NCBI RefSeq assembly: GCF_010993775.1
Contig: NZ_WOTO01000040.1
Span: forward strand, 1-64,000
DNA length: 64,000 nt
Source of the DNA: Fodinicola feengrottensis
GTDB lineage: Bacteria; Actinomycetota; Actinomycetes; Mycobacteriales; HKI-0501
Direction: 5' to 3'
This document shows, piece by piece, positions 1 through 64,000 of this stretch; position 1 is the first letter of the stretch; each line of letters begins with the position of its first letter. The position numbers and the translations under genes were made by a program. The notes beneath the pieces were generated by a model. That model saw only the letters and a list, made by a program, of their open reading frames with translations, did no database searches and was not told the origin of the DNA.

Positions 1-66
1 GTGGCGCTGGCTTCATCAGCGAGGACGTCTACGCCCTGCCGATGGTCGGCAACAGGCCCGTTGTCA
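1..66 (+). pseudogene. Sugar ABC transporter binding protein, 5' fragment
   Basis: The third reading frame from base 3 gives GAGFISEDVYALPMVGNRPV, which resembles the segment of extracellular carbohydrate-binding proteins where a flexible loop and the ...YALP... motif precede the sugar site. Family resemblance stops near base 66, although the frame stays open to a TAG at 144-146 with no further similarity. The matching C-terminal half lies at 505-1169. The gene therefore appears to have lost roughly a hundred codons and gained about 440 bp of foreign sequence, part of it the palindromic repeat family seen at 1.2 and 4.2 kb. The true start is outside the window. Confidence 0.5.
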
Positions 67-282
67 TGATAATTCATCAACAAAGACCGAAATTGCACAT
101 CCGCCGGACCGAAACACCCGCCGTCGTCGTGATCGGGACGTGGTAGCGGTACCCGAGCGACTCCACCCCGCCCTGATAACTGCCCTTACTGCACGACATG
201 TTGAAAGGTCGATTCGGGGGGAAGACAGCATTAGAGCAAGCCGCTATCGAGGTCAAGAAGTCAACGTTCACGAGCAAAAGGT

Positions 283-500
283 GCCAAGGCTGAAGTCAAG
301 GGCAAGAGCGGCGGTTGCCTCGCGGGGAGGGTGCCTCTCGGGTTCTTAGGGTTTAACAACGCGTGGGTTCTGGGTACGGGGAGATCGGTTCAGCTCGCGC
401 GCTGGTGACGACGTGCTTAGAACTGTGCCCGTTTATGTCGCGTTTCCCGAGCCGTGCCCGGGTATCGCTCGCCGAGGCGGGCTTTGTGGCAGGTCGCGAT
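283..500 (+). repeat. Modular interspersed repeat, short copy
   Basis: This stretch matches the longer copies at 1225-1992 (inverted) and 4185-5330 in the same order: GTCAAGGGCAAGAGCGGCGG, a glycine-codon-like G-rich run, GGGTACGGGG, then CTGGTGATGACG-like, TTCTGTGCCC-like and GTCGCGTTTCCCGAGCCG. It is more diverged than the other copies and lacks the large palindromic modules. It lies inside the sugar-binding protein gene. The bases from 67 to 282 hold nothing I recognise; a short minus-strand frame there (77-277) has no recognisable family. Confidence 0.7.
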
Positions 501-504
501 CGGG

Positions 505-1169
505 CCACCAGCGTCAAACTCGACACCCCCACGCACGTCAAGCTGATGCAGTGGTGGACGCAGATGGTCAACCAGGGCCTCGCGCTGAAGCTGGACAGCA
601 ACACCGAGAACGGCGACAACGCCTTCACCGCCGGCAAGGTCGCGATGACCCTGGAATCCACCGGCTCGCTCGGCGGTTTCCTCAAGGCCACCAAGGGAAA
701 GTTCGACATCGGCACCGGCTTCTACCCGAAGGTCAACGCGTCCGACACTGGCGGCCCGATCATCGGCGGCGCCTCCCTGTGGGTGGTCGGCAAGGGAAAG
801 AAGCCCGAGCAGGAACGCGCTTCGTGGGAATTCATCAAATACCTGGCGAGCGCTGACACCCAGGCCACCTGGCACACCTCCACCGGCTATTTCCCGATCA
901 GCAAGTCGGCCCTGACCACCAGTGTCGACCAGGCCTGGGTCGGCCAGCGGCCGCAGTTCAAGACCGCGATCACCCAGCTGCAGAACACCAAACTCACCAC
1001 CGCCACTCAGGGCTGCGCGCTCGGCACCCTGCCGCAGACACGTAAAGCCGTCGAAAACGCGATGCAGGCAATCGTTTTGCAAGGCAAGGACCCGAAGGCC
1101 ACCTTCGACGCCACCGAAGCGAGCCTGAAGACCACCATCAGCCAATACAACCAGTCCGTCGGCGGCTGA
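505..1169 (+). pseudogene. Sugar ABC transporter binding protein, 3' fragment
   Basis: About 220 codons of a family 1 extracellular solute-binding protein. Typical landmarks are DTPTHVKLMQWWTQMVNQG, a G.vAM..ES.GSLG stretch in the ligand cleft, GGASLWVVGKGKKPEQ and ASWEFIKYLASADTQATWH, followed by a conserved TGYFPI motif. The protein would act outside the membrane and deliver a sugar or glycerol-phosphate-type ligand to two permeases, but no partner permease is next to it. The upstream 1-66 piece is the same gene in the same frame class. The reading frame is open from 363, but its first ~47 codons are repeat-derived. It is followed by a strong terminator. Confidence 0.75.
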
Positions 1170-1182
1170 TCCCACCCTTTCC

Positions 1183-1220
1183 GCCCGGCGTCGGATTCTT
1201 CCGACGCCGGGCTTTCTTTT
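1183..1220 (+). terminator. Rho-independent terminator of the binding-protein gene
   Basis: A perfect 12-bp stem, GCCCGGCGTCGG / CCGACGCCGGGC, has a 6-nt loop and is followed by TTTCTTTT. It begins 13 bp after the stop codon at 1167-1169. Confidence 0.9.
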
Positions 1221-1356
1221 ACGCTGAGGTGCGGGTCAAGGGCTTCAAAGACGGAGGTCGAGGTCAGAAGGTCAAGGGCGAAGGTCAAGGTCTGCCCTGC
1301 GGGCGGCGCCTCTAGGAAGAACGGAGTTTGGGTGCAGGTGGGTGGTTGGGTTGCTT

Positions 1357-1490
1357 GTTCTCCCCGTCGGCGCCCAAGGGCAGCACATTTCCCGGCCCGG
1401 CGGCGGAGCTTGGGTGCCGTGCCCGGCTTTTGTTTGCCACCGCCGGGTCAGGAAATGTGCAGGGCTACGCCCGCCGACGGGGAGAACAAG
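1357..1490. repeat. Large palindromic module (PAL1), copy A
   Basis: The arms TTGTTCTCCCCGTCGGCG and CGCCGACGGGGAGAACAA are exact reverse complements. Further in, GCACATTTCC/GGAAATGTGC and the GGCCCGGCGGCGG/CCGCCGGGTC segments also pair. The whole unit could fold into one long hairpin. Two further copies occur at 4333-4466 and 4960-5100. Confidence 0.85.
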
Positions 1491-1623
1491 CAGCCCACAC
1501 TCGCAAAAAAGCACATCCCCCTCACCCCACTCCATCGACCCTCACGCGACCCCATCCTCCCCCGTCGACTTCGCTACTCTGCGCCACCACCCGCTGCGAG
1601 TTCGGCTACTCTCCGCGACATCC

Positions 1624-1712
1624 TTTGTTGATCTTGGTTAGTTTGCCTACCCAAACCAGACATTTCAGGCCGATGTCCGTTTTGGGTAGGCCAACTAACC
1701 AAGATCAACAAC
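1624..1712. repeat. Palindromic module (PAL2), copy A
   Basis: TTGTTGATCTTGGTTAGTTT at the left pairs with AACTAACCAAGATCAACAA at the right, around an inner GCCTACCC / GGGTAGGC pair and a centre containing AGACATTTCAGGCCGATGTC. Copy B has the same module at 4690-4778 with different inner bases, and the pairing is largely retained. Confidence 0.85.
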
Positions 1713-1992
1713 TCTCGTCCCGAAGAATGGGACGGGCACACCGCAGGAGCCCCACCAGTCCCAGCTGTCACAGGTCGGGGGTCGAGTGCGGTACAAAAGC
1801 CCGCACTCGGCGAGCGATACCCGGGAAACGGCTCGGGAAACGCGACAAACAGGGCACAGAACTAAGCAACGTCATCACCAGCAGCGCGAGGTGTCCGTTC
1901 TCCCCGTACCCAAACGCCACGCCACACCAAAACCCGGAAGAACCGGGATCCACCCTCCCCCGAGGCAACCGCCGCTCTTGACCTTGACCTTC

Positions 1993-3175
1993 GCCCTTCG
2001 CGTACGTGATGCCGTCGAAGTTGACTTCGACGGGCCTGTACATCGGGGATGTCGCTGGCGATCGGGTGCGTGGAGGCAGCAGCTGGTCCTGCCGGTAGCC
2101 CCAGGACTTCTCGATGTTCTCAAACGAAGTCCAGGCGACCTCGGCGAACGGCGAGTCGATTTCGGCCTGACACAAGGCGGACGCCAGTTCGGCGAACGAC
2201 TCGTTCAGCCACAGGTCGTCCCACCAGGTCATGGTGACCAGGTCGCCGAACCACATGTGCGCCATTTCGTGCAACACCGTCGTACAACGCCGCTCGAGGG
2301 TGTATTCGACCGGCTTGGACCGGAAGACGTAATCCTCCAGAATGGTCACGCAGCCGGCGTTCTCCATCGCGCCCGCGTTGTATTCCGGGCAGAAGATCTG
2401 GTCGTACTTTCCGAACGGGTAACGGAAACCGAACTGCTCGTGATACCAGTCGAAGCCCTTGCGGGTCAGGTCGAACAAGTTGTCCGCGTCCAGGTATTTC
2501 ACCAGCGACGCGCGGCAGTAGATGCCCAGGTCGATGCCGTCGTGGTGGTCGGTGGCACCGGCGTACGGACCAGCCACGATCGCGGTGATATAGGGCGAGA
2601 TCCGTTTGGTGGTGCTGAAATGCACGGTCTGGGCGCCGTTCTCGGCCGGCTCGGAACTTTCCGGTGCGGCGTTGGAGAAGACCTTCCAGTGCGCCGGCGC
2701 GGTCACGTGGAACGTGAACTCGGCCTTCAGGTCGGGCTGGTCGAAGCAGGTGTAAACGCGCTTCGCGTCCGCGGTCTCGAACTGGCTGTAGAGGTAGACC
2801 TCGTCGTCGACCGGGTCCAGGAACCGGTGCAGGCCCTCGCCGGTGTTGGTGTAGAGCCCGTCCGCCTCGACCACCAGCACGTTCTGGGCGGCGAGGCCGG
2901 TCAGCGCGATGCCGGTCTGCGGGTCGTACCCGGAGGTGTCGACCGGCTGACCGTTGAGGGTCGCCGAATGGATCCGGTCAGCGATCAGGTCGCAGAAGGT
3001 CTCGGCGCCCGGCGTGCTGGCGGTGAACCGTGCTTCGGTGCGGGCGGGTGCGGTAAGTCCGCTCCCCGGGCTGGCCGCTGCCGTCGGTCAGATCCAGCCA
3101 CACCTCGTACGAGTCCACCGCAAGCAGTTCGGCGCGCTCACGGGCCTCGGCGCGGGTGAGGTTGCTTCCTGGCAC
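1993..3175 (-). pseudogene. pepN: Aminopeptidase N (M1), truncated
   Basis: This is the N-terminal ~394 residues of a roughly 850-residue M1 zinc aminopeptidase, which trims N-terminal residues from peptides in the cytoplasm. The substrate motif GAMENAG and the zinc site HEMAH with the distant NESFAEL glutamate are intact. The protein then stops resembling the family at FDGITYAKG, where the repeat of copy A begins, so the whole C-terminal helical domain is missing; a read-through frame runs to 1768. GTG at 3175 is chosen as start because GAAGGAG lies just upstream and homologues begin PGTNLTR. One frameshift near 3060 separates LDLTDGSG from FCDLIADRIHSATL. It is divergent from the nitroreductase, as Rv2467 is from Rv2466c. 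Confidence 0.85.
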
Positions 3176-3351
3176 GGCGTTGCTCTCCTTCAACCTGGGT
3201 TTGTTGCTGCTGGGCTACGCAGCGGTCACCGCAATGATGCCAGCCGAACGGGAATATGCCGGTCCAGGGCGGTGCTCATGGTTGAAAACGCATGAGTCCG
3301 CGACCGTTCCGGTGGTCGTGGCTGACTGTTTGGCTAGGGGAGGATCCTTCA

Positions 3352-4018
3352 GTGTCTGCTCAGACCGAAGCGGAAACGGTGACCGCCGAATTCTGGTTTG
3401 ACCCGCTTTGCCCTTGGGCGTGGATGACTTCGCGCTGGATGTTGGAAGTGGAAAAGGTGCGTCCGGTCAAGACGCGGTTTCACGTGATGAGCCTCTCCGT
3501 GCTGAACGAAGGGCGCGATGACCTGCCCGAACAGTACAAAGAAGGGATCGCGAAGGGCTGGGGCCCGGTCCGGGTCGGCATCGCCGTGGAGCAGCGACTC
3601 GGCTCCGACGCGTTGCGCTCGTACTACACGGCCATCGGCACCCGTTTCCACCCCGGCGGCCAGAGCGCCTTCAGCGAGGACGCGACCGAGAGCGTCCACG
3701 ACGTGATCGCCGCCGCCTTGGCCGATGCCGGACTCCCGGCCGATCTGCTCGAGGCGGCTGACAACAAGGACCTCGACGAGGCCGTCCGCAAGTCCCACCA
3801 CGAAGGCATGGATGCCGTCGGCATGGACGTCGGCACCCCCCGTTATCCACGTCCCCGGCCCGGACGGCAGCACGGTCGCCTTCTTCGGCCCCGTCGTCAC
3901 CCCGGCCCCCAAGGGCGACGCCGCCGCCCGCCTCTGGGATGGCACCCTGCTGGTCGCCAGCACCCCCGGCTTCTACGAAATCAAGCGCACCCGCACGGTC
4001 GGCCCGATCTTCGACTAA
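3352..4018 (+). CDS. DsbA-family mycothiol-dependent nitroreductase-like protein
   Basis: A DsbA-like thioredoxin-fold protein of about 221 residues, closest in my recollection to Mycobacterium Rv2466c, a mycothiol-dependent reductase. The N-terminus reads [20 protein letters not shown], so the active-site motif is C-P-W-A with only the first cysteine. Further family signatures are [38 protein letters not shown] and the C-terminal [14 protein letters not shown]. The GTG at 3352 has AGGGGAGG upstream. A run of six C near 3836 shifts the frame; after it the natural sequence resumes as [18 protein letters not shown] and ends at TAA 4016-4018. I regard the shift as a sequencing error. The bases from 4019 to 4184 carry a G-run of about eleven near 4120 and no gene. 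Confidence 0.85.
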
Positions 4019-4332
4019 CCCGCCGCCGGCAACCACCCGAGCACCAGTTGTCTGTGACAGGACCGACGCGGCGCAAAACTGTCGTACGTGTGCTGTTTTC
4101 TGGCCCCCACCCAGTGACGGGGGGGGGGGTGGGTTTGAGGGACGCGCGCGCGTGATTTTTTCGTTGAGTGGGTCAAACCTGACGTTCGAGGTCGAAGGTC
4201 AAGGTCGAAGGTCAAGGTCGAAGGTCAAGGTCGAAGGTCAAGGTCAAGAGCGGCGGTTGCCTCGGGGGAGGGTGGATCCCGGTTCTTGCGGGTTTTGGTG
4301 TGGCGTGGGGCTTGGGTACGGGGTTGCGGTGG

Positions 4333-4466
4333 TCCGTTCTCCCCGTCGGCGCCCAAGGGCAGCACATTTCCTGGCCCGGCGGCGGAGCTTGGGTGGGTGG
4401 TTGCGTTTGGTTCGCCGCCGCCGGGCCAGGAAATGTGCAGGGCTACGCCCGCCGACGGGGAGACCG
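4333..4466. repeat. PAL1 module inserted in the head of copy B
   Basis: GTCCGTTCTCCCCGTCGGCG at the left pairs with CGCCGACGGGGAGACCGGAC at the right, with the inner arms GCACATTTCCTGGCCCGGCG / CCGGGCCAGGAAATGTGC. Copy A lacks this module at the same place and goes directly from GGGTACGGGG to AGAACGGACACCTCGCG. Confidence 0.85.
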
Positions 4467-4689
4467 GACACCTCGCGCTGCTGGTGATCGAGTTGGTTAG
4501 TTCTGTGCCCTGTTTTGTCGCGTTTCCCGAGTAGTTCCCGGGTGTCGCTCGTCGAGTGCGGGACTTTGTGCACCGCTCGACGTCGAGTGCGGGCTTTTGT
4601 ACCGCACTCGACCCCTCGCCTGTGACAGCTGGGACTGATGGGGTCCCTGTGACTCCTGCGACCCGCTCGTCCCACTCTTTGGGACGATA

Positions 4690-4778
4690 GTTGTTGATCT
4701 TGGTTAGTTGGTCTACTCAAACCGGACATCGGTCTGAAATGTCTGGGTTGGGTAGGCAAACTAACCAAGATCAACAAC
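4690..4778. repeat. PAL2 module, copy B
   Basis: GTTGTTGATCTTGGTTAGTT pairs with AACTAACCAAGATCAACAAC at the far end, giving a perfect 20-bp outer stem. Confidence 0.9.
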
Positions 4779-4959
4779 GGATGTCGCGGAAGGTAGCCGA
4801 ATCCGGGAAGTGTGGTGGCGCAGAGTAGCGGGGTAGGTGGAGTGCGCCTGGAGGTGAGGGGGGTGGGGTCGCGTGAGGGTCGGCGAAAGTGGGTGGGGCG
4901 CGCGAGGCGTCGATGGAGTGGGGTGAGGGGATGTGCTTTTTCGCGAGTGTGGGCTGCTT

Positions 4960-5100
4960 GTTCTCCCCGTCGGCGGGCGTAGCCCTGCACATTTCCTGAC
5001 CCGGCGGCGGCAAACAAAAAGCCGGGCACGGCACCCAAGCTCCGCCGCCGGGCCAGGAAATGTGCTGCCCTTGCCCTTGGGCGCCGACGGGGAGAACAAG
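4960..5100. repeat. PAL1 module, second copy in B
   Basis: CTTGTTCTCCCCGTCGGCG at the left pairs with CGCCGACGGGGAGAACAAG at the right. The centre has the same GCACATTTCCTG / CAGGAAATGTGC arms as the other PAL1 copies. Confidence 0.85.
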
Positions 5101-5204
5101 CAACCCAACCACCCACCTACGCAACGACCAAACCCAAACCAGTTCTTCCTAGAGGCGCCGCCCGCAGGGCAGACCTTGACCCTCGCCCCTAAGGCGCTCG
5201 CCTC

Positions 5205-5296
5205 TGAGCCTCTGAGCCTCTGAGCCTCTGAGGCCCTGAGGCCCTGAGGCCCTGAGCCCCTGAGCCCCTGAGGCCCTGAGGCCCTGAGGCCCTGAC
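5205..5296. repeat. Nine-base minisatellite
   Basis: About ten tandem units of CTGAGGCCC / CTGAGCCCC / CTGAGCCTC variants lie at the 3' edge of repeat copy B, 110 bp before the DUF1015 gene. Confidence 0.85.
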
Positions 5297-5408
5297 TTTC
5301 GCCTTTGACCTTGAGGCACCGGCCCTCGCCCAGGAGGTCGTGACTCGCCTGGCTAAAAACCGCTGTGGCCGGCGGACAGAGCGCCGGGCGGGTGGGTAGC
5401 CTCGCCGG

Positions 5409-6642
5409 ATGCAGAGCGACAAGGTGGTCACCGCGATTGAGGCGGGCTGGGTCTCCACCGGCGGTACGGGTGCGTCGAACTATGACGAGTTCGCCGCGGA
5501 CACCGAGATCATCGCGGTCATCGACGCGAATCCGCGGTCGGCGCTGGCGATCGAGATGCCGCACTGTACGCCGGCGGCGGTCAAGGCTGGCCAGGATTTC
5601 ACCGCGGCGCTGAACGGCGCGGCGGCCACTTTGCGGAAACAGAAACAGGATGGCACGTACGAGCAGGTCGACCAGCTGGTCGCGCCATATCGGATCACCG
5701 AGGGCGACCAGGTCACTTATGGACTTTTCGCGGCGGTGGCGACCGACCAGATCTCGACTTCGGCGGACGAGCCGGGCCTGGTCGTACGCAACGAGGACGT
5801 GTTCGTGGCCAAGGTGGTCGAGCGGACCGCGCTCACCAAGCGTCTCAAGACGCTGTTGTCGCCGGTTCTCCTGATCCAGACCGCGCACGCGGACGCCCTG
5901 AAACAGGCCCTGATCGACGCGATCGCCGGCCCGCCGAAGGTCACGGACACCGACGCGGCCGGTCGTCGGCACGAGGTGTGGGCGCTCGGGCCTGGGGAGG
6001 TGGCTGACCGGCTGCTCGCACTGGCTGGCGGCGGCGAGCTGGTGGTGGCGGACGGAAACCACCGCAGCCTGTCGGCGCAGCAGGCAGGCCGGCCTCGACC
6101 GCTTCCTGGCAGTCATCACCACTTCCGACTCGGTCCGCATCGCGCCGTACGACCGGCTCATCAGGCGCTGGGACGCCGACCTGCCGACGGTGCTCACGAA
6201 GCTGACGGAGGCGGGCGCGGGAGTACGGGAGAAGCCAGGTGGTCCGGAGATCCCGGCGACCGGCACAGTGGTGCTCTACGCGGGCGGCAGGACGTACGAG
6301 ATCGCGTTGCCGGCGCAGCCAGCGGGCGAAGTAGCCCAGAAGGTGGCCCAGAAGGTGGCGCAGCAGCTGGATCACGCGGTGATTGAGCGGGTGCTCTTCG
6401 GGCAGGTGTTGGGGATGGCAGCGGACGACAAGCGGATCAGCTATGTCGGCGGGGACTACGGCCCGTCGTGGCTGGCGGCCGAGGTGGACGCCGGCGACGC
6501 CGTCGCGGCTGTCCTGGTGGCGCCGGTCTCGGTGGACGACTTCGTGGCGGTCAACCTGTCCCGGGAGAAGATGCCCCGCAAGAGAGCACGTGGTTCGTCC
6601 CGAAAAGCGCGCGCTGGGTTGGTGCTGGCGGACGTACGCTGA
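5409..6642 (+). CDS. DUF1015 family protein
   Basis: A DUF1015 protein of about 411 residues, an actinobacterial and clostridial family without established biochemical role, sometimes linked to a SpoOJ/ParA/ParB-like annotation. Recognisable motifs are the PHCTP...G block near the N-terminus, YEQVDQLVAPYRITEGDQVT, the highly conserved VADGNHRSLSA and a C-terminal MPRKSTWFVPK-type ending. The frame shifts once near 6092, after LSAQQAG, where the true sequence continues LDRFLAVITTSDSVRIAPYD. Two further compensating indels, an extra AG near 6583 and a change in the GCGCGC run near 6607, garble the STWFVPK motif without altering the final frame. It overlaps the convergent PAP2 gene tail by about 190 bp. 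Confidence 0.8.
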
Positions 6643-7337
6643 GCCGCCTCCCGCAGGTGCCGGTTCTCCGGCCGCAGGTGCTCGGGCAGCGGTGAGGGCG
6701 CCAGCATCGACAGCGCGATGCCGATCAGCCAGCCGGCCACGATGTCGGTCAGCCAGTGGTAGTTCAGCCCGACCAGCGATCCACCGAACACCACGGCCAG
6801 CGAAGCGACCACCAGGAACCGGCGCAGCGGGGTGCTCAGGAAGCTGATCTTGTCGCCCCACAGGCCGAAGATGATCCGCAGCAGCAGGGTCCAGATGATG
6901 ATCGTGTTCGCGGAGTGGCCCGATGGGTACGAGAGCGCGTTGACGCCGAAGAGGTCCTCGCCGGTGTCCGGGGCAGTGCGCCCGAAAGCGGTCTTCATGA
7001 CCTCAATGACCACCCAGTTCGCCGCCATCGTGCCGACCACGGTCAGCGCCGGTCGCAGGCTGCGGGCCGCGATGGTGGCGACCGCGAGAACGGCGACGAC
7101 CAGGCCGACCGCGTAGACGTCCTCGCTGATGAAAGCCAGCGCCACCAGGCCGGTGTGCAGGGACAGTCCGGCGCGGGTGTCGAAGATCTCCGAGACGGTT
7201 CCGTCGAAGGTCCGCAGTGACCCCTCGATGAGGATGTCCGCGGTCATGACGACCAGTGCGATGACAGCACCCAGCGCGACGAAGAGGCGCCAATAACGCG
7301 CGATGTCCGTCACCCAGCCCGTGCTTTCCCTCGCCAT
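6456..7337 (-). CDS. PAP2 superfamily phosphatase, membrane protein
   Basis: An integral membrane phosphatase of about 293 residues of the type-2 phosphatidic acid phosphatase family, expected to dephosphorylate lipid phosphates such as undecaprenyl pyrophosphate. The three catalytic motifs are present: KTAFGRTAPDTGE (motif 1), YPSGHSANT (motif 2) and LNYHWLTDIVAG (motif 3 with the H-x3-D pair). Five or six hydrophobic segments are seen, including the first at RLFVALGAVIALVV. ATG at 7337 is preferred over GTG at 7358 because GGGGAA precedes it. The last 60 residues, rich in Arg, Ser and Ala, lie opposite the DUF1015 gene and have no hydrophobic segment. They may be a frameshift artefact that hides an earlier stop. 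Confidence 0.85.
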   Translation of the reverse strand: MARESTGWVTDIARYWRLFVALGAVIALVVMTADILIEGSLRTFDGTVSEIFDTRAGLSLHTGLVALAFISEDVYAVGLVVAVLAVATIAARSLRPALTVVGTMAANWVVIEVMKTAFGRTAPDTGEDLFGVNALSYPSGHSANTIIIWTLLLRIIFGLWGDKISFLSTPLRRFLVVASLAVVFGGSLVGLNYHWLTDIVAGWLIGIALSMLAPSPLPEHLRPENRHLREAAQRTSASTNPARAFRDEPRALLRGIFSRDRLTATKSSTETGATRTAATASPASTSAASHDGP

Positions 7338-7553
7338 TGAGGGTTCCCCGGCCGCCACGGTGGTCCTCCGCCCCTGTGCTCCGCCCCGTGTGGATCGCCA
7401 CCACGCATCGATCGCGCCGGTGGACTTTCACCGATCGTCCCGGCTCAGCAGTGCCGCGGGACATCTTGGTCAACGGACAGCGTACCCAATCCGTGCCGGC
7501 CTTATTCTGGCCGTCCGGGCAGCGTTGGTGATCTTGACCACGGCTTATCGGTT

Positions 7554-8121
7554 TCAGGAGCTGTCAGGCGGGGTCCAATGACGGCGTACGACAGCGACGT
7601 CACGCTCGGCGGCGGCCACGTCCGCCTCGGTTGGCCGTGAAGCATCCCGAGCCCGCATCGCGATCTGCACCGGCAGCTGGGTGGGGCCGGCACCGACCAG
7701 GCCACGCAGGCCACCCATCGCCTCCCGGATCGGTGCCGGGGTGCCGTGCCCGACCGGCCCAGGTGGGCGGGCGGGCTCGGCGGACCGGCGGCGGGCGGTT
7801 GGCGGTCGGACCGGGAGCCGGCGGCCCGGCCGGCTTGGGATGCGGCTGGGTGGGCACTGGTACGGCCGCGGGCTCGGTCACCGGCTCATCCAGCGCGTCC
7901 GCCGTGACGGCCGTGACCGCCGCAACCGTACTGGCCTCACCCGTGCTGGCCTCGGCCGTGCCTGGCTGCGGGTCGTCCACCTGGAGGTCCACAGCGAGGT
8001 CGTCCGCCTGGAGGTCCTCCGGCGCGTCACCAGCGGACGCCACTGCCGGGCCACGACCCGGGCGTACCCGCCGGCGCCGCCTGGCCGCATCATGGGAATG
8101 CCGTTTCTGCCCCACTGTCAC
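7554..8121 (-). CDS. Conserved hypothetical protein, basic N-terminus and Pro/Ala-rich middle
   Basis: I do not recognise a named family. The N-terminus MTVGQKRHSHDAARRRRRVR is strongly basic, the middle (about residues 40-125) is Ala, Val and Pro-rich low complexity, and the C-terminus is ordered: APIREAMGGLRGLVGAGPTQ followed by a helix ending in VAVVRRHWTPPDSS. The helix-rich end looks like the constrained part of the protein. The frame changes near 7750 in a G/C run, and the C-terminal part is read in the frame that stops at 7554-7556. It is divergent from the nei2-like gene with only 31 bp between starts, so the two share a promoter region. About 190 residues. Confidence 0.5.
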
Positions 8122-8152
8122 CTCAACCGCTCGCTGGTCCCTGGAGCCAATA

Positions 8153-8962
8153 GTGCCCGAAGGTCACACGATCCACCGGCTCGCCGCCGAACACCGCCGC
8201 CGCTATGGCGGCTCGCCGGTCCAGCTGTCGAGTCCGCAGGGCCGGTTCGCGGCCGGTGCGGCCCGTTGCGATGGCCGGGTGCTGGACCGGACGGAGGCGT
8301 ACGGCAAGCATCTCTTCCATCGCTACGGCGCCGACTGGATCCACATCCACCTGGGTCTTTACGGGACTTTCGCGCTGACCGAGCTGACCAACGGGGACGG
8401 GCCGCCGGAGCCGGTGGGGCAGGTACGCCTGCGGATGGTCGGCGACGGCGCGTATTCCGACCTGCGTGGCCCAGCTGCCTGCACCTTGCTGACCGCCCAG
8501 GAGAAAGCCGCGATCACCGACCGGCTCGGGCCCGATCCACTGCGCAGAGACGCCGACCTGTCTCGCGGTTTCCGGAAGCTGGGCCGCAGCCGGGCGCCGA
8601 TCGCCCAGCTTCTTATGGACCAGAGCGTGCTGGCCGGTGTCGGCAACGTCTACCGCGCCGAGGTGCTCTATCGCGCTGGCATGGACCCGTACCGGCCGGG
8701 CCGCGACCTGTCCGAGGACGAGTGGCTGGAGCTATGGACGGACCTGGTCGCCTTGATGAAGGCGGGCGTAAGGACCGGCCGGATCACCACGTTGCGGCCC
8801 GAAAACAAGACGCGGATCTCCACTCCGCCGCGGCCCGGCGACGGCCGCTATGTCTACCGCCGTACGGGCGAGCCCTGCCGGGTATGCGGCACGCCCGTAC
8901 GCACCGCGGAGCTGGCCACCCGCAACCTCTACTGGTGCCCCACCTGCCAACCCGCGGTCTGA
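8153..8962 (+). CDS. nei2: Fpg/Nei-family DNA glycosylase (Nei2-like)
   Basis: A bifunctional DNA glycosylase/AP lyase of 269 residues, acting in base-excision repair of oxidised pyrimidines. After the initiating GTG the protein starts PEGHTIHRLA, with the catalytic N-terminal Pro and Glu of the family. The helix-two-turn-helix motif is at MDQSVLAGVGNVYRAEVLY, and a C-terminal zinc finger reads CRVCGTPV...LYWCPTCQP (CxxC...CxxC). GTG at 8153 is chosen because the catalytic proline must follow the initiator, and GGAG lies 7 bp upstream. The larger open frame from 7631 is read-through. In Mycobacterium a Nei gene also lies close to tig. The gene is intact. Confidence 0.9.
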   Translation: MPEGHTIHRLAAEHRRRYGGSPVQLSSPQGRFAAGAARCDGRVLDRTEAYGKHLFHRYGADWIHIHLGLYGTFALTELTNGDGPPEPVGQVRLRMVGDGAYSDLRGPAACTLLTAQEKAAITDRLGPDPLRRDADLSRGFRKLGRSRAPIAQLLMDQSVLAGVGNVYRAEVLYRAGMDPYRPGRDLSEDEWLELWTDLVALMKAGVRTGRITTLRPENKTRISTPPRPGDGRYVYRRTGEPCRVCGTPVRTAELATRNLYWCPTCQPAV

Positions 8963-8969
8963 CAGGGCG

Positions 8970-10223
8970 TTAGAAGCCGTCGTTGCAGAACGGCGGGCGC
9001 GGCTCCAGGAAGGCGATGGCGGCCTCCCGGAGGGCGCCGGCGCGGAGTTCGGTGACCCGGCCGGCGGCCGCCAGGGTCGCCAGCGAGGTCCCGCCCAGAT
9101 AGGCGGCGCCCAGCTCGGTGACGGACAGGGCCAGGTCCGCGGGCGCCTGCGTACGCTCGCAGGTCGCCGGCTTGCCCGGCTCCGCGCGCAGCCGCCACCG
9201 GTCGGCGTTCCAGCCGCACAGGGTGTCCGTCACGTCCAGCACCACGTCGACAGCGGCAGAGTACGTACGGGCGGCCAGCGCTCGATCGACGTCGACCAGC
9301 CGGACCCAGATCGAGTCGCTGGTCCGGTCGGCGATCCGCCGGGACTCCACCACCGCGTGCCGGATCGGCAGGTCCAGCGGCGCGTTGTACCACTCGACGC
9401 GGCGCAGCAGGTCCAGCGAGGTGATGAACTCCCAGATCGCCAGCTCGGCCGCACCGGACGTGCCGATCAGCTCCTTGACCTGCAGCAACGAGTCAGGGCC
9501 TACCTGGGTGTCGCTCTCCTTGACCCGATAGAGCGCGTACGCTTCCGGGCGCCCGTCCACGGAGTAGACAGCGGCGCGTACGGGGGTGAAGCCGTTGCGG
9601 TCGTATTCCGGGTCGTGGATCTTGCGCTGCCACCAGGGGTCGGTTCGGTCCAGGAAGCCGGTCCGGGACGGCCGGGCCTGCTCGTACACCGAGACCAGGT
9701 CGGGCAGCGCGGCTTTCGGGCTGAGCTGGCGAACCTGGCCACCGGTCGGGCGCAGGTCCGGGCGGATCGGGATGTCCCGCAGCTGCGCCTCGACGAAGCC
9801 TCGGCGGATCGCCATGCCGTAGCCAAACCGGCCGTAGATCGCCGTCTCCGATGCCCACAGCGCGGCCACTGGTTCTCCGTCAGCCGCGTTGTGCAGCCCG
9901 TGCAGCTGATGCTTCATCATCCGGGTCAGCAGGCCGCGTCGGCGATGCGTCGGTGCGACCCCGACCCAGGTCACCGCGGCCGTCGGGACCACGGCGCCCG
10001 GCACCGTCATCCGCCGGGTGTAGATCCCGGCCGTACCAACGATTTCGTCGCCGTCGGCCAACAGCGTGGTGCGTTCCAGGTCCAGCAGTGTGCGTTCTTC
10101 TTCGACGTCTTCTTCATGCAAGGCCTCGAAAAACATGCTGTTGATGAACTCAACCGCGGTCCGGAACTCGTCTTCCTGGAACGGCCGCAACACGATGCCG
10201 TCGGTCTGCTCAGTGTTCGTCAC
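8970..10223 (-). CDS. eis: Eis-family N-acetyltransferase
   Basis: An intact 417-residue protein with the architecture of Eis: two fused GNAT domains and a C-terminal sterol-carrier-like domain. The first GNAT carries the acetyl-CoA loop VTWVGVAPTHRRRGLLTRMM (V-x-P-x-x-R-R-R-G) and the ALWASETAIYGRFGYG motif. The protein ends in a phenylalanine (PPFCNDGF) whose terminal carboxylate is catalytic in Eis proteins. Mycobacterial Eis acetylates aminoglycosides and other amines; the natural substrate here is unknown. The start codon is within 50 bp of the end of the ATP-binding gene upstream, so they probably form one transcript. Confidence 0.9.
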   Translation of the reverse strand: MTNTEQTDGIVLRPFQEDEFRTAVEFINSMFFEALHEEDVEEERTLLDLERTTLLADGDEIVGTAGIYTRRMTVPGAVVPTAAVTWVGVAPTHRRRGLLTRMMKHQLHGLHNAADGEPVAALWASETAIYGRFGYGMAIRRGFVEAQLRDIPIRPDLRPTGGQVRQLSPKAALPDLVSVYEQARPSRTGFLDRTDPWWQRKIHDPEYDRNGFTPVRAAVYSVDGRPEAYALYRVKESDTQVGPDSLLQVKELIGTSGAAELAIWEFITSLDLLRRVEWYNAPLDLPIRHAVVESRRIADRTSDSIWVRLVDVDRALAARTYSAAVDVVLDVTDTLCGWNADRWRLRAEPGKPATCERTQAPADLALSVTELGAAYLGGTSLATLAAAGRVTELRAGALREAAIAFLEPRPPFCNDGF

Positions 10224-10263
10224 ATCTCGTGTGTAACGGAACCCTCAACTTCTGGCCACTGGA

Positions 10264-10747
10264 TTACACGTCTGACAGCTCGAACCAGACCCGTTTGCCG
10301 GTGGGAGGTCGGTTGGATGCCCCAGCGGTCGGCCACCGCGGCCACGATGGCGAGGCCGCGGCCGGACAGCGCGTCGGCGGCGACGGCCTGCGCGGTGGGC
10401 AAGCCGGACCCGTGGTCGGCGACCTCGACGCGCAGGACGGCGTGGTGGGCTGTCCGGTCGACCGATAGCTGGATGGGGCCGTCGCCATGCACAATGGCGT
10501 TTGTGACAAGCTCGCTGACCAGAAGGGCGGCGGCCTCGACTCGGCGATGGTCGTCCCACTCGGACAGCACTTCGGCGACGAATACGCGCCGCGCGGGCGC
10601 TTTGCGGGGACGCGGCCAAGTCCACTTCCGCTCGGATGCCGCACCTCCTGGCACTTCGTCGTACCCCGTCGCCCTTGACAGCTTTGTGTCGACCCGCCCG
10701 GGGCGCTGGTATTCGGACGGACCGTACCGGTATGAGGGACGCTGCAC
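10264..10747 (-). CDS. ATP-binding protein, anti-sigma-factor-like (HATPase)
   Basis: About 160 residues with a GHKL-type ATPase core as in RsbW/SpoIIAB-like regulators: LLVSELVTNAIVHGDGPIQL (N-box), VADHGSGLP (G1 box, D-x-G-x-G) and LSGRGLAIVAAVADRWG (G2 box). Such proteins in actinobacteria bind and phosphorylate anti-anti-sigma factors or sequester sigma factors in the cytoplasm. GTG at 10747 is the first plausible start. A frameshift near 10300 replaces the natural end; the family-like C-terminus TGKRVWFELSDV stops at 10264. No sigma factor or STAS partner is nearby. Confidence 0.8.
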
Positions 10748-10759
10748 CAGCGCTATCGA

Positions 10760-11283
10760 TTATGGGCGCCGCGTGGCGTTTCGCAGCCGGATGCCGGAAA
10801 ATCCACAGCCAGATTCCACCACCAAGTCCCGTAACGGCCAAAGACTGTGCACGACGCGCAGCTCAATGCCCGCTTCCTCGTGGTGTTTGAGCAGGTCAGT
10901 GACGGGTTCCAGGACGACTGGCCGGATCGTACGAGCGGCCAGCCAATACCAGGTGGGGTTGTCGTGTGGACGAAACGGCGCCGGCTCGAAGCCGTACCGG
11001 TAGAGCACACCGTGCCTTACCCGGTCCAACCAGGACCATTCGATCGCGTGTACGCGGGACGAACCGGCCAGTAATGTCTGGCGGCTGGGCTGGGCGCAGC
11101 GGACTCGGGCCAGAACAGCATTCGCGGGCACTCGCGAGGGAACCAGAAATCGCACTGATGGGCGGAATCCACTGCCCATACGTACGGCTCAGCGAGGTCG
11201 GCCGTTTTCGCCACGTGGGGCCGGAATTCGGGAATATCTGGTTTGTCGGAGAAATGCCAGAGTAGCTGTTGGTCGGAAACCAT
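10760..11283 (-). CDS. DUF6886-like hypothetical protein
   Basis: About 174 residues. The N-terminal part reads LLWHFSDKPDIPEFRPHV, then EPYVWAVDSAHQCDFWFPRE and CPRMLFW, a pattern I associate with the DUF6886 family, whose function is unknown. After a frameshift near 11090 (in GCCCAG/CCGC runs), the second half continues as VHAIEWSWLDRVRHGVLYRY and EPAPFRPHDNPTWYWLAART, ending GIRLRNATRRP. The aromatic, His and Trp-rich composition is typical of that family. It sits 12 bp upstream of the anti-sigma-like gene in the same direction and could be co-transcribed with it. The family name comes from memory of the motif, not from a search. Confidence 0.6.
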
Positions 11284-11328
11284 GCCATTTGTCTATAGCG
11301 TCGGGTCGCTGGTGCGCGACAGCGAAAA

Positions 11329-11405
11329 GACAGGGATCTGACAGTGGGTGGCGATAGGTTCGTGTTTTGGAGGCACTGACCACCGATCTGTCAAATCCCC
11401 CTGTC
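11329..11405 (+). promoter_or_regulatory. Inverted repeat in the 5' region of the 11420 gene
   Basis: GACAGGGATCTGACAG (11329-11344) is nearly the reverse complement of CTGTCAAATCCCCCTGTC (11388-11405). The right arm ends 15 bp before the start codon and just before the AAGGA ribosome site, so folding would place a stem next to the RBS. Confidence 0.4.
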
Positions 11406-11419
11406 GCAAGGACTTTGCC

Positions 11420-11812
11420 ATGACCATGCCGCTGGAGACCCTGTGGGGCCGGTTGAACGGCGCCGTCGGCGACCTGTCCCGCATCGATCCGCGTCGCTGG
11501 CGCGGATTCGCGCACGTGGAGACCGCGTTCTCGCCGCGCGGCCACCTCAGCATCGGGCGCCGTGAGGTGGCCGGCGAAAAGGACATCGTGTTCTACATCG
11601 AGCTGCAGCGCGGCCCGCGCGGCTGGAACCTGAGCGCCGACCTCAGCCGCGGCGACGGCCACGTACTAGCCGAAACCGCCTGGCACCTGCCCGGCACCGG
11701 ATCCGCCGTGATCGACGGCGACGCGCCGGACGCGGAGCCGATGCTGGCACTGTCCACCGGCGGCGGTTTCGGCGCACCCGGCTCGTTCACCTTCGCCGAC
11801 GAAGACCTCTGA
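11420..11812 (+). CDS. Hypothetical protein
   Basis: A 130-residue soluble protein with no family I can name. It starts MTMPLETLWGRLNGAVGDLS and contains a regular pattern of hydrophobic beta-strand-like segments (FAHVETAFSPRGHLSI, KDIVFYIELQRGPRGWNL), ending in an acidic FADEDL. There is no signal peptide, membrane segment or cysteine. The ATG is preceded by AAGGA at a good distance and the reading frame is intact with typical high-GC third positions, so the gene is credible. A terminator follows 33 bp after the stop. Confidence 0.65.
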   Translation: MTMPLETLWGRLNGAVGDLSRIDPRRWRGFAHVETAFSPRGHLSIGRREVAGEKDIVFYIELQRGPRGWNLSADLSRGDGHVLAETAWHLPGTGSAVIDGDAPDAEPMLALSTGGGFGAPGSFTFADEDL

Positions 11813-11845
11813 CGCGGCCGGACCCGGCCGCTCCAGCCGATAGAG

Positions 11846-11880
11846 AAGGCTCCTGCCACCAGCAGGAGCCTTCATCGTTT
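11846..11880 (+). terminator. Terminator after the 11420 gene
   Basis: AAGGCTCCTGC / GCAGGAGCCTT forms a perfect 11-bp stem with loop CACCA, followed by CATCGTTTTG. Confidence 0.85.
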
Positions 11881-11978
11881 TGTCCGGTTTGGTGGTGGGA
11901 TGGGTGAGGCCGTGGGTGGGGGTCCACTGCGGAGGCGATCGTCGCCCAGGCCACACGCAACTAGTCAGCCACCACACA

Positions 11979-12073
11979 GGGGGTCCGGGGGCTTGCCCCC
12001 GGCGTGGGGGTCTGGGGGCCGTGCCCCCGGGGCGATAACGGAGGATCCTCGCTCGCGTTTTCCGCGAGCAAGG
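11979..12073. repeat. Cluster of GC-rich hairpins between genes and tRNA-Pro
   Basis: Two adjacent similar units, GGGGGCTTGCCCCC and GGGGGCCGTGCCCCC, each form a hairpin, and each is preceded by a GGGGGTC(T/C)(G)GGGG run. They are followed by CCTCGCTCGCG / CGCGAGCAAGG around TTTTC, which may end transcription of the minus-strand tRNA-Pro. The 11881-12090 interval holds no gene. Confidence 0.6.
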
Positions 12074-12090
12074 ACCACCCAGATCCGGAG

Positions 12091-12164
12091 TCGGGGTGGC
12101 GGGATTTGAACCCACGGCCCCTCGCTCCCAAAGCGAGTGCGCTACCAAACTGCGCCACACCCCG
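12091..12164 (-). tRNA. tRNA-Pro (anticodon UGG)
   Basis: On the minus strand the acceptor stem CGGGGTG pairs with CACCCCG plus discriminator A. The anticodon arm is CTCGCTTTGGGAGCGAG with the UGG anticodon, and the T arm contains GGGTTCAAATCCC. CCA is not encoded. Confidence 0.95.
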
Positions 12165-12262
12165 GTCCGCACCAGTCTAGAGGGCGGAGTTCGCTCGTAC
12201 GCACGGCGGCCGGTGCGGATGCCGGAATGGCCGGCCAGGTACCATCTCAGAGGTGGTTACGC

Positions 12263-12333
12263 GCGGGCGTAGCTCAATGGTAGAGCCCTAGCCTTCCAAG
12301 CTAGCCATGCGGGTTCGATTCCCGTCGCCCGCT
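12263..12333 (+). tRNA. tRNA-Gly (anticodon UCC)
   Basis: The acceptor stem GCGGGCG pairs with CGCCCGC. The D arm is AGCTCAATGGTAGAGC, the anticodon arm CTAGCCTTCCAAGCTAG has anticodon UCC, and the T arm GGGTTCGATTCCC follows. Bases 12334-12336 encode CCA. Confidence 0.95.
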
Positions 12334-12394
12334 CCAGCCGCGGCATGGTGTGAATTCCCTTGCCGTGCCGGTGCTGATCGCCTACACCAGACGG

Positions 12395-12897
12395 GTGCAC
12401 CTCATCGACCTTCCTGACCTGGAGCGCGCGGAGTTGAGCCCCGCTGCCACGTCCGACACCGCCGAGATCCTGGTCCTGCAGCGCTGCTGCTGGATGCAAG
12501 AGGCTCTGCTCAACGACACCTTGGACATTCCGGCGTTGCACGAGACGCTCGAAGACGTACGTGACTGGGTGCGCACCTGGTCGTGGTGTGGACGGTGCGG
12601 CTGGAAAGTCGGCTGATCGCCGCGGTCCGGGCACGTACGGTCGGTGACACCTGGGAGATCGGGCGCCTGATGGTCGCTCCGGATCTGGCCGGCCGGGGGC
12701 TCGGCCGCTGGCTGCTGACCTACGCGGAGGAGCAGGCACCGGTCTGGGCGACGACTTTCGAGTTGTTCACCGGAAAACGCAGCACCCGCAACATCACCAT
12801 GTACGAACGCGCCGGCTACCGGATCACCGAAGACGCCGCCGTACCGGCCGGCCACATCCAGGTCGCGGTGCAACTTGTCAAAACGCGCAGGTCCTAG
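12395..12897 (+). CDS. GNAT family N-acetyltransferase
   Basis: About 167 residues after joining two frames. The N-terminal part has EILVLQRCCWMQEALLNDTL, and the second part has the acetyl-CoA site GRLMVAPDLAGRGLGRWLLT and the ELFTGKRSTRNITMYERAGY motif, typical of small cytoplasmic GNAT enzymes of unknown substrate. A frameshift near 12583 in a TGGTCGTGGTGTGG stretch breaks the frame between DWVRTWS and VVWTVRLESRLIAA. GTG at 12395 (VHLIDLPDLERAEL) fits homologue starts better than the GTG at 12350, which would begin almost at the tRNA-Gly end. The gene follows tRNA-Gly by 60 bp. Confidence 0.75.
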
Positions 12898-12933
12898 TGT
12901 CCTGCGCCCGAGGGACGGCGGTTCCGGCGCCAA

Positions 12934-13507
12934 CTAACGGTCCCTCCGCAGTCTTCGGACCGTTACATGTCCAGCGAACAGGGCGAATGCCACTACCAGC
13001 GGGGTGGTCGCGGGCAGCGCCGCGGCGAGGACGACGGCGATGCCGACCACCGCGCTCAGAGCGGCCGTGGCGGCGGCTGAGCCGGCGCGGGCGTACGGAC
13101 GCGCGCAACGCGGCCCACCAGCCCCGGGCCTGCGTACGGCCCACTTGGACGACCGTGAGCGCCGCGACTCCGATCGCGTAGGTGGCGACGAGCACCGTGA
13201 TGAGGACCAGCGCGGTGCCGCCGGGAACGTGGCCGGCCAGCAGGGCGCGTACGTCCGCGACCAGGATCGCGGTGACGACGGCTGCCCAGGTCTGGGCGCC
13301 CAGGCCTGGCAGCAGGGCGCCGACGAACCAGCGGCCGGCCAGCCGAGCCGGTGGCAGGTCGCCGTGCTCGCACCAGTGATGCACCGCCGCCGAGCCGGCC
13401 GCGAGGGCCGCCCCGGCGGTCAGCACCGGCAGCGAGAGCGCCAGCACCGCGAAGCCGATGATCGCGAGGTCGGTGCCGGCGCGTACGACCTCCTTCCAGC
13501 CGGTCAT
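12934..13507 (-). CDS. YesL/DUF624-like membrane protein of the sugar ABC operon
   Basis: About 190 residues with five or six hydrophobic segments, for example LAIIGFAVLALSLPVLTAGA, LVLITVLVATYAIGVAALTV and, after a frameshift near 13090, LSAVVGIAVVLAAALPATTP. The ATG overlaps the TGA of the preceding permease by 4 bp, so it is the last gene of the sugar ABC operon. YesL-type DUF624 proteins often lie next to family 1 sugar-binding-protein operons in Gram-positive bacteria, and position plus topology is the reason for this call; the sequence match itself is weak. The natural stop is the TAG at 12934. Role unknown. Confidence 0.5.
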
Positions 13508-14337
13508 CCGGTCAACCCGCTCGTATTGATTCCTTCGACCAGGAATCGTTGGAAGGCAAGGAAAAACAGGAAGACCGGCAGCAGTGACAGGGCGGCCATC
13601 GCGAACATCGGGCCGATCTGGTTCTGCCCGGATGAGTCCAGAAAGGTCCGCAGCGCCACCGGGATCGTGTAGGTCGTGGGGTCGTTCAGATACACCAGTT
13701 GGGTGAAGAAATCGTTCCAGGTCCAGATAAAGGAAAAGATCGCCGTGGTCACCAGTGCCGGCCGGCTGAGCGGCAGGATGACGTGCCGGAAGACGCCGTA
13801 CGGGCCGCAGCCGTCGATTTTCGCCGCGTCGTCCAGCTCGGCCGGGATGCCACGGATGAACTGCACCATCAGGAAGACGAAAAACGCCTCGGTGGCCAGC
13901 AGTTTCGGGATGATCAAAGGCAACGGTGTGTTAATCCAGCCGAAGTTCCGGAACAGCACGTATTGCGGCACGATCAGCACGTGCTGTGGCAGCAGCAGAG
14001 TGCCGATCATCACCGCGAACCACACCTTGCGCAGCGGGAACCGCAGCCGGCCCAGTGCGTACGCGGTCACCAGGCAGGAGACCATGTTCGCGACCACCAC
14101 GGCGGCCGCGATCAGCGTACTGTTCACGAAAAACCGGCCGAAGGTGATGCCGGGCAGGGCGTTCCAGCCGTCGGCGAAGTTCGCCCACGTGAGGTGTTGT
14201 GGCCACAGAGAAAGGTTGCTGACCACCTCCTGTGGGGATTTCAGCGCGGTGCCGAGCATCCACAGCAGGGGATAGAGCACCACCGCGAGCAATACCAGCA
14301 ATGCCAGCAAACCGGCCCACCGCCGGGCGCCGGCCAT
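13504..14337 (-). CDS. Carbohydrate ABC transporter permease, MalG type
   Basis: An intact 277-residue inner-membrane permease with six predicted membrane segments, the first at LLALLVLLAVVLYPLLWML. The EAA loop that contacts the ATPase reads IPAELDDAAKIDGCGPYGVF with the R-HVILPLSRPALV continuation. The C-terminal FLFFLAFQRFLVEGINTSGLTG is the usual MalG-type ending. It pairs with the MalF-type permease whose stop overlaps its start (TGATG), and works with the lipoprotein encoded upstream. No ATPase is encoded here, so a shared MsiK-like ATPase elsewhere is likely, as is common in actinobacteria. Confidence 0.92.
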   Translation of the reverse strand: MAGARRWAGLLALLVLLAVVLYPLLWMLGTALKSPQEVVSNLSLWPQHLTWANFADGWNALPGITFGRFFVNSTLIAAAVVVANMVSCLVTAYALGRLRFPLRKVWFAVMIGTLLLPQHVLIVPQYVLFRNFGWINTPLPLIIPKLLATEAFFVFLMVQFIRGIPAELDDAAKIDGCGPYGVFRHVILPLSRPALVTTAIFSFIWTWNDFFTQLVYLNDPTTYTIPVALRTFLDSSGQNQIGPMFAMAALSLLPVFLFFLAFQRFLVEGINTSGLTG

Positions 14338-15287
14338 CAGCGCTCACCGGCGTCGCTGTAGTGCACCCACATCCGGCCGGTGCCGAACAGGACCGCGGTG
14401 AGCAGCCCGACGGCGAGTACGAAGACCCAGGCCATCGCCGCCGCGTAGCCCATCTTGAAGTCGCCGAATCCGCGCAGGTAAAGGTAAAGGGTGTAGAGCA
14501 TGGTGGAGTCGGTCGGGCCGCCGGTGCCGTTGCTGATCACGAAGGCGGCGGTGAAGCCCTGGAAGCCGTGGATGGTTTCCAGGACGAGGTTGAAGAAGAT
14601 CACCGGGGACAGGATCGGCAGCGTGATGCTGAGCAGCTGGCGGAACCGGCCGGCGCCATCCACCCGCGCCGCCTCGTAAAGCTCGGCCGGGATTTGTTTG
14701 AGCCCGGCGAGGAATATCACCATCGGCGCGCCGAACTGCCAGACCGCGAGCAGCACCAGGGTGCCCAGCGCGGTGTTCGGGTCGTTCACCCACGGCTCGC
14801 CGGGAATGCCGAAAATCCGCAGCAGGCCGTTGAAAGCACCGTTCCCGCCGAACATCGCCTGCCAGACGATCGCCAGCGCCACGCTGCCGCCCAGCAGTGA
14901 CGGAAGGTAGAACAGTGCTCTGAACAGCCCAGTGCCGCGGCGTTTTCGGTTCAACAGCAACGCCACCGCGAGAGCGGCGGCCAGTTTCAGCGGCACCGAC
15001 GTGACCGCGAAGACGATCGTCACCCGGACGGCATGCCAGAACTGTGGGTCGCTGGTGAACATTCGCTGGTAGTTGGCCAGGCCTATCCATTGCGGGCTGC
15101 TCAGCAGGTCGAAGTCGGTGAAGCTCAGATAAAGCGAGTAGAGCATCGGAATGGCCGTTATGCCGAGCAAACCCAGCAGCCATGGGGACAGGAAGACATA
15201 TCCAGCCACGGTTTCCCGGCCGGTTGGTTTCCGGCGAATCGCGGGCCGGCCCGACCCTGATCGGGCTGCCGGGGTGGCGACCGTCAT
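14337..15287 (-). CDS. Carbohydrate ABC transporter permease, MalF type
   Basis: A 316-residue permease. A cytoplasmic Arg/Ser-rich head of about 25 residues precedes six membrane segments (YVFLSPWLLGLLGITAIPML first). The conserved NYQRMF segment and the EAA loop IPAELYEAARVDGAGRFRQL are present. ATG at 15287 fits the homologues (MTVATPAARSG...); a longer open frame upstream is the shadow of the binding protein gene. It follows the lipoprotein gene with 2 bp between stop and start and overlaps the next permease by one base, so the three form one transcript. The substrate is a sugar or oligosaccharide that cannot be specified. Confidence 0.92.
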   Translation of the reverse strand: MTVATPAARSGSGRPAIRRKPTGRETVAGYVFLSPWLLGLLGITAIPMLYSLYLSFTDFDLLSSPQWIGLANYQRMFTSDPQFWHAVRVTIVFAVTSVPLKLAAALAVALLLNRKRRGTGLFRALFYLPSLLGGSVALAIVWQAMFGGNGAFNGLLRIFGIPGEPWVNDPNTALGTLVLLAVWQFGAPMVIFLAGLKQIPAELYEAARVDGAGRFRQLLSITLPILSPVIFFNLVLETIHGFQGFTAAFVISNGTGGPTDSTMLYTLYLYLRGFGDFKMGYAAAMAWVFVLAVGLLTAVLFGTGRMWVHYSDAGER

Positions 15288-15289
15288 GG

Positions 15290-16595
15290 TCAGCCGCCGC
15301 TCAGTGCGGCCGAGGCCTGCGCGATGAACTGATTCGCCGCCTGGGCCGGGGTCGCCTTGCCGAACTGGACGTTTTCCGCTTCCTGCAACAGGACTTTGCG
15401 CACTTGTACGTGTCCTTTGGGCGGCGTTGGCGGAGTCGCGCCGAAGGTGGCGGACAGCTCGGTCTCGTACGTCACCGACGCCTTCATCGCCGGTGTCAGC
15501 AGCGGGGTCACCACCTGCCGTACGGTCAGATTGGGCGCCAGCCCGCGCTCGGCGCCGAGGATCTTGCCGGCGTCGGTGTCGTTGACCAGAAAGTTGAGTA
15601 CGTCCAGGGCCTGCGGCTGGAATTTCGATCCAGTGTAGACCGACCAGTACATCGAGGAGCGCGCCCAAGCGGCGTTCGGCGGGCCGGGATACGGCACCAG
15701 GGCGAGGTCGTGGTCGGTGGACTTGCTGGCTTCTTCCAGTTGGTTGGAATACTGGAACGAGGTCGCGCCCTGTTTGGTGGCCAGCAGGGACTTGCTGAGG
15801 TCGCCGGCGTTCGCGACGTGCGTGAGGTCGGCCGGCGGAGTGGCGTTTTTCTTCCGTGCAGTGGCCCAGAACTGAAACCATTCGGTGAGATCGGCGGCAG
15901 TGTAGCCGACCTTGGCACCGTCGTACGCCTGCTGGCCGCGCTGTCGCAGCCACACCTGCAGGGCCTGGAAAACCGCGCTCGGGTCCTGTGTCCCGAAGAT
16001 TTTCCCACCGCTCTTGGCGGTCAGCTCGGCACCCCAGGTGACCAGGTCATTCCAGCTGATGCCCGCTTTCAGGTCAGGCATACCGAACTGGTGCGCGATC
16101 GTCCGATCCCAGGCCAGCGCCGGGGTGTTTTCCGCGGCCGGCAACGCTGGCAGTTTTCCGTCCACCCGGCCGGCTTGACGCAGGCCGGGGGAGAACTTGT
16201 CCATCTTGATCCGGCTGCCGACAAAGGAATCCAGCGCCAGCGTGACGTGCCGGCTGGCGTACTGGGCCAGCCCGTCCTCGTCGATCTGGAAGATGTCCGG
16301 CGCGGTGTTTCCGGCCGCCATGGTGGAAAGTTTGTCGTAATAGCCGCTGTACGCCTGCCACTGTCGTTTGAAGGTGACCTTGGGGTTTTCTTCGTGTAGA
16401 GATCCAGCACTTTGGTGAGGGTGAGGGTGGCCCGGGCCGCGCCGCCCCACCAGGAGAAGGTCAGGGTGGCGGTCCCGTCACCGGCGCCAGCGTCACAGCC
16501 GGCGAGCGCAGCAGGCAACAAGAGGCCGCCGCCGATGGTGGTGGCACCGGCGAGCAGGGATCGGCGGGACAGGCCGGGTTGGTGGGCGTGGACAT
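15290..16595 (-). CDS. Sugar ABC transporter binding lipoprotein (Tat-type signal)
   Basis: About 430 residues. The N-terminus has a twin-arginine motif and lipobox, SRRSLLAGATTIGGG ... LAGC, so it is exported by Tat and anchored to the outer membrane face by a lipid. The mature part is a family 1 solute-binding protein: LTFSWWGG at the start, GNTAPDIFQIDEDGLAQYAS, PALAWDRTIAHQFGMPDL and EWFQFWATARKKN. ATG at 16595 has GGAG 8 bp upstream, but to join it to SRRS needs one indel near 16580. A second frameshift lies near 16390 in a GGGGTTTTC run (TKK-NPKVTFKRQW). First gene of the operon; its promoter carries a LacI-type operator. Confidence 0.85.
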
Positions 16596-17053
16596 GAGCA
16601 CACTCCTTCGGCTGGCCGGCGCTGTCAACCGGTGTCACGGTCCGGCGGCACTGCCCGGCGCCGGCGTACGGCTGAACCGGATGGGGAGCGGATTTCCTCC
16701 GCGATGCGGCAAATCTTCGTCGACGGTGGCTGGCGTCACTTTTGCTTTCATTAGTGCAAGGGATCGCGGGTATGTCAACGTTGGCACCGGTCTCGGCCCA
16801 ATCCGGCCACCTGTGCGTATGGCTTTGTTCGGGGTGCCGAACAAGGCCGGACTTTAAGACAGTATTGACGCAAGTACGCCAGAACTACGTCAGTAATCCC
16901 GGCATTAAGGTGACGCCCCCTGCCTCTTAGGACACTTCGCCGGCGGCCCGGTTGAAGTGATCAAGCGGAGCCGGGATTCTTCAGCGGTCCGTACCGGGGC
17001 GGACCGCGGAAATCACACCCGGATTCCATTTCCACGCACTGGGGAGGCGTGAA
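16596..17053. other. Intergenic region between the sugar operon and the secreted protein gene
   Basis: These 458 bp hold the divergent promoters of the two genes. The recognisable sites are the sigma-A-type promoter and LacI-type operator at 16750-16786 on the minus strand. Short open frames here (for example 16635-16844 minus) lack family resemblance and I take them as chance. Confidence 0.6.
16750..16786 (-). promoter_or_regulatory. Sigma-A-type promoter with LacI-family operator of the sugar operon
   Basis: On the minus strand TTGACA (16778-16773) and ACTAAT (16755-16750) are 17 bp apart, an excellent vegetative promoter spacing. The 14-bp TGTCAACGTTGGCA (16773-16786) overlaps the -35 hexamer and matches the LacI/GalR-family operator pattern TGNNANCGNTNNCA, with a perfect CAACGTTG core. 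No LacI gene is in the window. Confidence 0.65.
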
Positions 17054-18977
17054 GTGTCAAGATTCTTCACTGGAAAATTAGGCTTGCGAGCGGTGGTCGC
17101 AACGCTCGCGGCCACCGCACTGATCGGCGCGCTGGGCATTCAGTCCGCGGCCGCGGCGGCGGGGTGGATCCGGCGAACGTCGATCTCACCCTCGGCCCGG
17201 GTCAGAGCGCGGTCGTCAACAAAACCGTCCACACCGCACCCGTACCACCAAAGCCCGACATCGTTTTCCTGGCCGACACCACCGGAAGTATGGGCCCAGC
17301 GATCGCGAACGTACGGAGCAACGCGACCATGGTCATGCAGACCGTGGCCGGTCAGTCCAATCTGGACGCCGAGTTCGGGGCCGCTCAGTACCAGGATTTC
17401 GACAGTGATCCCAGCGATGTTCCGTTCCAGGTGGACCAGGACATCACCAGCGATCAGACCGCGGTGCAGACCGGTATCGGCCACTGGAATGTCGGCGACG
17501 GGGTGGACACCCCTGAGGCGTGGGTGAATGCCCTTTACCAGCTGGCGACCGGCGCTGTGCACTACCGGGACGGTGGCACCCGATCATCGCACTGTTCGGT
17601 GATTCGTCGTCGCATGATCCCAGCGGTGGACACACCTTGGACGAAGCGATCGCCGTGCTCAAAGCGAATCCGGGGATCCGGGTGGTGCTGGTCGGCGTCC
17701 ACACCGACAGCGGTGATGGGCTCGACTCCGCCGGGCAGGCGAGCCGGGTGGCCAACGAGACCGGTGGCGTTTTCCTGGACAACGTGGGATCCGACCAGGT
17801 GGCCCAAAAGATTCTCGAGGGCATCCAGAAGATCAAGGTGACGGTGGCGCCGAAGGTCGCGCCCTGCGATGCGAACCTGGCGTTGTCGTTCGACCATCCC
17901 AACCAGGTGGTGGAAAGCGGCGGTGACGCCACTTTCGCGGAAACCGTGAAGGTGGCCGCGAACGCACCGGCCGGCACGTACCACTGCACGGTGGACTGGC
18001 AGGTCAACGGGATGTCCCAGGGATTCCTGGAACAGATCACCGTGCACGTGCCGGGGCTTTCGATTAACGACGTGACGGTCACGGAGGGGAATTCCGGTAC
18101 GACACCGGCGAACTTCACTGTTTCGCTGGCGCCAGCCAGTGACAAACCGGTCACGGTGCATTACGCCACCTCGGATGGAACGGCGACGGCCGGCAGCGAC
18201 TACCAGGCGACCAACGGTGACCTGACTTTCACGCCAGGACAGACAACCAAGACGGTCACCGTCCCGGTGATCGGCGATCTGGTCGACGAACCGAACGAGA
18301 CCTTCAACGTGGACCTGTCCGCGGCCAGCGGATCGGCCATTGTGGACGGTCACGGTGTCGGGACCATCATCGACGATGACCGCAACGGTACGTTCTCCTG
18401 CCGGAGCAGTGTGATACGGATCGCCAGCACGGAGCCGGTGGTGGCGAACGGTCCGGACGCGCCGTGCCGGGACGACCACCAGACGGTGGCTCGGGTGAAT
18501 GTGTCGGCCGGCTTGATTTCGGTGCAGGCAAACGGGTTGGACGCGCTGACCGACCAGCAGCCGAACGACCTGACGGGGGCCGGCCCGGCCGCTGGCGACA
18601 ACGGCTCGGCGAAGGCGACGCTCGCCTCGGTGACCATTGTCGCGGCCGCGCAGACCGTGAAGCTCACCGTCGTCCAGTCCCAGGCCCAGGTCGAATGTGT
18701 GGCCGGACCTTCTGGGTTGGCGCCAAAACTGACCAGCTCGTCCAAGGTCACCGGAGTGTCGATCGACGGCGTACCGGTGACTGTCGGTTCCGGTCCGGTG
18801 GATATTCCGCTGGTGATCGGTACGTTGCACATCAACAACACCGTGACGACCGGTACGTCGGTCACCCAGCGGGCCGTCTACCTGCACACGTTGCTCACCG
18901 ACGTGGTGGTGGCCGAGTCGAAGGCGGACTTCCACGGCACGTCGGCGCATCCCGCCGGCAACCCGTGCCAGTCGTAG
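17054..18977 (+). CDS. Secreted protein with vWA and Calx-beta domains
   Basis: About 640 residues. A signal peptide (LRAVVATLAATALIGALGIQ, then an Ala run) leads to a von Willebrand factor A domain with the MIDAS-like DTTGSMG (the third position of DxSxS is Thr-Gly-Ser here) and LFGDSSSHD. A Calx-beta domain follows: TVTEGNSGTTPANFTVSLAP, VHYATSDGTATAGSDYQATN and GDLVDEPNETFNVDLS. The C-terminal ~200 residues are beta-rich with no named family and end VQ-type in HPAGNPCQS. The frame shifts near 17160 and 17578 (before IIALFGDSSS). GTG at 17054 has GGGGAGG upstream. It likely acts outside the cell in calcium-dependent adhesion or binding. A strong hairpin follows the stop. Confidence 0.8.
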
Positions 18978-18988
18978 GTTGATCGGTC

Positions 18989-19022
18989 GCGGCACCTTCC
19001 CAGCCAGCCGGGAAGGTGCCGC
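18989..19022. terminator. Bidirectional terminator between convergent genes
   Basis: GCGGCACCTTCCC / GGGAAGGTGCCGC is a perfect 13-bp stem around a short AGCCAGCC loop. It lies 11 bp after the vWA gene stop and 6 bp before the SIMPL gene stop on the other strand. There is no T tract. Confidence 0.7.
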
Positions 19023-19028
19023 GATTGT

Positions 19029-19799
19029 CTACGCCAGGCCGAAAACGACGTCGACGGTGACCGAGAGCCTGGTGGTGCCGGGGCTGATCGGGACCGGGCT
19101 GGGGGCGGAGTCTTTCGAGCCTGCAGCGCTCGGTGTGACGGTGGGCGGCTCGATGGTCTCGCCGATGCGTACGACCGGGCCGAGCGACCGGCCGGCGGCG
19201 CTCGCGTACTGCTGGGCTTTGGCCTTGGCGTTGGCGAAAGCAGCGGCCCGGGCGGTGGACAGCAGCGCGGAGTCGTTCTGTACGTCGAAAGAAACGCCGT
19301 CGATGGTCATCGCGTTGCCGCCGCTTTTGGAAGCCGCCGAAATGGCCGCGCCGGCATTCTTGAGATCGTGCAAGGTGGCGGCCACCGACTCGGTGGCGTT
19401 ATAGCCGTCGATCTGCTGGTTTGAGCCGTTGTACTGGTAGTTCGGGTTGAGTGAGACTCCCGACGTTTTGATGTTGTCGCTGGAAACGCCGTTGTTGCCG
19501 AGCGCGCCACGGACCCGGTTCATCGCATTGTTCGCCTGCGAAAGAGCGGTCGAGACGTCAGCACCCGTCGTGCGTACGCTCAGATTCACCACCAAGGTGT
19601 CGGGCGCGCCGCTGGCCTGTCCCAACCCGGTGACGGTGATGCCGGGAAAAGCCGATTGCGCGGGCGCCGGAGTGTCCGCCAGCGCCGGTTCGGAGCGGCC
19701 GCTGATCAGCAGGCCCAGCACGAAAGCGAGCACGACCGCGACGACGAAAGCGAGGACCACGGCGACGGTGCGCCGGTGAAAGGTGATGGTGAGCGGCAT
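19029..19799 (-). CDS. SIMPL (DUF541) domain protein, exported
   Basis: A 256-residue protein with an N-terminal membrane anchor or uncleaved signal (VAVVLAFVVAVVLAFVLGLL) followed by a SIMPL/DUF541 domain of the BP26/OMP28 type: ITVTGLGQASGAPDTLVVNL, NNAMNRVRGALGNNGVSSDN, and a GRSLGPVVRIGE block. Family members form periplasmic or surface rings, with loosely defined roles in stress resistance. ATG at 19799 is chosen because GGAG precedes it; the larger frame that starts at 20300 runs through the neighbouring gene on the other strand. Intact reading frame. It is divergent from the GNAT gene. Confidence 0.88.
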   Translation of the reverse strand: MPLTITFHRRTVAVVLAFVVAVVLAFVLGLLISGRSEPALADTPAPAQSAFPGITVTGLGQASGAPDTLVVNLSVRTTGADVSTALSQANNAMNRVRGALGNNGVSSDNIKTSGVSLNPNYQYNGSNQQIDGYNATESVAATLHDLKNAGAAISAASKSGGNAMTIDGVSFDVQNDSALLSTARAAAFANAKAKAQQYASAAGRSLGPVVRIGETIEPPTVTPSAAGSKDSAPSPVPISPGTTRLSVTVDVVFGLA

Positions 19800-19910
19800 G
19801 ACGATTTCTCCTGTACGCCGGAACGGTTGCCGCTTCGACGCGGAAGCCGGTGCTTCGGTTCCAGCTATAACGTGCTTGCTCGAAAGGCTCGTCTCAGGCA
19901 GATTGTCGGC

Positions 19911-20420
19911 ATGATGATCAGGGAGGCCACCGCCAACGACTGGCCAGCCATTTGGCCGTTTATGCGGGATATCGCGGCCGCCGGGCTGACCTTCTCGTGG
20001 GATCGCGACATCACCGAGGAAGCCGCCCGGCACCGCTGGTTCCCGGCGCCACCGGGTCGTACGATCGTGGCCGTCGACGCCGGGACAGTGATCGGGACCG
20101 CGGTTTCCGGGCCCAACAAGGAAGGTCCGGCCGCCCATATCGCGACCGCGAGCTTCATGGTCGATCCGCGCCGGTTCGGCCACGGCGCCGGACGTGCGCT
20201 CGGCCAGCGGGTGGTGGAGCAGGCCAGGGCCGACGGATTCCGCGGTATGCAGTTCAATGCCGTGGTGGAAGCCAACACCCGGGCGGTGGAACTCTGGCAC
20301 TCACTGGGATTTCAGACGCTGACCGTGGTGCCGGGCGCTTTCCACCACCCCACCGAAGGCTATGTCGGCCTGCACATCATGTTCCAGGCCTTCAGCCCTG
20401 CAGCGGTTGAAGGTGGGTGA
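19911..20420 (+). CDS. GNAT family N-acetyltransferase
   Basis: An intact 169-residue GNAT enzyme. The start MMIREATANDWPAIWPFM is the usual beta1-alpha1 of the family, and the acetyl-CoA site is ASFMVDPRRFGHGAGRALGQ (motif A, x-x-R-x-x-G-x-G/A-like), followed by MQFNAVVEANTRAVELWHSL (motif B). Substrate unknown; the N-acetylated group could be an amine on a small molecule. It overlaps the convergent LLM oxidoreductase gene end by 29 bp. No ribosome site stronger than a weak CAGG is seen upstream. Confidence 0.85.
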   Translation: MMIREATANDWPAIWPFMRDIAAAGLTFSWDRDITEEAARHRWFPAPPGRTIVAVDAGTVIGTAVSGPNKEGPAAHIATASFMVDPRRFGHGAGRALGQRVVEQARADGFRGMQFNAVVEANTRAVELWHSLGFQTLTVVPGAFHHPTEGYVGLHIMFQAFSPAAVEGG

Positions 20421-21278
20421 CGAAGTCCTCGACGAAGGATTCAAAGGTCAAGCCGGCGTCCACCGGGCGTACGACGAATTTCGTCAGCCCTGCGTCGACA
20501 TAGCGTGAGATCAGCGTTCGCATCTGTGACCAGCCGCGCGGGATCAGGTCGGCCGGGTCAACTTCGGGGCGACGTCCACGTGTGACAGCGCTATCAGTTC
20601 CGCCGGGATGTCGTCAGTGGCGAGCGCGATCGAGATGCCGTAATGGTCTTCCTCGATTTCCCGGCCGGCCTCGGCGGCGGCCGTCTCAATCGCCAACCGG
20701 CCGTGCAGCGCCTCCTGCGGCGTGATGAAACTGGCGAGCCATCCGTCCGCGTACCGGCCGGCCCGACGCAGCCCCGCCGGCGCGAAGCCGCCCAGCCAGA
20801 TGTCCAGCGGCTTGGCCGGCTTCGGGCCGATCGTGAGGGTTTCCACGGTGAAGAATTCGCCTTCGAAGCTCACGTTGTCGGCCCGCAACAGTAGTCGCAG
20901 CAACTGAAGTGCCTCGTCGAAGACGGCCGCCCGGCGCCCGCGCGGGACCGGAAACAGGTCGCGTTCGTACGGTCGGGCCGCCTGCAGTCCAAATGCTGGG
21001 AGCACCCGGCGCGGCGCGAGGCCAGCCAGCGACACGAGTTGCTTGGCGACCAGCGCTGGATGTCGGCCGGGCAGCACCACAACGCCGGTGCCGACCTTCA
21101 GATGTTCGGTGCGGGAAAGGGCATGCGCCATCCCCACGAAGGGATCGACCTGCGCCGAGGTCACCACCTCGGACAACCACACCGAGTCGATGCCTGCCTT
21201 CTCCAGCAAGTCGATCGCGCCGCCGAACTCAGCCGGGCCGATCGCCGCGCCGAGGCCCACACCGATGCGTACCTTCAT
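20392..21278 (-). CDS. LLM-class F420/FMN-dependent oxidoreductase
   Basis: A luciferase-like monooxygenase family protein of about 295 residues. The TIM-barrel landmarks are MKVRIGVGLG at the first strand, DSVWLSEVV, VGTGVVVLPGRHPALVAKQL and LDIWLGGFAPAGLRRAGRYADG with the FMN/F420-binding region. In actinobacteria such enzymes often use F420. ATG at 21278 starts the canonical first beta strand; the longer frame from 21428 is an extension. A frameshift near 20555 (after VAPK...) is followed by the natural C-terminus SQMRTLISRYVDAGLTKFVV, ending at 20392. Convergent overlap with the GNAT gene. Substrate unknown. Confidence 0.85.
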
Positions 21279-21426
21279 GTTCAGAGCCAACACCAGCCCC
21301 GGCAACGCTATGCCCGGACCGCTGAGTGGAATGCGGTACGGCGGCGTTTTGTCCGGTTCCCTGGAAGCCGCCGGGGAACCTGGTTTTTCGCCGCGAAAAG
21401 TGCATTGGCGCGGATAAGATCGGGGC

Positions 21427-22234
21427 ATGACGGCGGCCGAGACGGTGAGGGTGGTATTCGTCGACGCCGACGACGGCCAGGAGATCGCCCGCAGTGAGCT
21501 GTCGGTGGCTCAGTTGCCGGCCAGTTTCGAGGCGGACACGACAGTTCAGCTGGGGGAGTCCACCTGGCTGGTGCGTCAGGCCGAGCCGCCGACCGCGGCG
21601 CAGGCCACCACCGCTGGTGAGCTCGTGCTGACCTTGCGGCGCATCGAAATGGTGCCGGCACGAGACGTCCTTTACTCCCGGCCGACGATTTGCGATCCGC
21701 TGCCGACCGTGGGCGAAAACGCCACCGGTCCCGGCCGGTTGGAGATTCACGAGGACGACTGGCGCCAGGTCGAGATGGTCCACAAGGGACTCATGGACGT
21801 GGTTGAGGCCGAACTAAGCGAAATTCGGCAGGTCTACCTGCAACATGCGCATCGGGACCAAGACGGCCATGCGTACGGCTTCGAAACAATCTACGTGCGG
21901 ACCCAGCCACTTATTCCTCTCCCGCATAAAGTGCCGTATCAATGGTTGGCCTCTCGTTTCCCGCCGGCGGATCAGGTGGTCGCTTTTGCGCGGCGGCAGT
22001 GCGGATGTGGCGGATTCTTTCGCGATAGCCGGCGGATCGCTCACTCTTTACGGCACGGTCAGCGACGAGCTGATTACCGCGCTCTGTGTGGAAAGGCGCT
22101 CGGTGGCGCATCCCGGCGAGGATGTTCTGCGATGCCTGCGGGAGTTCATGGATCTGGCCGAGGTCGTGCTGGTCGACTGGTGTTCCTGCCAGACCTACAC
22201 CGCGACCACTGTTGGCGACTATCTCACCTGGTAG
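21427..22234 (+). CDS. Hypothetical protein, acidic
   Basis: About 269 residues without a family I recognise. Features seen: an N-terminal beta-strand pair (VRVVFVDADDGQEIARSELS; TVQLGESTWLVRQAEPP), a QVEMVHKGLMDVVEAELSEI helix, and the phrase IYVRTQPLIPLPHKVPYQWL. A frameshift near 21985 leads to the C-terminal GGSLTLYGTVSDELITALCV and LVDWCSCQTYTATTVGDYLTW, which contains a Cys-x-Cys. The first frame otherwise reads on into a shadow of the next gene. Third-position GC is that of a real gene. It ends overlapping the convergent phosphotriesterase-family gene by 16 bp. Confidence 0.6.
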
Positions 22235-23163
22235 GAGAAAGCCCGAGCCGGGTTGTCCCGAAAGATGGCCGCCGCCGGCTCGGTGCCGAGTTCGGATTCC
22301 AGCTGGGGGCGGATCCGACGCAGCAAATAGGGCATTCCCGGGCCGCCGCCAGTCGCTGAGCGGGCCGCCGCGGTGGTGGTGTCGCCGCCGAGCAGCAGTT
22401 GGCTGGCGTGGCCGGTGGCGGCGAGCCCGACGAGCGAGTCCAGCAGCCGCCAGTCGGTGGCGTGGTTCGCCCGCGACGGGCCGTCGAAGGCCAGGAAGGC
22501 ACCGGACGCGGCTGCCTCGGACTGCAGCCGCAGGTCCGCCGACCGGTTCAGGTGGCCGAGGATGACCGATTTCGTCGGTACGCCAAGGCCGCCGCACAGC
22601 AGGTCGAGCACGTCCAACACGGCGGTGCCCAGCTCGTGGTGAATGCCGATCGGCGCACCGGTGGCGTGGTGCGCCTCCGCCGCCGCGGCCATCACGTAGC
22701 GGGCATGCGGGTCGAGCCCGTGAAAACCGCCGGCGACCTTGATCATCCCCGCCTTGATCGGCAACGTCTCGCCGTCCGGGTCGTCGTTCGCGCGTACGCC
22801 CACGGTCAGCTCGTCGACGAACAGTTCGGCCAGCCTGTCCCGCACCCGCTCGACCAGCGCCGGGTCGGTGTGTGCGAGCTGGTGCAGGCCGGTGGCGGCG
22901 ACGATGTGGACGCCGGTCCGCCGCGAGACCTCGGCCAGCGCGTCCACTCGCCGGCCGGTGCCCAACGGCGACCACTGCACCACCGCCTGGCCGCCCAGCT
23001 GCGCAAACGCGGTGGTCTCCGCGATCGCGGCCGGCAGGTCGTCCAACTCCTGGCCGGGGAACAGCGGGCTCCGGAAGAACAGGTGGTCGTGCGCGTCGCA
23101 GACCCCCCCCAGGTCCGCTGGGTCGATGTCGCCAAGGACGGTGCGTACCTGTGCGCTTGCCAC
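22219..23163 (-). CDS. Phosphotriesterase-family metal-dependent hydrolase
   Basis: An intact 314-residue amidohydrolase-fold protein of the phosphotriesterase-related (PHP/PTE) group. Visible metal-site elements are DAHDH (the HxH on strand 1), a lysine in LPIKAGMIKVAGGFHG (possible carboxylated bridging lysine), GIHHE on strand 5, VILGHLNR on strand 6 and LLLGGDTTTAA with the strand-8 aspartate. The family includes lactonases and phosphotriesterases, and the real substrate is unknown. Divergent from the CGNR regulator-like gene, with two matched inverted repeats between them, which suggests that protein controls this gene. Confidence 0.85.
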   Translation of the reverse strand: MASAQVRTVLGDIDPADLGGVCDAHDHLFFRSPLFPGQELDDLPAAIAETTAFAQLGGQAVVQWSPLGTGRRVDALAEVSRRTGVHIVAATGLHQLAHTDPALVERVRDRLAELFVDELTVGVRANDDPDGETLPIKAGMIKVAGGFHGLDPHARYVMAAAAEAHHATGAPIGIHHELGTAVLDVLDLLCGGLGVPTKSVILGHLNRSADLRLQSEAAASGAFLAFDGPSRANHATDWRLLDSLVGLAATGHASQLLLGGDTTTAAARSATGGGPGMPYLLRRIRPQLESELGTEPAAAIFRDNPARAFSYQVR

Positions 23164-23180
23164 TTGAGTTCCTCTCCTTC

Positions 23181-23228
23181 GTAACGCCTCTGCCGTTACG
23201 TTAGCAGGTGTAACGGGTGAAGCGTTAC
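23181..23228. promoter_or_regulatory. Paired operator sites GTAACG-N7-CGTTAC between divergent genes
   Basis: GTAACG-CCTCTGC-CGTTAC (23181-23199) and GTAACG-GGTGAAG-CGTTAC (23210-23228) are two palindromes with identical half-sites and the same 7-bp spacer. The copy near the CGNR gene ends 10 bp before its ATG. Their centres lie 29 bp apart, about three helical turns, as for cooperative binding. Confidence 0.6.
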
Positions 23229-23237
23229 GCTTGGCTT

Positions 23238-23777
23238 ATGGACTTCCGGCTCGACTCTGGCGCGACCTGGCTGAACCTGCTGGCGACCAGCGGGCGGACC
23301 TTCGGCGAGCACCCGCAGGAGCGGATCGCCACTCCCGCACGGCTGGCCGAGTGGTTCTCGTTGAGCGAGCTGGCGCCCGTACGAGCCGTCGACGAGGCCG
23401 ATGTCCAGCAGGCCCAGTGGCTGCGGGAGCGGCTGCGTCCGCTGGCGATGGCGACGGTAGCCGGATCCGCGCCGCCTGTCGGGGCCGTCGCGGAGCTGGC
23501 GGATTTTCTGGACGGCGTGGACGATCCCGTCCGGCTGGAGGCGGCGGAGCGGCTCGTACGCGCGCAGCCCGCTACCGCGGCGGTCGCGCTGGCCCGGATC
23601 GCCCGACAGGCGGTCGACCACCTCACCGGACCGGCCCGGCACGACCTAGCGATCTGCCCGGAACACGACTGCCGGGGCGTTTTCGCCAACCCCGGCGGCC
23701 GGCGCCGGTGGTGCCCGGCGCCGGCCTGCGCGAGCCGCGGCCGGGTCCGGGCGATGCGCGCCCGCCGGAAGTCCTGA
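23238..23777 (+). CDS. ABATE/CGNR zinc-finger domain protein
   Basis: A 179-residue protein of the ABATE-domain plus CGNR-zinc-finger type, widespread in actinobacteria and predicted to be a transcription regulator. The N-terminal half, DFRLDSGATWLNLLATSGRT with LAEWFSLSEL, is the ABATE domain. The C-terminal finger is CPEHDCRGVFAN followed by RRWCPAPACASRGRVRAMRA, in which the CGNR tetrad is replaced by CASR. ATG at 23238 is used; 21 bp upstream lies the CGTTACG palindrome. It is divergent from the phosphotriesterase-family gene. Intact. It probably binds the paired operator sites in its own promoter, but this is inference. Confidence 0.8.
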   Translation: MDFRLDSGATWLNLLATSGRTFGEHPQERIATPARLAEWFSLSELAPVRAVDEADVQQAQWLRERLRPLAMATVAGSAPPVGAVAELADFLDGVDDPVRLEAAERLVRAQPATAAVALARIARQAVDHLTGPARHDLAICPEHDCRGVFANPGGRRRWCPAPACASRGRVRAMRARRKS

Positions 23778-23917
23778 TCACATCGGCTGGGGAGTGTTCG
23801 CGCTGAGCGACAATCCTGCGGACGGCTGGTTTATCGCTACATCGGGCACTCCGCTGACCTGCGGTTCCGTGGGTGCGTGCGAAAATACGGTCCAATGATT
23901 CTTCCCGAGGTGGTCTG

Positions 23918-25068
23918 ATGAGCAATTTGCGAGACATGCTGTCGTCGTATGTCAGCGACGGATCGGTGCCGGGCGCGGTCGCGCTGGTGGCACGCGGCGA
24001 TGACATCGAGGTGGCGGCGGTCGGCTCGATCGACGTGCAAGGCAGCGTGCCGATGGCTCGGGACACCATTTTCCGGTCCGCGTCGATCAGCAAACCGATC
24101 ACCGCGGCGGCGACGATGATGCTCGTCGACGACGGCCGGATCGCACTGGACGACCCGGTGTCGAAGTGGCTGCCGGAACTCCAGTCGCCGGTGGTGGTGC
24201 GTACGCCCGATGGCCCGGTCGAGGACGTGGTGCCGGCCGCTCGACCGATCACCGTGTTCGATCTGCTGACTTTCCGTGCCGGCTATGGCTTTCCGGCGGA
24301 CTTCTCGCTGTCGGTGGTCGCCCTGTTGGCCAGCGACGTGCAAGCGGACGGCCGGGAACCGCAGCGGCGCCGCGCGCCGGGCGAGTGGATGGCGAGCCTC
24401 GCCCGCATTCCGCTCGTCTACCAGCCCGGACAAGCGTGGCTTTACAACACCGGCTCGGATCTGCAGGGCGTCCTCATCGCCCGGGCCTCCGGTCGTACGC
24501 TGCCGGACTTCCTGGCCGAGCGGATCTTCGAGCCACTGGGCATGGCGGACAGCGGTTTCGTGGTCCCGGCTGAGAAAACAGTCGCTTCCTGCCGTTCTAC
24601 CGGATCGAGTCGGACGGCGGTCTTGGTGTCGCGGACCCGATGGTGGGCGGCCAATGGAGCGAGCTGCCGGCGTTCGCGTCCGGCGCCGGCGGGATGGTCG
24701 GGACGATCGACGACTGGTTCGCCTTCGCCCAGCTGCTGCTCGCCGAGGGCGAGTTCGACGGCCGGCGCCTGTTGTCGGCGGAGTCCGTACGCAAGATGAC
24801 CACGAACTACCTGACCGCGCCTCAACGCGCCGCCGCCACCCTGTTCCTGGAAGGTCAAGGATGGGGTTTCGGTGGCTCGGTGGACGTGGACGTCCTCGAT
24901 CCGTGGAACGTCCCCGGCCGATACGGCTGGGTCGGTGGCACCGGTACGGCCGCGTACCTGACACCGGCCACCGGCGCGGTCAACATCCTGCTCACCCAGG
25001 TCGCCATGCCCGGTCCAACCCCGACACCGATCATGCGCGACTTCTGGCGTTACGCGGCCACCGCCTGA
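23918..25068 (+). CDS. Beta-lactamase-family serine hydrolase (class C-like)
   Basis: About 383 residues. The class C beta-lactamase/esterase-type fold is shown by SASISK (S-x-x-K catalytic pair), YNTGSD (Y-x-N) and, in the C-terminal part, VGGTGTAAYLTP, corresponding to the H/KTG strand. Cytoplasmic: no signal peptide at the ATG of 23918 (MSNLRDMLSSYVSDG). The frame changes near 24580 between VVPAEK and IESDGGLGVADPMVGG. Members include esterases and DD-peptidase-like proteins. In Mycobacterium a class C esterase (LipP) lies near tig, but I cannot equate them. Bases 25069-25319 contain no gene. Confidence 0.82.
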
Positions 25069-25319
25069 GCCGCCGCGAGCCGCCGCGAAACTGTCGCCCT
25101 GGCACTGGATCCTCGAGTTCGGGGGCGCCTCAATCTGGTACGCAAGTGACTCCTGTGACATTTCGTTGCGTGCTGCCCCCGAATCGAGGGTCCTCGTCAC
25201 CCCCGACAAAGCCGCGCCGCTGTCACCTTTCCCCAGGCACCTAATGCGTCGGCTGCCTCTCGCCTCTGCCCGAAAGTGCGCGCTTGTCGACTGGGTGGGA
25301 GTCGGTGCAGCAGGGCAGC

Positions 25320-25673
25320 ATGGGGAACATGGTGGAAAGACGACGGGTTGGTGTGGTGCTCACCTCGGTCTCGCTGGGGCTCTATGTGGTCGGCGGGATC
25401 TGCGTGTTGGCGCTCTGGTTCTTCGTGTCGATCTTCGCGAGCGACAGTTGCGGCACCGGCGGCGCCGCGGACAGTCGGCCGTACTGTCAGGGCGGCGCGG
25501 CTCAGTCGTACGTGCTCTTCGGCCCGGCGATGGTCTGGATCATCGGCATCGTGCTCGGGGTTGCCGCGATCATCTGGCAGTGGCGGCGCGGCGGCCTCGG
25601 CTGGATCGGCGCGGTGGCCGCCTGGGTGCTGTTCGGAATTTCCCTGGCGATCGCGTTCCAGTACGCCCTCTGA
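25320..25673 (+). CDS. Small membrane protein
   Basis: About 117 residues with three hydrophobic segments: VGVVLTSVSLGLYVVGGICV with LALWFFVSIFA, then AMVWIIGIVLGVAAII, and IGAVAAWVLFGISLAIAF. Two cysteines in the extracellular loop (SCGTGG...YCQGG) could form a disulfide. Start choice: ATG at 25320 or 25329 (MVERRR), with only weak ribosome-site signals. No family known to me. It is followed after 27 bp by the SRPBCC gene in the same direction. Confidence 0.6.
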   Translation: MGNMVERRRVGVVLTSVSLGLYVVGGICVLALWFFVSIFASDSCGTGGAADSRPYCQGGAAQSYVLFGPAMVWIIGIVLGVAAIIWQWRRGGLGWIGAVAAWVLFGISLAIAFQYAL

Positions 25674-25700
25674 CGCGGCCGCCGTGCGAAGGTGATGGGC

Positions 25701-26162
25701 ATGGAGACAGAACGGTTCGAGGTCCGGCGGCAGATCGCGGCGTCGCCGGCGAAGGTGTTCGCACTGCTGTGCGATCCGCGCGGGCACGTGGCGATCGACA
25801 GTTCCGGAATGTTGCAGTCCGCGGACGGCGATCCGGTCCAGAAGGTGGGCGACGAGTTCGTCGTCCACATGGATCGGGAGGCGCTCAACGACTATCCGCT
25901 CGGGAAGTACGACGTGACGGTGATTATCACTCGCTTCGAGCAGGACACCGCGATCGAGTGGACGATTTCCGGCGCTATTCAGCCGCCGATCAAGCATTTG
26001 TACGGTTATCAGCTGTCGCCGAGCGAAGGCGGATCCCTGGTGACGTCCTATTACGACTGGAGTCAGATCGAGGAGCGGTATCGGGAGGCGGGCATTTTCC
26101 CGGTCATTCCGGAGACCGCGCTGCGGGCGACTTTGGGAATCCTCGCAAGGAATGTCGAGTAG
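25701..26162 (+). CDS. SRPBCC-family (START-like) protein
   Basis: 153 residues with the pattern of polyketide-cyclase/START-like small-ligand-binding proteins: ETERFEVRRQIAASPAKVFA opens the fold, then ALLCDPRGHVAIDSSG, a central strand YDVTVIITRFEQDTAIEWTI and the C-terminal helix IPVIPETALRATLGILARN-like. The function is open; such proteins bind hydrophobic ligands or act as small hydrolases or cyclases. ATG at 25701 is preferred to GTG at 25692 because GAAGG lies at the proper distance. Intact reading frame. Confidence 0.75.
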   Translation: METERFEVRRQIAASPAKVFALLCDPRGHVAIDSSGMLQSADGDPVQKVGDEFVVHMDREALNDYPLGKYDVTVIITRFEQDTAIEWTISGAIQPPIKHLYGYQLSPSEGGSLVTSYYDWSQIEERYREAGIFPVIPETALRATLGILARNVE

Positions 26163-26252
26163 CCAGCCTCCGCGAACGTAACGAAACGGATGAGTCACGA
26201 CGCTTCGGGAGGCGGGAGCTGCCAGGTCGTCAATGAAGGCCGGATACTCAGG

Positions 26253-27083
26253 TTAGGAGCCGACGTTGGCGAAGAATCGCTCAATTCGCGGTTCCGCGCC
26301 GCCGCGGAGAAGATGTCCTCCGGTAAACCCTGTCGGAGGACTTTGCCGGCGTCCATGAAAACCACCCAGTCGGCGACTTCGCGTACGAAACGCATTTCGT
26401 GCGTCACCACCACCATGGTCATTCCGCCGGCGGCGAGGTTTTTGATGACGGCCAACACCTCGCCGACCAACTCAGGGTCCAGAGCCGACGTGGGTTCGTC
26501 GAAAAGCATCACGCTGGGCCGCAAAGCCAGCGCGCGGGCGATCGCGACCCGCTGTTGCTGGCCGCCGGAAAGCTGGTGTGGAGCGGTCGGCGTAGGGGCC
26601 AAGGCCGACCTGGGTCAACAGCTCACGGGCCTGTGTTTGCGCCGTGGCGCGGTCGGTGAGGCGCAGGTACGTGGGGGCCAGCGTCACGTTCTGCAGGGCT
26701 GTCTTGTGCGGGAAGAGGTTGAAGCGCTGGAAAACCATCCCGATGTGTCGGCGCTGGCGGGCGATGTCCCGGTCACCGGCGAAGCCGCCGTCGGCGCGCA
26801 GTCCCACCCGCTCGCCATCCACCGAGACTGTGCCGCGGTCGGGTTTTTCCAGCCAGTTAAGCGTACGGGCGAGGGTTGTCTTGCCGGAGCCGGACGGGCC
26901 GATGATCGCGACCACCTCGCCGCGATGCACTTGGAGGTCGACGCCGTCAAGGACGGTCACCGGCCCGTACGACTTGTGGATGCCCTCAGCCGAAACGACC
27001 ACCTCGCCGGAATGCGGGGTACGAGTTTTGTTGACGTCCCAACCTGGAACGGCCGCCGCGTCGGCGCTCGCCGGAGCGGACAC
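26253..27083 (-). CDS. Amino-acid ABC transporter ATPase domain
   Basis: About 275 residues of a polar-amino-acid ABC ATPase. Walker A is [16 protein letters not shown], the Q-loop [10 protein letters not shown], the signature [20 protein letters not shown], Walker [16 protein letters not shown] and the H-loop VVVTHEM. The signature is reached after a frameshift near 26575, and a second frameshift near 26298 hides the end [12 protein letters not shown] (TAA at 26253). GTG at 27083 is a possible start, but it gives about 32 extra residues ([17 protein letters not shown]...) before the usual [12 protein letters not shown]. The upstream permease frame runs into it without a stop, so the ATPase may be the last domain of a three-domain fusion. 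Confidence 0.85.
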
Positions 27084-27092
27084 CTGGGAGCG

Positions 27093-28648
27093 CCGCGCCG
27101 GCGTACGTCCAAACCGTTCTCCAGCAGGGCGCGGATCCGGTCGAAAATCGTGACGAGTACGACGTAATAGATCGCTACGCCGAGCAGGGTTTCCAGCACC
27201 TTGAAGTTTTCGGTGTAGAGGCGTTGCCCGACCAGCAGGATCTCGGCCAGCGAGATCGCGCTGACCAACGAGGTGAGTTTCAGGATGGTGATGAATTCGT
27301 TGCCCAGCGCCGGAAGTGCCACCCGGAAGGCCTGCGGGATGACCACATGTCGTTGGACGCCGGCGTACGGGATGCCGAGCGCCTGCGCCGCCTCACCTTG
27401 CCCGGCCTCGACGGATTTCAGCCCGCCGCGGTGGATCTCGGACATGTACGCGGTCTCACTCAGCACCAGCGCGACCACGCCGACGGTGAATGGGCTGCCC
27501 AGTAGTGGTTGGAGTGCGGGCACGACTTGTGGCGCGTTGTAGACGAAAATCAGCAGAACCAGCAGCGGAAGGCTGCGGAAGAAACCAGACGTACGCGCCG
27601 GCGATCCACCGCAGCGGCGGGATCGACGAGCGCTGCATCAGGGCGACGGCCATGCCCAGCGCGGTCGCGAGCACCCAGGACACCACCGCGAGGACCACCA
27701 CCAGCAGGGCCGCGCGCCACAGGTCGTGGTTGCCGAACAACCCGATCGTGTATTTCCAGTCGAAACCAGTGTCGGCCGCGGTTGTCTTGCCGGTGCCCAG
27801 AACTTGCTGGACAAGCTTCTCGTCGACCGGCTGCAGGTTGTATTGCGCCAGCAGTTTTCCGTACGCTCCGGACGATTTCAGTTCGTCGAGCGCTTTCGTC
27901 AGAGCCTGCAGCAGAGGCGTGTTTCCTTTGGCGACCGCGATCCCGACCACCGCCGGCGAGATCAACGTGGAGCTGGTGATCATCAACCGGCCGCTGGAGT
28001 GGTCGACGGCGTCTTTGGCCACCGCCGCGTCGGTGATCTGCGCGTCCAGCTGGCCGGCGACCAACGCCTGGCTGCCTTCCGGGTCGGAGGTGAACTCCCG
28101 TACGTCGATGGGCTGTTTTCCGGCCGTACGACAGGCCGCGCTGGCTGTTCCGCGCAGGTCCTGGACGACCTTGCCGCCCTTGATCGCGGCCACTCGCCGG
28201 CCGCACAGCTGGTCGACAGTGGCTGGCCGAAAAAACTGCTGCTGGCAAGGGAAACCAGCGAGTTTCCGGTGGTGAAGTACGGCAGGTAGTCGACTTGTTG
28301 GGCGCGGGCGGCGGTGATGTAGAGCGCGGACATAATGACGTCGAACTTGCGCGCTTTGACGCTGGCGATCAGCTGTTCGAAGCGAGTGTCGGTGATGTCC
28401 GGGCGCAGGTTCATCCGGGCGGCCAGGGCACGGCCAAGTTGGGGATCGAATCCAGTGGGCGTGGAGCCGGCCAGATACCCGTACGGTGGGTAGGTCAGGT
28501 CGTCGCCGATCGTGAGCACGCCGGGCTTGATCGTGGTGAGCCGCGTCGGCGCGCCGCTGGAGCCGCCCGCTGTGCACGCGGCCAGCGTGGCGAGCAGAAT
28601 AAGCAGAAGTACGGCCGGGGCGCGCCGATGGTGGCGGGTTCCGGGCAT
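27093..28648 (-). CDS. Amino-acid ABC transporter: binding domain fused to permease
   Basis: About 518 residues after joining three frames. The N-terminus is a lipoprotein signal ([16 protein letters not shown] with LAAC lipobox). A family 3 amino-acid-binding domain follows: [50 protein letters not shown] and [19 protein letters not shown]. Without a stop this runs into a His/Glu-type permease domain, [40 protein letters not shown] (EAA-like loop) and [20 protein letters not shown]. Frameshifts lie near 28225 and 27585. Lactobacillales GlnPQ and others use the same binding-domain/permease fusion. Divergent from the GntR gene, sharing its operators. Confidence 0.85.
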
Positions 28649-28695
28649 GATTGCTCCTTGGTCAAGGTCGGGCGCAGGACACTAGGGCAACCTAG

Positions 28696-28784
28696 GATTG
28701 TGGAACAATCTGCGTCAAGGGTTTGATCGAAAAATGTATCTTTCCAGGTCGATGATCATCAGAGTCGATTGAATTGTGCAACAA
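28696..28784. promoter_or_regulatory. Two GntR/FCD-type operators between transporter and gntR gene
   Basis: GATTGTGGAACAATC (28696-28710) is a perfect palindrome, and TTGTGCAACAA (28774-28784) is a near-palindrome. Both fit TTGT-N3-ACAA, similar to the half-site type known for FCD-type GntR regulators. One lies near the transporter start, the other 26 bp before the regulator ATG. Confidence 0.65.
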
Positions 28785-28809
28785 AGCTCGCTAACCTGAG
28801 TGGGTGGGG

Positions 28810-29526
28810 ATGAACGACCAAGTGCCAGTGGGCGAACGGGTGGCCGAGACGCTGCGCCGGCGGATCACCGAGGGCCATCTGGCCCCCGGGACCCAGCTGC
28901 GCGATGTGGCGTTGGCGGCCGAGCTTGGCGTCGCCCGGCATACCCTGCGCAGCGCGCTTCGGTTGCTCGAATACGAAGGCCTCCTGACATACCAGATGCA
29001 CAAGGGTGTCATCGTCAAGACACTGTCCACATTGGACGTGCGGGAGATTTATCGGGTCCGCCGTACGCTGGAACTCAGTGCCATCGAACACAGCGCGCTG
29101 GTCACCGAGGCCGACCTGTCCCGGTTGGACGCCACCGTACGGGCCGCCGAGCTGGCCCTGGCCGGCCAGGAGTGGAACCGGGTGGGCACCGCCAGCCTGC
29201 GTTTTCACCAGGCCTTGGTGGCATTGCTCGGCAGCAGCACCTTCGACCAGCTGTTCCGCGGGGTGCTGGCCCAGCTGCGGCTGGCTTTCGCGCTCATGCC
29301 TGACGAACAGACCTGGCAGTCCCCGTGGATCTCGCGAGACCGGGAGATCTGCGACCTGGTCTGCGGCGGCGGCCGGGACAGCGCGAAGGCGTTGTTGTGG
29401 CAATACCTTGACGATTCCGAGCGCGGGGTGCTGGATGTGGTACGCCGCAACGGAACCGAAGTGCCAAAATCCAACCAGCCGAACTCGGTTCGGCAGGTGC
29501 CGACCGGGGTCCGACAGGAGGTATGA
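28810..29526 (+). CDS. GntR-family transcription regulator, FCD subfamily
   Basis: An intact 238-residue regulator. The winged helix-turn-helix covers residues 5-70 (GERVAETLRRRITEGHLAPG, then ELGVARHTLRSALRLLEYEG LL). The all-helical FCD ligand domain follows: EIYRVRRTLELSAIEHSALV, and FHQALVALLGS with the metal-type histidine. ATG at 28810 has a GGTGGGG stretch upstream; the GTG at 28804 is also possible. FCD members respond to organic acids or amino acids. It starts the operon DUF1989-pxpA-pxpB-pxpC (stop TGA overlaps none; DUF1989 starts 1 bp later), so it probably controls that operon and the divergent transporter. Confidence 0.9.
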   Translation: MNDQVPVGERVAETLRRRITEGHLAPGTQLRDVALAAELGVARHTLRSALRLLEYEGLLTYQMHKGVIVKTLSTLDVREIYRVRRTLELSAIEHSALVTEADLSRLDATVRAAELALAGQEWNRVGTASLRFHQALVALLGSSTFDQLFRGVLAQLRLAFALMPDEQTWQSPWISRDREICDLVCGGGRDSAKALLWQYLDDSERGVLDVVRRNGTEVPKSNQPNSVRQVPTGVRQEV

Positions 29527-30368
29527 ATGGTTTCTCCCGCCGCCGCTTATCAGGCGTCCGAGGGAGGTGCGCTCGACGTCGACCGCGATTTCTATCGGCG
29601 GCTCGCGGACGGCAAACGCGAGATGGTGGACAGCTTCCAGATCCCGATCCGGTCCGGCCGGGCCTGGACTGTCCCGCGCGGGCACCTGTGCCGGCTGGTC
29701 ACCGTTGAGGGTCCGCAGGTCGGCGACCTGAATGTCTGGAATGCCAACGATCCGCGCGAGCGGCTCTGGGCGTCCCGAACCCGGCAGCTGCAGCGCGCGC
29801 ACGTCAGCACGTACGACCGGCTGTGGTCCACGTTGCCGTTTTTTTTTGCGGCCACTGGTCACGGTCACCGCGGACACTCTGGCCGACTATGGCGTGGACG
29901 GCCAGGGTGGACGGGGTGCATGACCTGCTCGGCACCCGCTGCGACCCGTACGTGAACAGGATGCTGACCGGCGAGGACTTCGACTTTCACTGTCATTCCA
30001 ACCTGGTCCGGGCGGTGCTGCCGTACGGGCTGACCGAGTTCGACGTGCACGACGTGCTGAATGTGTTCCAGTGCACCGGTCTTAACGACGAGGACCGCTA
30101 CTTTATGAAGGCCTGCCCGGCACAACCGGGCGACTACTTCGAGTTTTTCGCCGAGCTCGACCTTCTGTGCGCGCTGTCGACGTGCCCGGGAGGCGATTTG
30201 TCGGTCCCGCTGTGGGGACCGGACGCCGGCGATCCGCTGGAGGTGTGCCATCCGATCGGAGTGGAGGTCTACCGCCCGGATCCGGAGCTGGTGGCCAGCT
30301 GGGCGCCGCCGCAACGGGCCAAATACCAGCACCAACACGGCCTGGTCGCGCCACGCTGGGGTGACTGA
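29527..30368 (+). CDS. DUF1989 (urea carboxylase-associated) protein
   Basis: About 279 residues of the DUF1989 family, members of which (UAAP1/2) are found with urea carboxylase and allophanate hydrolase. Conserved parts: IPIRSGRAWTVPRGHLCRLV, GDLNVWNANDPRERLW, and the C-terminal FDVHDVLNVFQCTGLNDEDR. The frame is lost in an eight-T run at 29839-29846 and restored a few tens of bases later (near 29905), after which LLGTRCDPYVNRMLTGEDFD and HCHSNLVRAV follow. Starts one base after the GntR stop and ends one base before pxpA, so it is in the same transcript. Biochemical role unclear; a carboxyltransferase-like accessory role is guessed from context. Confidence 0.85.
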
Positions 30369-31091
30369 GTGATCGACCTGAACAGCGATTTGGGCGAGGG
30401 CTTCGGAATCTGGCCGATGGGCGACGACGATGCGCTGCTGGACGTGGTGTCCAGCGCGAACGTCGCGTGCGGTTTCCACGCCGGCGACCCGTCGGTGCTG
30501 CGCAGGGTGACCGAGCGGGCCGCCGAGCGGGGCGTGGTGATCGGAGCCCAGGTCGGCTATCGCGACCTGCCCGGTTTCGGCCGCCGGTTCATCGACGTCG
30601 ACCCGGCGGAGTTGGTGAACGACGTCATTTACCAGATTGCCGCACTGGACGGTTTTGCCAGGATCGCCGGGACAAAAGTGCGCTATGTGAAACCGCATGG
30701 CGCGCTTTACAACGCCATTGTGACGCATGCTGAGCAGGCCGCGGCTGTCGTTGACGCGGTCCTGCGCTACGACCCGGAGCTGCCGGTGCTGGGTCTGCCC
30801 GGCTCCCAATGGCTGCGCCAGGCGGCGGCCGCCGGGCTGACCGCGGTCGCCGAAGCCTTCGCGGATCGCGCGTACACACCGGAAGGGACGCTGGTGTCTC
30901 GCCGGCTCCCCGGCGCGGTGGTGCACGATCTCGACACCGTCGTCGAGCGGACCGTACGAATGGCTGTCGAAGGGACGGTGGTCGCCGTCGACGGCAGCGT
31001 CGTGGCGGTCCGGCCGCGGTCATTGTGCGTGCACGGCGACACGCCTGGCGCGGTGGAAATCGCCCGCCGGGTGAAGGCTGGGCCTGGTTGA
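30369..31091 (+). CDS. pxpA: 5-oxoprolinase subunit A (LamB/YcsF family)
   Basis: An intact 240-residue protein with the signature blocks of the LamB/YcsF (PxpA) family: [55 protein letters not shown] and [12 protein letters not shown]. With PxpB and PxpC it makes a three-part ATP-dependent enzyme that opens 5-oxoproline (pyroglutamate) to glutamate. GTG at 30369 follows the DUF1989 stop immediately. Located in the cytoplasm. The gene set with an amino-acid transporter suggests use of 5-oxoproline or a related lactam as nitrogen source. Confidence 0.92.
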
Positions 31092-31126
31092 CGCGGGCGT
31101 CGAGTTGCGGCCGTTCGGGTAAAACG

Positions 31127-31735
31127 ATGTGGATCCGGCCGGCCGGTGAGCGCGCCATCCTGGTCGAGGTCGACGACCTCGACCAGGTCGCCGGGCTGCG
31201 CGCTGGCCTGGTGGCCGACCTACCGGCCGGAGCCGTCGAGGTGGTCCCGGCGGCGCGTACGGTCCTGGTCACTTTTGACCCGGACGTCACGACTTTCGAC
31301 CGGCTCAGCGCAGCCGTACGAGACGTGCCGCTGCGTATGACTGACGCGATCGCTGGCGCGTTGGTGGAAATCCCGGTTCGCTATGACGGGGAGGATCTCG
31401 ACGACGTGGCGAAAGCCACCGGGCTCAGCCGGGCCGAGGTGATCGCTCGGCATCAGGGCCCGGAGTACCAGGTCGCCTTCTGTGGCTTCGCGCCAGGTTT
31501 TGGCTATCTGACGGGCATTGACCCGGCGCTGCGGCTGCCTCGCCGGTCGACTCCGCGGACCCGCGTACCGGCCGGATCGGTGGCGATCGCCGGCGAGTTC
31601 ACCGGCGTCTACCCGACCGTGTCGCCGGGCGGCTGGCATCTGCTCGGACACAGCGAGCTCGCGATGTGGGACCTGGACCGGGATCCGCCGGCCGCGCTCG
31701 CACCCGGCGACCGGGTACGGTTCGTGTCGTCGTGA
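31127..31735 (+). CDS. pxpB: 5-oxoprolinase subunit B
   Basis: An intact 202-residue protein of the allophanate hydrolase subunit 1/KipI-like (PxpB) family. ATG at 31127 ([15 protein letters not shown]) fits the usual start; the longer frame from 30809 overlaps pxpA in another frame. Hallmarks: the family signature [40 protein letters not shown] and [14 protein letters not shown]. It works with PxpC as the biotin-independent carboxyltransferase-like half of 5-oxoprolinase. Its TGA overlaps the GTG of pxpC. Confidence 0.92.
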
Positions 31736-32592
31736 TCGAAGTCGTACGAGCTGGGCCGCTGGCCACCGTGCAGGACCTGGGACGCCCTGGCTATCTCGCG
31801 CTCGGCGTCGGGCCCTCCGGGGCCGCCGACGTACGCAGCCTCTCCCTCGCGAACCGGTTGGTCGGCAACGCCGAGTCGGCCGCCGCGGTGGAGGCGACTT
31901 TTGGTGGCCTACGGCTGTTTTTTCGCCGCGCCGGCCACGATCGCACTGACCGGGGCCGCGGCTCCGGCGACCGTGGATGGCCGGCAGGTTTCGGTGAACA
32001 GTCCCGTGTCGGTGCCCGCCGGCGGGCTGCTGGAACTCGGTTCGCCGGCTACCGGCATGCGGACGTACGTCGCCGTACGCGGCGGCGGCATCGATGTGCC
32101 GCCCGTCCTTGGATCGCGGTCGACGGACGTGCTGTCCGGCCTCGGCCCGGCGCCGCTTGCCGCCGGGGACCGGCTCCCGGTGGGCTCCGCGATCACCGGG
32201 CCGCCGCATGTGGACCTCGCCCCGGTCGCGGCTTTTCCCGCCGAGCCCGTGCTTGCCGTGATGCCTGGGCCACGGGACGACTGGTTTTCCGCGCTGAAAC
32301 CGCTCTTCAGCGGCGCGTACGAGGTCACCCCGGACAGCAATCGGGTAGGGATACGTCTGCGGGGACCGAAACTCGACCGTGCGCGGGTCGGCGAGCTGCC
32401 GTCCGAAGGCATGGTCACCGGTTCGCTGCAGGTGCCGCCGGCCGGCCAGCCGGTGCTTTTCCTGGCCGACCATCCGGTCACCGGCGGCTACCCGGTCGTC
32501 GCCGTCGTCGTGGCGGCCGACCTGCCGATGGCGGCCCAGCTCCGACCGGGCCAGCTGCTCCGATTCCGGCCGAAGGTCATCGGCGTTTGTGA
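31732..32592 (+). CDS. pxpC: 5-oxoprolinase subunit C
   Basis: About 287 residues of the biotin-dependent carboxyltransferase-like PxpC family: [40 protein letters not shown], then after a frameshift in a six-T run near 31920, [48 protein letters not shown] and [17 protein letters not shown]. The natural end is uncertain: the main frame is open far past the convergent DUF885 end, while one indel near 32565 gives a normal end RFRPEGHRRL at 32592. Last gene of the GntR-led operon. Confidence 0.88.
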
Positions 32593-34214
32593 GGCTGGCC
32601 AGCAAAGACAGCGGGAGCGGGCCGCCGGACAGCACGGTTTCGTGGAAATCGCGGGGATCCCGGGTGCCGCGCAGGTCGGCCAGGAAACGGTGACCGAGGT
32701 GATAGGCGACCGCCTGACCGGGATCGTCGACGGCATAGCGGACAAGCTCGGTGCGGATCTCGGTGGCGGACAGAAATCCGTTCGTACGAAGGAAGTCACC
32801 GGCTCGCGCCAGGGTCCAGCCGCGGACCGCGAGGCCGGTGTCCACGACCATCCGGGCGGCGTGGAACCGTTCGGAGCAGAGCCGGCCATAGAGATCGAAG
32901 GGGTCCTCGTACAAACCCATTTCCACCCCGAGTCCGGCCGCGTATTCCGCCCAGCCCTCGAAATATCCGCTCAACGCGAAGGTGCGCAGCTCGCTGGCCT
33001 CCCGCCGGATCGGGTGCAGCGCGGTGCTCTCCAGTTGCCGGCCGATCTGTAAATGGTGGCCGGGCATGCCCTCGTGGTAAATCATGCTGGCGGACTGCAG
33101 CAGCGGCCGGTGCGCCAGATCTGAGCCGTTGTAGTGGTAATAGCCACATTCGTCGACGCCTGGCGGCTCGTAATAGCCGAAGGTCGAGCCGGCCTCCAGT
33201 GCGACATCGAGCCGGCGGAGCCGAAAGGGCGCAGCCGGGATCTCCCTGAACCAGCCGGACAAGCGATCGCCGAGCCGGTCGATGTGCGCCTGAAAACGCC
33301 TCTCCAGATCCGCCGGATCCGTTGCGTAGAGCCGCGGATCGCTCTGGAGCCGCTGCCTGTACGCCACTTCGTCAGTGATTCCCAGCGCGGAATGGATCCG
33401 GTCGGTCAGTCTGTCCACTTCGGACAGTCCGAGCTCGTGCACGTGGTCCGGGGTGACAGCCAGGCCAGTGTGCCCGTACAAAAGGTCGGCGTAACACTCC
33501 GCGCCACCCGGAAACTGGCCAATGCCGACACCTTCGGAACCGGTTTCGGCCGCCAGATAGGCCAGCAATCGCTCGTACGGCACCGGAAATCGGTCCTTCG
33601 ATGAGTTGGCGGACCCTATCGGTGAGCGGCGGCCGGCTGGGCCGTACGCGAGCCTCCCGAGTCGTTCCTGTCCCGGGGCAAGATCACCGGATGCGTCCGC
33701 GTGAGCGCGGATAGTGTTGGTGACGGCATCAATCGACCACGCAGGCAAGGCGATGCCCCGGTGGCTCTGGCCCTGGAGGGTGACCAGCAATTGGTCGACG
33801 ACGGCCGCATAATCGTCAAGCAGGCTCAGATAACGATCGGCGTCGCTGGCGGTGTCCAGCGCGGCAGTGCCGAAAATGTCCGACCGGTAGGTGCTCAGCA
33901 TGCTCGCGTTGTAGGGCGTGACGGGGAAACGGAACCAGAACCTGCTGGCCTCGGCCACCTCCTGACGAAAATGGTCGGCCAGGAAACCGGCGGTGAGCTG
34001 GTCGTCTGCTGACAGGTCCGCGGTGTCGAGGGTGCCAAGTTTTTCCAGCGCCCATTGGGCGTCCCCTACGTCCGCCTCCAGTTGGCCGGCCGGCGCCACC
34101 GCGAGGCAGCGTCTCGACCTGCTGGCCGGTGCGTGCGGCGGTGGCCGGGTCGCGCTCCAGCACCCGGGCCCAAGCCCAGTCCGCCAGCTCCCGTACGACC
34201 CGGTTCGTCTCCAT
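32577..34214 (-). CDS. DUF885 family protein, metallopeptidase-like
   Basis: About 545 residues of the DUF885 family. The core signature is [20 protein letters not shown] (metallopeptidase-like H-E...H pattern), accompanied by [20 protein letters not shown] and [20 protein letters not shown]. These proteins are thought to be oligopeptidases, but substrates are mostly unknown. ATG at 34214 ([20 protein letters not shown]) starts the usual N-terminus; one frameshift near 34105 follows. The C-terminus is uncertain: the frame runs on past LASLTNADD to 31220, while a one-base correction gives a stop at 32577, as expected for family length. Convergent with pxpC. Confidence 0.8.
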
Positions 34215-34297
34215 CGCCGCAGTCTATTTGTTCGGTGGAGACCGAAACATCGCCGCCCTAAGGTCGATCCGAAGATCATCGAGAGAGGAAAACGACC

Positions 34298-34927
34298 ATG
34301 GTGGCCCTTTCGGCAACCTGTGCGGACGTACATCTGCGGATAGACCCGTCGATCCTTTATTTCGGCACGCCGGTGGTACTGGTGACGACCCGCAATCGCG
34401 ATGGCAGCACCAATATCGGGCCGATGTCGTCCGCGTGGGCGCTCGGCGACACGGTGGTGCTCGGCTGGTCGACGGACTCACAGACCGCGGTGAACCTGGA
34501 GCGCGAGCGGGAATGCGTGGTCAACTTGCCGTCCGCGGACCTGCACCAGGCCGTCGAAGCGCTCGCGCCGCTGACCGGCCGCGACCCGGTGCCGGCCGAC
34601 AAAACGGCGAAGTTCCGCTACGAGCCGGACAAATTCGCCGCCGCCGGGTTCACCTCGCAACCGTCCGACAGGGTCGCGGTGCCGCGGATCGCGCAATGCC
34701 AGCTGCAGCTGGAGGCGAAGGTGAGCGCGATCCACGTACCGGTTGACCCGGAGGGCGGCTTCTGGATCGTGGAAACGCATGTCGAGCGGGTGCACGCGCA
34801 CCCGGACATCGTCAAAGCGGGCACCGACCACATCGACCCGGCCCGGTGGAACCCGCTGTTGTACGTCTTCCGCCACTATTTCGGGACTGGTGACGAGTTG
34901 GGACGCAGCTTCCGGGCCGAGGACTGA
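34298..34927 (+). CDS. Flavin reductase-like FMN-binding protein
   Basis: An intact 209-residue protein of the flavin reductase-like, FMN-binding split-barrel family: ILYFGTPVVLVTTRNRDGST, GPMSSAWALGDTVVLGWSTD, ECVVNLPSADLHQAVEALAP and the C-terminal WNPLLYVFRHYFGTGDELGR. It may reduce FMN for a partner oxygenase or act as an oxidoreductase in its own right; no partner monooxygenase is adjacent. GAGAGGAAAACGACC precedes the ATG, a good ribosome site. Confidence 0.88.
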   Translation: MVALSATCADVHLRIDPSILYFGTPVVLVTTRNRDGSTNIGPMSSAWALGDTVVLGWSTDSQTAVNLERERECVVNLPSADLHQAVEALAPLTGRDPVPADKTAKFRYEPDKFAAAGFTSQPSDRVAVPRIAQCQLQLEAKVSAIHVPVDPEGGFWIVETHVERVHAHPDIVKAGTDHIDPARWNPLLYVFRHYFGTGDELGRSFRAED

Positions 34928-35054
34928 CCCAGTGTCCTGCGCCGGAGAAAGCAACGAACCTCAGACGCAGGACCCTAGGTCCCTATCGGTGGCTCTCGAT
35001 CGGAGAGGAAACTGCGATCCGCGCGGCCGAAGACGGCCAGTTATGGAGGGGGAA

Positions 35055-35833
35055 ATGGTGCAAAAGACATCCTATGACCCGGGACGCCCTCGTGGGTGGA
35101 CCTCGGCAGTCCGGACCCGGACGCGGCCGCCGACTTCTACTCCGACCTGTTCGGGTGGGAGATCGGCGAGGCTGGGCCACCGGAGTCCGGCGGCTACCGA
35201 CTGTGCATGCTGCGGGGGATACCGGTGGCCGGGCTTGGCATCCAGGAACAGCCGGACATCGCGCCGTACTGGACCACCTATGTCTCGGTCGCGGACGTGG
35301 ACTCCACTGTCAAGGAGGTCCGCGGTGCCGGCGGGCAGGTCATGGTGGAGGTCATGGACGTGATGGACGCCGGCCGGATGGCTGTCCTCGCCGACCCGTC
35401 CGGCGCGGTTTTCTGTGCGTGGCAGCCGCTGACGCACATTGGCGCCGGGTTGGTGGACGAGCCTGGCACGCTGTCCTGGAACGAGCTGCTAACCCGTGAC
35501 CTGGACGGCTCGAAAGCCTTCTACGGCACGATTTTCGGGTGGACCGCGAACACCATGCAGTTGGGTGAGATGGCCTACACCGAGTGGAAGCTCGGCGGGG
35601 CGAGCATGGGCGGCATGATGGAGATGGACGCGACCTTCCCGGCCGAGGTGCCGCCGCATTGGATGGTCTACTTCGCGGTCGCCGACACCGACGCCACGGT
35701 CGAGAAAGTCGTCGCTCTCGGTGGGCACGTGCACCAGCCGCCGATGGATATCCCGCAGGGCCGCTTCGCGCTTGTCGCGGATCCGCAAGGAGCTTTGTTC
35801 AGTGTTATTGCTTTAGCGCACGCGGCCGGCTAG
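35055..35833 (+). CDS. VOC-family protein (glyoxalase-like, two domains)
   Basis: About 259 residues with two tandem VOC (glyoxalase/bleomycin-resistance) modules. Module 1 has WVDLGSPDPDAAADFYSDLF and AVLADPSGAVFCAWQPL; module 2 has SWNELLTRDLDGSKAFYGTI and FALVADPQGALFSVI. Such proteins are metal-binding or antibiotic-sequestering enzymes whose substrate cannot be inferred here. The frame shifts near 35087 in CGCCCTCG between DPG and SWVDLG. ATG at 35055 is preferred since GGAGGGGG precedes it. A 17-bp inverted repeat follows downstream. Confidence 0.85.
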
Positions 35834-35912
35834 GTTTCTCCCAGCCGCAGGTTTTCCTCCGCTGTCGGCCCCCCGTCAGATCCTGGAACTCGGGGGAGTT
35901 CAGGTCGTCAAT

Positions 35913-35967
35913 GATCAAGGGCTTTTGGGGTCTTTCAATGATGCAGGACACCCAAAAGCCCTTGATC
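35913..35967. repeat. Perfect 17-bp inverted repeat downstream of the VOC gene
   Basis: GATCAAGGGCTTTTGGG (35913-35929) is the exact reverse complement of CCCAAAAGCCCTTGATC (35951-35967), with a 21-base centre. It could be a terminator or a small mobile palindrome; there is no poly-T tail. Confidence 0.8.
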
Positions 35968-35986
35968 TGTCTCGTATGTTGGGACA

Positions 35987-36292
35987 ATGCTCCTTGATCC
36001 GGGATTCGCCGAGGATTTCCGCTGCCTCATCGGGCAGGAAGGCCTCGCCGATCTCTCTTGCGCGCTCGTCATTCCGTACGACGAAATACCGGACGTACGG
36101 TTTTGGCTCACCCACCCCAGTCGCGGTTTTCTGGACGAATCACGAATGTTTCCGCCAGAAAGCGAGTTCGCGCGGTATGTCGCTGACTGCTGGGACAACT
36201 CGCCAGCTTTCACGGTCAAGGAAAGTCGCTCCGACCACGTCAATGTGATCTGGGCCGCTCCGCGATCTCCGCCTGAAATCAGGTTTCGGTGA
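35987..36292 (+). CDS. Hypothetical protein
   Basis: 101 residues with no family I can name: LLDPGFAEDFRCLIGQEGLA at the N-terminus, a DVRFWLTHPSRGFLDESRMF segment and a basic C-terminus. The frame is intact and unlike the antisense alternatives (35915-36115 and 35935-36243), but there is no clear RBS upstream. It overlaps the end of the convergent hydrolase gene by 14 bp. Lower confidence. Confidence 0.45.
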   Translation: MLLDPGFAEDFRCLIGQEGLADLSCALVIPYDEIPDVRFWLTHPSRGFLDESRMFPPESEFARYVADCWDNSPAFTVKESRSDHVNVIWAAPRSPPEIRFR

Positions 36293-37174
36293 GAAAAGCG
36301 CGGATTTCAGTGAGAACTTCGTCGGGTTGTTGTTCCACCAGGAAATGGCCGGCGTCGATGGAATGGCCGCGTACGTTGGTGGCGTAGTCACGCCAAACCG
36401 TGAGCGGTTCGTACAGGGCGCCGACCGCGCCTTTGGCGCCCCACAGGACCAGCGTGGGCTGCTGCACCCTGCGGCCAGTATCGGCCTTGTCGTGCTCGAG
36501 GTCCACAGTGGCGGCGGCTCGGTAGTCTTCGCACATCGCGTGCCGTGTTTGTGGGTCGGCGAAACACCTTTCGTACTCGGCCAGGGGGCGGCAGGTGCGT
36601 ACGAGTCGAGGCCACTGCCGAAGCTGCCCAACGCGCTGTGCAGGTAGTAGATCGGGTCGTTGCCGATCAGTCGCTCGGGCAGCTCGTCAGGCTGGATAAG
36701 GAAAAACCAGTGGTAGTAAACGGTCGCGAGCCGTTTGTCGGTGTGCCCGTACACATGCCGTGTCGGCACGATGTCGAGCATCGCCAGCCGCTCGACCGCC
36801 TCGGGGTGGTCCAGCGCCATCCGGTGGGTGACCCGTGCACCGCGATCGTGCCCGACCACCGCGAATCTTTGGTGCCCGAGCGTACGCATCACTTCGACCT
36901 GGTCCGCTGCCATGGCGCGAAAACTGTAGCCAGCGTGGTCGTCGCCACCTGGCGGCGTGGACGAATCGCCGTAGCCGCGCAGATCCGGGACAACGACCGT
37001 GTGGGTGGCCGCCAGTGCGGGTGCGATCTGGTGCCACATCGCGTGCGTCTGCGGAAACCCGTGCAGCAACAGCAAAGGTGGCCCGGAGCCGCCGACGCGG
37101 ACATTGATTTCGGCGCCGCTGGTGGGAATCCGCCGCTGGCCGAATCCCTCGAAGAGCTGTCCGCTATCGGTCAT
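36279..37174 (-). CDS. Alpha/beta hydrolase, haloacetate-dehalogenase-like
   Basis: About 298 residues. The fold is shown by GSGPPLLLLHGFPQTHAMWH (oxyanion strand and HGFPQ loop), AVVGHDRGARVTHRMALDHP with the Asp nucleophile in GHDRG that distinguishes dehalogenases and epoxide hydrolases from serine esterases, and the catalytic His in IDAGHFLVEQQP. The GHDRGAR block plus VPDLRGYGDSS matches the fluoroacetate-dehalogenase group. A frameshift near 36590 precedes MCEDYRAAATVDLEHDKADT. ATG at 37174 overlaps the stop of the Rossmann gene by 11 bp, so the two are co-transcribed. Substrate not known. Confidence 0.85.
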
Positions 37175-38003
37175 CGTGCAGCCTCTCGAAGAAATCTTCC
37201 CTACTGATCCCGGGATTGTCCTTGTCCGCGGCCCAATGTTCCAGCACGATCGCGGCCGCTCGGCCAAAGTCGTCCGGCAGTCCGGCCGCTCGCATGGTCT
37301 CGGCGACCTCCAGCATCTCCGGCGCCCACCGCCACGCCCGGTCCACGATGCTCGGCAGGTCGGCCAACTCGGACAGCGCTGACGTGGTGGTCCTGGCCGC
37401 TTCCGTCATCAGGTGCTCGGTGACGCCGTACTGCGCCGCGAGGGCGTGCGCGACGGCCGCCAACGCCGAGGTCGCCTTGTTGTAGCCGGCGTACGCCATC
37501 TTCATCGCGCTCGACGCCCCGATTTCCGTTCCCAGGTCGACCGTTCCTACGTGTGAGTCGGCGAAAAGTTCGACGATGGCGGCCACATCCGCTGGTTCGC
37601 CTGACAAATAAAGGCGGTTGCGGCGGGTCGCATTTGGCGGTGGCCCGACGATGGCGCCGTCGATCGAGCGAGCGCCCGCTTTGGCCACCCGCTCGGCGAT
37701 GGTTTTGGCTCTCTGTGGGCTGATGGCGTTCGCGTCGAGATAGATCCCCTGGAATCCGGCGCCAGCCACCTCGATGGCGACCGCCTCGGCGGCCGCGGGC
37801 GGACAGATCGACAGGACTATGTCAGCTCGCAGCGCCTCCTGCAGTGTTTCGACTGGGCTGAGGCCGGCCGCGGCGGCTCTCGCGTGGGTGGCGGGGCTCC
37901 GGCCGGCGCGGACCCAGAGGATTTCGGTGGCGTTAAGGGAGGCGATCTGCGCGACAGCGGCGCCCATCTCACCCGGATGCAGCACGGCGATCGTGGGGGT
38001 CAT
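37164..38003 (-). CDS. DUF1932 NAD(P)-binding Rossmann protein (6PGDH-like)
   Basis: An intact 279-residue protein resembling 3-hydroxyisobutyrate/6-phosphogluconate dehydrogenases: IAVLHPGEMGAAVAQIASLN (nucleotide-binding loop GEMG), LSICPPAAA, GIYLDANAISPQRAKTIAE and the DUF1932 domain with SAMKMAYAGYNKATSALAAV. The catalytic lysine of the family lies in MKMAYAGYNK. It probably oxidises a hydroxy acid; the neighbouring dehalogenase-like hydrolase could supply one from a haloacid, but this is only context. Confidence 0.85.
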   Translation of the reverse strand: MTPTIAVLHPGEMGAAVAQIASLNATEILWVRAGRSPATHARAAAAGLSPVETLQEALRADIVLSICPPAAAEAVAIEVAGAGFQGIYLDANAISPQRAKTIAERVAKAGARSIDGAIVGPPPNATRRNRLYLSGEPADVAAIVELFADSHVGTVDLGTEIGASSAMKMAYAGYNKATSALAAVAHALAAQYGVTEHLMTEAARTTTSALSELADLPSIVDRAWRWAPEMLEVAETMRAAGLPDDFGRAAAIVLEHWAADKDNPGISREDFFERLHDDR

Positions 38004-38040
38004 GTCGCAACGGTACGCAGTTTGGCGGCTGCGCGATCTT

Positions 38041-38108
38041 AGTCGAGTGTGGGACTTTGTGCCGCGCTCGGCGTCGAGTGTGGGGTTTTGTCCGGCACTC
38101 GACGACGG
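38041..38108 (+). repeat. Isolated module of the interspersed repeat
   Basis: GTCGAGTGTGGGACTTTGTG followed by CGCTCGGCGTCGAGTGTGGG and TTTTGTCCGGCACTCGAC matches the 4549-4612 module of copy B with few changes and nothing else of the element. It lies between the aminotransferase and Rossmann genes. Confidence 0.8.
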
Positions 38109-38132
38109 ACCTGTTGCCGGTGGAGCTGTTGA

Positions 38133-39323
38133 TCATGGGCAAATCGCACCAGTGAACACCGGTCGCAACCGTTCCAGCCCCTCGATTGTACGTTCGGGCG
38201 AATGAGTCGAGAAGGACAGTCGCAGGGTCGCGAGATCCGGGTCGCGTACGTAAAAAGGCGCCCCAGGAACGTAAGCCACATCGTTTTTCAGTGCGTACGG
38301 CAACAAATCGCTGCTGACGAAGCCGGAAGGCAACCGTACCCACACAAACATCCCGCCGCTGGGCCGCGTCCACTCGCTCCCGGCGGGCAAAACAGCAGGC
38401 AGAACAGTCAGCATCGCATCGCGGCGGGTCCGATAGGCCGAGCGAACGCGATCAAGATGCAGAGACAAATCAGTGTTAGCCAGGTAGTGCGCGGCGGCGG
38501 CTTGGTCGATGGTGGAGGTGTGGAGGTCGGCGGCCTGTTTGGCGACGATCAGGGCGGCGCGCAACCCGGCGGGGGCGCGGAGCAGCCCAGGCGCAGGCCC
38601 GGTGCGACGATTTTCGAGAAACTGCCCAAAAGGATCGTACGGTCGGCGGCGGCTGGGTGGGCGGCGATGGGTGGGATGGGGGCGCCGTCGTAGCGGAGTT
38701 CGGTGTACGGGTCGTCCTCGACGATCCAGACGCCGTGCTGGCCGGCGGATCGGGCGATGGCTTCCCGGCGGGCCGCGGACAGGGTGCGGCCGGTGGGGTT
38801 CTGGAAGGTCGGGACCAAGTAGAAGAGCTTGGGTTTTTCGCTCTGAATCAACGAAATTAGCTGCTCAACGTCCGGGCCGTCGGCGTCGCTGGGCACCGCG
38901 ACCAGGCGGGCGCCGGCGAGCTGGAAGCACTGGATGGCGGACAGGTACGCCGGTTCCTCGACCAGGACGGTGTCGCCGGGCTCCAGTAGCGCGGTGGCCA
39001 CGAGCGTGAGCGCCTGCTGCGAACCGGTGGTGACCAGCACGTCCTCCGGCGCGGTGGGGGACCGGCGCGCGGGCCGCGATGGTGGCGCGTAGGGCCGGGT
39101 TTCCCTCGCTGGGGGAGTACTGCAGGGCGCGCCGGCCGTCGGTACGCAGGACGTGCTCGAACGAGCGGGCGAGGCCGGCGACATCGAAGAGATCGGGGGC
39201 CGGCAGGCCGCCGGAGAACGAGATGACCTCGGGGCGGCTGGTCAGCGCCAACAGGTCGCGGACCGGCGAGCTTGCGACAGTGGCGAGGCGGGCGGCGGGC
39301 GAGGGCAGCGGGGCGTACGACAC
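38133..39323 (-). CDS. PLP-dependent aminotransferase class I/II (2-aminoadipate type)
   Basis: About 397 residues after joining three frames. Conserved blocks: VISFSGGLPAPDLFDV, RRALQYSPSEGNPALRATIA, VLVTTGSQQALTLVATALLE, LFYLVPTFQNPTGRTLSAAR, VWIVEDDPYTELRYDG (PLP aspartate) and the PLP lysine in LLGSFSKIVAPGLRLG. The family includes 2-aminoadipate/aromatic transaminases (LysN, ARO8-like); specificity is not visible. Frameshifts lie near 39065 and 38580. GTG at 39323 (SYAPLPSPAARLATVASSPV) is chosen because homologues start there. Divergent from the amine oxidase-like gene, with 154 bp between. Confidence 0.87.
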
Positions 39324-39477
39324 GACAAATCTCCACAGATCAACGGATGAGCGGGAAAGCTCAGCCGTCACGGTCGTGCCGTTCGGCTGGACACCGGGCC
39401 ACGGTGGTGGCCCACCTGAGACCTTACCGCTCGTTAAGGCGGCCGTCATGCCTTTTCGGATCGTCTAGTGTCGCTAC

Positions 39478-40842
39478 ATGCAGCACTACATGGCCCTCGC
39501 CGCGGCAGCTCCGGTGCCGTATTGGCTGGATCGGGCCGAGCGTCCGAAAGCGTTGCCAGCGCTGGGAAACCGGATCGACTGTGATCTCGCGGTGGTGGGC
39601 GGCGGGTTCAGCGGGCTGTGGACGGCCCTGCTGGCGAAGGAAGCCGACCCCGACCTGGCGGTCGTGCTGGTCGAGGGCGGTCGGTTGGGCTGGGCGGCCA
39701 GCGGTCGCAACGGCGGGTTCTGTGAGGCGAGCCTGACGCATGGTGAGGCGAACGGGCGAGCGCGCTTTCCGGATGAGTACGACACTCTGGACCGGCTGGG
39801 CAGGGAGAATCTCGACGATATCGAGAAAACGCTTCTCCGGCACGGCATCGACTGCGGATTCGAGCGGGTGGGTTCGCTGTCGGTGGCGACCGAGCCACAT
39901 CAGGTGACCGAGCTGGAAGGCGACGGTTTCCTTGACCAAAAGGCGGTAAGAGCCGAGCTGAATTCGCCGACCTTTCTCGCCGGGCAGTGGGAAAAACAGG
40001 GCACCGCGCTGGTGGACCCGGCCCGGCTGGCCTGGGGCCTCGCGAAAGCCTGTCAGAAACTCGGCGTCACTATCTTCGAACACTCGGTGGTACGCGGAAT
40101 GTCGGCTGGTCGGGCCGGAGTCTCGTTACGGATAAACGACAACGCGGTCGTACGAGCCAAAAACGTGGCGCTGGGCACGAATGCGTTCCGGTCCCCGTTG
40201 CGCAGGGTCCGGCCGTACACAGTGCCCGTCTACGACTATGTGCTGATGACCGAGCCGCTGAGCGCCGAGCGGCTCACCTCCATCGGGTGGCGGAACAGGC
40301 AGGGTGTTTCGGACAGTGGCAACCAGTTTCACTACTACCGGCTGACCGCGGACAACCGGATCCTGTGGGGCGGGTACGACGCGATCTACCATTTTGGCCG
40401 GAAAGTACGCCCGAAGTACGACCAGCGGCCGGCGACCTTTGAGCGGTTGGCGGACCATTTCTTCGAGACTTTCCCGCAGCTGGAGGGAATCGGCTTCACC
40501 CATCGATGGGGCGGAGCGATTGACACCTGCAGCCGGTTCTGCGCGTTCTTCGGCACCGCGCACTCCGGCCGGGTCGCGTACGCCTTGGGATTCACTGGCC
40601 TCGGCGTCGGAGCGACCAGGTTCGGTGCGCGGGTGATGCTGGATCTGCTGGCCGGGCAGCCAACCGAGCTGACCGAGTTGAGAATGGTCCGGACGAAGCC
40701 GATCCCGTTCCCGCCGGAGCCGGTCGCCTATGCCGGGATCGAGCTGACCCGACGGTCGATGGCGAAGGCCGATCGGGACAGCGGCCGGCGCGACCTGTGG
40801 CTGCGCGGCCTCGACGCGTTGGGGATGGGCTTCGACTCGTAA
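39478..40842 (+). CDS. FAD-dependent amine/amino-acid oxidase (PuuB-like)
   Basis: An intact 454-residue FAD oxidoreductase of the DAO superfamily. The dinucleotide fold is CDLAVVGGGFSGLWTALLAK; GWAASGRNGGFCEASLTHGE is the family second motif, and the C-terminal FAD block LGFTGLGVGATRFGARVMLD closes the fold. The fit to gamma-glutamylputrescine oxidoreductase-type proteins is good, but the substrate is not certain. It is divergent from the aminotransferase and may work with it in amine or amino acid catabolism. ATG at 39478 is weakly supported by its RBS. Confidence 0.87.
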   Translation: MQHYMALAAAAPVPYWLDRAERPKALPALGNRIDCDLAVVGGGFSGLWTALLAKEADPDLAVVLVEGGRLGWAASGRNGGFCEASLTHGEANGRARFPDEYDTLDRLGRENLDDIEKTLLRHGIDCGFERVGSLSVATEPHQVTELEGDGFLDQKAVRAELNSPTFLAGQWEKQGTALVDPARLAWGLAKACQKLGVTIFEHSVVRGMSAGRAGVSLRINDNAVVRAKNVALGTNAFRSPLRRVRPYTVPVYDYVLMTEPLSAERLTSIGWRNRQGVSDSGNQFHYYRLTADNRILWGGYDAIYHFGRKVRPKYDQRPATFERLADHFFETFPQLEGIGFTHRWGGAIDTCSRFCAFFGTAHSGRVAYALGFTGLGVGATRFGARVMLDLLAGQPTELTELRMVRTKPIPFPPEPVAYAGIELTRRSMAKADRDSGRRDLWLRGLDALGMGFDS

Positions 40843-40944
40843 GAGTGTGTCTCTAAAGCGGGGGTCGGCCCGGACATCGGAGGGGGTCGGTAGACTCCCG
40901 GAGGTTAGACATCCCCCGCTTCCATAAGTCCGGAGTGTACGTAC

Positions 40945-42390
40945 GTGAAGAGCACCGTGGAGACCTTGAGCCCGACCCGTGTGAAGCTGTCGGTGGAGGT
41001 CCCGTTCGAGGAGCTGCAGCCGAGCCTGGACAAGGCGTACAAGCAGATCGCGCAGCAGGTGGCGATCCCGGGCTTTCGGCGAGGCAAGGTGCCGGCCCGG
41101 CTGATCGACCAGCGGGTCGGCCGCGCGTCGGTGCTCTCCGAGGCGATCAATGACGCCATCCCAGTGCAGTACAGCGCGGCGATCCAGGAGCACGACGTCA
41201 AGGTGCTCGGCCAGCCCGACATCGACGTCACCAAGCTCGAGGACGGGGACGAGCTGAGCTTCACCGCCGAGGTGGATGTCCGCCCGGAGATCACGCTGCC
41301 GGTGTTTGACGAGCTCAAGGTCACCGTCGACACGCTGGATGTGACCGACGCGGACGTGGACGAGCACATCGACCTGCTTCGTGACCGGTTCGCGGTGCTC
41401 AAGAACGTCGAGCGGGCCGCGGCCGAGAAGGACTACGTGTCCATCGACCTGGTCGCCAAGATCGGCGGCGAGGAGGTCGAGGGCGGCAGCACTTCGGGTC
41501 TGTCGTACGAGGTCGGTACGAACCAGATGCTGGACGGGCTGGACGAGGCCATCATCGGGCTGACCGTCGACCAGGACAAGACCTTCAGCACCAAGCTGGT
41601 CGGCGGTGACCACGCCGGCGAGGAGGCCGAGGTCACGGTCACTGTCAAGGGCGTCAAGGAGAAGGACCTGCCGGCGCTGGACGACGACTTCGCGCAGACC
41701 GCCAGCGAGTTCGACACCATCGACGAGCTGCGCACGGACGCTCGTACGCGGGTCGAGCGGAACAAGCGGCTGGAGCAGATCGTGGCCGCCCGCGACGGCG
41801 TGTTGAAGGCGCTGATCGAGGCTGTTGAGGTGCCGCTGCCGGAGAGCGTGGTGCTCTCCGAGCTGGATTACCGCAAGCAGGCCATTTCCCGGCAGCTGGA
41901 GCAGGCCGGCGCCACCATCGCGCAGTATCTGGCCGCTGAGAGCAAGACCGAGGAAGACCTCGACGCCGAGCTCAAGGAGGCGTCGCAGGACGCCGTACGC
42001 AACCAGTTGGTGCTGGACGCGGTGGCCGACAGCGAGGAGTTGGGCGTCACCAACGAGGAGCTGACCACCGAGGTCGTGCAGCGGTCCGCGCAGATCGGCC
42101 GGGAGCCGCAGCAGTACGCCGACGAGCTGGTCAATTCCGGGCAGCTGCCCTTCATGATCGCCGACATCCGCCGCGGCAAGGCCCTCGCGCTGGTGCTGGA
42201 CAAGGCCACCATCGAGGACTCCGCCGGCACCAAGATCGACCTCGGTGCGGCCATGCGGGAAGCGGACGCGGATGCGCATGCCGGCCACGACCATGCCGAC
42301 CACGATCATGGCGATCACGACCACGCTGACCACGACCATGCTGACCACGACCATGGCGATCACGAAGACGACGACACCGACGAGGCGTAG
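40945..42390 (+). CDS. tig: Trigger factor
   Basis: An intact 481-residue ribosome-bound chaperone with peptidyl-prolyl isomerase domain. The N-terminal ribosome-docking signature is IPGFRRGKVPARLI, the FKBP-like PPIase domain covers about residues 155-245 (YVSIDLVAKIGGEEVEGGST; LDGLDEAIIGLTVDQDKTFS), and helical arms follow. The last ~36 residues form an unusual His/Asp repeat tail, HAGHDHADHDHGDHDHADHD and so on, that could bind divalent metals. GTG at 40945 with TACGTAC upstream gives no strong RBS. It heads the cluster tig-clpP1-clpP2-clpX, but its 157 bp to clpP1 include a GAGCTGGGC/GCCCGGCTC hairpin. Confidence 0.95.
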   Translation: MKSTVETLSPTRVKLSVEVPFEELQPSLDKAYKQIAQQVAIPGFRRGKVPARLIDQRVGRASVLSEAINDAIPVQYSAAIQEHDVKVLGQPDIDVTKLEDGDELSFTAEVDVRPEITLPVFDELKVTVDTLDVTDADVDEHIDLLRDRFAVLKNVERAAAEKDYVSIDLVAKIGGEEVEGGSTSGLSYEVGTNQMLDGLDEAIIGLTVDQDKTFSTKLVGGDHAGEEAEVTVTVKGVKEKDLPALDDDFAQTASEFDTIDELRTDARTRVERNKRLEQIVAARDGVLKALIEAVEVPLPESVVLSELDYRKQAISRQLEQAGATIAQYLAAESKTEEDLDAELKEASQDAVRNQLVLDAVADSEELGVTNEELTTEVVQRSAQIGREPQQYADELVNSGQLPFMIADIRRGKALALVLDKATIEDSAGTKIDLGAAMREADADAHAGHDHADHDHGDHDHADHDHADHDHGDHEDDDTDEA

Positions 42391-42547
42391 TCGGGCGCGA
42401 TGAGCTGGGCGAATGCCCGGCTCCTGCGCTCACAGCGAAACCGCCGGTAGAGCCCGCGTCAGGCGGCGGTAGCCGAGCTAACCTCGCGGGAGTAACAGCA
42501 AGCACCACTCCCTGTAGGCACCGCAAGTATCGAAGGCAGGAATACCG

Positions 42548-43177
42548 GTGACTGACTTGTACACCCCGGGGGATCCGGCGGCACGATCCGCTGGCGCGTC
42601 CGGCATGGGTTTCGACGACTCCGTCTTCAACCGGCTGCTGCGAGAGCGCATCATCTTCCTCGGCTCCGAGGTCAAGGACGAGAACTCGAACCTGATCGTG
42701 GCGCAACTGTTGGTGCTGTCGGCGGAAAGCCCGGAGGAGGACATCCACCTCTACATCAACTCGCCCGGCGGGTCGGTGACCGCGGGCATGGCGATCTATG
42801 ACGCGATGCAGTTCGTTCAGTGCGACGTCGCGACGTACGCGATGGGCATGGCCGCCTCGATGGGACAGCTGCTGCTGTGCGCCGGCACCACCGGCAAGCG
42901 GCACGCGCTGCCGCACGCGCGGGTCATGATGCACCAACCGTCCGGCGGCATGGGCGGTACGGCCAGCGACATCGCCATCCAGGCCGAGCAGCTGATCTAC
43001 ACCAAGCGGATGTTCCAGGAGCGCACCGCGTTCCACACCGGCCAGACGTTCGAGCAGATCGAGGCCGACGCGGACCGGGACCGCTGGTTCACCGCGCAGG
43101 AGGCCAAGGACTACGGCTTCGTCGACCACGTGATCTCGGTCGCCGAGCAGGTCGCCTCGGGCGGTCGAACCCGATGA
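42548..43177 (+). CDS. clpP1: ATP-dependent Clp protease proteolytic subunit 1
   Basis: An intact 209-residue serine protease subunit. The catalytic triad is in YAMGMAASMGQLLLCAG (Ser), ARVMMHQPSGGMGGTASDI (His) and DADRDRWFTAQEAKDYG (Asp). In actinobacteria it forms a mixed two-ring barrel with ClpP2, fed by ClpX or ClpC1. GTG at 42548 is preceded by AGGCAGGAATACCG with a moderate ribosome site. Its TGA overlaps the possible ATG start of clpP2, so the two are translationally coupled. Confidence 0.97.
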   Translation: MTDLYTPGDPAARSAGASGMGFDDSVFNRLLRERIIFLGSEVKDENSNLIVAQLLVLSAESPEEDIHLYINSPGGSVTAGMAIYDAMQFVQCDVATYAMGMAASMGQLLLCAGTTGKRHALPHARVMMHQPSGGMGGTASDIAIQAEQLIYTKRMFQERTAFHTGQTFEQIEADADRDRWFTAQEAKDYGFVDHVISVAEQVASGGRTR

Positions 43178-43845
43178 ATCTTCAGAACATTGAGCAGGGA
43201 GTTTCAGCCGTGAACGGTTTCGCCCCGGTCACCAACCGGTACATCCTGCCGAGCTTCGTCGAACGGACCTCGTACGGGATCAAGGAGACCAACCCGTACA
43301 ACCAGCTGTTCGAGGACCGGATCATCTTCCTCGGCATGCCGATCGACGACAGTGCGGCGAACGACATCATGGCGCAGCTGCTGAGCCTGGAGTCGCGCGA
43401 GCCGGACCGGGACATCTCGATCTACATCAACTCCCCGGGTGGCTCCTTCACCGCCATGACGGCGATTTACGACACCATCCAGTACGTGCGCCCGGACGTG
43501 TCGACGGTCTGCCTCGGGCAGGCCGCGTCCGCCGCCGCCGTGCTGCTGGCCGCTGGCACGCCGGGCAAGCGGATGGCGCTGGACAACGCCCGGATGCTGA
43601 TCCACCAGCCGGCCACCGAGGGCGGTTACGGGCAGGGCTCGGACATCGAGATCCAGGCCAAGGAGATCCTCCGGATGCGTACGCAGATGGAGGCCATCAT
43701 CGCCAAGCACACCAGCCGTACGCCCGAGCAGGTCCGTAAGGACATCGAGCGGGACCGCTTCCTGACTGCCCAGGAGGCCGTCGAGTACGGCTTGATCGAC
43801 CAGATCCTGGAATCCCGCAAGGCAAGCCTCACCAACGCGGGCTGA
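43174..43845 (+). CDS. clpP2: ATP-dependent Clp protease proteolytic subunit 2
   Basis: An intact 223-residue ClpP homologue, shown by NRYILPSFVERTSYGIKETN, the catalytic serine in CLGQAASAAAVLLAAG, the His in ARMLIHQPATEGG and DRFLTAQEAVEYGLID. ATG at 43174 overlaps the clpP1 stop; GTG at 43210 with GGGAG upstream is an alternative, which would give a 211-residue protein. Together with ClpP1 it makes the mature 14-mer. After it there are 196 bp without a gene before clpX. Confidence 0.96.
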   Translation: MNLQNIEQGVSAVNGFAPVTNRYILPSFVERTSYGIKETNPYNQLFEDRIIFLGMPIDDSAANDIMAQLLSLESREPDRDISIYINSPGGSFTAMTAIYDTIQYVRPDVSTVCLGQAASAAAVLLAAGTPGKRMALDNARMLIHQPATEGGYGQGSDIEIQAKEILRMRTQMEAIIAKHTSRTPEQVRKDIERDRFLTAQEAVEYGLIDQILESRKASLTNAG

Positions 43846-44041
43846 TTAAGTAAGAAGTGCGACGCGCGAGACAAAGAGGGCTCGGCCTAGAGCGTCGGAC
43901 GAGGTACGGTCTGTTAGTGGCTCCGGACGCCACGCTGGCGATGCATACTTGGTGACTACCAGATGCACCGCCGGCGTGCAGCCGGGACCGGCATGACACC
44001 CGGCCTTGCCTGGCCGGCCACGACAAGGATGGGGTTCGTCA

Positions 44042-45320
<1,279 letters not shown>

Positions 45321-45367
45321 TCCTGGTCGCCCTGATTCTGTTCGCGCTGCTTTCTGGAAGGTAGGCA

Positions 45368-46584
45368 GTGGCGTCTGAGATGACGGCTGTCCGCAAAATG
45401 CCGTTGGCGCCATTGGTCGGATGTTTCGGCGTCTTCGTGACTATGGGCCTGCTGGTTTCCACGCTGGGCCCGCTGTTGCCGGGGATCCGCGCCGAATTCG
45501 GGGTCGGACCGCAAGACGCCGGGCTGTTGGTGTCCGCGGTCCCGCTCGGGTGCATCGCGGGCACGCTGATCGTGCTTTTTTTCCTCAACCGGCGCTTTCA
45601 CGCCCGGGTGTTGCTCGCCGCGACCGGCGTGACGATGGCGGTCGGTCTGGTCGGCGCGGGCCCACCACCCCCAGCTGGTGGCTGGTGTGCGGGTCGCTGG
45701 TGATCGTCGGGATGGGCTACGGCGCGGCGACCGCGCTGGTCAACGGCGTGATCGCGGTCGCGTACGGGAGCAGGTCGGCCGGCTTGCTGAACCTGCTGAA
45801 CGGCGTCTTCGGAGTAGCCGCGGTGGTCGGCCCGTTCGTGGTGTCCGGGCTCGCCGGCGGCCTGCCGGGCCTGCCGCCGCGCTTTGCCTACCTGCCGTAC
45901 GTGCTGGTCGCGATCTTCTCGGCGGTGTTGGTCAGCCGGCTGCCGACCGGGTTTTCCACCATCCCGGAGGGCGCCGCTGCCCCCGAGGTGCTGGCCGACT
46001 CTCCTTCGCGGGGGCCCGTTAGGAACACGCAGTTGCAGTCGTACGGGCGGCTGGCGCTGGTGGCCGCGATGCTGGGCTCTTACGTGGCCACCGAGGTGGC
46101 CGCGAGCAGCTTCGCCACCACGCACCTGCTGGCCGCCGGAGCGGACGCGGGCACGGCCGTACGCGCCACGTCCCTGTTCTATGTGGGGCTGGCCGGTGGC
46201 CGGCTGCTGGTCGTACCGGTGGCGGCCCGGATCGGCGCCGGCCGGCTGATGCTCGGCTGCGCCGGCCTCGCGGCGGGTCTGCTGGTGGTGACGTGGGCGC
46301 TGCCGCTGGGCGGCTTCACGTACCTTCTCGTCGGTGCCGCGATGGGGCCGATCTTTCCGACCGCGCTCGCGTGGGTGAGCGGGCAGGGCCTGGGCCGGGA
46401 CGCGCTGCCGATCGCCCTGACCGCCGCCAACATCGGCGGTCTGATCCTGCCGCCTATCATCGGCGCGGTGATCGGTGCGGTCGGCGCGACCGCGGCCCCG
46501 CTGCCGATGGCCGCGTCGGTCGCCATTAGCGCTTTGCTGATCAGCTATCTCCTCTTCAGTGCGCGTCGGAGTTCTGTCAAGTAG
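45368..46584 (+). CDS. MFS transporter
   Basis: About 405 residues, twelve membrane segments in two halves. The first half has LVGCFGVFVTMGLLVSTLGP and the loop FLNRRFHARVLL between TM2 and TM3; the second begins at LALVAAMLGSYVATEVAASS and ends ALLISYLLFSARRSS. A frameshift near 45663 in CCCACCACCCCC interrupts TM3-TM4, after which SWWLVCGSLVIVGMGYGAAT continues. The substrate is unknown. The type is drug- or sugar-efflux like. It lies between clpX and the lanthipeptide precursor, 146 bp before it; a role in export of that peptide is possible but there is no direct evidence. Confidence 0.85.
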
Positions 46585-46730
46585 TAGATCTCCCGGCCGG
46601 CCCCGATGAGTTCCGCTGACATTTGTCAGGGTGAGGCCGGATCTGGTCAGTGGTCTGATTTTTTCCGGGAGATTCGGATTTTCCGCGTACGTTTTCCGGT
46701 GTCCACAATTTTTTCTCACCGGAGGTGCGA

Positions 46731-46910
46731 ATGTCCACCATTGAACTCGTGCGGGCCTGGAAGGACGAGGACTACCGACTCAGCCTGTCGCCCGACGCCG
46801 TGCCAACCCACCCGGCCGGTGTCCCGCAGTCCGAGCTTTATGCAAGTCAGGCGCTTTCGTTGAATACCTGCGAGTTCGCGACCAGCTGTTTTCGGATTTG
46901 CAGCAACTGA
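46731..46910 (+). CDS. lanA: Class II lanthipeptide precursor (mersacidin-type leader)
   Basis: A 59-residue precursor. The first 30 residues, beginning MSTIELVRAWKDEDYRLSLS and reaching HPAG, match the leader pattern of the mersacidin/lichenicidin family. The C-terminal LSLNTCEFATSCFRICSN has three cysteines (47, 53, 57) with Thr and Ser at 43, 46, 51, 52 and 58 available for dehydration and thioether rings. The usual GG cleavage site and ELxxVxGG are absent; SQA at 39-41 could be an alternative cut. ATG at 46731 has GGAGG at 7 bp. A hairpin and then lanM follow. The product would be made in the cytoplasm and exported. No LanT or protease is in the window. Confidence 0.82.
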   Translation: MSTIELVRAWKDEDYRLSLSPDAVPTHPAGVPQSELYASQALSLNTCEFATSCFRICSN

Positions 46911-46927
46911 GCAGGCCGCGAAAAAAC

Positions 46928-46962
46928 GTCGCATTCCTCGCCGGTCCGGCGAGGAATGCGAC
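46928..46962 (+). terminator. Hairpin between precursor and LanM genes (attenuator)
   Basis: GTCGCATTCCTCGCCGG and CCGGCGAGGAATGCGAC are exact reverse complements, separated by one base, giving a very stable stem. It starts 17 bp after the precursor stop and ends 36 bp before LanM ATG. A partial terminator here would give more precursor than enzyme mRNA. Confidence 0.8.
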
Positions 46963-46998
46963 ATTTATCAACTGTCAAGGAAAACCTGGAGTGCGCCC

Positions 46999-49900
46999 AT
47001 GAAGCTCGACGGTTTACGGTCGGCGGCCGGCCGAGCTGTGCCATTGGTATTCCGCGGCCCGGACAATGGGCGGGTGAGTGACGATCCGGACCAGCTGGCT
47101 CGCGCGGACCGCAGGCTCACCCGCTGGCGGCAACAGGAACCGTTCGACAGCACCGAAAAAGACTGGTACGGGAGGCGCCTGGCGGCCGTCGGCCGCGACG
47201 TTGCGAGCGTACGCGCGCAGCTCGCCGGTGCTGTCCCGGCGTCCACCGAAACCTGGATCGACTGGCTGGTCGAATGTTTCGAGAATCCCGCGCCGCCGGT
47301 CGACATTCCGAAAGAGCACGTTTTCGCCACACTGGTGGGTCCGTTGGTCGCGTCGGCCCGGGACCAGCTCCGAGCCGCTGTGAGCCCGCTCTTGTCGCAC
47401 TCCGTCGCGGAGCTTTTCCTGCCGGCATTGACGGCCGAGCTGCATGCGATGGCGGCTCGTACGATGGTGCTGGAGCTGAACGTCGCCCGCGTCACCGGGC
47501 AGCTGACCGCGGACACTCCGGGTGGGCGCTTCGAGGAATTCGTCGTACGGCTTCGCGATCGCGAGTTCGCGGTGGCACTGTTGACCGAATATGTCGTGCT
47601 GGCTCGCCAATTGACGCTTGCCACGCAGGCCTGGCTCGACAACCAGACCCGATTGCTCGCCCGATTCGTCGCCGACCTGCCGGCGCTGACCACGACTTTC
47701 GGCGCTGACGTTGGCCAGCTGTCCACTGTGGAGGTGGGGCTCGGGGACCGGCATCGGGGTGGTGCCACGGTGGCTCGGCTGGGTTTCGAAAGCGGCTTGC
47801 GGCTGCTGTACAAGCCGCGCCCGGTCGGTGTCGACGTACATTTCCAGCAGGTGGTGGATGGGCTCAACCAGCACCTGGAACATCCGTTGCGGCGGCTGGA
47901 AGTGCTGGCTGGGGACGGCTATGGGTGGATCGAACACGTGGAAGCCGCGCCCTGTGCGGATGAAGCGGAGCTGAGCCGGTTCTACTGGCGCTGTGGGTGC
48001 CTGGTGGCGCTGACGTACCTGCTCGAGGCCACTGACTGCCATGCGCAGAACCTGATCGCGGCCGGCGAGCACCCGGTGCTGGTCGATCTGGAAACGCTGC
48101 TGCAGCCAGAATTCCCTGATCCGCCAAAGAAGCTGTCCGACGGCGAGCGACTCGCCTACGCCGGGATCGCGCATTCGGTCGTACGGTCCGGCATGCTGCC
48201 CTATCGCTCGTGGGCCGAATCGGATCACGGCGGGGTGGACCTGTCAGCGCTGGGCTGGCGGCCGGGCGAGCGGATCCCACGGCCCAGCCCGGAACTAACG
48301 GGCGAGTGGACCGACGAAATGCATGTCGACTACGTACGGAATGCTCTCCAGCCGACCGGCGCTCAGCCATCGGATCGGCCAGTGGATCTGTTGGACCAAC
48401 TGGACGCGCTGGATGCGGGGTTCACCGCCGCGTACGAGATTTTCTCTACACACCGCGAAGAGCTCCGGCCCTTGCTGATCGCCTTCGGCGCCGACGAGGT
48501 CCGTTTGTTGCGCCGGGACACACTGGAATACGGCTCGTTGCTGGGCGCCAGCTTCCATCCGGATCTGTTGCGGGACGCGCTGGATCGGGACCGGCATTTC
48601 GACCGGTTGTGGGCGCTGGCCGCGCGGGACCAGACCGCGTTGCCTTTTGTCGCCGACGAACAGCATGACCTGTGGAACAACGACATTCCGGTGTTCGCGG
48701 TGCGGACCGATGGTGTCGACGCGGTCGGAGGCACCGGCGTACCCATTCCGATGGCGGTCACCGCCGCGCCGCTTTCCACTGTGCTCGCCAAGCTGGACGC
48801 GCTCGGCCCCGCCGACCTCGACCGGCAGCGCTGGCTGCTCCGGTCCGCGGTGTCGGCGGGCTCGCCCGGAGCGGCCAGTGAGGCGAACACGGCACGCTAC
48901 CCGTACGCGCGTGGTACCTCGGACAAGGTGAAGACGCGGGCGATCGACCAGGCCGCCGCGATCGCCGACGAGTTGATCCGCCGTGCGTACGCGGGGCGGT
49001 CGGACCTCGCCTGGAGCGGTCCGACGCTGACCCCGCACGGTGGTTGGGTGGTCGTGCCGCTCGGGCCGGACTTTTACAGCGGCACGGCCGGGATCGCGCT
49101 TTTTCTCGACACCGTGGCCGGAGTTACCGGCGAGCGGCGGCACCGAGCGGCCGCGTACGGTGCCCGCGCCACGCTGGAGCTGCAGATCCCGCGCCGAGCC
49201 AATCGGCTGACCGGCGGCCTGGACTCGGCCGGCGGGCTGCTCTACGCCCTCGCCCGGCTGGCCGGTGACTGGCCGGCCGCCACCGACCTGGCGGGTCCGG
49301 TGGTCGAGCGGATCGCCGCGCTCACGGCCACCGATGAGACGTACGACGTGGTGGGCGGCTCTGCCGGAAACATTGGCGGTCTCGCTGCTTGGTACGCCGT
49401 CGCGCCAAGCGCGCGCGTACGCGAGGTCGTACGCGCCTGCGCCGACCACCTCGTCGCCACCGCCGCCGCGCAACCCGTGGGCGTCGGCTGGGTGCCGGAG
49501 CCGCTGCGCTCGCAGGTCAGTCGACCCCTCGCCGGCTTCGGACATGGCGCCGCAGGCATCGCGTGGGCCCTGTGCAGCCGCCGATCTGCTCGGATCGCCG
49601 TTGTACGCGCGAACCGCGGTGGCGGCGCTGGCGTACGAGCGGACGCTTTTCGTTCCGTCGCTGGGAAACTGGCTGGACGTACGCGCCGAGGACGAGCCCC
49701 CCGCGGTCGCCTGGTGCCACGGCGCCACCGGGATCGGACTGTCCAGAATGGACATTCGCGGCACCCTGGACGACCCGGTCTTGGACACTGAGGTGCAGGC
49801 CGCGGTGACCGCTGTGGAGGCTGGCTTCGGACGTAACTTCTCGCTCTGCCACGGCGATCTGGGCAACCTCGACCTGCTGTTGTCACTTCCGTCGTACGAC

Positions 49901-50077
49901 TGTGCTCCGGCGGCGGCAGGCATCCTCGATGGCCTCGACGCGTACGGCTGGCTGTGCGGCCTCCCGCGCGGGGTGCGGCTGCCGTCCCTGATGACCGGTC
50001 TCGCCGGCATCGGCTACGGCCTGCTCCGCCTCGCCGCCCCCACCACCGTGCCCTCCGTCCTCACCATGCGCCTGTAA
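46999..50077 (+). CDS. lanM: Class II lanthipeptide synthetase LanM
   Basis: A bifunctional enzyme of about 1025 residues that phosphorylates and eliminates Ser/Thr and then cyclises cysteines in the precursor. The N-terminal dehydratase (DUF4135) has RLLYKPRPVGVDVHFQQVVD, EATDCHAQNLIAAGEHPVLV and LVDLETLLQPE. The C-terminal LanC-like cyclase has the zinc sites VAWCHGATGIGLSR and SLCHGDLGNLD. The frame shifts near 49575 between GIAWALC and AAADLLG. ATG at 46999 has GGAG upstream. It lies directly after the precursor. Only one LanM is present, so one precursor fits a single-peptide lantibiotic. Confidence 0.95.
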
Positions 50078-50187
50078 CAGCGGCCGAAATGGCTGGTCGC
50101 TGAAATGGTCTGAAGATAGGGGCGCACGAGTTTTGCGAGTGCGCTACGGTCGGTGCCGACGCGGTCGCCAGTGGTACGGGAGCGGGG

Positions 50188-52166
50188 ATGGCAGCAGGTT
50201 CCACGACAGCTCTGCACGGAATGCCACAGCCGGACGACACCTTCGTCAATCGTGGGGGCCCGCTGGCTGCGATACGCCGGGTGCTGGAGGACGCGAAAGC
50301 TGCCGGCCAATGTGCGTACGTCCATGTGTATGGGCCGAGCGGGGTCGGCAAGTCGCAGCTGATCTACCAGTTGGCTCGGCAGTTGGACACCGAATTTCCG
50401 GACGGCGCCTGGTGTGTCGAGCTGGGCAGTGTCGAGGGCGCGGTGCTCGCCCGGCCAGCCGCCTACCTGCGCCAGTTGTTGACGTATATGGGCGTGGACG
50501 CAGCAACGCAACGCTGACCGATGACGTGGGGCTGCTTTCCACCCGGTTGAGGGAAAAGGTCGCCACCAGGCGAGTGTTGATCGTGCTGGACGGCGTGGTG
50601 GGGCCGGCGATCGCCGAGGTGTTCCGCTTCCACGCGCCGGGAAGTCTGGTGGTGCTGATCAGCCGGGACCGCTGGGATCGGCTGCCCGGCTCGTACGTGC
50701 CTTTTGAGATCCAGCCGCTGAAAGACCAGGATGCGGCGGAGCTCGCCGAACTCCGGTTCCGCCGAAGGGGGATCGCCTGTACGCCGCGGGTCGCTGACGC
50801 GATCGTCCGCGGCACCGGTGGAATGCCGCAGCTGATCGCGGTGGGCGCCGAGACGCTGGCCGGGCTGCCGGCCGGCTCGGAGGAACTCGTTCTGCGGTTC
50901 GTGGACGCGAAACTGGTGAAAGACTGGGGCCGGGTGTTCCGGCAAATGTACGACTCCGCCTACGATCAGTTGTCCACAGCCGGAAAACGCGCGTACCGGC
51001 TGCTCAGCCTGCATCCATTGCCGGAGTTGGAGTTTTCGGTGGACGCCGCGATGGCGTTGCTGGGCACCGACTTCGTGACCACTGTCAACGCGTTGACCGA
51101 ACTGCGAAACAAGAATTTGCTGACGACCGCCTCCGAAGGCTACCGGTTCCACAGCAGCGTCTGGCGCGACGCGGCCACTCGTCGCGACGAGGTCGATTCG
51201 CCGGACGTGCAGCAGGAAGCGGTCGGCAGGATGCTCCTGTGGTATCTGGAAAAGGCTGTCTCGTACGAGCTGGTGCTGTCCGATCGCTGGCGGGTGCTGG
51301 AGATTTTCCAGCGGGTGGCGGCGGCGTGCGATCTCGCCGATCGGGTCGCCCGGGAGCGGACCCGCGAGGTCGCGCTGGCGTGGCTGGAGCGGAACCTGGA
51401 AATCCTGGTGCAGCTGGTGTTGCTGGCCCACGACCGTGGGTTTGACCGGGAAGCAGTGGCATTCGGCGAGGCCCTGTGGTCGGTCCTGCATCTGCACAAC
51501 CATTTCGACAACTGGCGGACAGTCCATGAAGTGGCGCTGAAATCCGCCGAGCGAGCGAACCTCCCGTTGCCGCTGCATGCATCTGTCGCTGCAGCTCGCG
51601 ACTCTGGAGCTTCGGGAAGGAAAACTCGACCGCGCCGAGACGCTTGTCGATACGGCGTATCGGATCGCTGTCGACCAGGACCACGTTTTCGGGCAGCAGA
51701 GCGCCCTGGAGTGGAAGGCGCGAGTGCTGCTTGAGCGGCAGGCGTACGAAAGAGCGGTAGGTTTCTATAGCCAGTCGATCGACCTGGCTCAGGCCCGGCT
51801 GACCGATGCTGAAGGGCGTGGGCGCGCTGTCGCGCTGGGGCACTTCCACCGCGGCCGGGCGTATCACCGCTGGCGTGATCACCTGCCCGAGTCGTTCGCC
51901 GATCTGTCGATCGCGGCGACCTTCTTCCAGGACAGCGCGGATCGCGACAACTACGCCAAAATCCTGCACGAGTACGGCGACGCCTTGCGGCACGGCCAGC
52001 GAGCCCGCGAAGCGATCGCGCCGCTGGAAATGGCGCTTTCGTTGTTCCTGGCGGAAAAGTCGCTGGTGAGCGCGCGTCGGTGCTGCAATCCCTCGCTCGT
52101 ACGGCGCAAGCTCTGGGCGATCACCCGGCCGCCCAGGAATATCTCCGCCGAATGCACACCATTTAG
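50188..52166 (+). CDS. STAND/NB-ARC-type ATPase with TPR-like repeats
   Basis: About 660 residues in four frames. An NB-ARC-type ATPase comes first: Walker A VYGPSGVGKSQLIYQLAR, Walker B-like VLIVLDGVVGPAI, sensor-like LVVLISRDRWDR and the GMPQLIAVGAETL motif. After a winged region (LLSLHPLPELEFSVDAAMAL), TPR-like helical pairs follow: LREGKLDRAETLVDTAYRIA, ERQAYERAVGFYSQSIDLAQ, GQRAREAIAPLEMALSLFLA and LGDHPAAQEYLRRMHTI. Frameshifts lie near 50505, 51575 and 52078. There is no DNA-binding domain as in SARP regulators. It begins 110 bp after lanM in the same direction and may regulate or sense the pathway. Role unproven. Confidence 0.75.
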
Positions 52167-52184
52167 CAGCTCGCGCCGACCGAA

Positions 52185-53096
52185 TCAGGCGATAGTCGTA
52201 CCAGCCCGGGGGTGTGTCGCCGGCCGTCGACCGCATGATCGCGACGATTTCGTCGATGGCCACGGACCACAGCGCCGGTGGGACATTGCTGGCCATACCG
52301 GGATAGGTGACCAACCGCGCGCCCGGGATGGCGTCCGCGGTGGCGCGGCCACCTATCGGCCGGAAGGCGCGGTCGGCGGTGCCATGGATGACCAGCGCCG
52401 GCAGCCGCAGGGTAGCCAGTTCACCGCGCCGGTCGCCGGATGCCTGAAACGCCGCCGAAAGTCGCTCGACGCCGGCCTGGTCGTGACCGCGTTCAAAGCT
52501 GCGCCGGCCGAACTCGCGGATCATCGCCTCGTCCTGCGGATAGGCCTTGGATCCGAGGACCGCGTCGAGATCCTTACATGTTGGGCATAATCCTCAGCGC
52601 TGTCGATGGACCGGCCCGTTCGCAGGATCCGTACGAGGGTGGCGAGGCTGGGTCGGCCGATGCGCGAGGACGGTGTCGACGCGATCGAGGTCAGGCTGCG
52701 TACCCGATCCTGAGAGCGGAATGCCATCGACTGGGCGATCATGCCGCCGAAAGTCTCGCCGACAACGTGCGCGCTGGACCAACCGATGGCGTCCAGCACG
52801 GCGACCGCGTCGTCCGCGAGGTCCGTCAGCTGATAGGCGGCCGCGCAGGCGGGCCGCAGCAACAGGTCCAGCTTGTTCGGACGCCCGGCATCGTGCAGAT
52901 GCGTGGAGAGGCCGGTATCCCGGTTGTCGAAGCGGGCGACCAAAAATCCACGGGCCGCCAATGCGGCGCAAAAGTCGTCGGGCCAGGTCAGCATTTGTGA
53001 GATCCCGGCGATCAGCAGGAGCGGCTCGCCGCCGGCCGGCCCGATCGTCTCGTACGCGAGGTCGATGCCGTCATGATGAGCCATCCGGATGGTCAT
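52185..53096 (-). CDS. Alpha/beta hydrolase
   Basis: About 300 residues. The fold is shown by EPLLLIAGISQMLTWPDDFC, ARFDNRDTGLSTHLHDAG, HVVGETFGGMIAQSMAFRSQ (nucleophile elbow GETFGG, with Thr in place of the usual Ser) and ALVIHGTADRAFRPIGGRAT (acid residue region). The frame shifts near 52575. The natural C-terminus near IDEIVAIMRS is obscured, and 52185 is a guess requiring another indel; the open frame otherwise continues into the convergent gene. ATG at 53096 has AGGAGG upstream and overlaps the TetR stop by 4 bp, so both are in one operon. Confidence 0.8.
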
Positions 53097-53737
53097 TGCT
53101 GCCTCCTGGTCGCCAGGTCGAAAGTTGTGACGAGTTCCTCGCAATAGCCGCGTACGTCGAAATCAGGGTTCCGGGACAGGTGGAGCACGGCGCCGTCGAC
53201 GGCTTGGCGCACGGCGATCGCCATAGCTGGCACGCTGAACGCGCGGAACTCGTGGTTTCGTTGCCCGAGTTCGAGAATTGGCGCTGGATCCAAGGCCGCG
53301 AGGTCACCGACCGGTGGCCGGTCGGCGACGGAGGCAGCCATGACTTCGTCCAGCCGCTGCCCGGCCGGCGACCGGTAGCTCGTCCAGATCTCCAGCATCG
53401 CCAGAGCATGGTTTCGATGCGTGGCGATGAACTCACCGTTGGACCGGACGTACGCGCCCAGCTTCCCGACTGCGGTTGACTCTGCCTCGACGGCCGGCAC
53501 CATCACCGGCACGGCCGTCAGGAAAATCTCCGTGATCAGCGCGTGGAGCAGTTCTTCTTTACCGTCGAAGTAGTAGAGAACAGCGCTCTTTGCCACGCCC
53601 GCGCGTTCGGCGATCTTGCTGACCGATGCCTGCGCGTACCCGCTCTGGGCCACCAGGTCGATCGCGCAGGCCACCAACTGGGCCCGCCGAGCCTGCTCGG
53701 TGAACGTACGACCATCCCGCTCGCCTCTTGTCCGCAC
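53093..53737 (-). CDS. TetR-family transcriptional regulator
   Basis: An intact 214-residue regulator. The helix-turn-helix is LVAQSGYAQASVSKIAERAG VAKSAVLYYFDGKEELLHAL, typical TetR. The ligand domain is variable. GTG at 53737 (RTRGERDGRTF) is chosen because TATAAT lies exactly 6 bp upstream, giving a leaderless mRNA; longer frames to 53902 cross the IS remnant. It probably represses itself and the hydrolase through the 18-bp palindrome on its promoter. Confidence 0.88.
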   Translation of the reverse strand: MRTRGERDGRTFTEQARRAQLVACAIDLVAQSGYAQASVSKIAERAGVAKSAVLYYFDGKEELLHALITEIFLTAVPVMVPAVEAESTAVGKLGAYVRSNGEFIATHRNHALAMLEIWTSYRSPAGQRLDEVMAASVADRPPVGDLAALDPAPILELGQRNHEFRAFSVPAMAIAVRQAVDGAVLHLSRNPDFDVRGYCEELVTTFDLATRRQQ

Positions 53738-53754
53738 GGTCTTATTATAGACCG
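53737..53754 (-). promoter_or_regulatory. TetR operator containing the -10 box, leaderless start
   Basis: CGGTCTTATTATAGACCG is a perfect CGGTCT / AGACCG palindrome. On the minus strand its middle reads TATAAT, a consensus -10, and six bases later comes GTG, the TetR start. Transcription start and translation start therefore coincide, and a bound repressor would cover the promoter. Confidence 0.65.
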
Positions 53755-53782
53755 ACCGGTTCAGGATGAGAACGCCCGACCT

Positions 53783-54435
53783 AAGTGACGTTGTCCCGGC
53801 GCGCACGTAGTCATGGGTCTGGCGTTCGGGGACACCGGGCAATGACCGGCAGCACCGGCGCGGTGCGGTCCAGCGCCTGGATCTGGGACTTCTCATCCAC
53901 ACACAACACCAGCGCGTTCTCCGGCGGGTTCAGGTAGAGACCGACCACATCACGGACCTTGTCCACGAAGAACGGGTCGGTGGACAGCTTCCAGAACTCC
54001 ACCACGTGCGGTTTGAGACCGAACACGCGCCGACCCGCGACACCGCGGTCTGGCTCATCCCGACCTGCTTCGCCATCAACCGCGTTGACCAGTGCGTTCC
54101 CTCGTCCGGCGGCTGGTGTTCCAAGGTTTGGATGATCACGTTCTCCACCTGCGCATCAGTCACCGCCCGCGGCCGACCCGGACGCGCCTCGTCACTGAGC
54201 CCACCTAACCCAGCCTCGACAAACCGGTTCCGCCACTTGGCGACCGTCTGCGGTCGGGTCCCCAACTCCCGGGCCACCACCTGGTTCTGCGCCCCATCCG
54301 CACACACGCCAGCACAATCCGCGCCCGAAACGCCAACGCCTGAGCCGTTTTCCGACGCCGCGCCCACGACATCAACACCTCCCGATCAGCCGCAGAAACA
54401 ACCAACTCCCGACGAGGACGCCCACGACCAGCCAT
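53783..54435 (-). pseudogene. IS630-family transposase remnant
   Basis: About 210 codons in three or four frames. The N-terminus MAGRGRPRRELVVSAADREV and HTH region VVARELGTRPQTVAKWRNRF resemble IS630 transposases, with the first catalytic Asp in [18 protein letters not shown]. After PVLPV the frame changes again to [19 protein letters not shown] and stops resembling the family near 53783, directly at the TetR promoter. The second Asp and Glu of the DDE site are missing, so it cannot work. Ends or inverted repeats are not clearly recognisable. Confidence 0.8.
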
Positions 54436-54784
54436 AAACCCAGACTGACCGATTAACGGCGCGAATTAACGACTCGACAGGCTAGGTGCGGAGGTTCACG
54501 ACCGTGCAAGCGGGGACACCGGATGGTGGCGCTGAGTTGATGCGATTGTTGTCCGTTGATTCAACCAACGTCCGGGCGTGTGCATCAACACGCCGCCGGC
54601 GCCCCTAAACCAGACACAAGGGGCTCCATCGAATGACAAGAATTGAGGGGCGACGCTCAGGGGGCGGTACCCGCGGTTGGCGACATCGGCATGGTCGACG
54701 ACGTCGTGATCTCCGCGCATGAGCACGTCCGGGCAGGGTTGTGGGCCGCCGGGCGTGGTGGTGCCCGGCGGCCGGGTGGTTTGT
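54436..54784. other. Intergenic region
   Basis: I see no gene in these 349 bp. One minus-strand frame (54496-54726) has no family resemblance. The stretch probably contains IS630 end remnants. Confidence 0.5.
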
Positions 54785-56030
54785 TTATGCGGCGAGTTGG
54801 TTGATTCCGCGGATGGGTCTTCGTTCAGGGTCCCGGTACGCGGGTGGGATGAATTCGACGATTCCGTCGATGATGCGTACTTCCCAGTCGCTATGATGGA
54901 TCAGTCGATGGCAGGCATCACACAGGAGCACGCAGTTTTCCAGGCAAGTATCGCCACCATCGGCCCAGTGAGTGACGTGATGGCCACGGCACCAGCGAGG
55001 TGGTCGACCGCACCTGGCGCAGCCTTTATCCCGCGCTATGAGTGCTTTTCGTAGGTGCGCGGGAATGAGTCGTTCGGTGCGGGCAACATTGAGCGGTACG
55101 CTGTTCCTGCCCAGAAGCATCGGGGTGATGTCCGCGTCGCAGGCGAGCCTGCGGCCGGATTCTGGAGAGATAGCGATGCCGGTGTGCGCGTACGCGACAC
55201 CGAGACGTTCCCGGAGCAGTTCCCAGTCCAGTCCAGGGTATAGTGAGGTGAGGCCGCTCCTGCCCTTGGACGGGGAGTTTCCCGGAGTCCGCAACAAGAT
55301 TAAGCGCCTCGGCGAGCGCGTCGCCGTTGCGTTGGGAGACTGACCGCTCATCTCGGTGGCCGTCTTGGGTGGGGTGGGGTTTGGCCAGTGGGCTGAGGAT
55401 TTCGGTGAGCAGGGTGCCCGTTTCGCCGTCGAAGGAGCCCCGGAAATTCAACCGCCCATCACGACCGGTGTGTAGGGACAGTTCGCGGCGCGGTTTCTCG
55501 TTCTCCCGTTCGGGCGGTGCTGGGCCGTCGGGGTCGAGGTGGTCGTGGATGCGTTGGCCAAGTTCGACGAGGCGGCGGGCGGGGTGATGTTTCGCGTGTT
55601 CCACCAGGGAAGCCTCGGCACCTTCGCGTTCTTCGATGTTCACCCTGGCGGGGAGCCTGTTCACGATCCCCAGAATCGTGTCGATGTGGGAATCCGCGAG
55701 TTCACCTCTGCGCATAGCGTCACTGACAAGACCAAGTTTGGGTACGAGGGTTTCACCGGTGAGTGCTTGGCTGCTGCACAGGTTCAACGCCCGTTTCAGG
55801 CGACGACCAGCCTCGGTCGGGGACAGCAGGAGGTTATCTTGCAGTAGCCTCATGGTGTTGTCATGCCCGAGTGCCTTACCGACCCGGTTCCGATGAATCG
55901 CCGCGACAATATCCAACGCCCGCGCCTGCCGCCGCCGAATGTCCTGCTCGGCTGCACGCAGCAAATCGACCAACTGCCGGGGTTTACACATCCAGAGCTC
56001 TGGATCTGCGACTTCATCGCCGGCGGCCAT
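54785..56030 (-). CDS. DUF222/HNH endonuclease (13E12-repeat family)
   Basis: About 415 residues. The N-terminal DUF222 domain has QLVDLLRAAEQDIRRRQARA, LSPTEAGRRLKRALNLCSSQ and SHIDTILGIVNRLPARV. The C-terminal HNH module reads CARCGRPPRWCRGHHVTHWA, DGGDTCLENCVLLCDACHRL with its Cys pairs and catalytic His. Many near-identical copies occur in actinobacterial genomes, where they behave as mobile selfish genes. The frame shifts near 55270. ATG at 56030 is at the canonical place; the last residue codons are INQLAA. Confidence 0.87.
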
Positions 56031-56127
56031 GACACCACTCTACCGCCATCACCGTCAAAAAGATCGAGTTCGTACGATCGGAACGTACTCATTTCTCAAT
56101 CACATCAGCAAAACACGGAGCGCGCGC

Positions 56128-56268
56128 GTTCAAGCCCTAAGCACTTTGGTGAGAATGGTGCCAGAACCCGGCTGCGAGCGGGCGTTGATCCTCAGACGAT
56201 TCAGGTAACGCCGGATGTCGGCCGGTCGACGCTCTACGAGTGGTACACGATCTACCAGTACGGTGATG
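56128..56268 (+). pseudogene. Helix-turn-helix remnant of a transposase-like gene
   Basis: The translation ENGARTRLRAGVDPQTIQVT followed by GRSTLYEWYTIYQYGDG resembles the HTH of many insertion-sequence transposases (VGRSTLYEW). It is too short and lacks a start; a remnant. Confidence 0.3.
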
Positions 56269-56274
56269 GGCCGG

Positions 56275-57993
56275 TTATGAAGAGATTTCCAGGGTGTTTT
56301 CGACGCCACCCAAGGTGACCGCGACGGTGGCGGGCAGCGGACCCGTGAGGAGCAGGAAGTAGGCGGCGGAGGCGGCGGCTTCGGGAGGGAATCCCGGCGG
56401 AGTGTGGACCTTGAGGATGGCGTCGTTTTCGCGCGTACGTACGAAACAGACGTCGTCGTCGATCAGCGCGGCGAGATAGCAGCCGGGGTGATGAACAAGC
56501 AGATCGGCCAGGATGTCCGGCGTGCTTCCCTCGACCTCGCCGGCGCGTCGGAAGACCACTTCGGCGTTGCCGAGCAGTGAACGGACCGGATGCTCGGCGT
56601 GACAACACAAATGTGCGCCAGCTGGCGGCGCCGACAGTGGCAGTCCACTGTAGACGTCGGCGGGCCGGCGGGTCAGCCCTACGACAGAGCCCGCCGCTGA
56701 GCCGCTGACAAAGGTGGCTGCGATGTCCGGCCTTGTCAATATACCGGGAAAGTCGGCTGGAAGAATCCGTACGGGCGGCTCGTGGTTTGGCTCCGGCAAG
56801 GCCATCAGCCGGTAGAAAAGGGCACGCAGGCGTACGAGCGCGGCGCCGGGCTCGGACGTGATCAGATCGCTGACGTCTTTCCATTGCCCTGGCCGGAACT
56901 CGTCTATCGCGCGGTCGATCTGGGCGTCCAGCGGCAGCGTCCGGTCGAGTCGGGGAGCGGACCGCCCGAGCAGGTCGACGGGTGAGCCGCCGGCCACGTC
57001 CGCGACCGGGAACGCGGCCAGCAGGATCGGCTTGTCGAGTGCGGTCGCATATGTGGTCACTGCGCCGTGATCGCCGATCACGCAGTCCGCCGCGATCAAC
57101 GCGGCCCGCCATCCTTCCTGTGGCGGGACCAAAATCAGCCCGGCTCGCTGACAGTCGGCCAGCCAACTGTGCACCTGCCAGCCGCCGTGTCCGTACCAGA
57201 GATGCGGGTGCAGGGCGGCGGCCACCCGATAGTTGTCCAGCGGCAGGTCCGCCATCACCTGCCGGAAAAGATCAGGCCAGGTCCCGAAAAGCGAGTGCTG
57301 CCACCAAGTAGACGAGAGCAGAACGAGCCGCTGGTGTGGACGTACGCCCAACGCTTTACGGTATCTGCTGCGATATTCGGCGCTCGCCGCGATCCGGTCG
57401 TGGCACGGATCGCCGATGACGGTGGCCACGTCGACGGCTTGCGGGACGGCATCGGCCAGTCGCTGGAGTTGTTCCCGATGGGAAAGGCCAACGGCGGCTG
57501 CGAAGACCTGTCCGTCGTGCAAAAGCCACTGCGGCGACAGCCCATAAGTCGCCCTAGGGACCCGGGGACCGGGACCCGGGACCCGGGACCCGGGACCCGG
57601 GACCCGGGACCGGGACCCGGCCGTATTCTTAGTATATCCTATACCATGTGAGAGCAGGACAAGTGGGGCATTGATTTCGTGCAGGCTGCCGCTGTGCGCG
57701 GCCGCGATCGCGAGGTCGAACTCGGTCTGCAGTGCTTGCGCCCAGGGAATTGTCGCGGCGCCGAGAGCGGCCAGCACCTCGGCCACTCCGGCCCGTACGG
57801 CAGAGGTGCCCGGAGTGGTGAAAACCACCTGGATCCGCAGGTCGGCGTCGAAAACCGGCAGCACGTCCGCAAGCCGCGTCGCCGCGGTCACGGTGTGGAC
57901 GATCACCAGCACGGTCCGTGCTGGCTGAATCGTCCGCCAGCGGGGCGCCTGGAGCCCGACCGGCACCTTCTCCCAGGTGTGGTCGGCGGGCAC
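56275..57993 (-). CDS. Conserved protein with glycosyl/glycerophosphotransferase-like fold
   Basis: About 572 residues, intact. It matches a family of actinobacterial proteins I know only as uncharacterised: PARTVLVIVHTVTAATRLAD, VFTTPGTSAVRAGVAEVLAA, LVLLSHGIGYTK, GLSPQWLLHDGQVFAAAVGL and the GVRPHQRLVLLSSTWWQHSL block resemble CDP-glycerol glycerophosphotransferase or glycosyltransferase-like nucleotide-binding halves. No catalytic function can be assigned. Between YTKNTA and RATYGLS it holds a low-complexity stretch encoded by a heptamer repeat (57557-57620). GTG at 57993 (PADHTWEKVP) with AGAAAGG upstream is preferred; the longer frame from 58074 runs through the nested hairpin. Confidence 0.7.
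   Translation of the reverse strand: MPADHTWEKVPVGLQAPRWRTIQPARTVLVIVHTVTAATRLADVLPVFDADLRIQVVFTTPGTSAVRAGVAEVLAALGAATIPWAQALQTEFDLAIAAAHSGSLHEINAPLVLLSHGIGYTKNTAGSRSRVPGPGSRVPGPGPRVPRATYGLSPQWLLHDGQVFAAAVGLSHREQLQRLADAVPQAVDVATVIGDPCHDRIAASAEYRSRYRKALGVRPHQRLVLLSSTWWQHSLFGTWPDLFRQVMADLPLDNYRVAAALHPHLWYGHGGWQVHSWLADCQRAGLILVPPQEGWRAALIAADCVIGDHGAVTTYATALDKPILLAAFPVADVAGGSPVDLLGRSAPRLDRTLPLDAQIDRAIDEFRPGQWKDVSDLITSEPGAALVRLRALFYRLMALPEPNHEPPVRILPADFPGILTRPDIAATFVSGSAAGSVVGLTRRPADVYSGLPLSAPPAGAHLCCHAEHPVRSLLGNAEVVFRRAGEVEGSTPDILADLLVHHPGCYLAALIDDDVCFVRTRENDAILKVHTPPGFPPEAAASAAYFLLLTGPLPATVAVTLGGVENTLEISS
57557..57620. repeat. Heptamer microsatellite inside the 56275-57993 gene
   Basis: Tandem GGGACCC (CCCGGGA) units, with two imperfect units (GGGGACC and GGGACC), about nine copies. 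Seven is not a multiple of three, so a change in copy number shifts the reading frame. In the current frame it encodes SRVPGPG-like repeats. Confidence 0.85.
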
Positions 57994-58035
57994 GGTCGCG
58001 GGCCTTTCTGCTGGACGAGGTCGATTCCACCCGAA

Positions 58036-58193
58036 GGGCGTCTGGAACCTGTGGCGGCCGATAGTCGAGCCCAAACGCCGCCTACCGGCACCGGTCGATG
58101 ACCCACCATAGCTTTGCTATTTGGGTCATCACCCGGCACCGGTAGGACGACGTGTGGATCTCGACTTTCAACCACCACAGGTTCCAGACGCCC
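58036..58193. repeat. Nested 158-bp inverted repeat (cruciform-like)
   Basis: The outer arms GGGCGTCTGGAACCTGTGG (58036-58054) and CCACAGGTTCCAGACGCCC (58175-58193) are exact reverse complements. Inside, CCTACCGGCACCGG / CCGGCACCGGTAGG, then GATGACCCA / TGGGTCATC, then ATAGC / GCTAT around TTT also pair, so almost the whole unit can fold as one hairpin. It lies just upstream of the 56275-57993 gene start. Confidence 0.85.
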
Positions 58194-58233
58194 TAACCGC
58201 CAGCCGGCCGCGACCGCCGGTACGGTGCGTCAC

Positions 58234-58677
58234 ATGGAAATCTGGGTGGCCGTGGTGACCGGTGTGGTGGCCCTGCTGGCGGCTTTCGTCGGTGTGATCG
58301 GCACCCTGGTCGGCGCGCTGGTCGCCGATCGTGGCGCCCGCCGGCGCGAGGAAGATGCCCGCAAGGAGCGCCGCAATGAGACCGTGCGGGAAATGTACGG
58401 CCGGTTCCTCAGCGCGGCGGCACCTCTGGTCGCCGACCGCCGTGATCCGGACCGCGCGGCCACCGACGCGTTGCTGCTCGCCGCCACGGACTTCGATCTG
58501 CTGGTGCCGGCCGGGATGGCGAGCCAGGCCCGGCAGGCCGTCGCGGCCGCCGAACGCCTGGGACGGTTGCTGACCACTGAGGACCGCCAGTCACCGGCCG
58601 TCACCGAAGCGGTCGCCGACCTGCGTACGGCGGTGGACGTCATCCGCGACGCGATGCGCGCCGACCTTGCGTCCTAA
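58234..58677 (+). CDS. Hypothetical protein with N-terminal membrane anchor
   Basis: 147 residues. The first helix VAVVTGVVALLAAFVGVIGT is membrane-spanning, followed by a positively charged stretch (DRGARRREEDARKERRNETV) and a helical coiled-coil-like cytoplasmic part with LLAATDFDLLVPAGMASQA. No family I can name. ATG at 58234 lies 40 bp after the nested hairpin, and the reading frame is intact. Confidence 0.6.
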   Translation: MEIWVAVVTGVVALLAAFVGVIGTLVGALVADRGARRREEDARKERRNETVREMYGRFLSAAAPLVADRRDPDRAATDALLLAATDFDLLVPAGMASQARQAVAAAERLGRLLTTEDRQSPAVTEAVADLRTAVDVIRDAMRADLAS

Positions 58678-58803
58678 CGTCGGCTGTGGAGGCCGATAGG
58701 CTGCCCAACCGGCAGGAATTCGCTGCCTGAGTCGCCGTCCCGCTCGGCATGTCACCAGCTGGTTCGGCGTCGTCCACTTGGGCTATGTCAGAAACAGTGC
58801 TGA

Positions 58804-59154
58804 GTGCCCGCGCGCCGAGTGCGCGGCATTGACGTGGTGTGCGCGATCGCGATGGCCATAGTGGTGGTGCCGATCGCTCTCTCTCCGGTGTTGTCCATCC
58901 TGCCCATTTCTGGTTTGCCAACGGGTCTCAGCAGAGGAATCGTGACTGTCGCGCCGATTGTCACGACGATTCTGCTGGGCCTCGCGATCGCGGGCGCAGC
59001 CGTGCGCCGGTTGCCTGGCACCGTCCGCGGCGGAAGCGTCGGCGTCCTGATCGGCATTCTGTTCAGTGTTCTGCTCGCCGGCGCCGCCTTTGCGGCTGTG
59101 CCGGTCTTCTTGGTCCTCTGGGTGATTGGCCGGACCTTGGTCGGGCTCCACTAG
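58804..59154 (+). CDS. Small membrane protein
   Basis: 116 residues with three or four hydrophobic segments: VVCAIAMAIVVVPIALSPVL, IVTVAPIVTTILLGLAIAG, and SVGVLIGILFSVLLAGAAFA followed by AVPVFLVLWVIG. The start is GTG at 58804 (PARRVRGIDV). It ends overlapping the convergent GNAT gene by 4 bp. No known family. Confidence 0.55.
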   Translation: MPARRVRGIDVVCAIAMAIVVVPIALSPVLSILPISGLPTGLSRGIVTVAPIVTTILLGLAIAGAAVRRLPGTVRGGSVGVLIGILFSVLLAGAAFAAVPVFLVLWVIGRTLVGLH

Positions 59155-59960
59155 TGGAGAGTCCACTCGCCGGAGTCGGCGACCGGGTAGTAGCCGACCT
59201 CCTGGTAGATGTGGTTGCTCGTCGGGTTGGCGAGGTCGGTGAACAGGCAGCAGGCAGTCGCGCCGGCGGCCAGGGTGTCGGCCGAGACAGCGGCGACCAG
59301 GGCGCCGGCGTACCCGTGGCGGCGGTGCGCTGGCGGGGTGTAGACGAACCCGACGCGGACGACGCCACCGGACGCGTCCGTACGGGATGCGCTTGCCACC
59401 GGCTCGCCGTCGACCTCCCAGAGCCAGATCAGGCCCTGGCCGATGCGGCGGCGCAGGTTGGCCGCGCCCAGACTGTGACTGCCCAGCGCAGCGGCGAAAG
59501 CGGCCTGCCAGGTGACTGCCAGCTCGGTGTCCGCTTCGGTGGCGAGCCGGGCGCGACCTGGTACGCCGGTTGGCGGCTTGACTGCGTCCAGCTGGTAGAG
59601 GCGCATGCCCCGGGCCAGGGTCGCCGGTCCCCAGGCGGCGATGAACGGCTCGGCGGAGGTGGTGAGGCTGCTCAGCATGTCGATGTCGAAGGAGCGGCAG
59701 TAGTCGGCGACGGCGGCGGCAGCGGCCGGAGACATCGTCGACAAGCCGAGCGGATGAGGTGGCGTACGTATGGCGACGCCGGCAAGCGAACCGTCGTCGT
59801 CCAGTACGCGCAGCCATAATGGATCGCCGTCGACCACATAGCCACCGGCGGCGCCGGCGATCACCGAGGACAGGACCGTGTTCCGGACCGGGTCTTGCTT
59901 GAGCCAGCCCAGCACGGCAGCGGCGAAAGCCCTGACATCGTCATCCCGTACGCAGCGCAT
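59151..59960 (-). CDS. GNAT family N-acetyltransferase (two-domain)
   Basis: An intact 269-residue protein with a variable N-terminal domain (DDDVRAFAAAVLGWLKQDPV...) and a C-terminal GNAT domain: VVRVGFVYTPPAHRRHGYAG with the acetyl-CoA loop (R-R-H-G-Y-A), and CLFTDLANPTSNHIYQEVGY. These are typical actinobacterial GNAT proteins with unknown substrates. ATG at 59960 fits. The gene has the same GC use as the neighbours. Confidence 0.85.
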   Translation of the reverse strand: MRCVRDDDVRAFAAAVLGWLKQDPVRNTVLSSVIAGAAGGYVVDGDPLWLRVLDDDGSLAGVAIRTPPHPLGLSTMSPAAAAAVADYCRSFDIDMLSSLTTSAEPFIAAWGPATLARGMRLYQLDAVKPPTGVPGRARLATEADTELAVTWQAAFAAALGSHSLGAANLRRRIGQGLIWLWEVDGEPVASASRTDASGGVVRVGFVYTPPAHRRHGYAGALVAAVSADTLAAGATACCLFTDLANPTSNHIYQEVGYYPVADSGEWTLH

Positions 59961-60000
59961 AACCCAGGATCGCTAACGGGTGCTTCCGAACGCCACTGAT

Positions 60001-60249
60001 TTAGTGATCCATCCGCACTGACCAGCTGGCACTGCCGGTGGAATGCGACGCCTGGTTCTGGTCGGGGGCACCGAGCCAGCTGACCAGCAGCCCGATCAGG
60101 GTGAACGTGAGGATCCCGCCGGCCACCAGGTAGAGCGCCCTGGTCATCCGGGACGGTCCGCGCAGGAACAACCGCCACGCCATCACGCCGATGGCGGCGA
60201 TCAGCAGCAGCGCGATGACGCCGTTCTCCGTGGGGTAGATGCCCTGCAT
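60001..60249 (-). CDS. Small membrane protein
   Basis: 82 residues with two membrane segments (GVIALLLIAAIGVMAWRLFL and ALYLVAGGILTFTLIGLLVS), a basic loop between and a His/Ser-rich end (SHSTGSASWSVRMDH). ATG at 60249; the larger frame from 60318 extends across the valS start. Divergent from valS with about 33 bp between starts. Confidence 0.65.
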   Translation of the reverse strand: MQGIYPTENGVIALLLIAAIGVMAWRLFLRGPSRMTRALYLVAGGILTFTLIGLLVSWLGAPDQNQASHSTGSASWSVRMDH

Positions 60250-60282
60250 GATTGGCTCGCGGTTCTCCGTAGACTTGAGGGT

Positions 60283-62905
60283 GTGACAACCACGGCCGGC
60301 CGACACCAACGCTCGCACCGACCTCCCGCCACAGTATTCCCCCGCGGCGGTAGAAGGGCCCGCTTACGAGCGATGGGTAACAAACGGCTACTTCCACGCC
60401 GACGAGAAATCCGACCGCGAGCCGTACTGCATCGTCCTGCCGCCACCGAACGTGACCGGCAACCTGCACATTGGTCACGCCCTCGACCACACCCTGCAGG
60501 ACGCCTTGATCCGGCGCCGCCGCATGCAGGGGTACGAGACGCTGTGGATGCCCGGCATGGACCACGCCGGCATCGCCACCCAGAACGTGGTCGAGAAGCA
60601 GCTCGCCGCGAAGGAGGGCAGGTCGCGGCACGACCTCGGCCGGGAGGACTTCGTCGCCCGGGTCTGGGAGTGGAAAGAGGAATACGGCGGCCGGATCCTC
60701 GGCCAGATGCGCCGGCTCGGCGACTCGGTCGACTGGGAACGCGAGCGCTTCACCATGGACGAGGGCCTGTCCCGGGCCGTCCTGACCATCTTCAAGAGGC
60801 TGTACGACGACGGCCTGATCTACCGCGCCGAGCGGATCATCAACTGGTGTCCGCGCTGCATGACCGCGCTGTCGGATATCGAGGTCGAGCACAGCGACGA
60901 CGATGGTGAGCTCGTCTCCATCCGTTATGGCGAAGGCGAGAACTCGATCGTCGTCGCCACCACCCGGGTCGAGACCATGCTCGGTGACACCGCGGTGGCC
61001 GTCCATCCCGACGACGAGCGCTATGCGCACCTGGTCGGCACCGAGGTCGAGTTGCCGCTCACCGGCCGCCGGATCCCGATCGTCGCCGACACCCACGTCG
61101 ACCCGGCTTTCGGCACGGGCGCGGTGAAAGTCACACCGGCGCACGACCCGAACGACTTCGAGATCGGCCAGCGGCACCAGTTGCCGGCGCTGTCCGTGAT
61201 GGACGAGCGTGGCGTGGTCACCGCGAAGGGACCTTTTGAGGGCCTGGACCGATTTGAGGCGCGCCCCGCGGTGGTCGCCGCGCTGCGCGAAGAGGGCCGG
61301 ATCGTCGCCGAGAAGCGGCCGTACGTACACGCCGTCGGGCATTGCTCGCGTTGTGGCACGGCCGTCGAGCCGCGGCTTTCCAAGCAGTGGTTCGTGAACA
61401 CCACCCCGCTGGCGAAGGCGGCCGGCGCCGCCGTACGAGATGGCCGGGTGAAGATTCACCCGCAGTCGCTGGAAAAGCGGTATTTCGACTGGGTCGACAA
61501 CATGCACGACTGGTGCATTTCGCGGCAGCTCTGGTGGGGCCACCGGATCCCGGTCTGGTACGGCCCGGATGGCGAAATGCGGTGTGTTGGCCCGGACGAA
61601 GATGCACCTGGCGACGGCTGGACGCAGGACGCCGATGTCCTGGACACCTGGTTTTCCTCTGGGCTGTGGCCGTTCTCGACGCTCGGTTGGCCGGACGAGA
61701 CGGCCGCGCTGAAGAAGTTCTATCCGAACTCGGTGCTGGTCACCGGCTACGACATCCTGTTCTTCTGGGTCGCCCGGATGATGATGTTCGGCCTGTACGC
61801 GATGGACGGCGTGCCGCCTTTCGACCACATCGCCCTGCACGGCCTGGTCCGTGACCAGTTCGGCAAGAAGATGTCCAAGTCGCGCGGAAACGTCGTCGAC
61901 CCGATGGAGTGGATCGAGGCGTACGGCGCGGACGCCCTGCGGTTTTCGCTGGCCCGCGGCGCGAACCCGGGCACCGATCAGGCGATCAGCGCGGACTGGG
62001 GGGTGGGCGGCGCACGGAATTTCTGCAACAAGATCTGGAATGCCACCCGGTTCGCGATCGCCAACGGCGCGACTGTCGGCGAGATCCCGGCGGATCTGTC
62101 CACTGTGGACCGTTGGGTGTTGTCCCGGCTGCACCAGACGATCGCCGAGGTCGACGAGCTGCTGGAGGATTTCCAGTTCGGCAAGGCATCCGACGCGCTC
62201 TACCATTTCGCGTGGGACGAGGTCTGCGACTGGTATTTGGAGCTCGCCAAGCCGACCCTGCAGGCCGGCGGTCCGGCCGCGGACGCGACTCGCGCGGTGC
62301 TGGGGAACGTCCTGGACGTGTTGCTGCGGGTCCTGCATCCCATCACGCCGTTCGTGACCGAGGAGCTGTGGCGAGCGTTGACCGGCGGCGAGACGCTGAT
62401 AACCGCCGCGTGGCCTTCGCCGGATCCGGAGAAATTTCGGGACGCCAAGGCCGAAGCGACCGTGCTGGCGCTGCAGGAGGTCGTCACCGAGGTCCGCCGG
62501 TTCCGCGCCGAGCAGGGCCTCAAGCCCGGCCAGCGGGTGCCGGCGCGGCTCGCCGGCATCGCCGACACCGACCTGGCCGAGCACGCTGGTTCGTTGCGGG
62601 CGCTGCTGCGGCTGACCGAGCCCGAGGACGGCTTCAGCGCGACCGCGGCTTTGCCCGTACACGGGCTGAAACTGGAGTTGGACCTGTCCGGCACCATTGA
62701 CGTGGCGGCCGAGCGAGCCCGGCTGACCAAGGACCTGGCCGCCGCCGAGAAGGAAAAGCAACAGAACTCCGGAAAACTCGGTAATCCGGCGTTCACCGCG
62801 AAGGCACCCGAGGCAGTGGTGGCCAAGGTGCGGGAGCGGGTCGCGGTGGCCGAGGCCGACATCGCCCGGATCACCGCCGCGCTGAAGGGGCTGCCGTCGG
62901 CGTGA
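60283..62905 (+). CDS. valS: Valyl-tRNA synthetase
   Basis: About 874 residues. The class I signatures HIGH ([20 protein letters not shown]) and KMSKS ([20 protein letters not shown]) are present; the editing domain region has [20 protein letters not shown], and the C-terminal coiled coil [17 protein letters not shown] fits ValRS. GTG at 60283 is the probable start, but one indel between about 60295 and 60350 is needed to join it to [20 protein letters not shown]; in the frame of the body a TGA at 60284 precludes a start. Essential, cytoplasmic. In Streptomyces and Mycobacterium it lies shortly after clpX. The TGA overlaps the GTG of folC. Confidence 0.95.
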
Positions 62906-64000
62906 ACGTCAACAAGAGACACCGCAACAACGCCGGCAACACTGCGAAAGCGTCCGAGCAGCTCGAGGAAGTGCTGGCCGCGCTGGAAAGTCGCGGTCAG
63001 GGCCGGATGGTGCCGGACCGGTCCCGGATCGTCGAGCTGCTGGATCTGCTCGGCAACCCACAAAAGGCGTATCCGTCCGTACATTTGACTGGTACGAACG
63101 GGAAAACGTCGACCGCGCGGATGATCGACTCGCTGCTGCGGGCGCAGGGCCTGCGAGTCGGCCGCTACACCAGCCCGCACCTGGACAGCCCAGCCGAGCG
63201 GATCAGCGTCGACGGCGAGCCGATTGACGACGAGCGGTTCGTCGCCGCGTACCAGGACGTCGCCCCGTACGTGGAGCTGATGGACGCCCGCAACGACCAG
63301 CCGGTCACGTATTTCGAGCTGATGACCGCGATGGCGTTCGCCGCCTTCGCGGACACGCCGGTGGATGTGGCGGTGGTCGAGGTCGGACTGGGCGGCACCT
63401 GGGACGCGACCAACGTGCTGGAGGCCGCGGTCGCGGTGATCACCCCGATCGGGCTCGACCACGTGGAGCTGCTCGGCCCGACGATCGCCGACATCGCCAC
63501 CGAGAAGGCCGGCATCATCCATCCCGGCTCTACCGTGGTGGCCGCGATCCAGCCGGTCGAGGCGGTCGAGCCGCTGCTGCGCGGGTCGCCGAGGTGGGCG
63601 CCAACCTCGCCCGCGAAGGCGAGGAATTCGGCGTCATGGAGCGGCAGATCGCGGTGGGGGGTCAGGTGCTGTGGCTGCAGGGTCTGGCCGCTCGGTATGA
63701 GGAGATGTTCCTGCCGTTGCAGGGGGCGCACCAGGCGCAGAACGCGGCGGTCGCGGTAGCCGCCGTCGAGGCGTTCCTCGGCGCCGGCGCGGACCGGCAG
63801 TTGGAGCTGGAGGCCGTCCGGGAAGGCCTCGCCGACGCCAGCTCGCCGGGCCGGCTGGAGCGCGTACGCAATAGTCCGACCGTGCTGTTGGACGCCGCCC
63901 ACAACCCGGCCGGCATGCAGGTGTTGGTGGACGCTCTGCGCGAGGAGTTCGCCTTCAGCCGGCTGGTCGCGGTGGTGGCGATGCTCAGCGACAAGGACGC
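62902..64000 (+). CDS. folC: Folylpolyglutamate / dihydrofolate synthase, 5' part
   Basis: The first ~365 residues of FolC, which adds glutamate to folates. The P-loop is [20 protein letters not shown], followed by [40 protein letters not shown], and GLDHVELLG...[10 protein letters not shown] frameshift near 63593 breaks PLLR from [14 protein letters not shown]; then [20 protein letters not shown] and [12 protein letters not shown] are the ligase-domain motifs. GTG at 62902 overlaps the valS stop. The gene continues beyond the window. Confidence 0.93.

What the first reader, a model, noticed from the sequence alone, without database searches (positions are those of the whole stretch)
46731..50077. 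Class II lanthipeptide locus with an unusual precursor
A 59-residue mersacidin-type leader protein precedes a full LanM. The core NTCEFATSCFRICSN-like end has three Cys and five to seven Ser/Thr, with a Cys-x5-Cys spacing equal to the CTxTxEC lipid II motif but not its residues. The leader lacks the GG cleavage site. No LanT or protease is visible. It could produce a new lantibiotic.
Basis: partly seen in the sequence, partly recalled or inferred. Interest (0 to 1): 0.75.

Follow-up and report, generated by a model that had tools for sequence, protein, structure and literature searches.

The report
Class II lanthipeptide gene pair
This actinobacterial locus encodes a small precursor peptide and the enzyme predicted to staple it with thioether rings; the peptide core is shared by at least six genomes and matches no described lanthipeptide that I could find, but the kind of system is well known.

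Summary
A 59-aa precursor (46731-46910, ribosome site GGAGG) hits the mersacidin/lichenicidin leader family above its curated cut-off, and is followed by a LanM (46999-50077) whose dehydratase and zinc-cyclase motifs are all present. As written, the LanM is split by a frameshift near 49573-49577. clpX, the MFS gene and the TPR gene are broken too, so I read this as assembly error; the congener's LanM is intact. No Cys-39 peptidase (LanT) exists in this genome, the congener or Actinocatenispora rupis. I found five further precursors, in a congener, A. rupis and three members of its family. All share leader ...HPAG...E(L/I)Y... and core TC-x5/6-C-x3-CS, each beside a LanM. So it is a small conserved lanthipeptide family without the mersacidin lipid II motif. 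The constant unit is lanA-lanM only. The upstream MFS gene is not specific: it follows clpX in a related genus lacking lanA. Missing GG is not unusual: several other leaders of this family in the order lack it. Product, rings, export, leader removal and activity are unproven. Verdict: new member of a known kind (class II lanthipeptides), moderate-low interest; antibiotic and signalling roles both remain open.

The parts
46731..46910 (+). lanA: 59-aa class II lanthipeptide precursor; leader about residues 1-41/42, core about LSLNTCEFATSCFRICSN
   Evidence: TIGR03898 39.2 bits, cut-off 23.5; five relatives with conserved T46-C47, C53, C57-S58
46718..46724 (+). ribosome-binding site (CGGAGG) upstream of ATG 46731
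   Evidence: sequence
46928..46962 (+). intergenic hairpin, 16-bp perfect stem, between lanA and lanM; probable attenuator or mRNA stabiliser, no T-run behind it
   Evidence: MFE -40.6 kcal/mol, z = -4.67, 0 of 200 shuffles as good; hairpins of unrelated sequence at the same place in relatives
46999..50077 (+). lanM: class II lanthipeptide synthetase; DUF4135 dehydratase plus LANC cyclase, CHG-type; read in two frames (46999-49572 and 49577-50077) because of a frameshift
   Evidence: TIGR03897, PF13575, PF05147; 65% identical to the intact LanM of the congener; that relative matches LicM2 6st5 at 325 bits
49573..49577 (+). frameshift inside lanM, probably an assembly error
   Evidence: tblastn of two intact LanMs switches frame here
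50188..52100 (+). STAND/NB-ARC-like ATPase with C-terminal TPRs (643 aa and intact in the congener), broken here; downstream partner only in this genus, role unknown, possibly regulatory
45392..46584 (+). MFS transporter, frameshifted here; neighbour of clpX, not specific to the lan genes
   Evidence: 64% to congener; the same clpX-MFS order without lanA in G002

Best explanation
A two-gene class II lanthipeptide operon (lanA-hairpin-lanM) lying downstream of a conserved tig-clpP1-clpP2-clpX-MFS block. LanM binds the NHLP/mersacidin-type leader (VRAWKDEDYRLSL...HPAG), phosphorylates and eliminates core Ser/Thr (always-present candidates: T46, one or two residues just before C53, and S58), and closes up to three thioether rings on C47, C53 and C57. 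The leader is probably cut after the SQA/STG/AGG motif by a protease encoded elsewhere, and the 17-18 residue product leaves by an exporter other than a C39 LanT. Shown by sequence: precursor, enzyme, active-site motifs, conservation in six genomes, absence of C39. Inferred: modification, ring pattern, cleavage, export. Most likely role: a secreted bioactive lanthipeptide, antibacterial slightly ahead of signalling.
For: Leader and synthetase families. Catalytic motifs GDRH, YKPR, DCHAQN, VDLET, RRDT and cyclase WCHG/LCHG in the window protein and aligned in relatives; homology to LicM2 6st5 and CylM 5dzt. Precursors: congener 71-72%, A. rupis 57-58%, three further genomes about 52% identical, each next to a LanM, 50-65% identical where compared. 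Invariant T46 C47 C53 C57 S58. Hairpin between the two genes, z -4.8 to -2.8 in five of six. No PF03412 in this genome, the congener or A. rupis. The LanM here is the only full-length class II dehydratase hit in this genome and in the congener.
Against: LanM is broken in this assembly, and the genome is 74.6% complete, so a missing transporter could lie in a gap; the congener at 100% makes that unlikely. No immunity gene or dedicated exporter is constant across relatives. No expression or mass data.
Confidence: 0.85

Rival explanations
1. The product is a lantibiotic that kills Gram-positive competitors by a target or binding mode other than the mersacidin CTxTxEC lipid II motif.
For: Leader family named for lichenicidin/mersacidin; C-x5-C spacing and short rigid core; LanM closest in PDB to LicM2.
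Against: No LanFEG or other constant immunity gene at any of the loci; flanking genes differ: MFS/TPR, pentapeptide repeat, or FGE plus metallophosphoesterase with an FtsX-type ABC pair in two of three. Core conserved across genera rather than diversified.
Confidence: 0.45
2. The product is an intraspecies or developmental signal (SapB-like role, not SapB-like chemistry) rather than an antibiotic.
For: No immunity or LanT genes; two-gene unit; the same core motif kept in two lineages; a TPR/STAND ATPase, a kind of protein often regulatory, beside it in this genus.
Against: Not of class III like SapB; the TPR gene is absent from the other loci; no direct functional evidence.
Confidence: 0.35
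3. In this organism the cluster is a pseudogene: LanM is truly frameshifted.
For: Frame changes at about 49573-49577.
Against: clpX and two more neighbours are frameshifted within 8 kb, and clpX is 94-98% identical to the intact congener gene on both sides of the break; completeness 74.6% fits an indel-rich assembly.
Confidence: 0.08
4. The upstream MFS protein is the dedicated exporter of the peptide.
For: Directly upstream and co-directional in this genus.
Against: It follows clpX in G002, which has no such precursor, and no close homologue is found in A. rupis, G756 or G757.
Confidence: 0.12

Closest known systems
Mersacidin/lichenicidin-type class II precursors (TIGR03898, NHLP-derived leader) with CHG-type LanM
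   Same: Leader family above cut-off; LanM with DUF4135 and LANC domains; closest solved enzyme LicM2
   Different: Core lacks CTxTxEC; leader ends SQA/STG/AGG and lacks GG in five of six members; no LanT
Roseocin family (Actinobacteria, PMC10027976)
   Same: NHLP-type leader, CHG-type LanM, actinobacterial
   Different: Roseocin is a two-peptide lantibiotic with many rings, and its study describes lanA, lanM and lanTp as the minimal set; here one short three-Cys precursor and no lanTp
Cinnamycin/duramycin-type class II lanthipeptides (from my own knowledge)
   Same: Class II in Actinobacteria with leader removal not at GG
   Different: Unrelated core; no accessory hydroxylase or lysinoalanine enzyme seen next to lanA-lanM here (no dedicated search made)

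Membership tests
Class II lanthipeptide biosynthetic locus | LanM with DUF4135 dehydratase and LANC cyclase domains | tested here: met
   PF13575 357 bits, PF05147 in two frames, TIGR03897
Class II lanthipeptide biosynthetic locus | Retained dehydratase catalytic motifs and Cys-Cys-His zinc ligands | tested here: met
   GDRH, YKPR, DCHAQN, VDLET, RRDT, WCHG, LCHG; compared with the LicM2 alignment
Class II lanthipeptide biosynthetic locus | Adjacent precursor with recognised leader and Cys/Ser/Thr core | tested here: met
   TIGR03898 39.2 bits; core with 3 Cys
Class II lanthipeptide biosynthetic locus | Thioether (lanthionine) rings in the product | not testable with these tools
   needs expression and mass spectrometry
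Mersacidin-type lipid II binding lantibiotics | CTxTxEC motif in the core | tested here: not met
   CEFATSC, CEHRSSC, CESYSSC, CNYASVTC
LanT (C39 bifunctional transporter) dependent class II systems | GG-type leader end and C39 peptidase gene | tested here: not met
   no GG in the precursor; no PF03412 in the genome, congener or A. rupis. The A. rupis precursor itself has AAGG
Lantibiotic | antibacterial activity | not testable with these tools
   no activity data

The most novel reading that the evidence does not exclude
A small lanthipeptide family with a conserved non-lipid-II core TC-x5/6-C-x3-CS, made by a bare lanA-lanM unit, matured and exported wholly by housekeeping proteins and acting as a conserved signal rather than an antibiotic.
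Probability: 0.25. Interest if true: 0.5.

Novelty: new member of a known kind. Interest (0 to 1): 0.33.

Why it matters
It adds a tractable, single-precursor lanthipeptide family whose core is conserved between genera and differs from the known lipid II motif. If modified and active, it could reveal a new target; if a signal, it would extend non-antibiotic roles to class II. The lack of any C39 transporter raises a testable question about how such peptides are cut and exported.

Tried and rejected
MFS as part of the cluster: rejected, because G002 has clpX-MFS without lanA. Hidden C39 LanT elsewhere in the genome: none. Other precursors sharing the core across about 395-399 genomes each of the order and the class and 355 of the A. 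rupis family: only the six reported; the other hits that I read share the leader only, and their cores differ. Plasmids: only a Dolichospermum leader match. Literature: no paper in the held library contains the core or leader strings. Host as Fodinicola is my guess from the genus-poor family and genome size; a Fodinicola genome paper lists lanthipeptide clusters (PMC7232338), but identity was not tested.

Full report
Observation. The precursor lies at 46731-46910 with a good ribosome site and is 59 aa. It scores 39.2 bits to TIGR03898, cut-off 23.5. The LanM starts at 46999 and matches TIGR03897, PF13575 and PF05147. One correction: the LanM frame breaks at 49573-49577 and continues in the next frame to 50077.

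Frameshift. The congener G001 carries the same order tig-clpP1-clpP2-clpX-MFS-lanA-lanM-TPR with every gene intact. In the window clpX, MFS, lanM and TPR are each broken within about 8 kb, and the two clpX pieces are 98% and 94% identical to the intact gene. The assembly is 74.6% complete. An indel-prone assembly explains this better than decay; reads were not available.

Enzyme. The intact relative matches LicM2 (6st5) over 877 residues at 325 bits and CylM at 157 bits. The dehydratase motifs and the WCHG / LCHG zinc ligands are present in the window protein, read in two frames, and in four relatives. Two of those relatives (G756, G757) have small departures, RRDT to CRET and VDLET to IDHET.

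Relatives. Close precursors occur in G001 (71-72%) and A. rupis (57-58%), and more distant ones (52%) in three other members of the A. rupis family, each directly upstream of a LanM. Invariant core residues are T46 C47 C53 C57 S58. The core motif is TC-x5-C-x3-CS, or TC-x6-C-x3-CSC in the distant group. Between lanA and lanM all six have predicted stem-loops of unrelated sequence; five are stronger than shuffled controls (z -2.8 to -4.8) and one is not (z -0.8). This fits the usual attenuation between precursor and enzyme genes, which is an inference.

Surroundings. The MFS gene belongs to an older clpX-MFS block: G002, of another genus in the same family, has it without a matching precursor and without lan genes in that stretch. 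The TPR/STAND gene follows lanM only in this genus and is less conserved (39-45%) than LanM (62-66%). A. rupis has a pentapeptide-repeat protein upstream. The distant group has an FGE-like and a metallophosphoesterase gene upstream, and in two of three an FtsX-type ABC pair downstream. Nothing but lanA and lanM is constant.

Export and cleavage. No C39 peptidase is encoded in the window genome, G001 or A. rupis. Leaders end SQA, STG or AGG, so cleavage there by an unclustered protease is inferred. Several other leaders of this family in the order also lack GG, so this trait alone is not remarkable.

Comparison. It belongs to class II lanthipeptides on every sequence criterion tested; ring formation is untested. 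It fails the mersacidin lipid II motif and the C39/GG criterion. The roseocin study describes lanA, lanM and lanTp as minimal genes and NHLP (TIGR03898) leaders with CHG-type LanMs (PMC10027976); a large survey reports that about a third of LanAs have GG and that TxTxEC is found only in class II (PMC7268733). The core strings occur in no paper held.

Verdict. Real, and a new member of a known kind; the role is open between antibiotic and signal.

Noticed in passing
40945-42390: Trigger factor with a long His/Asp-rich C-terminal tail (HAGHDHADHDHGDHDH...); the congener has a shorter HDHDHDH tail. Possible metal-binding tail.
   Followed up: no
53811-54435: Fragmented IS630-like transposase reading frames downstream of the lan genes (name from my own reading, not searched).
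   Followed up: no
54785-56030: Frameshifted DUF222/HNH-type protein (PF02720 match).
   Followed up: partly
56275-58074: About 600-aa protein with no Pfam or NCBIfam match in its congener homologue (645 aa, 65% identical), conserved next to the lan region in both genomes.
   Followed up: partly
G000 contigs C42, C34, C1, C27, C16, C53, C13: Seven further contigs carry LANC-like domains, so this genome holds several other lanthipeptide-type or LanC-like loci.
   Followed up: no
L016, L017, L018, L054-L057: Precursors with a long Cys-rich core (GCCGGFTARETPCGSCGATCGGTTCGTCQTQSTCGLCTA) and AGA instead of GG at the leader end, nearly identical in many genomes of one family.
   Followed up: no
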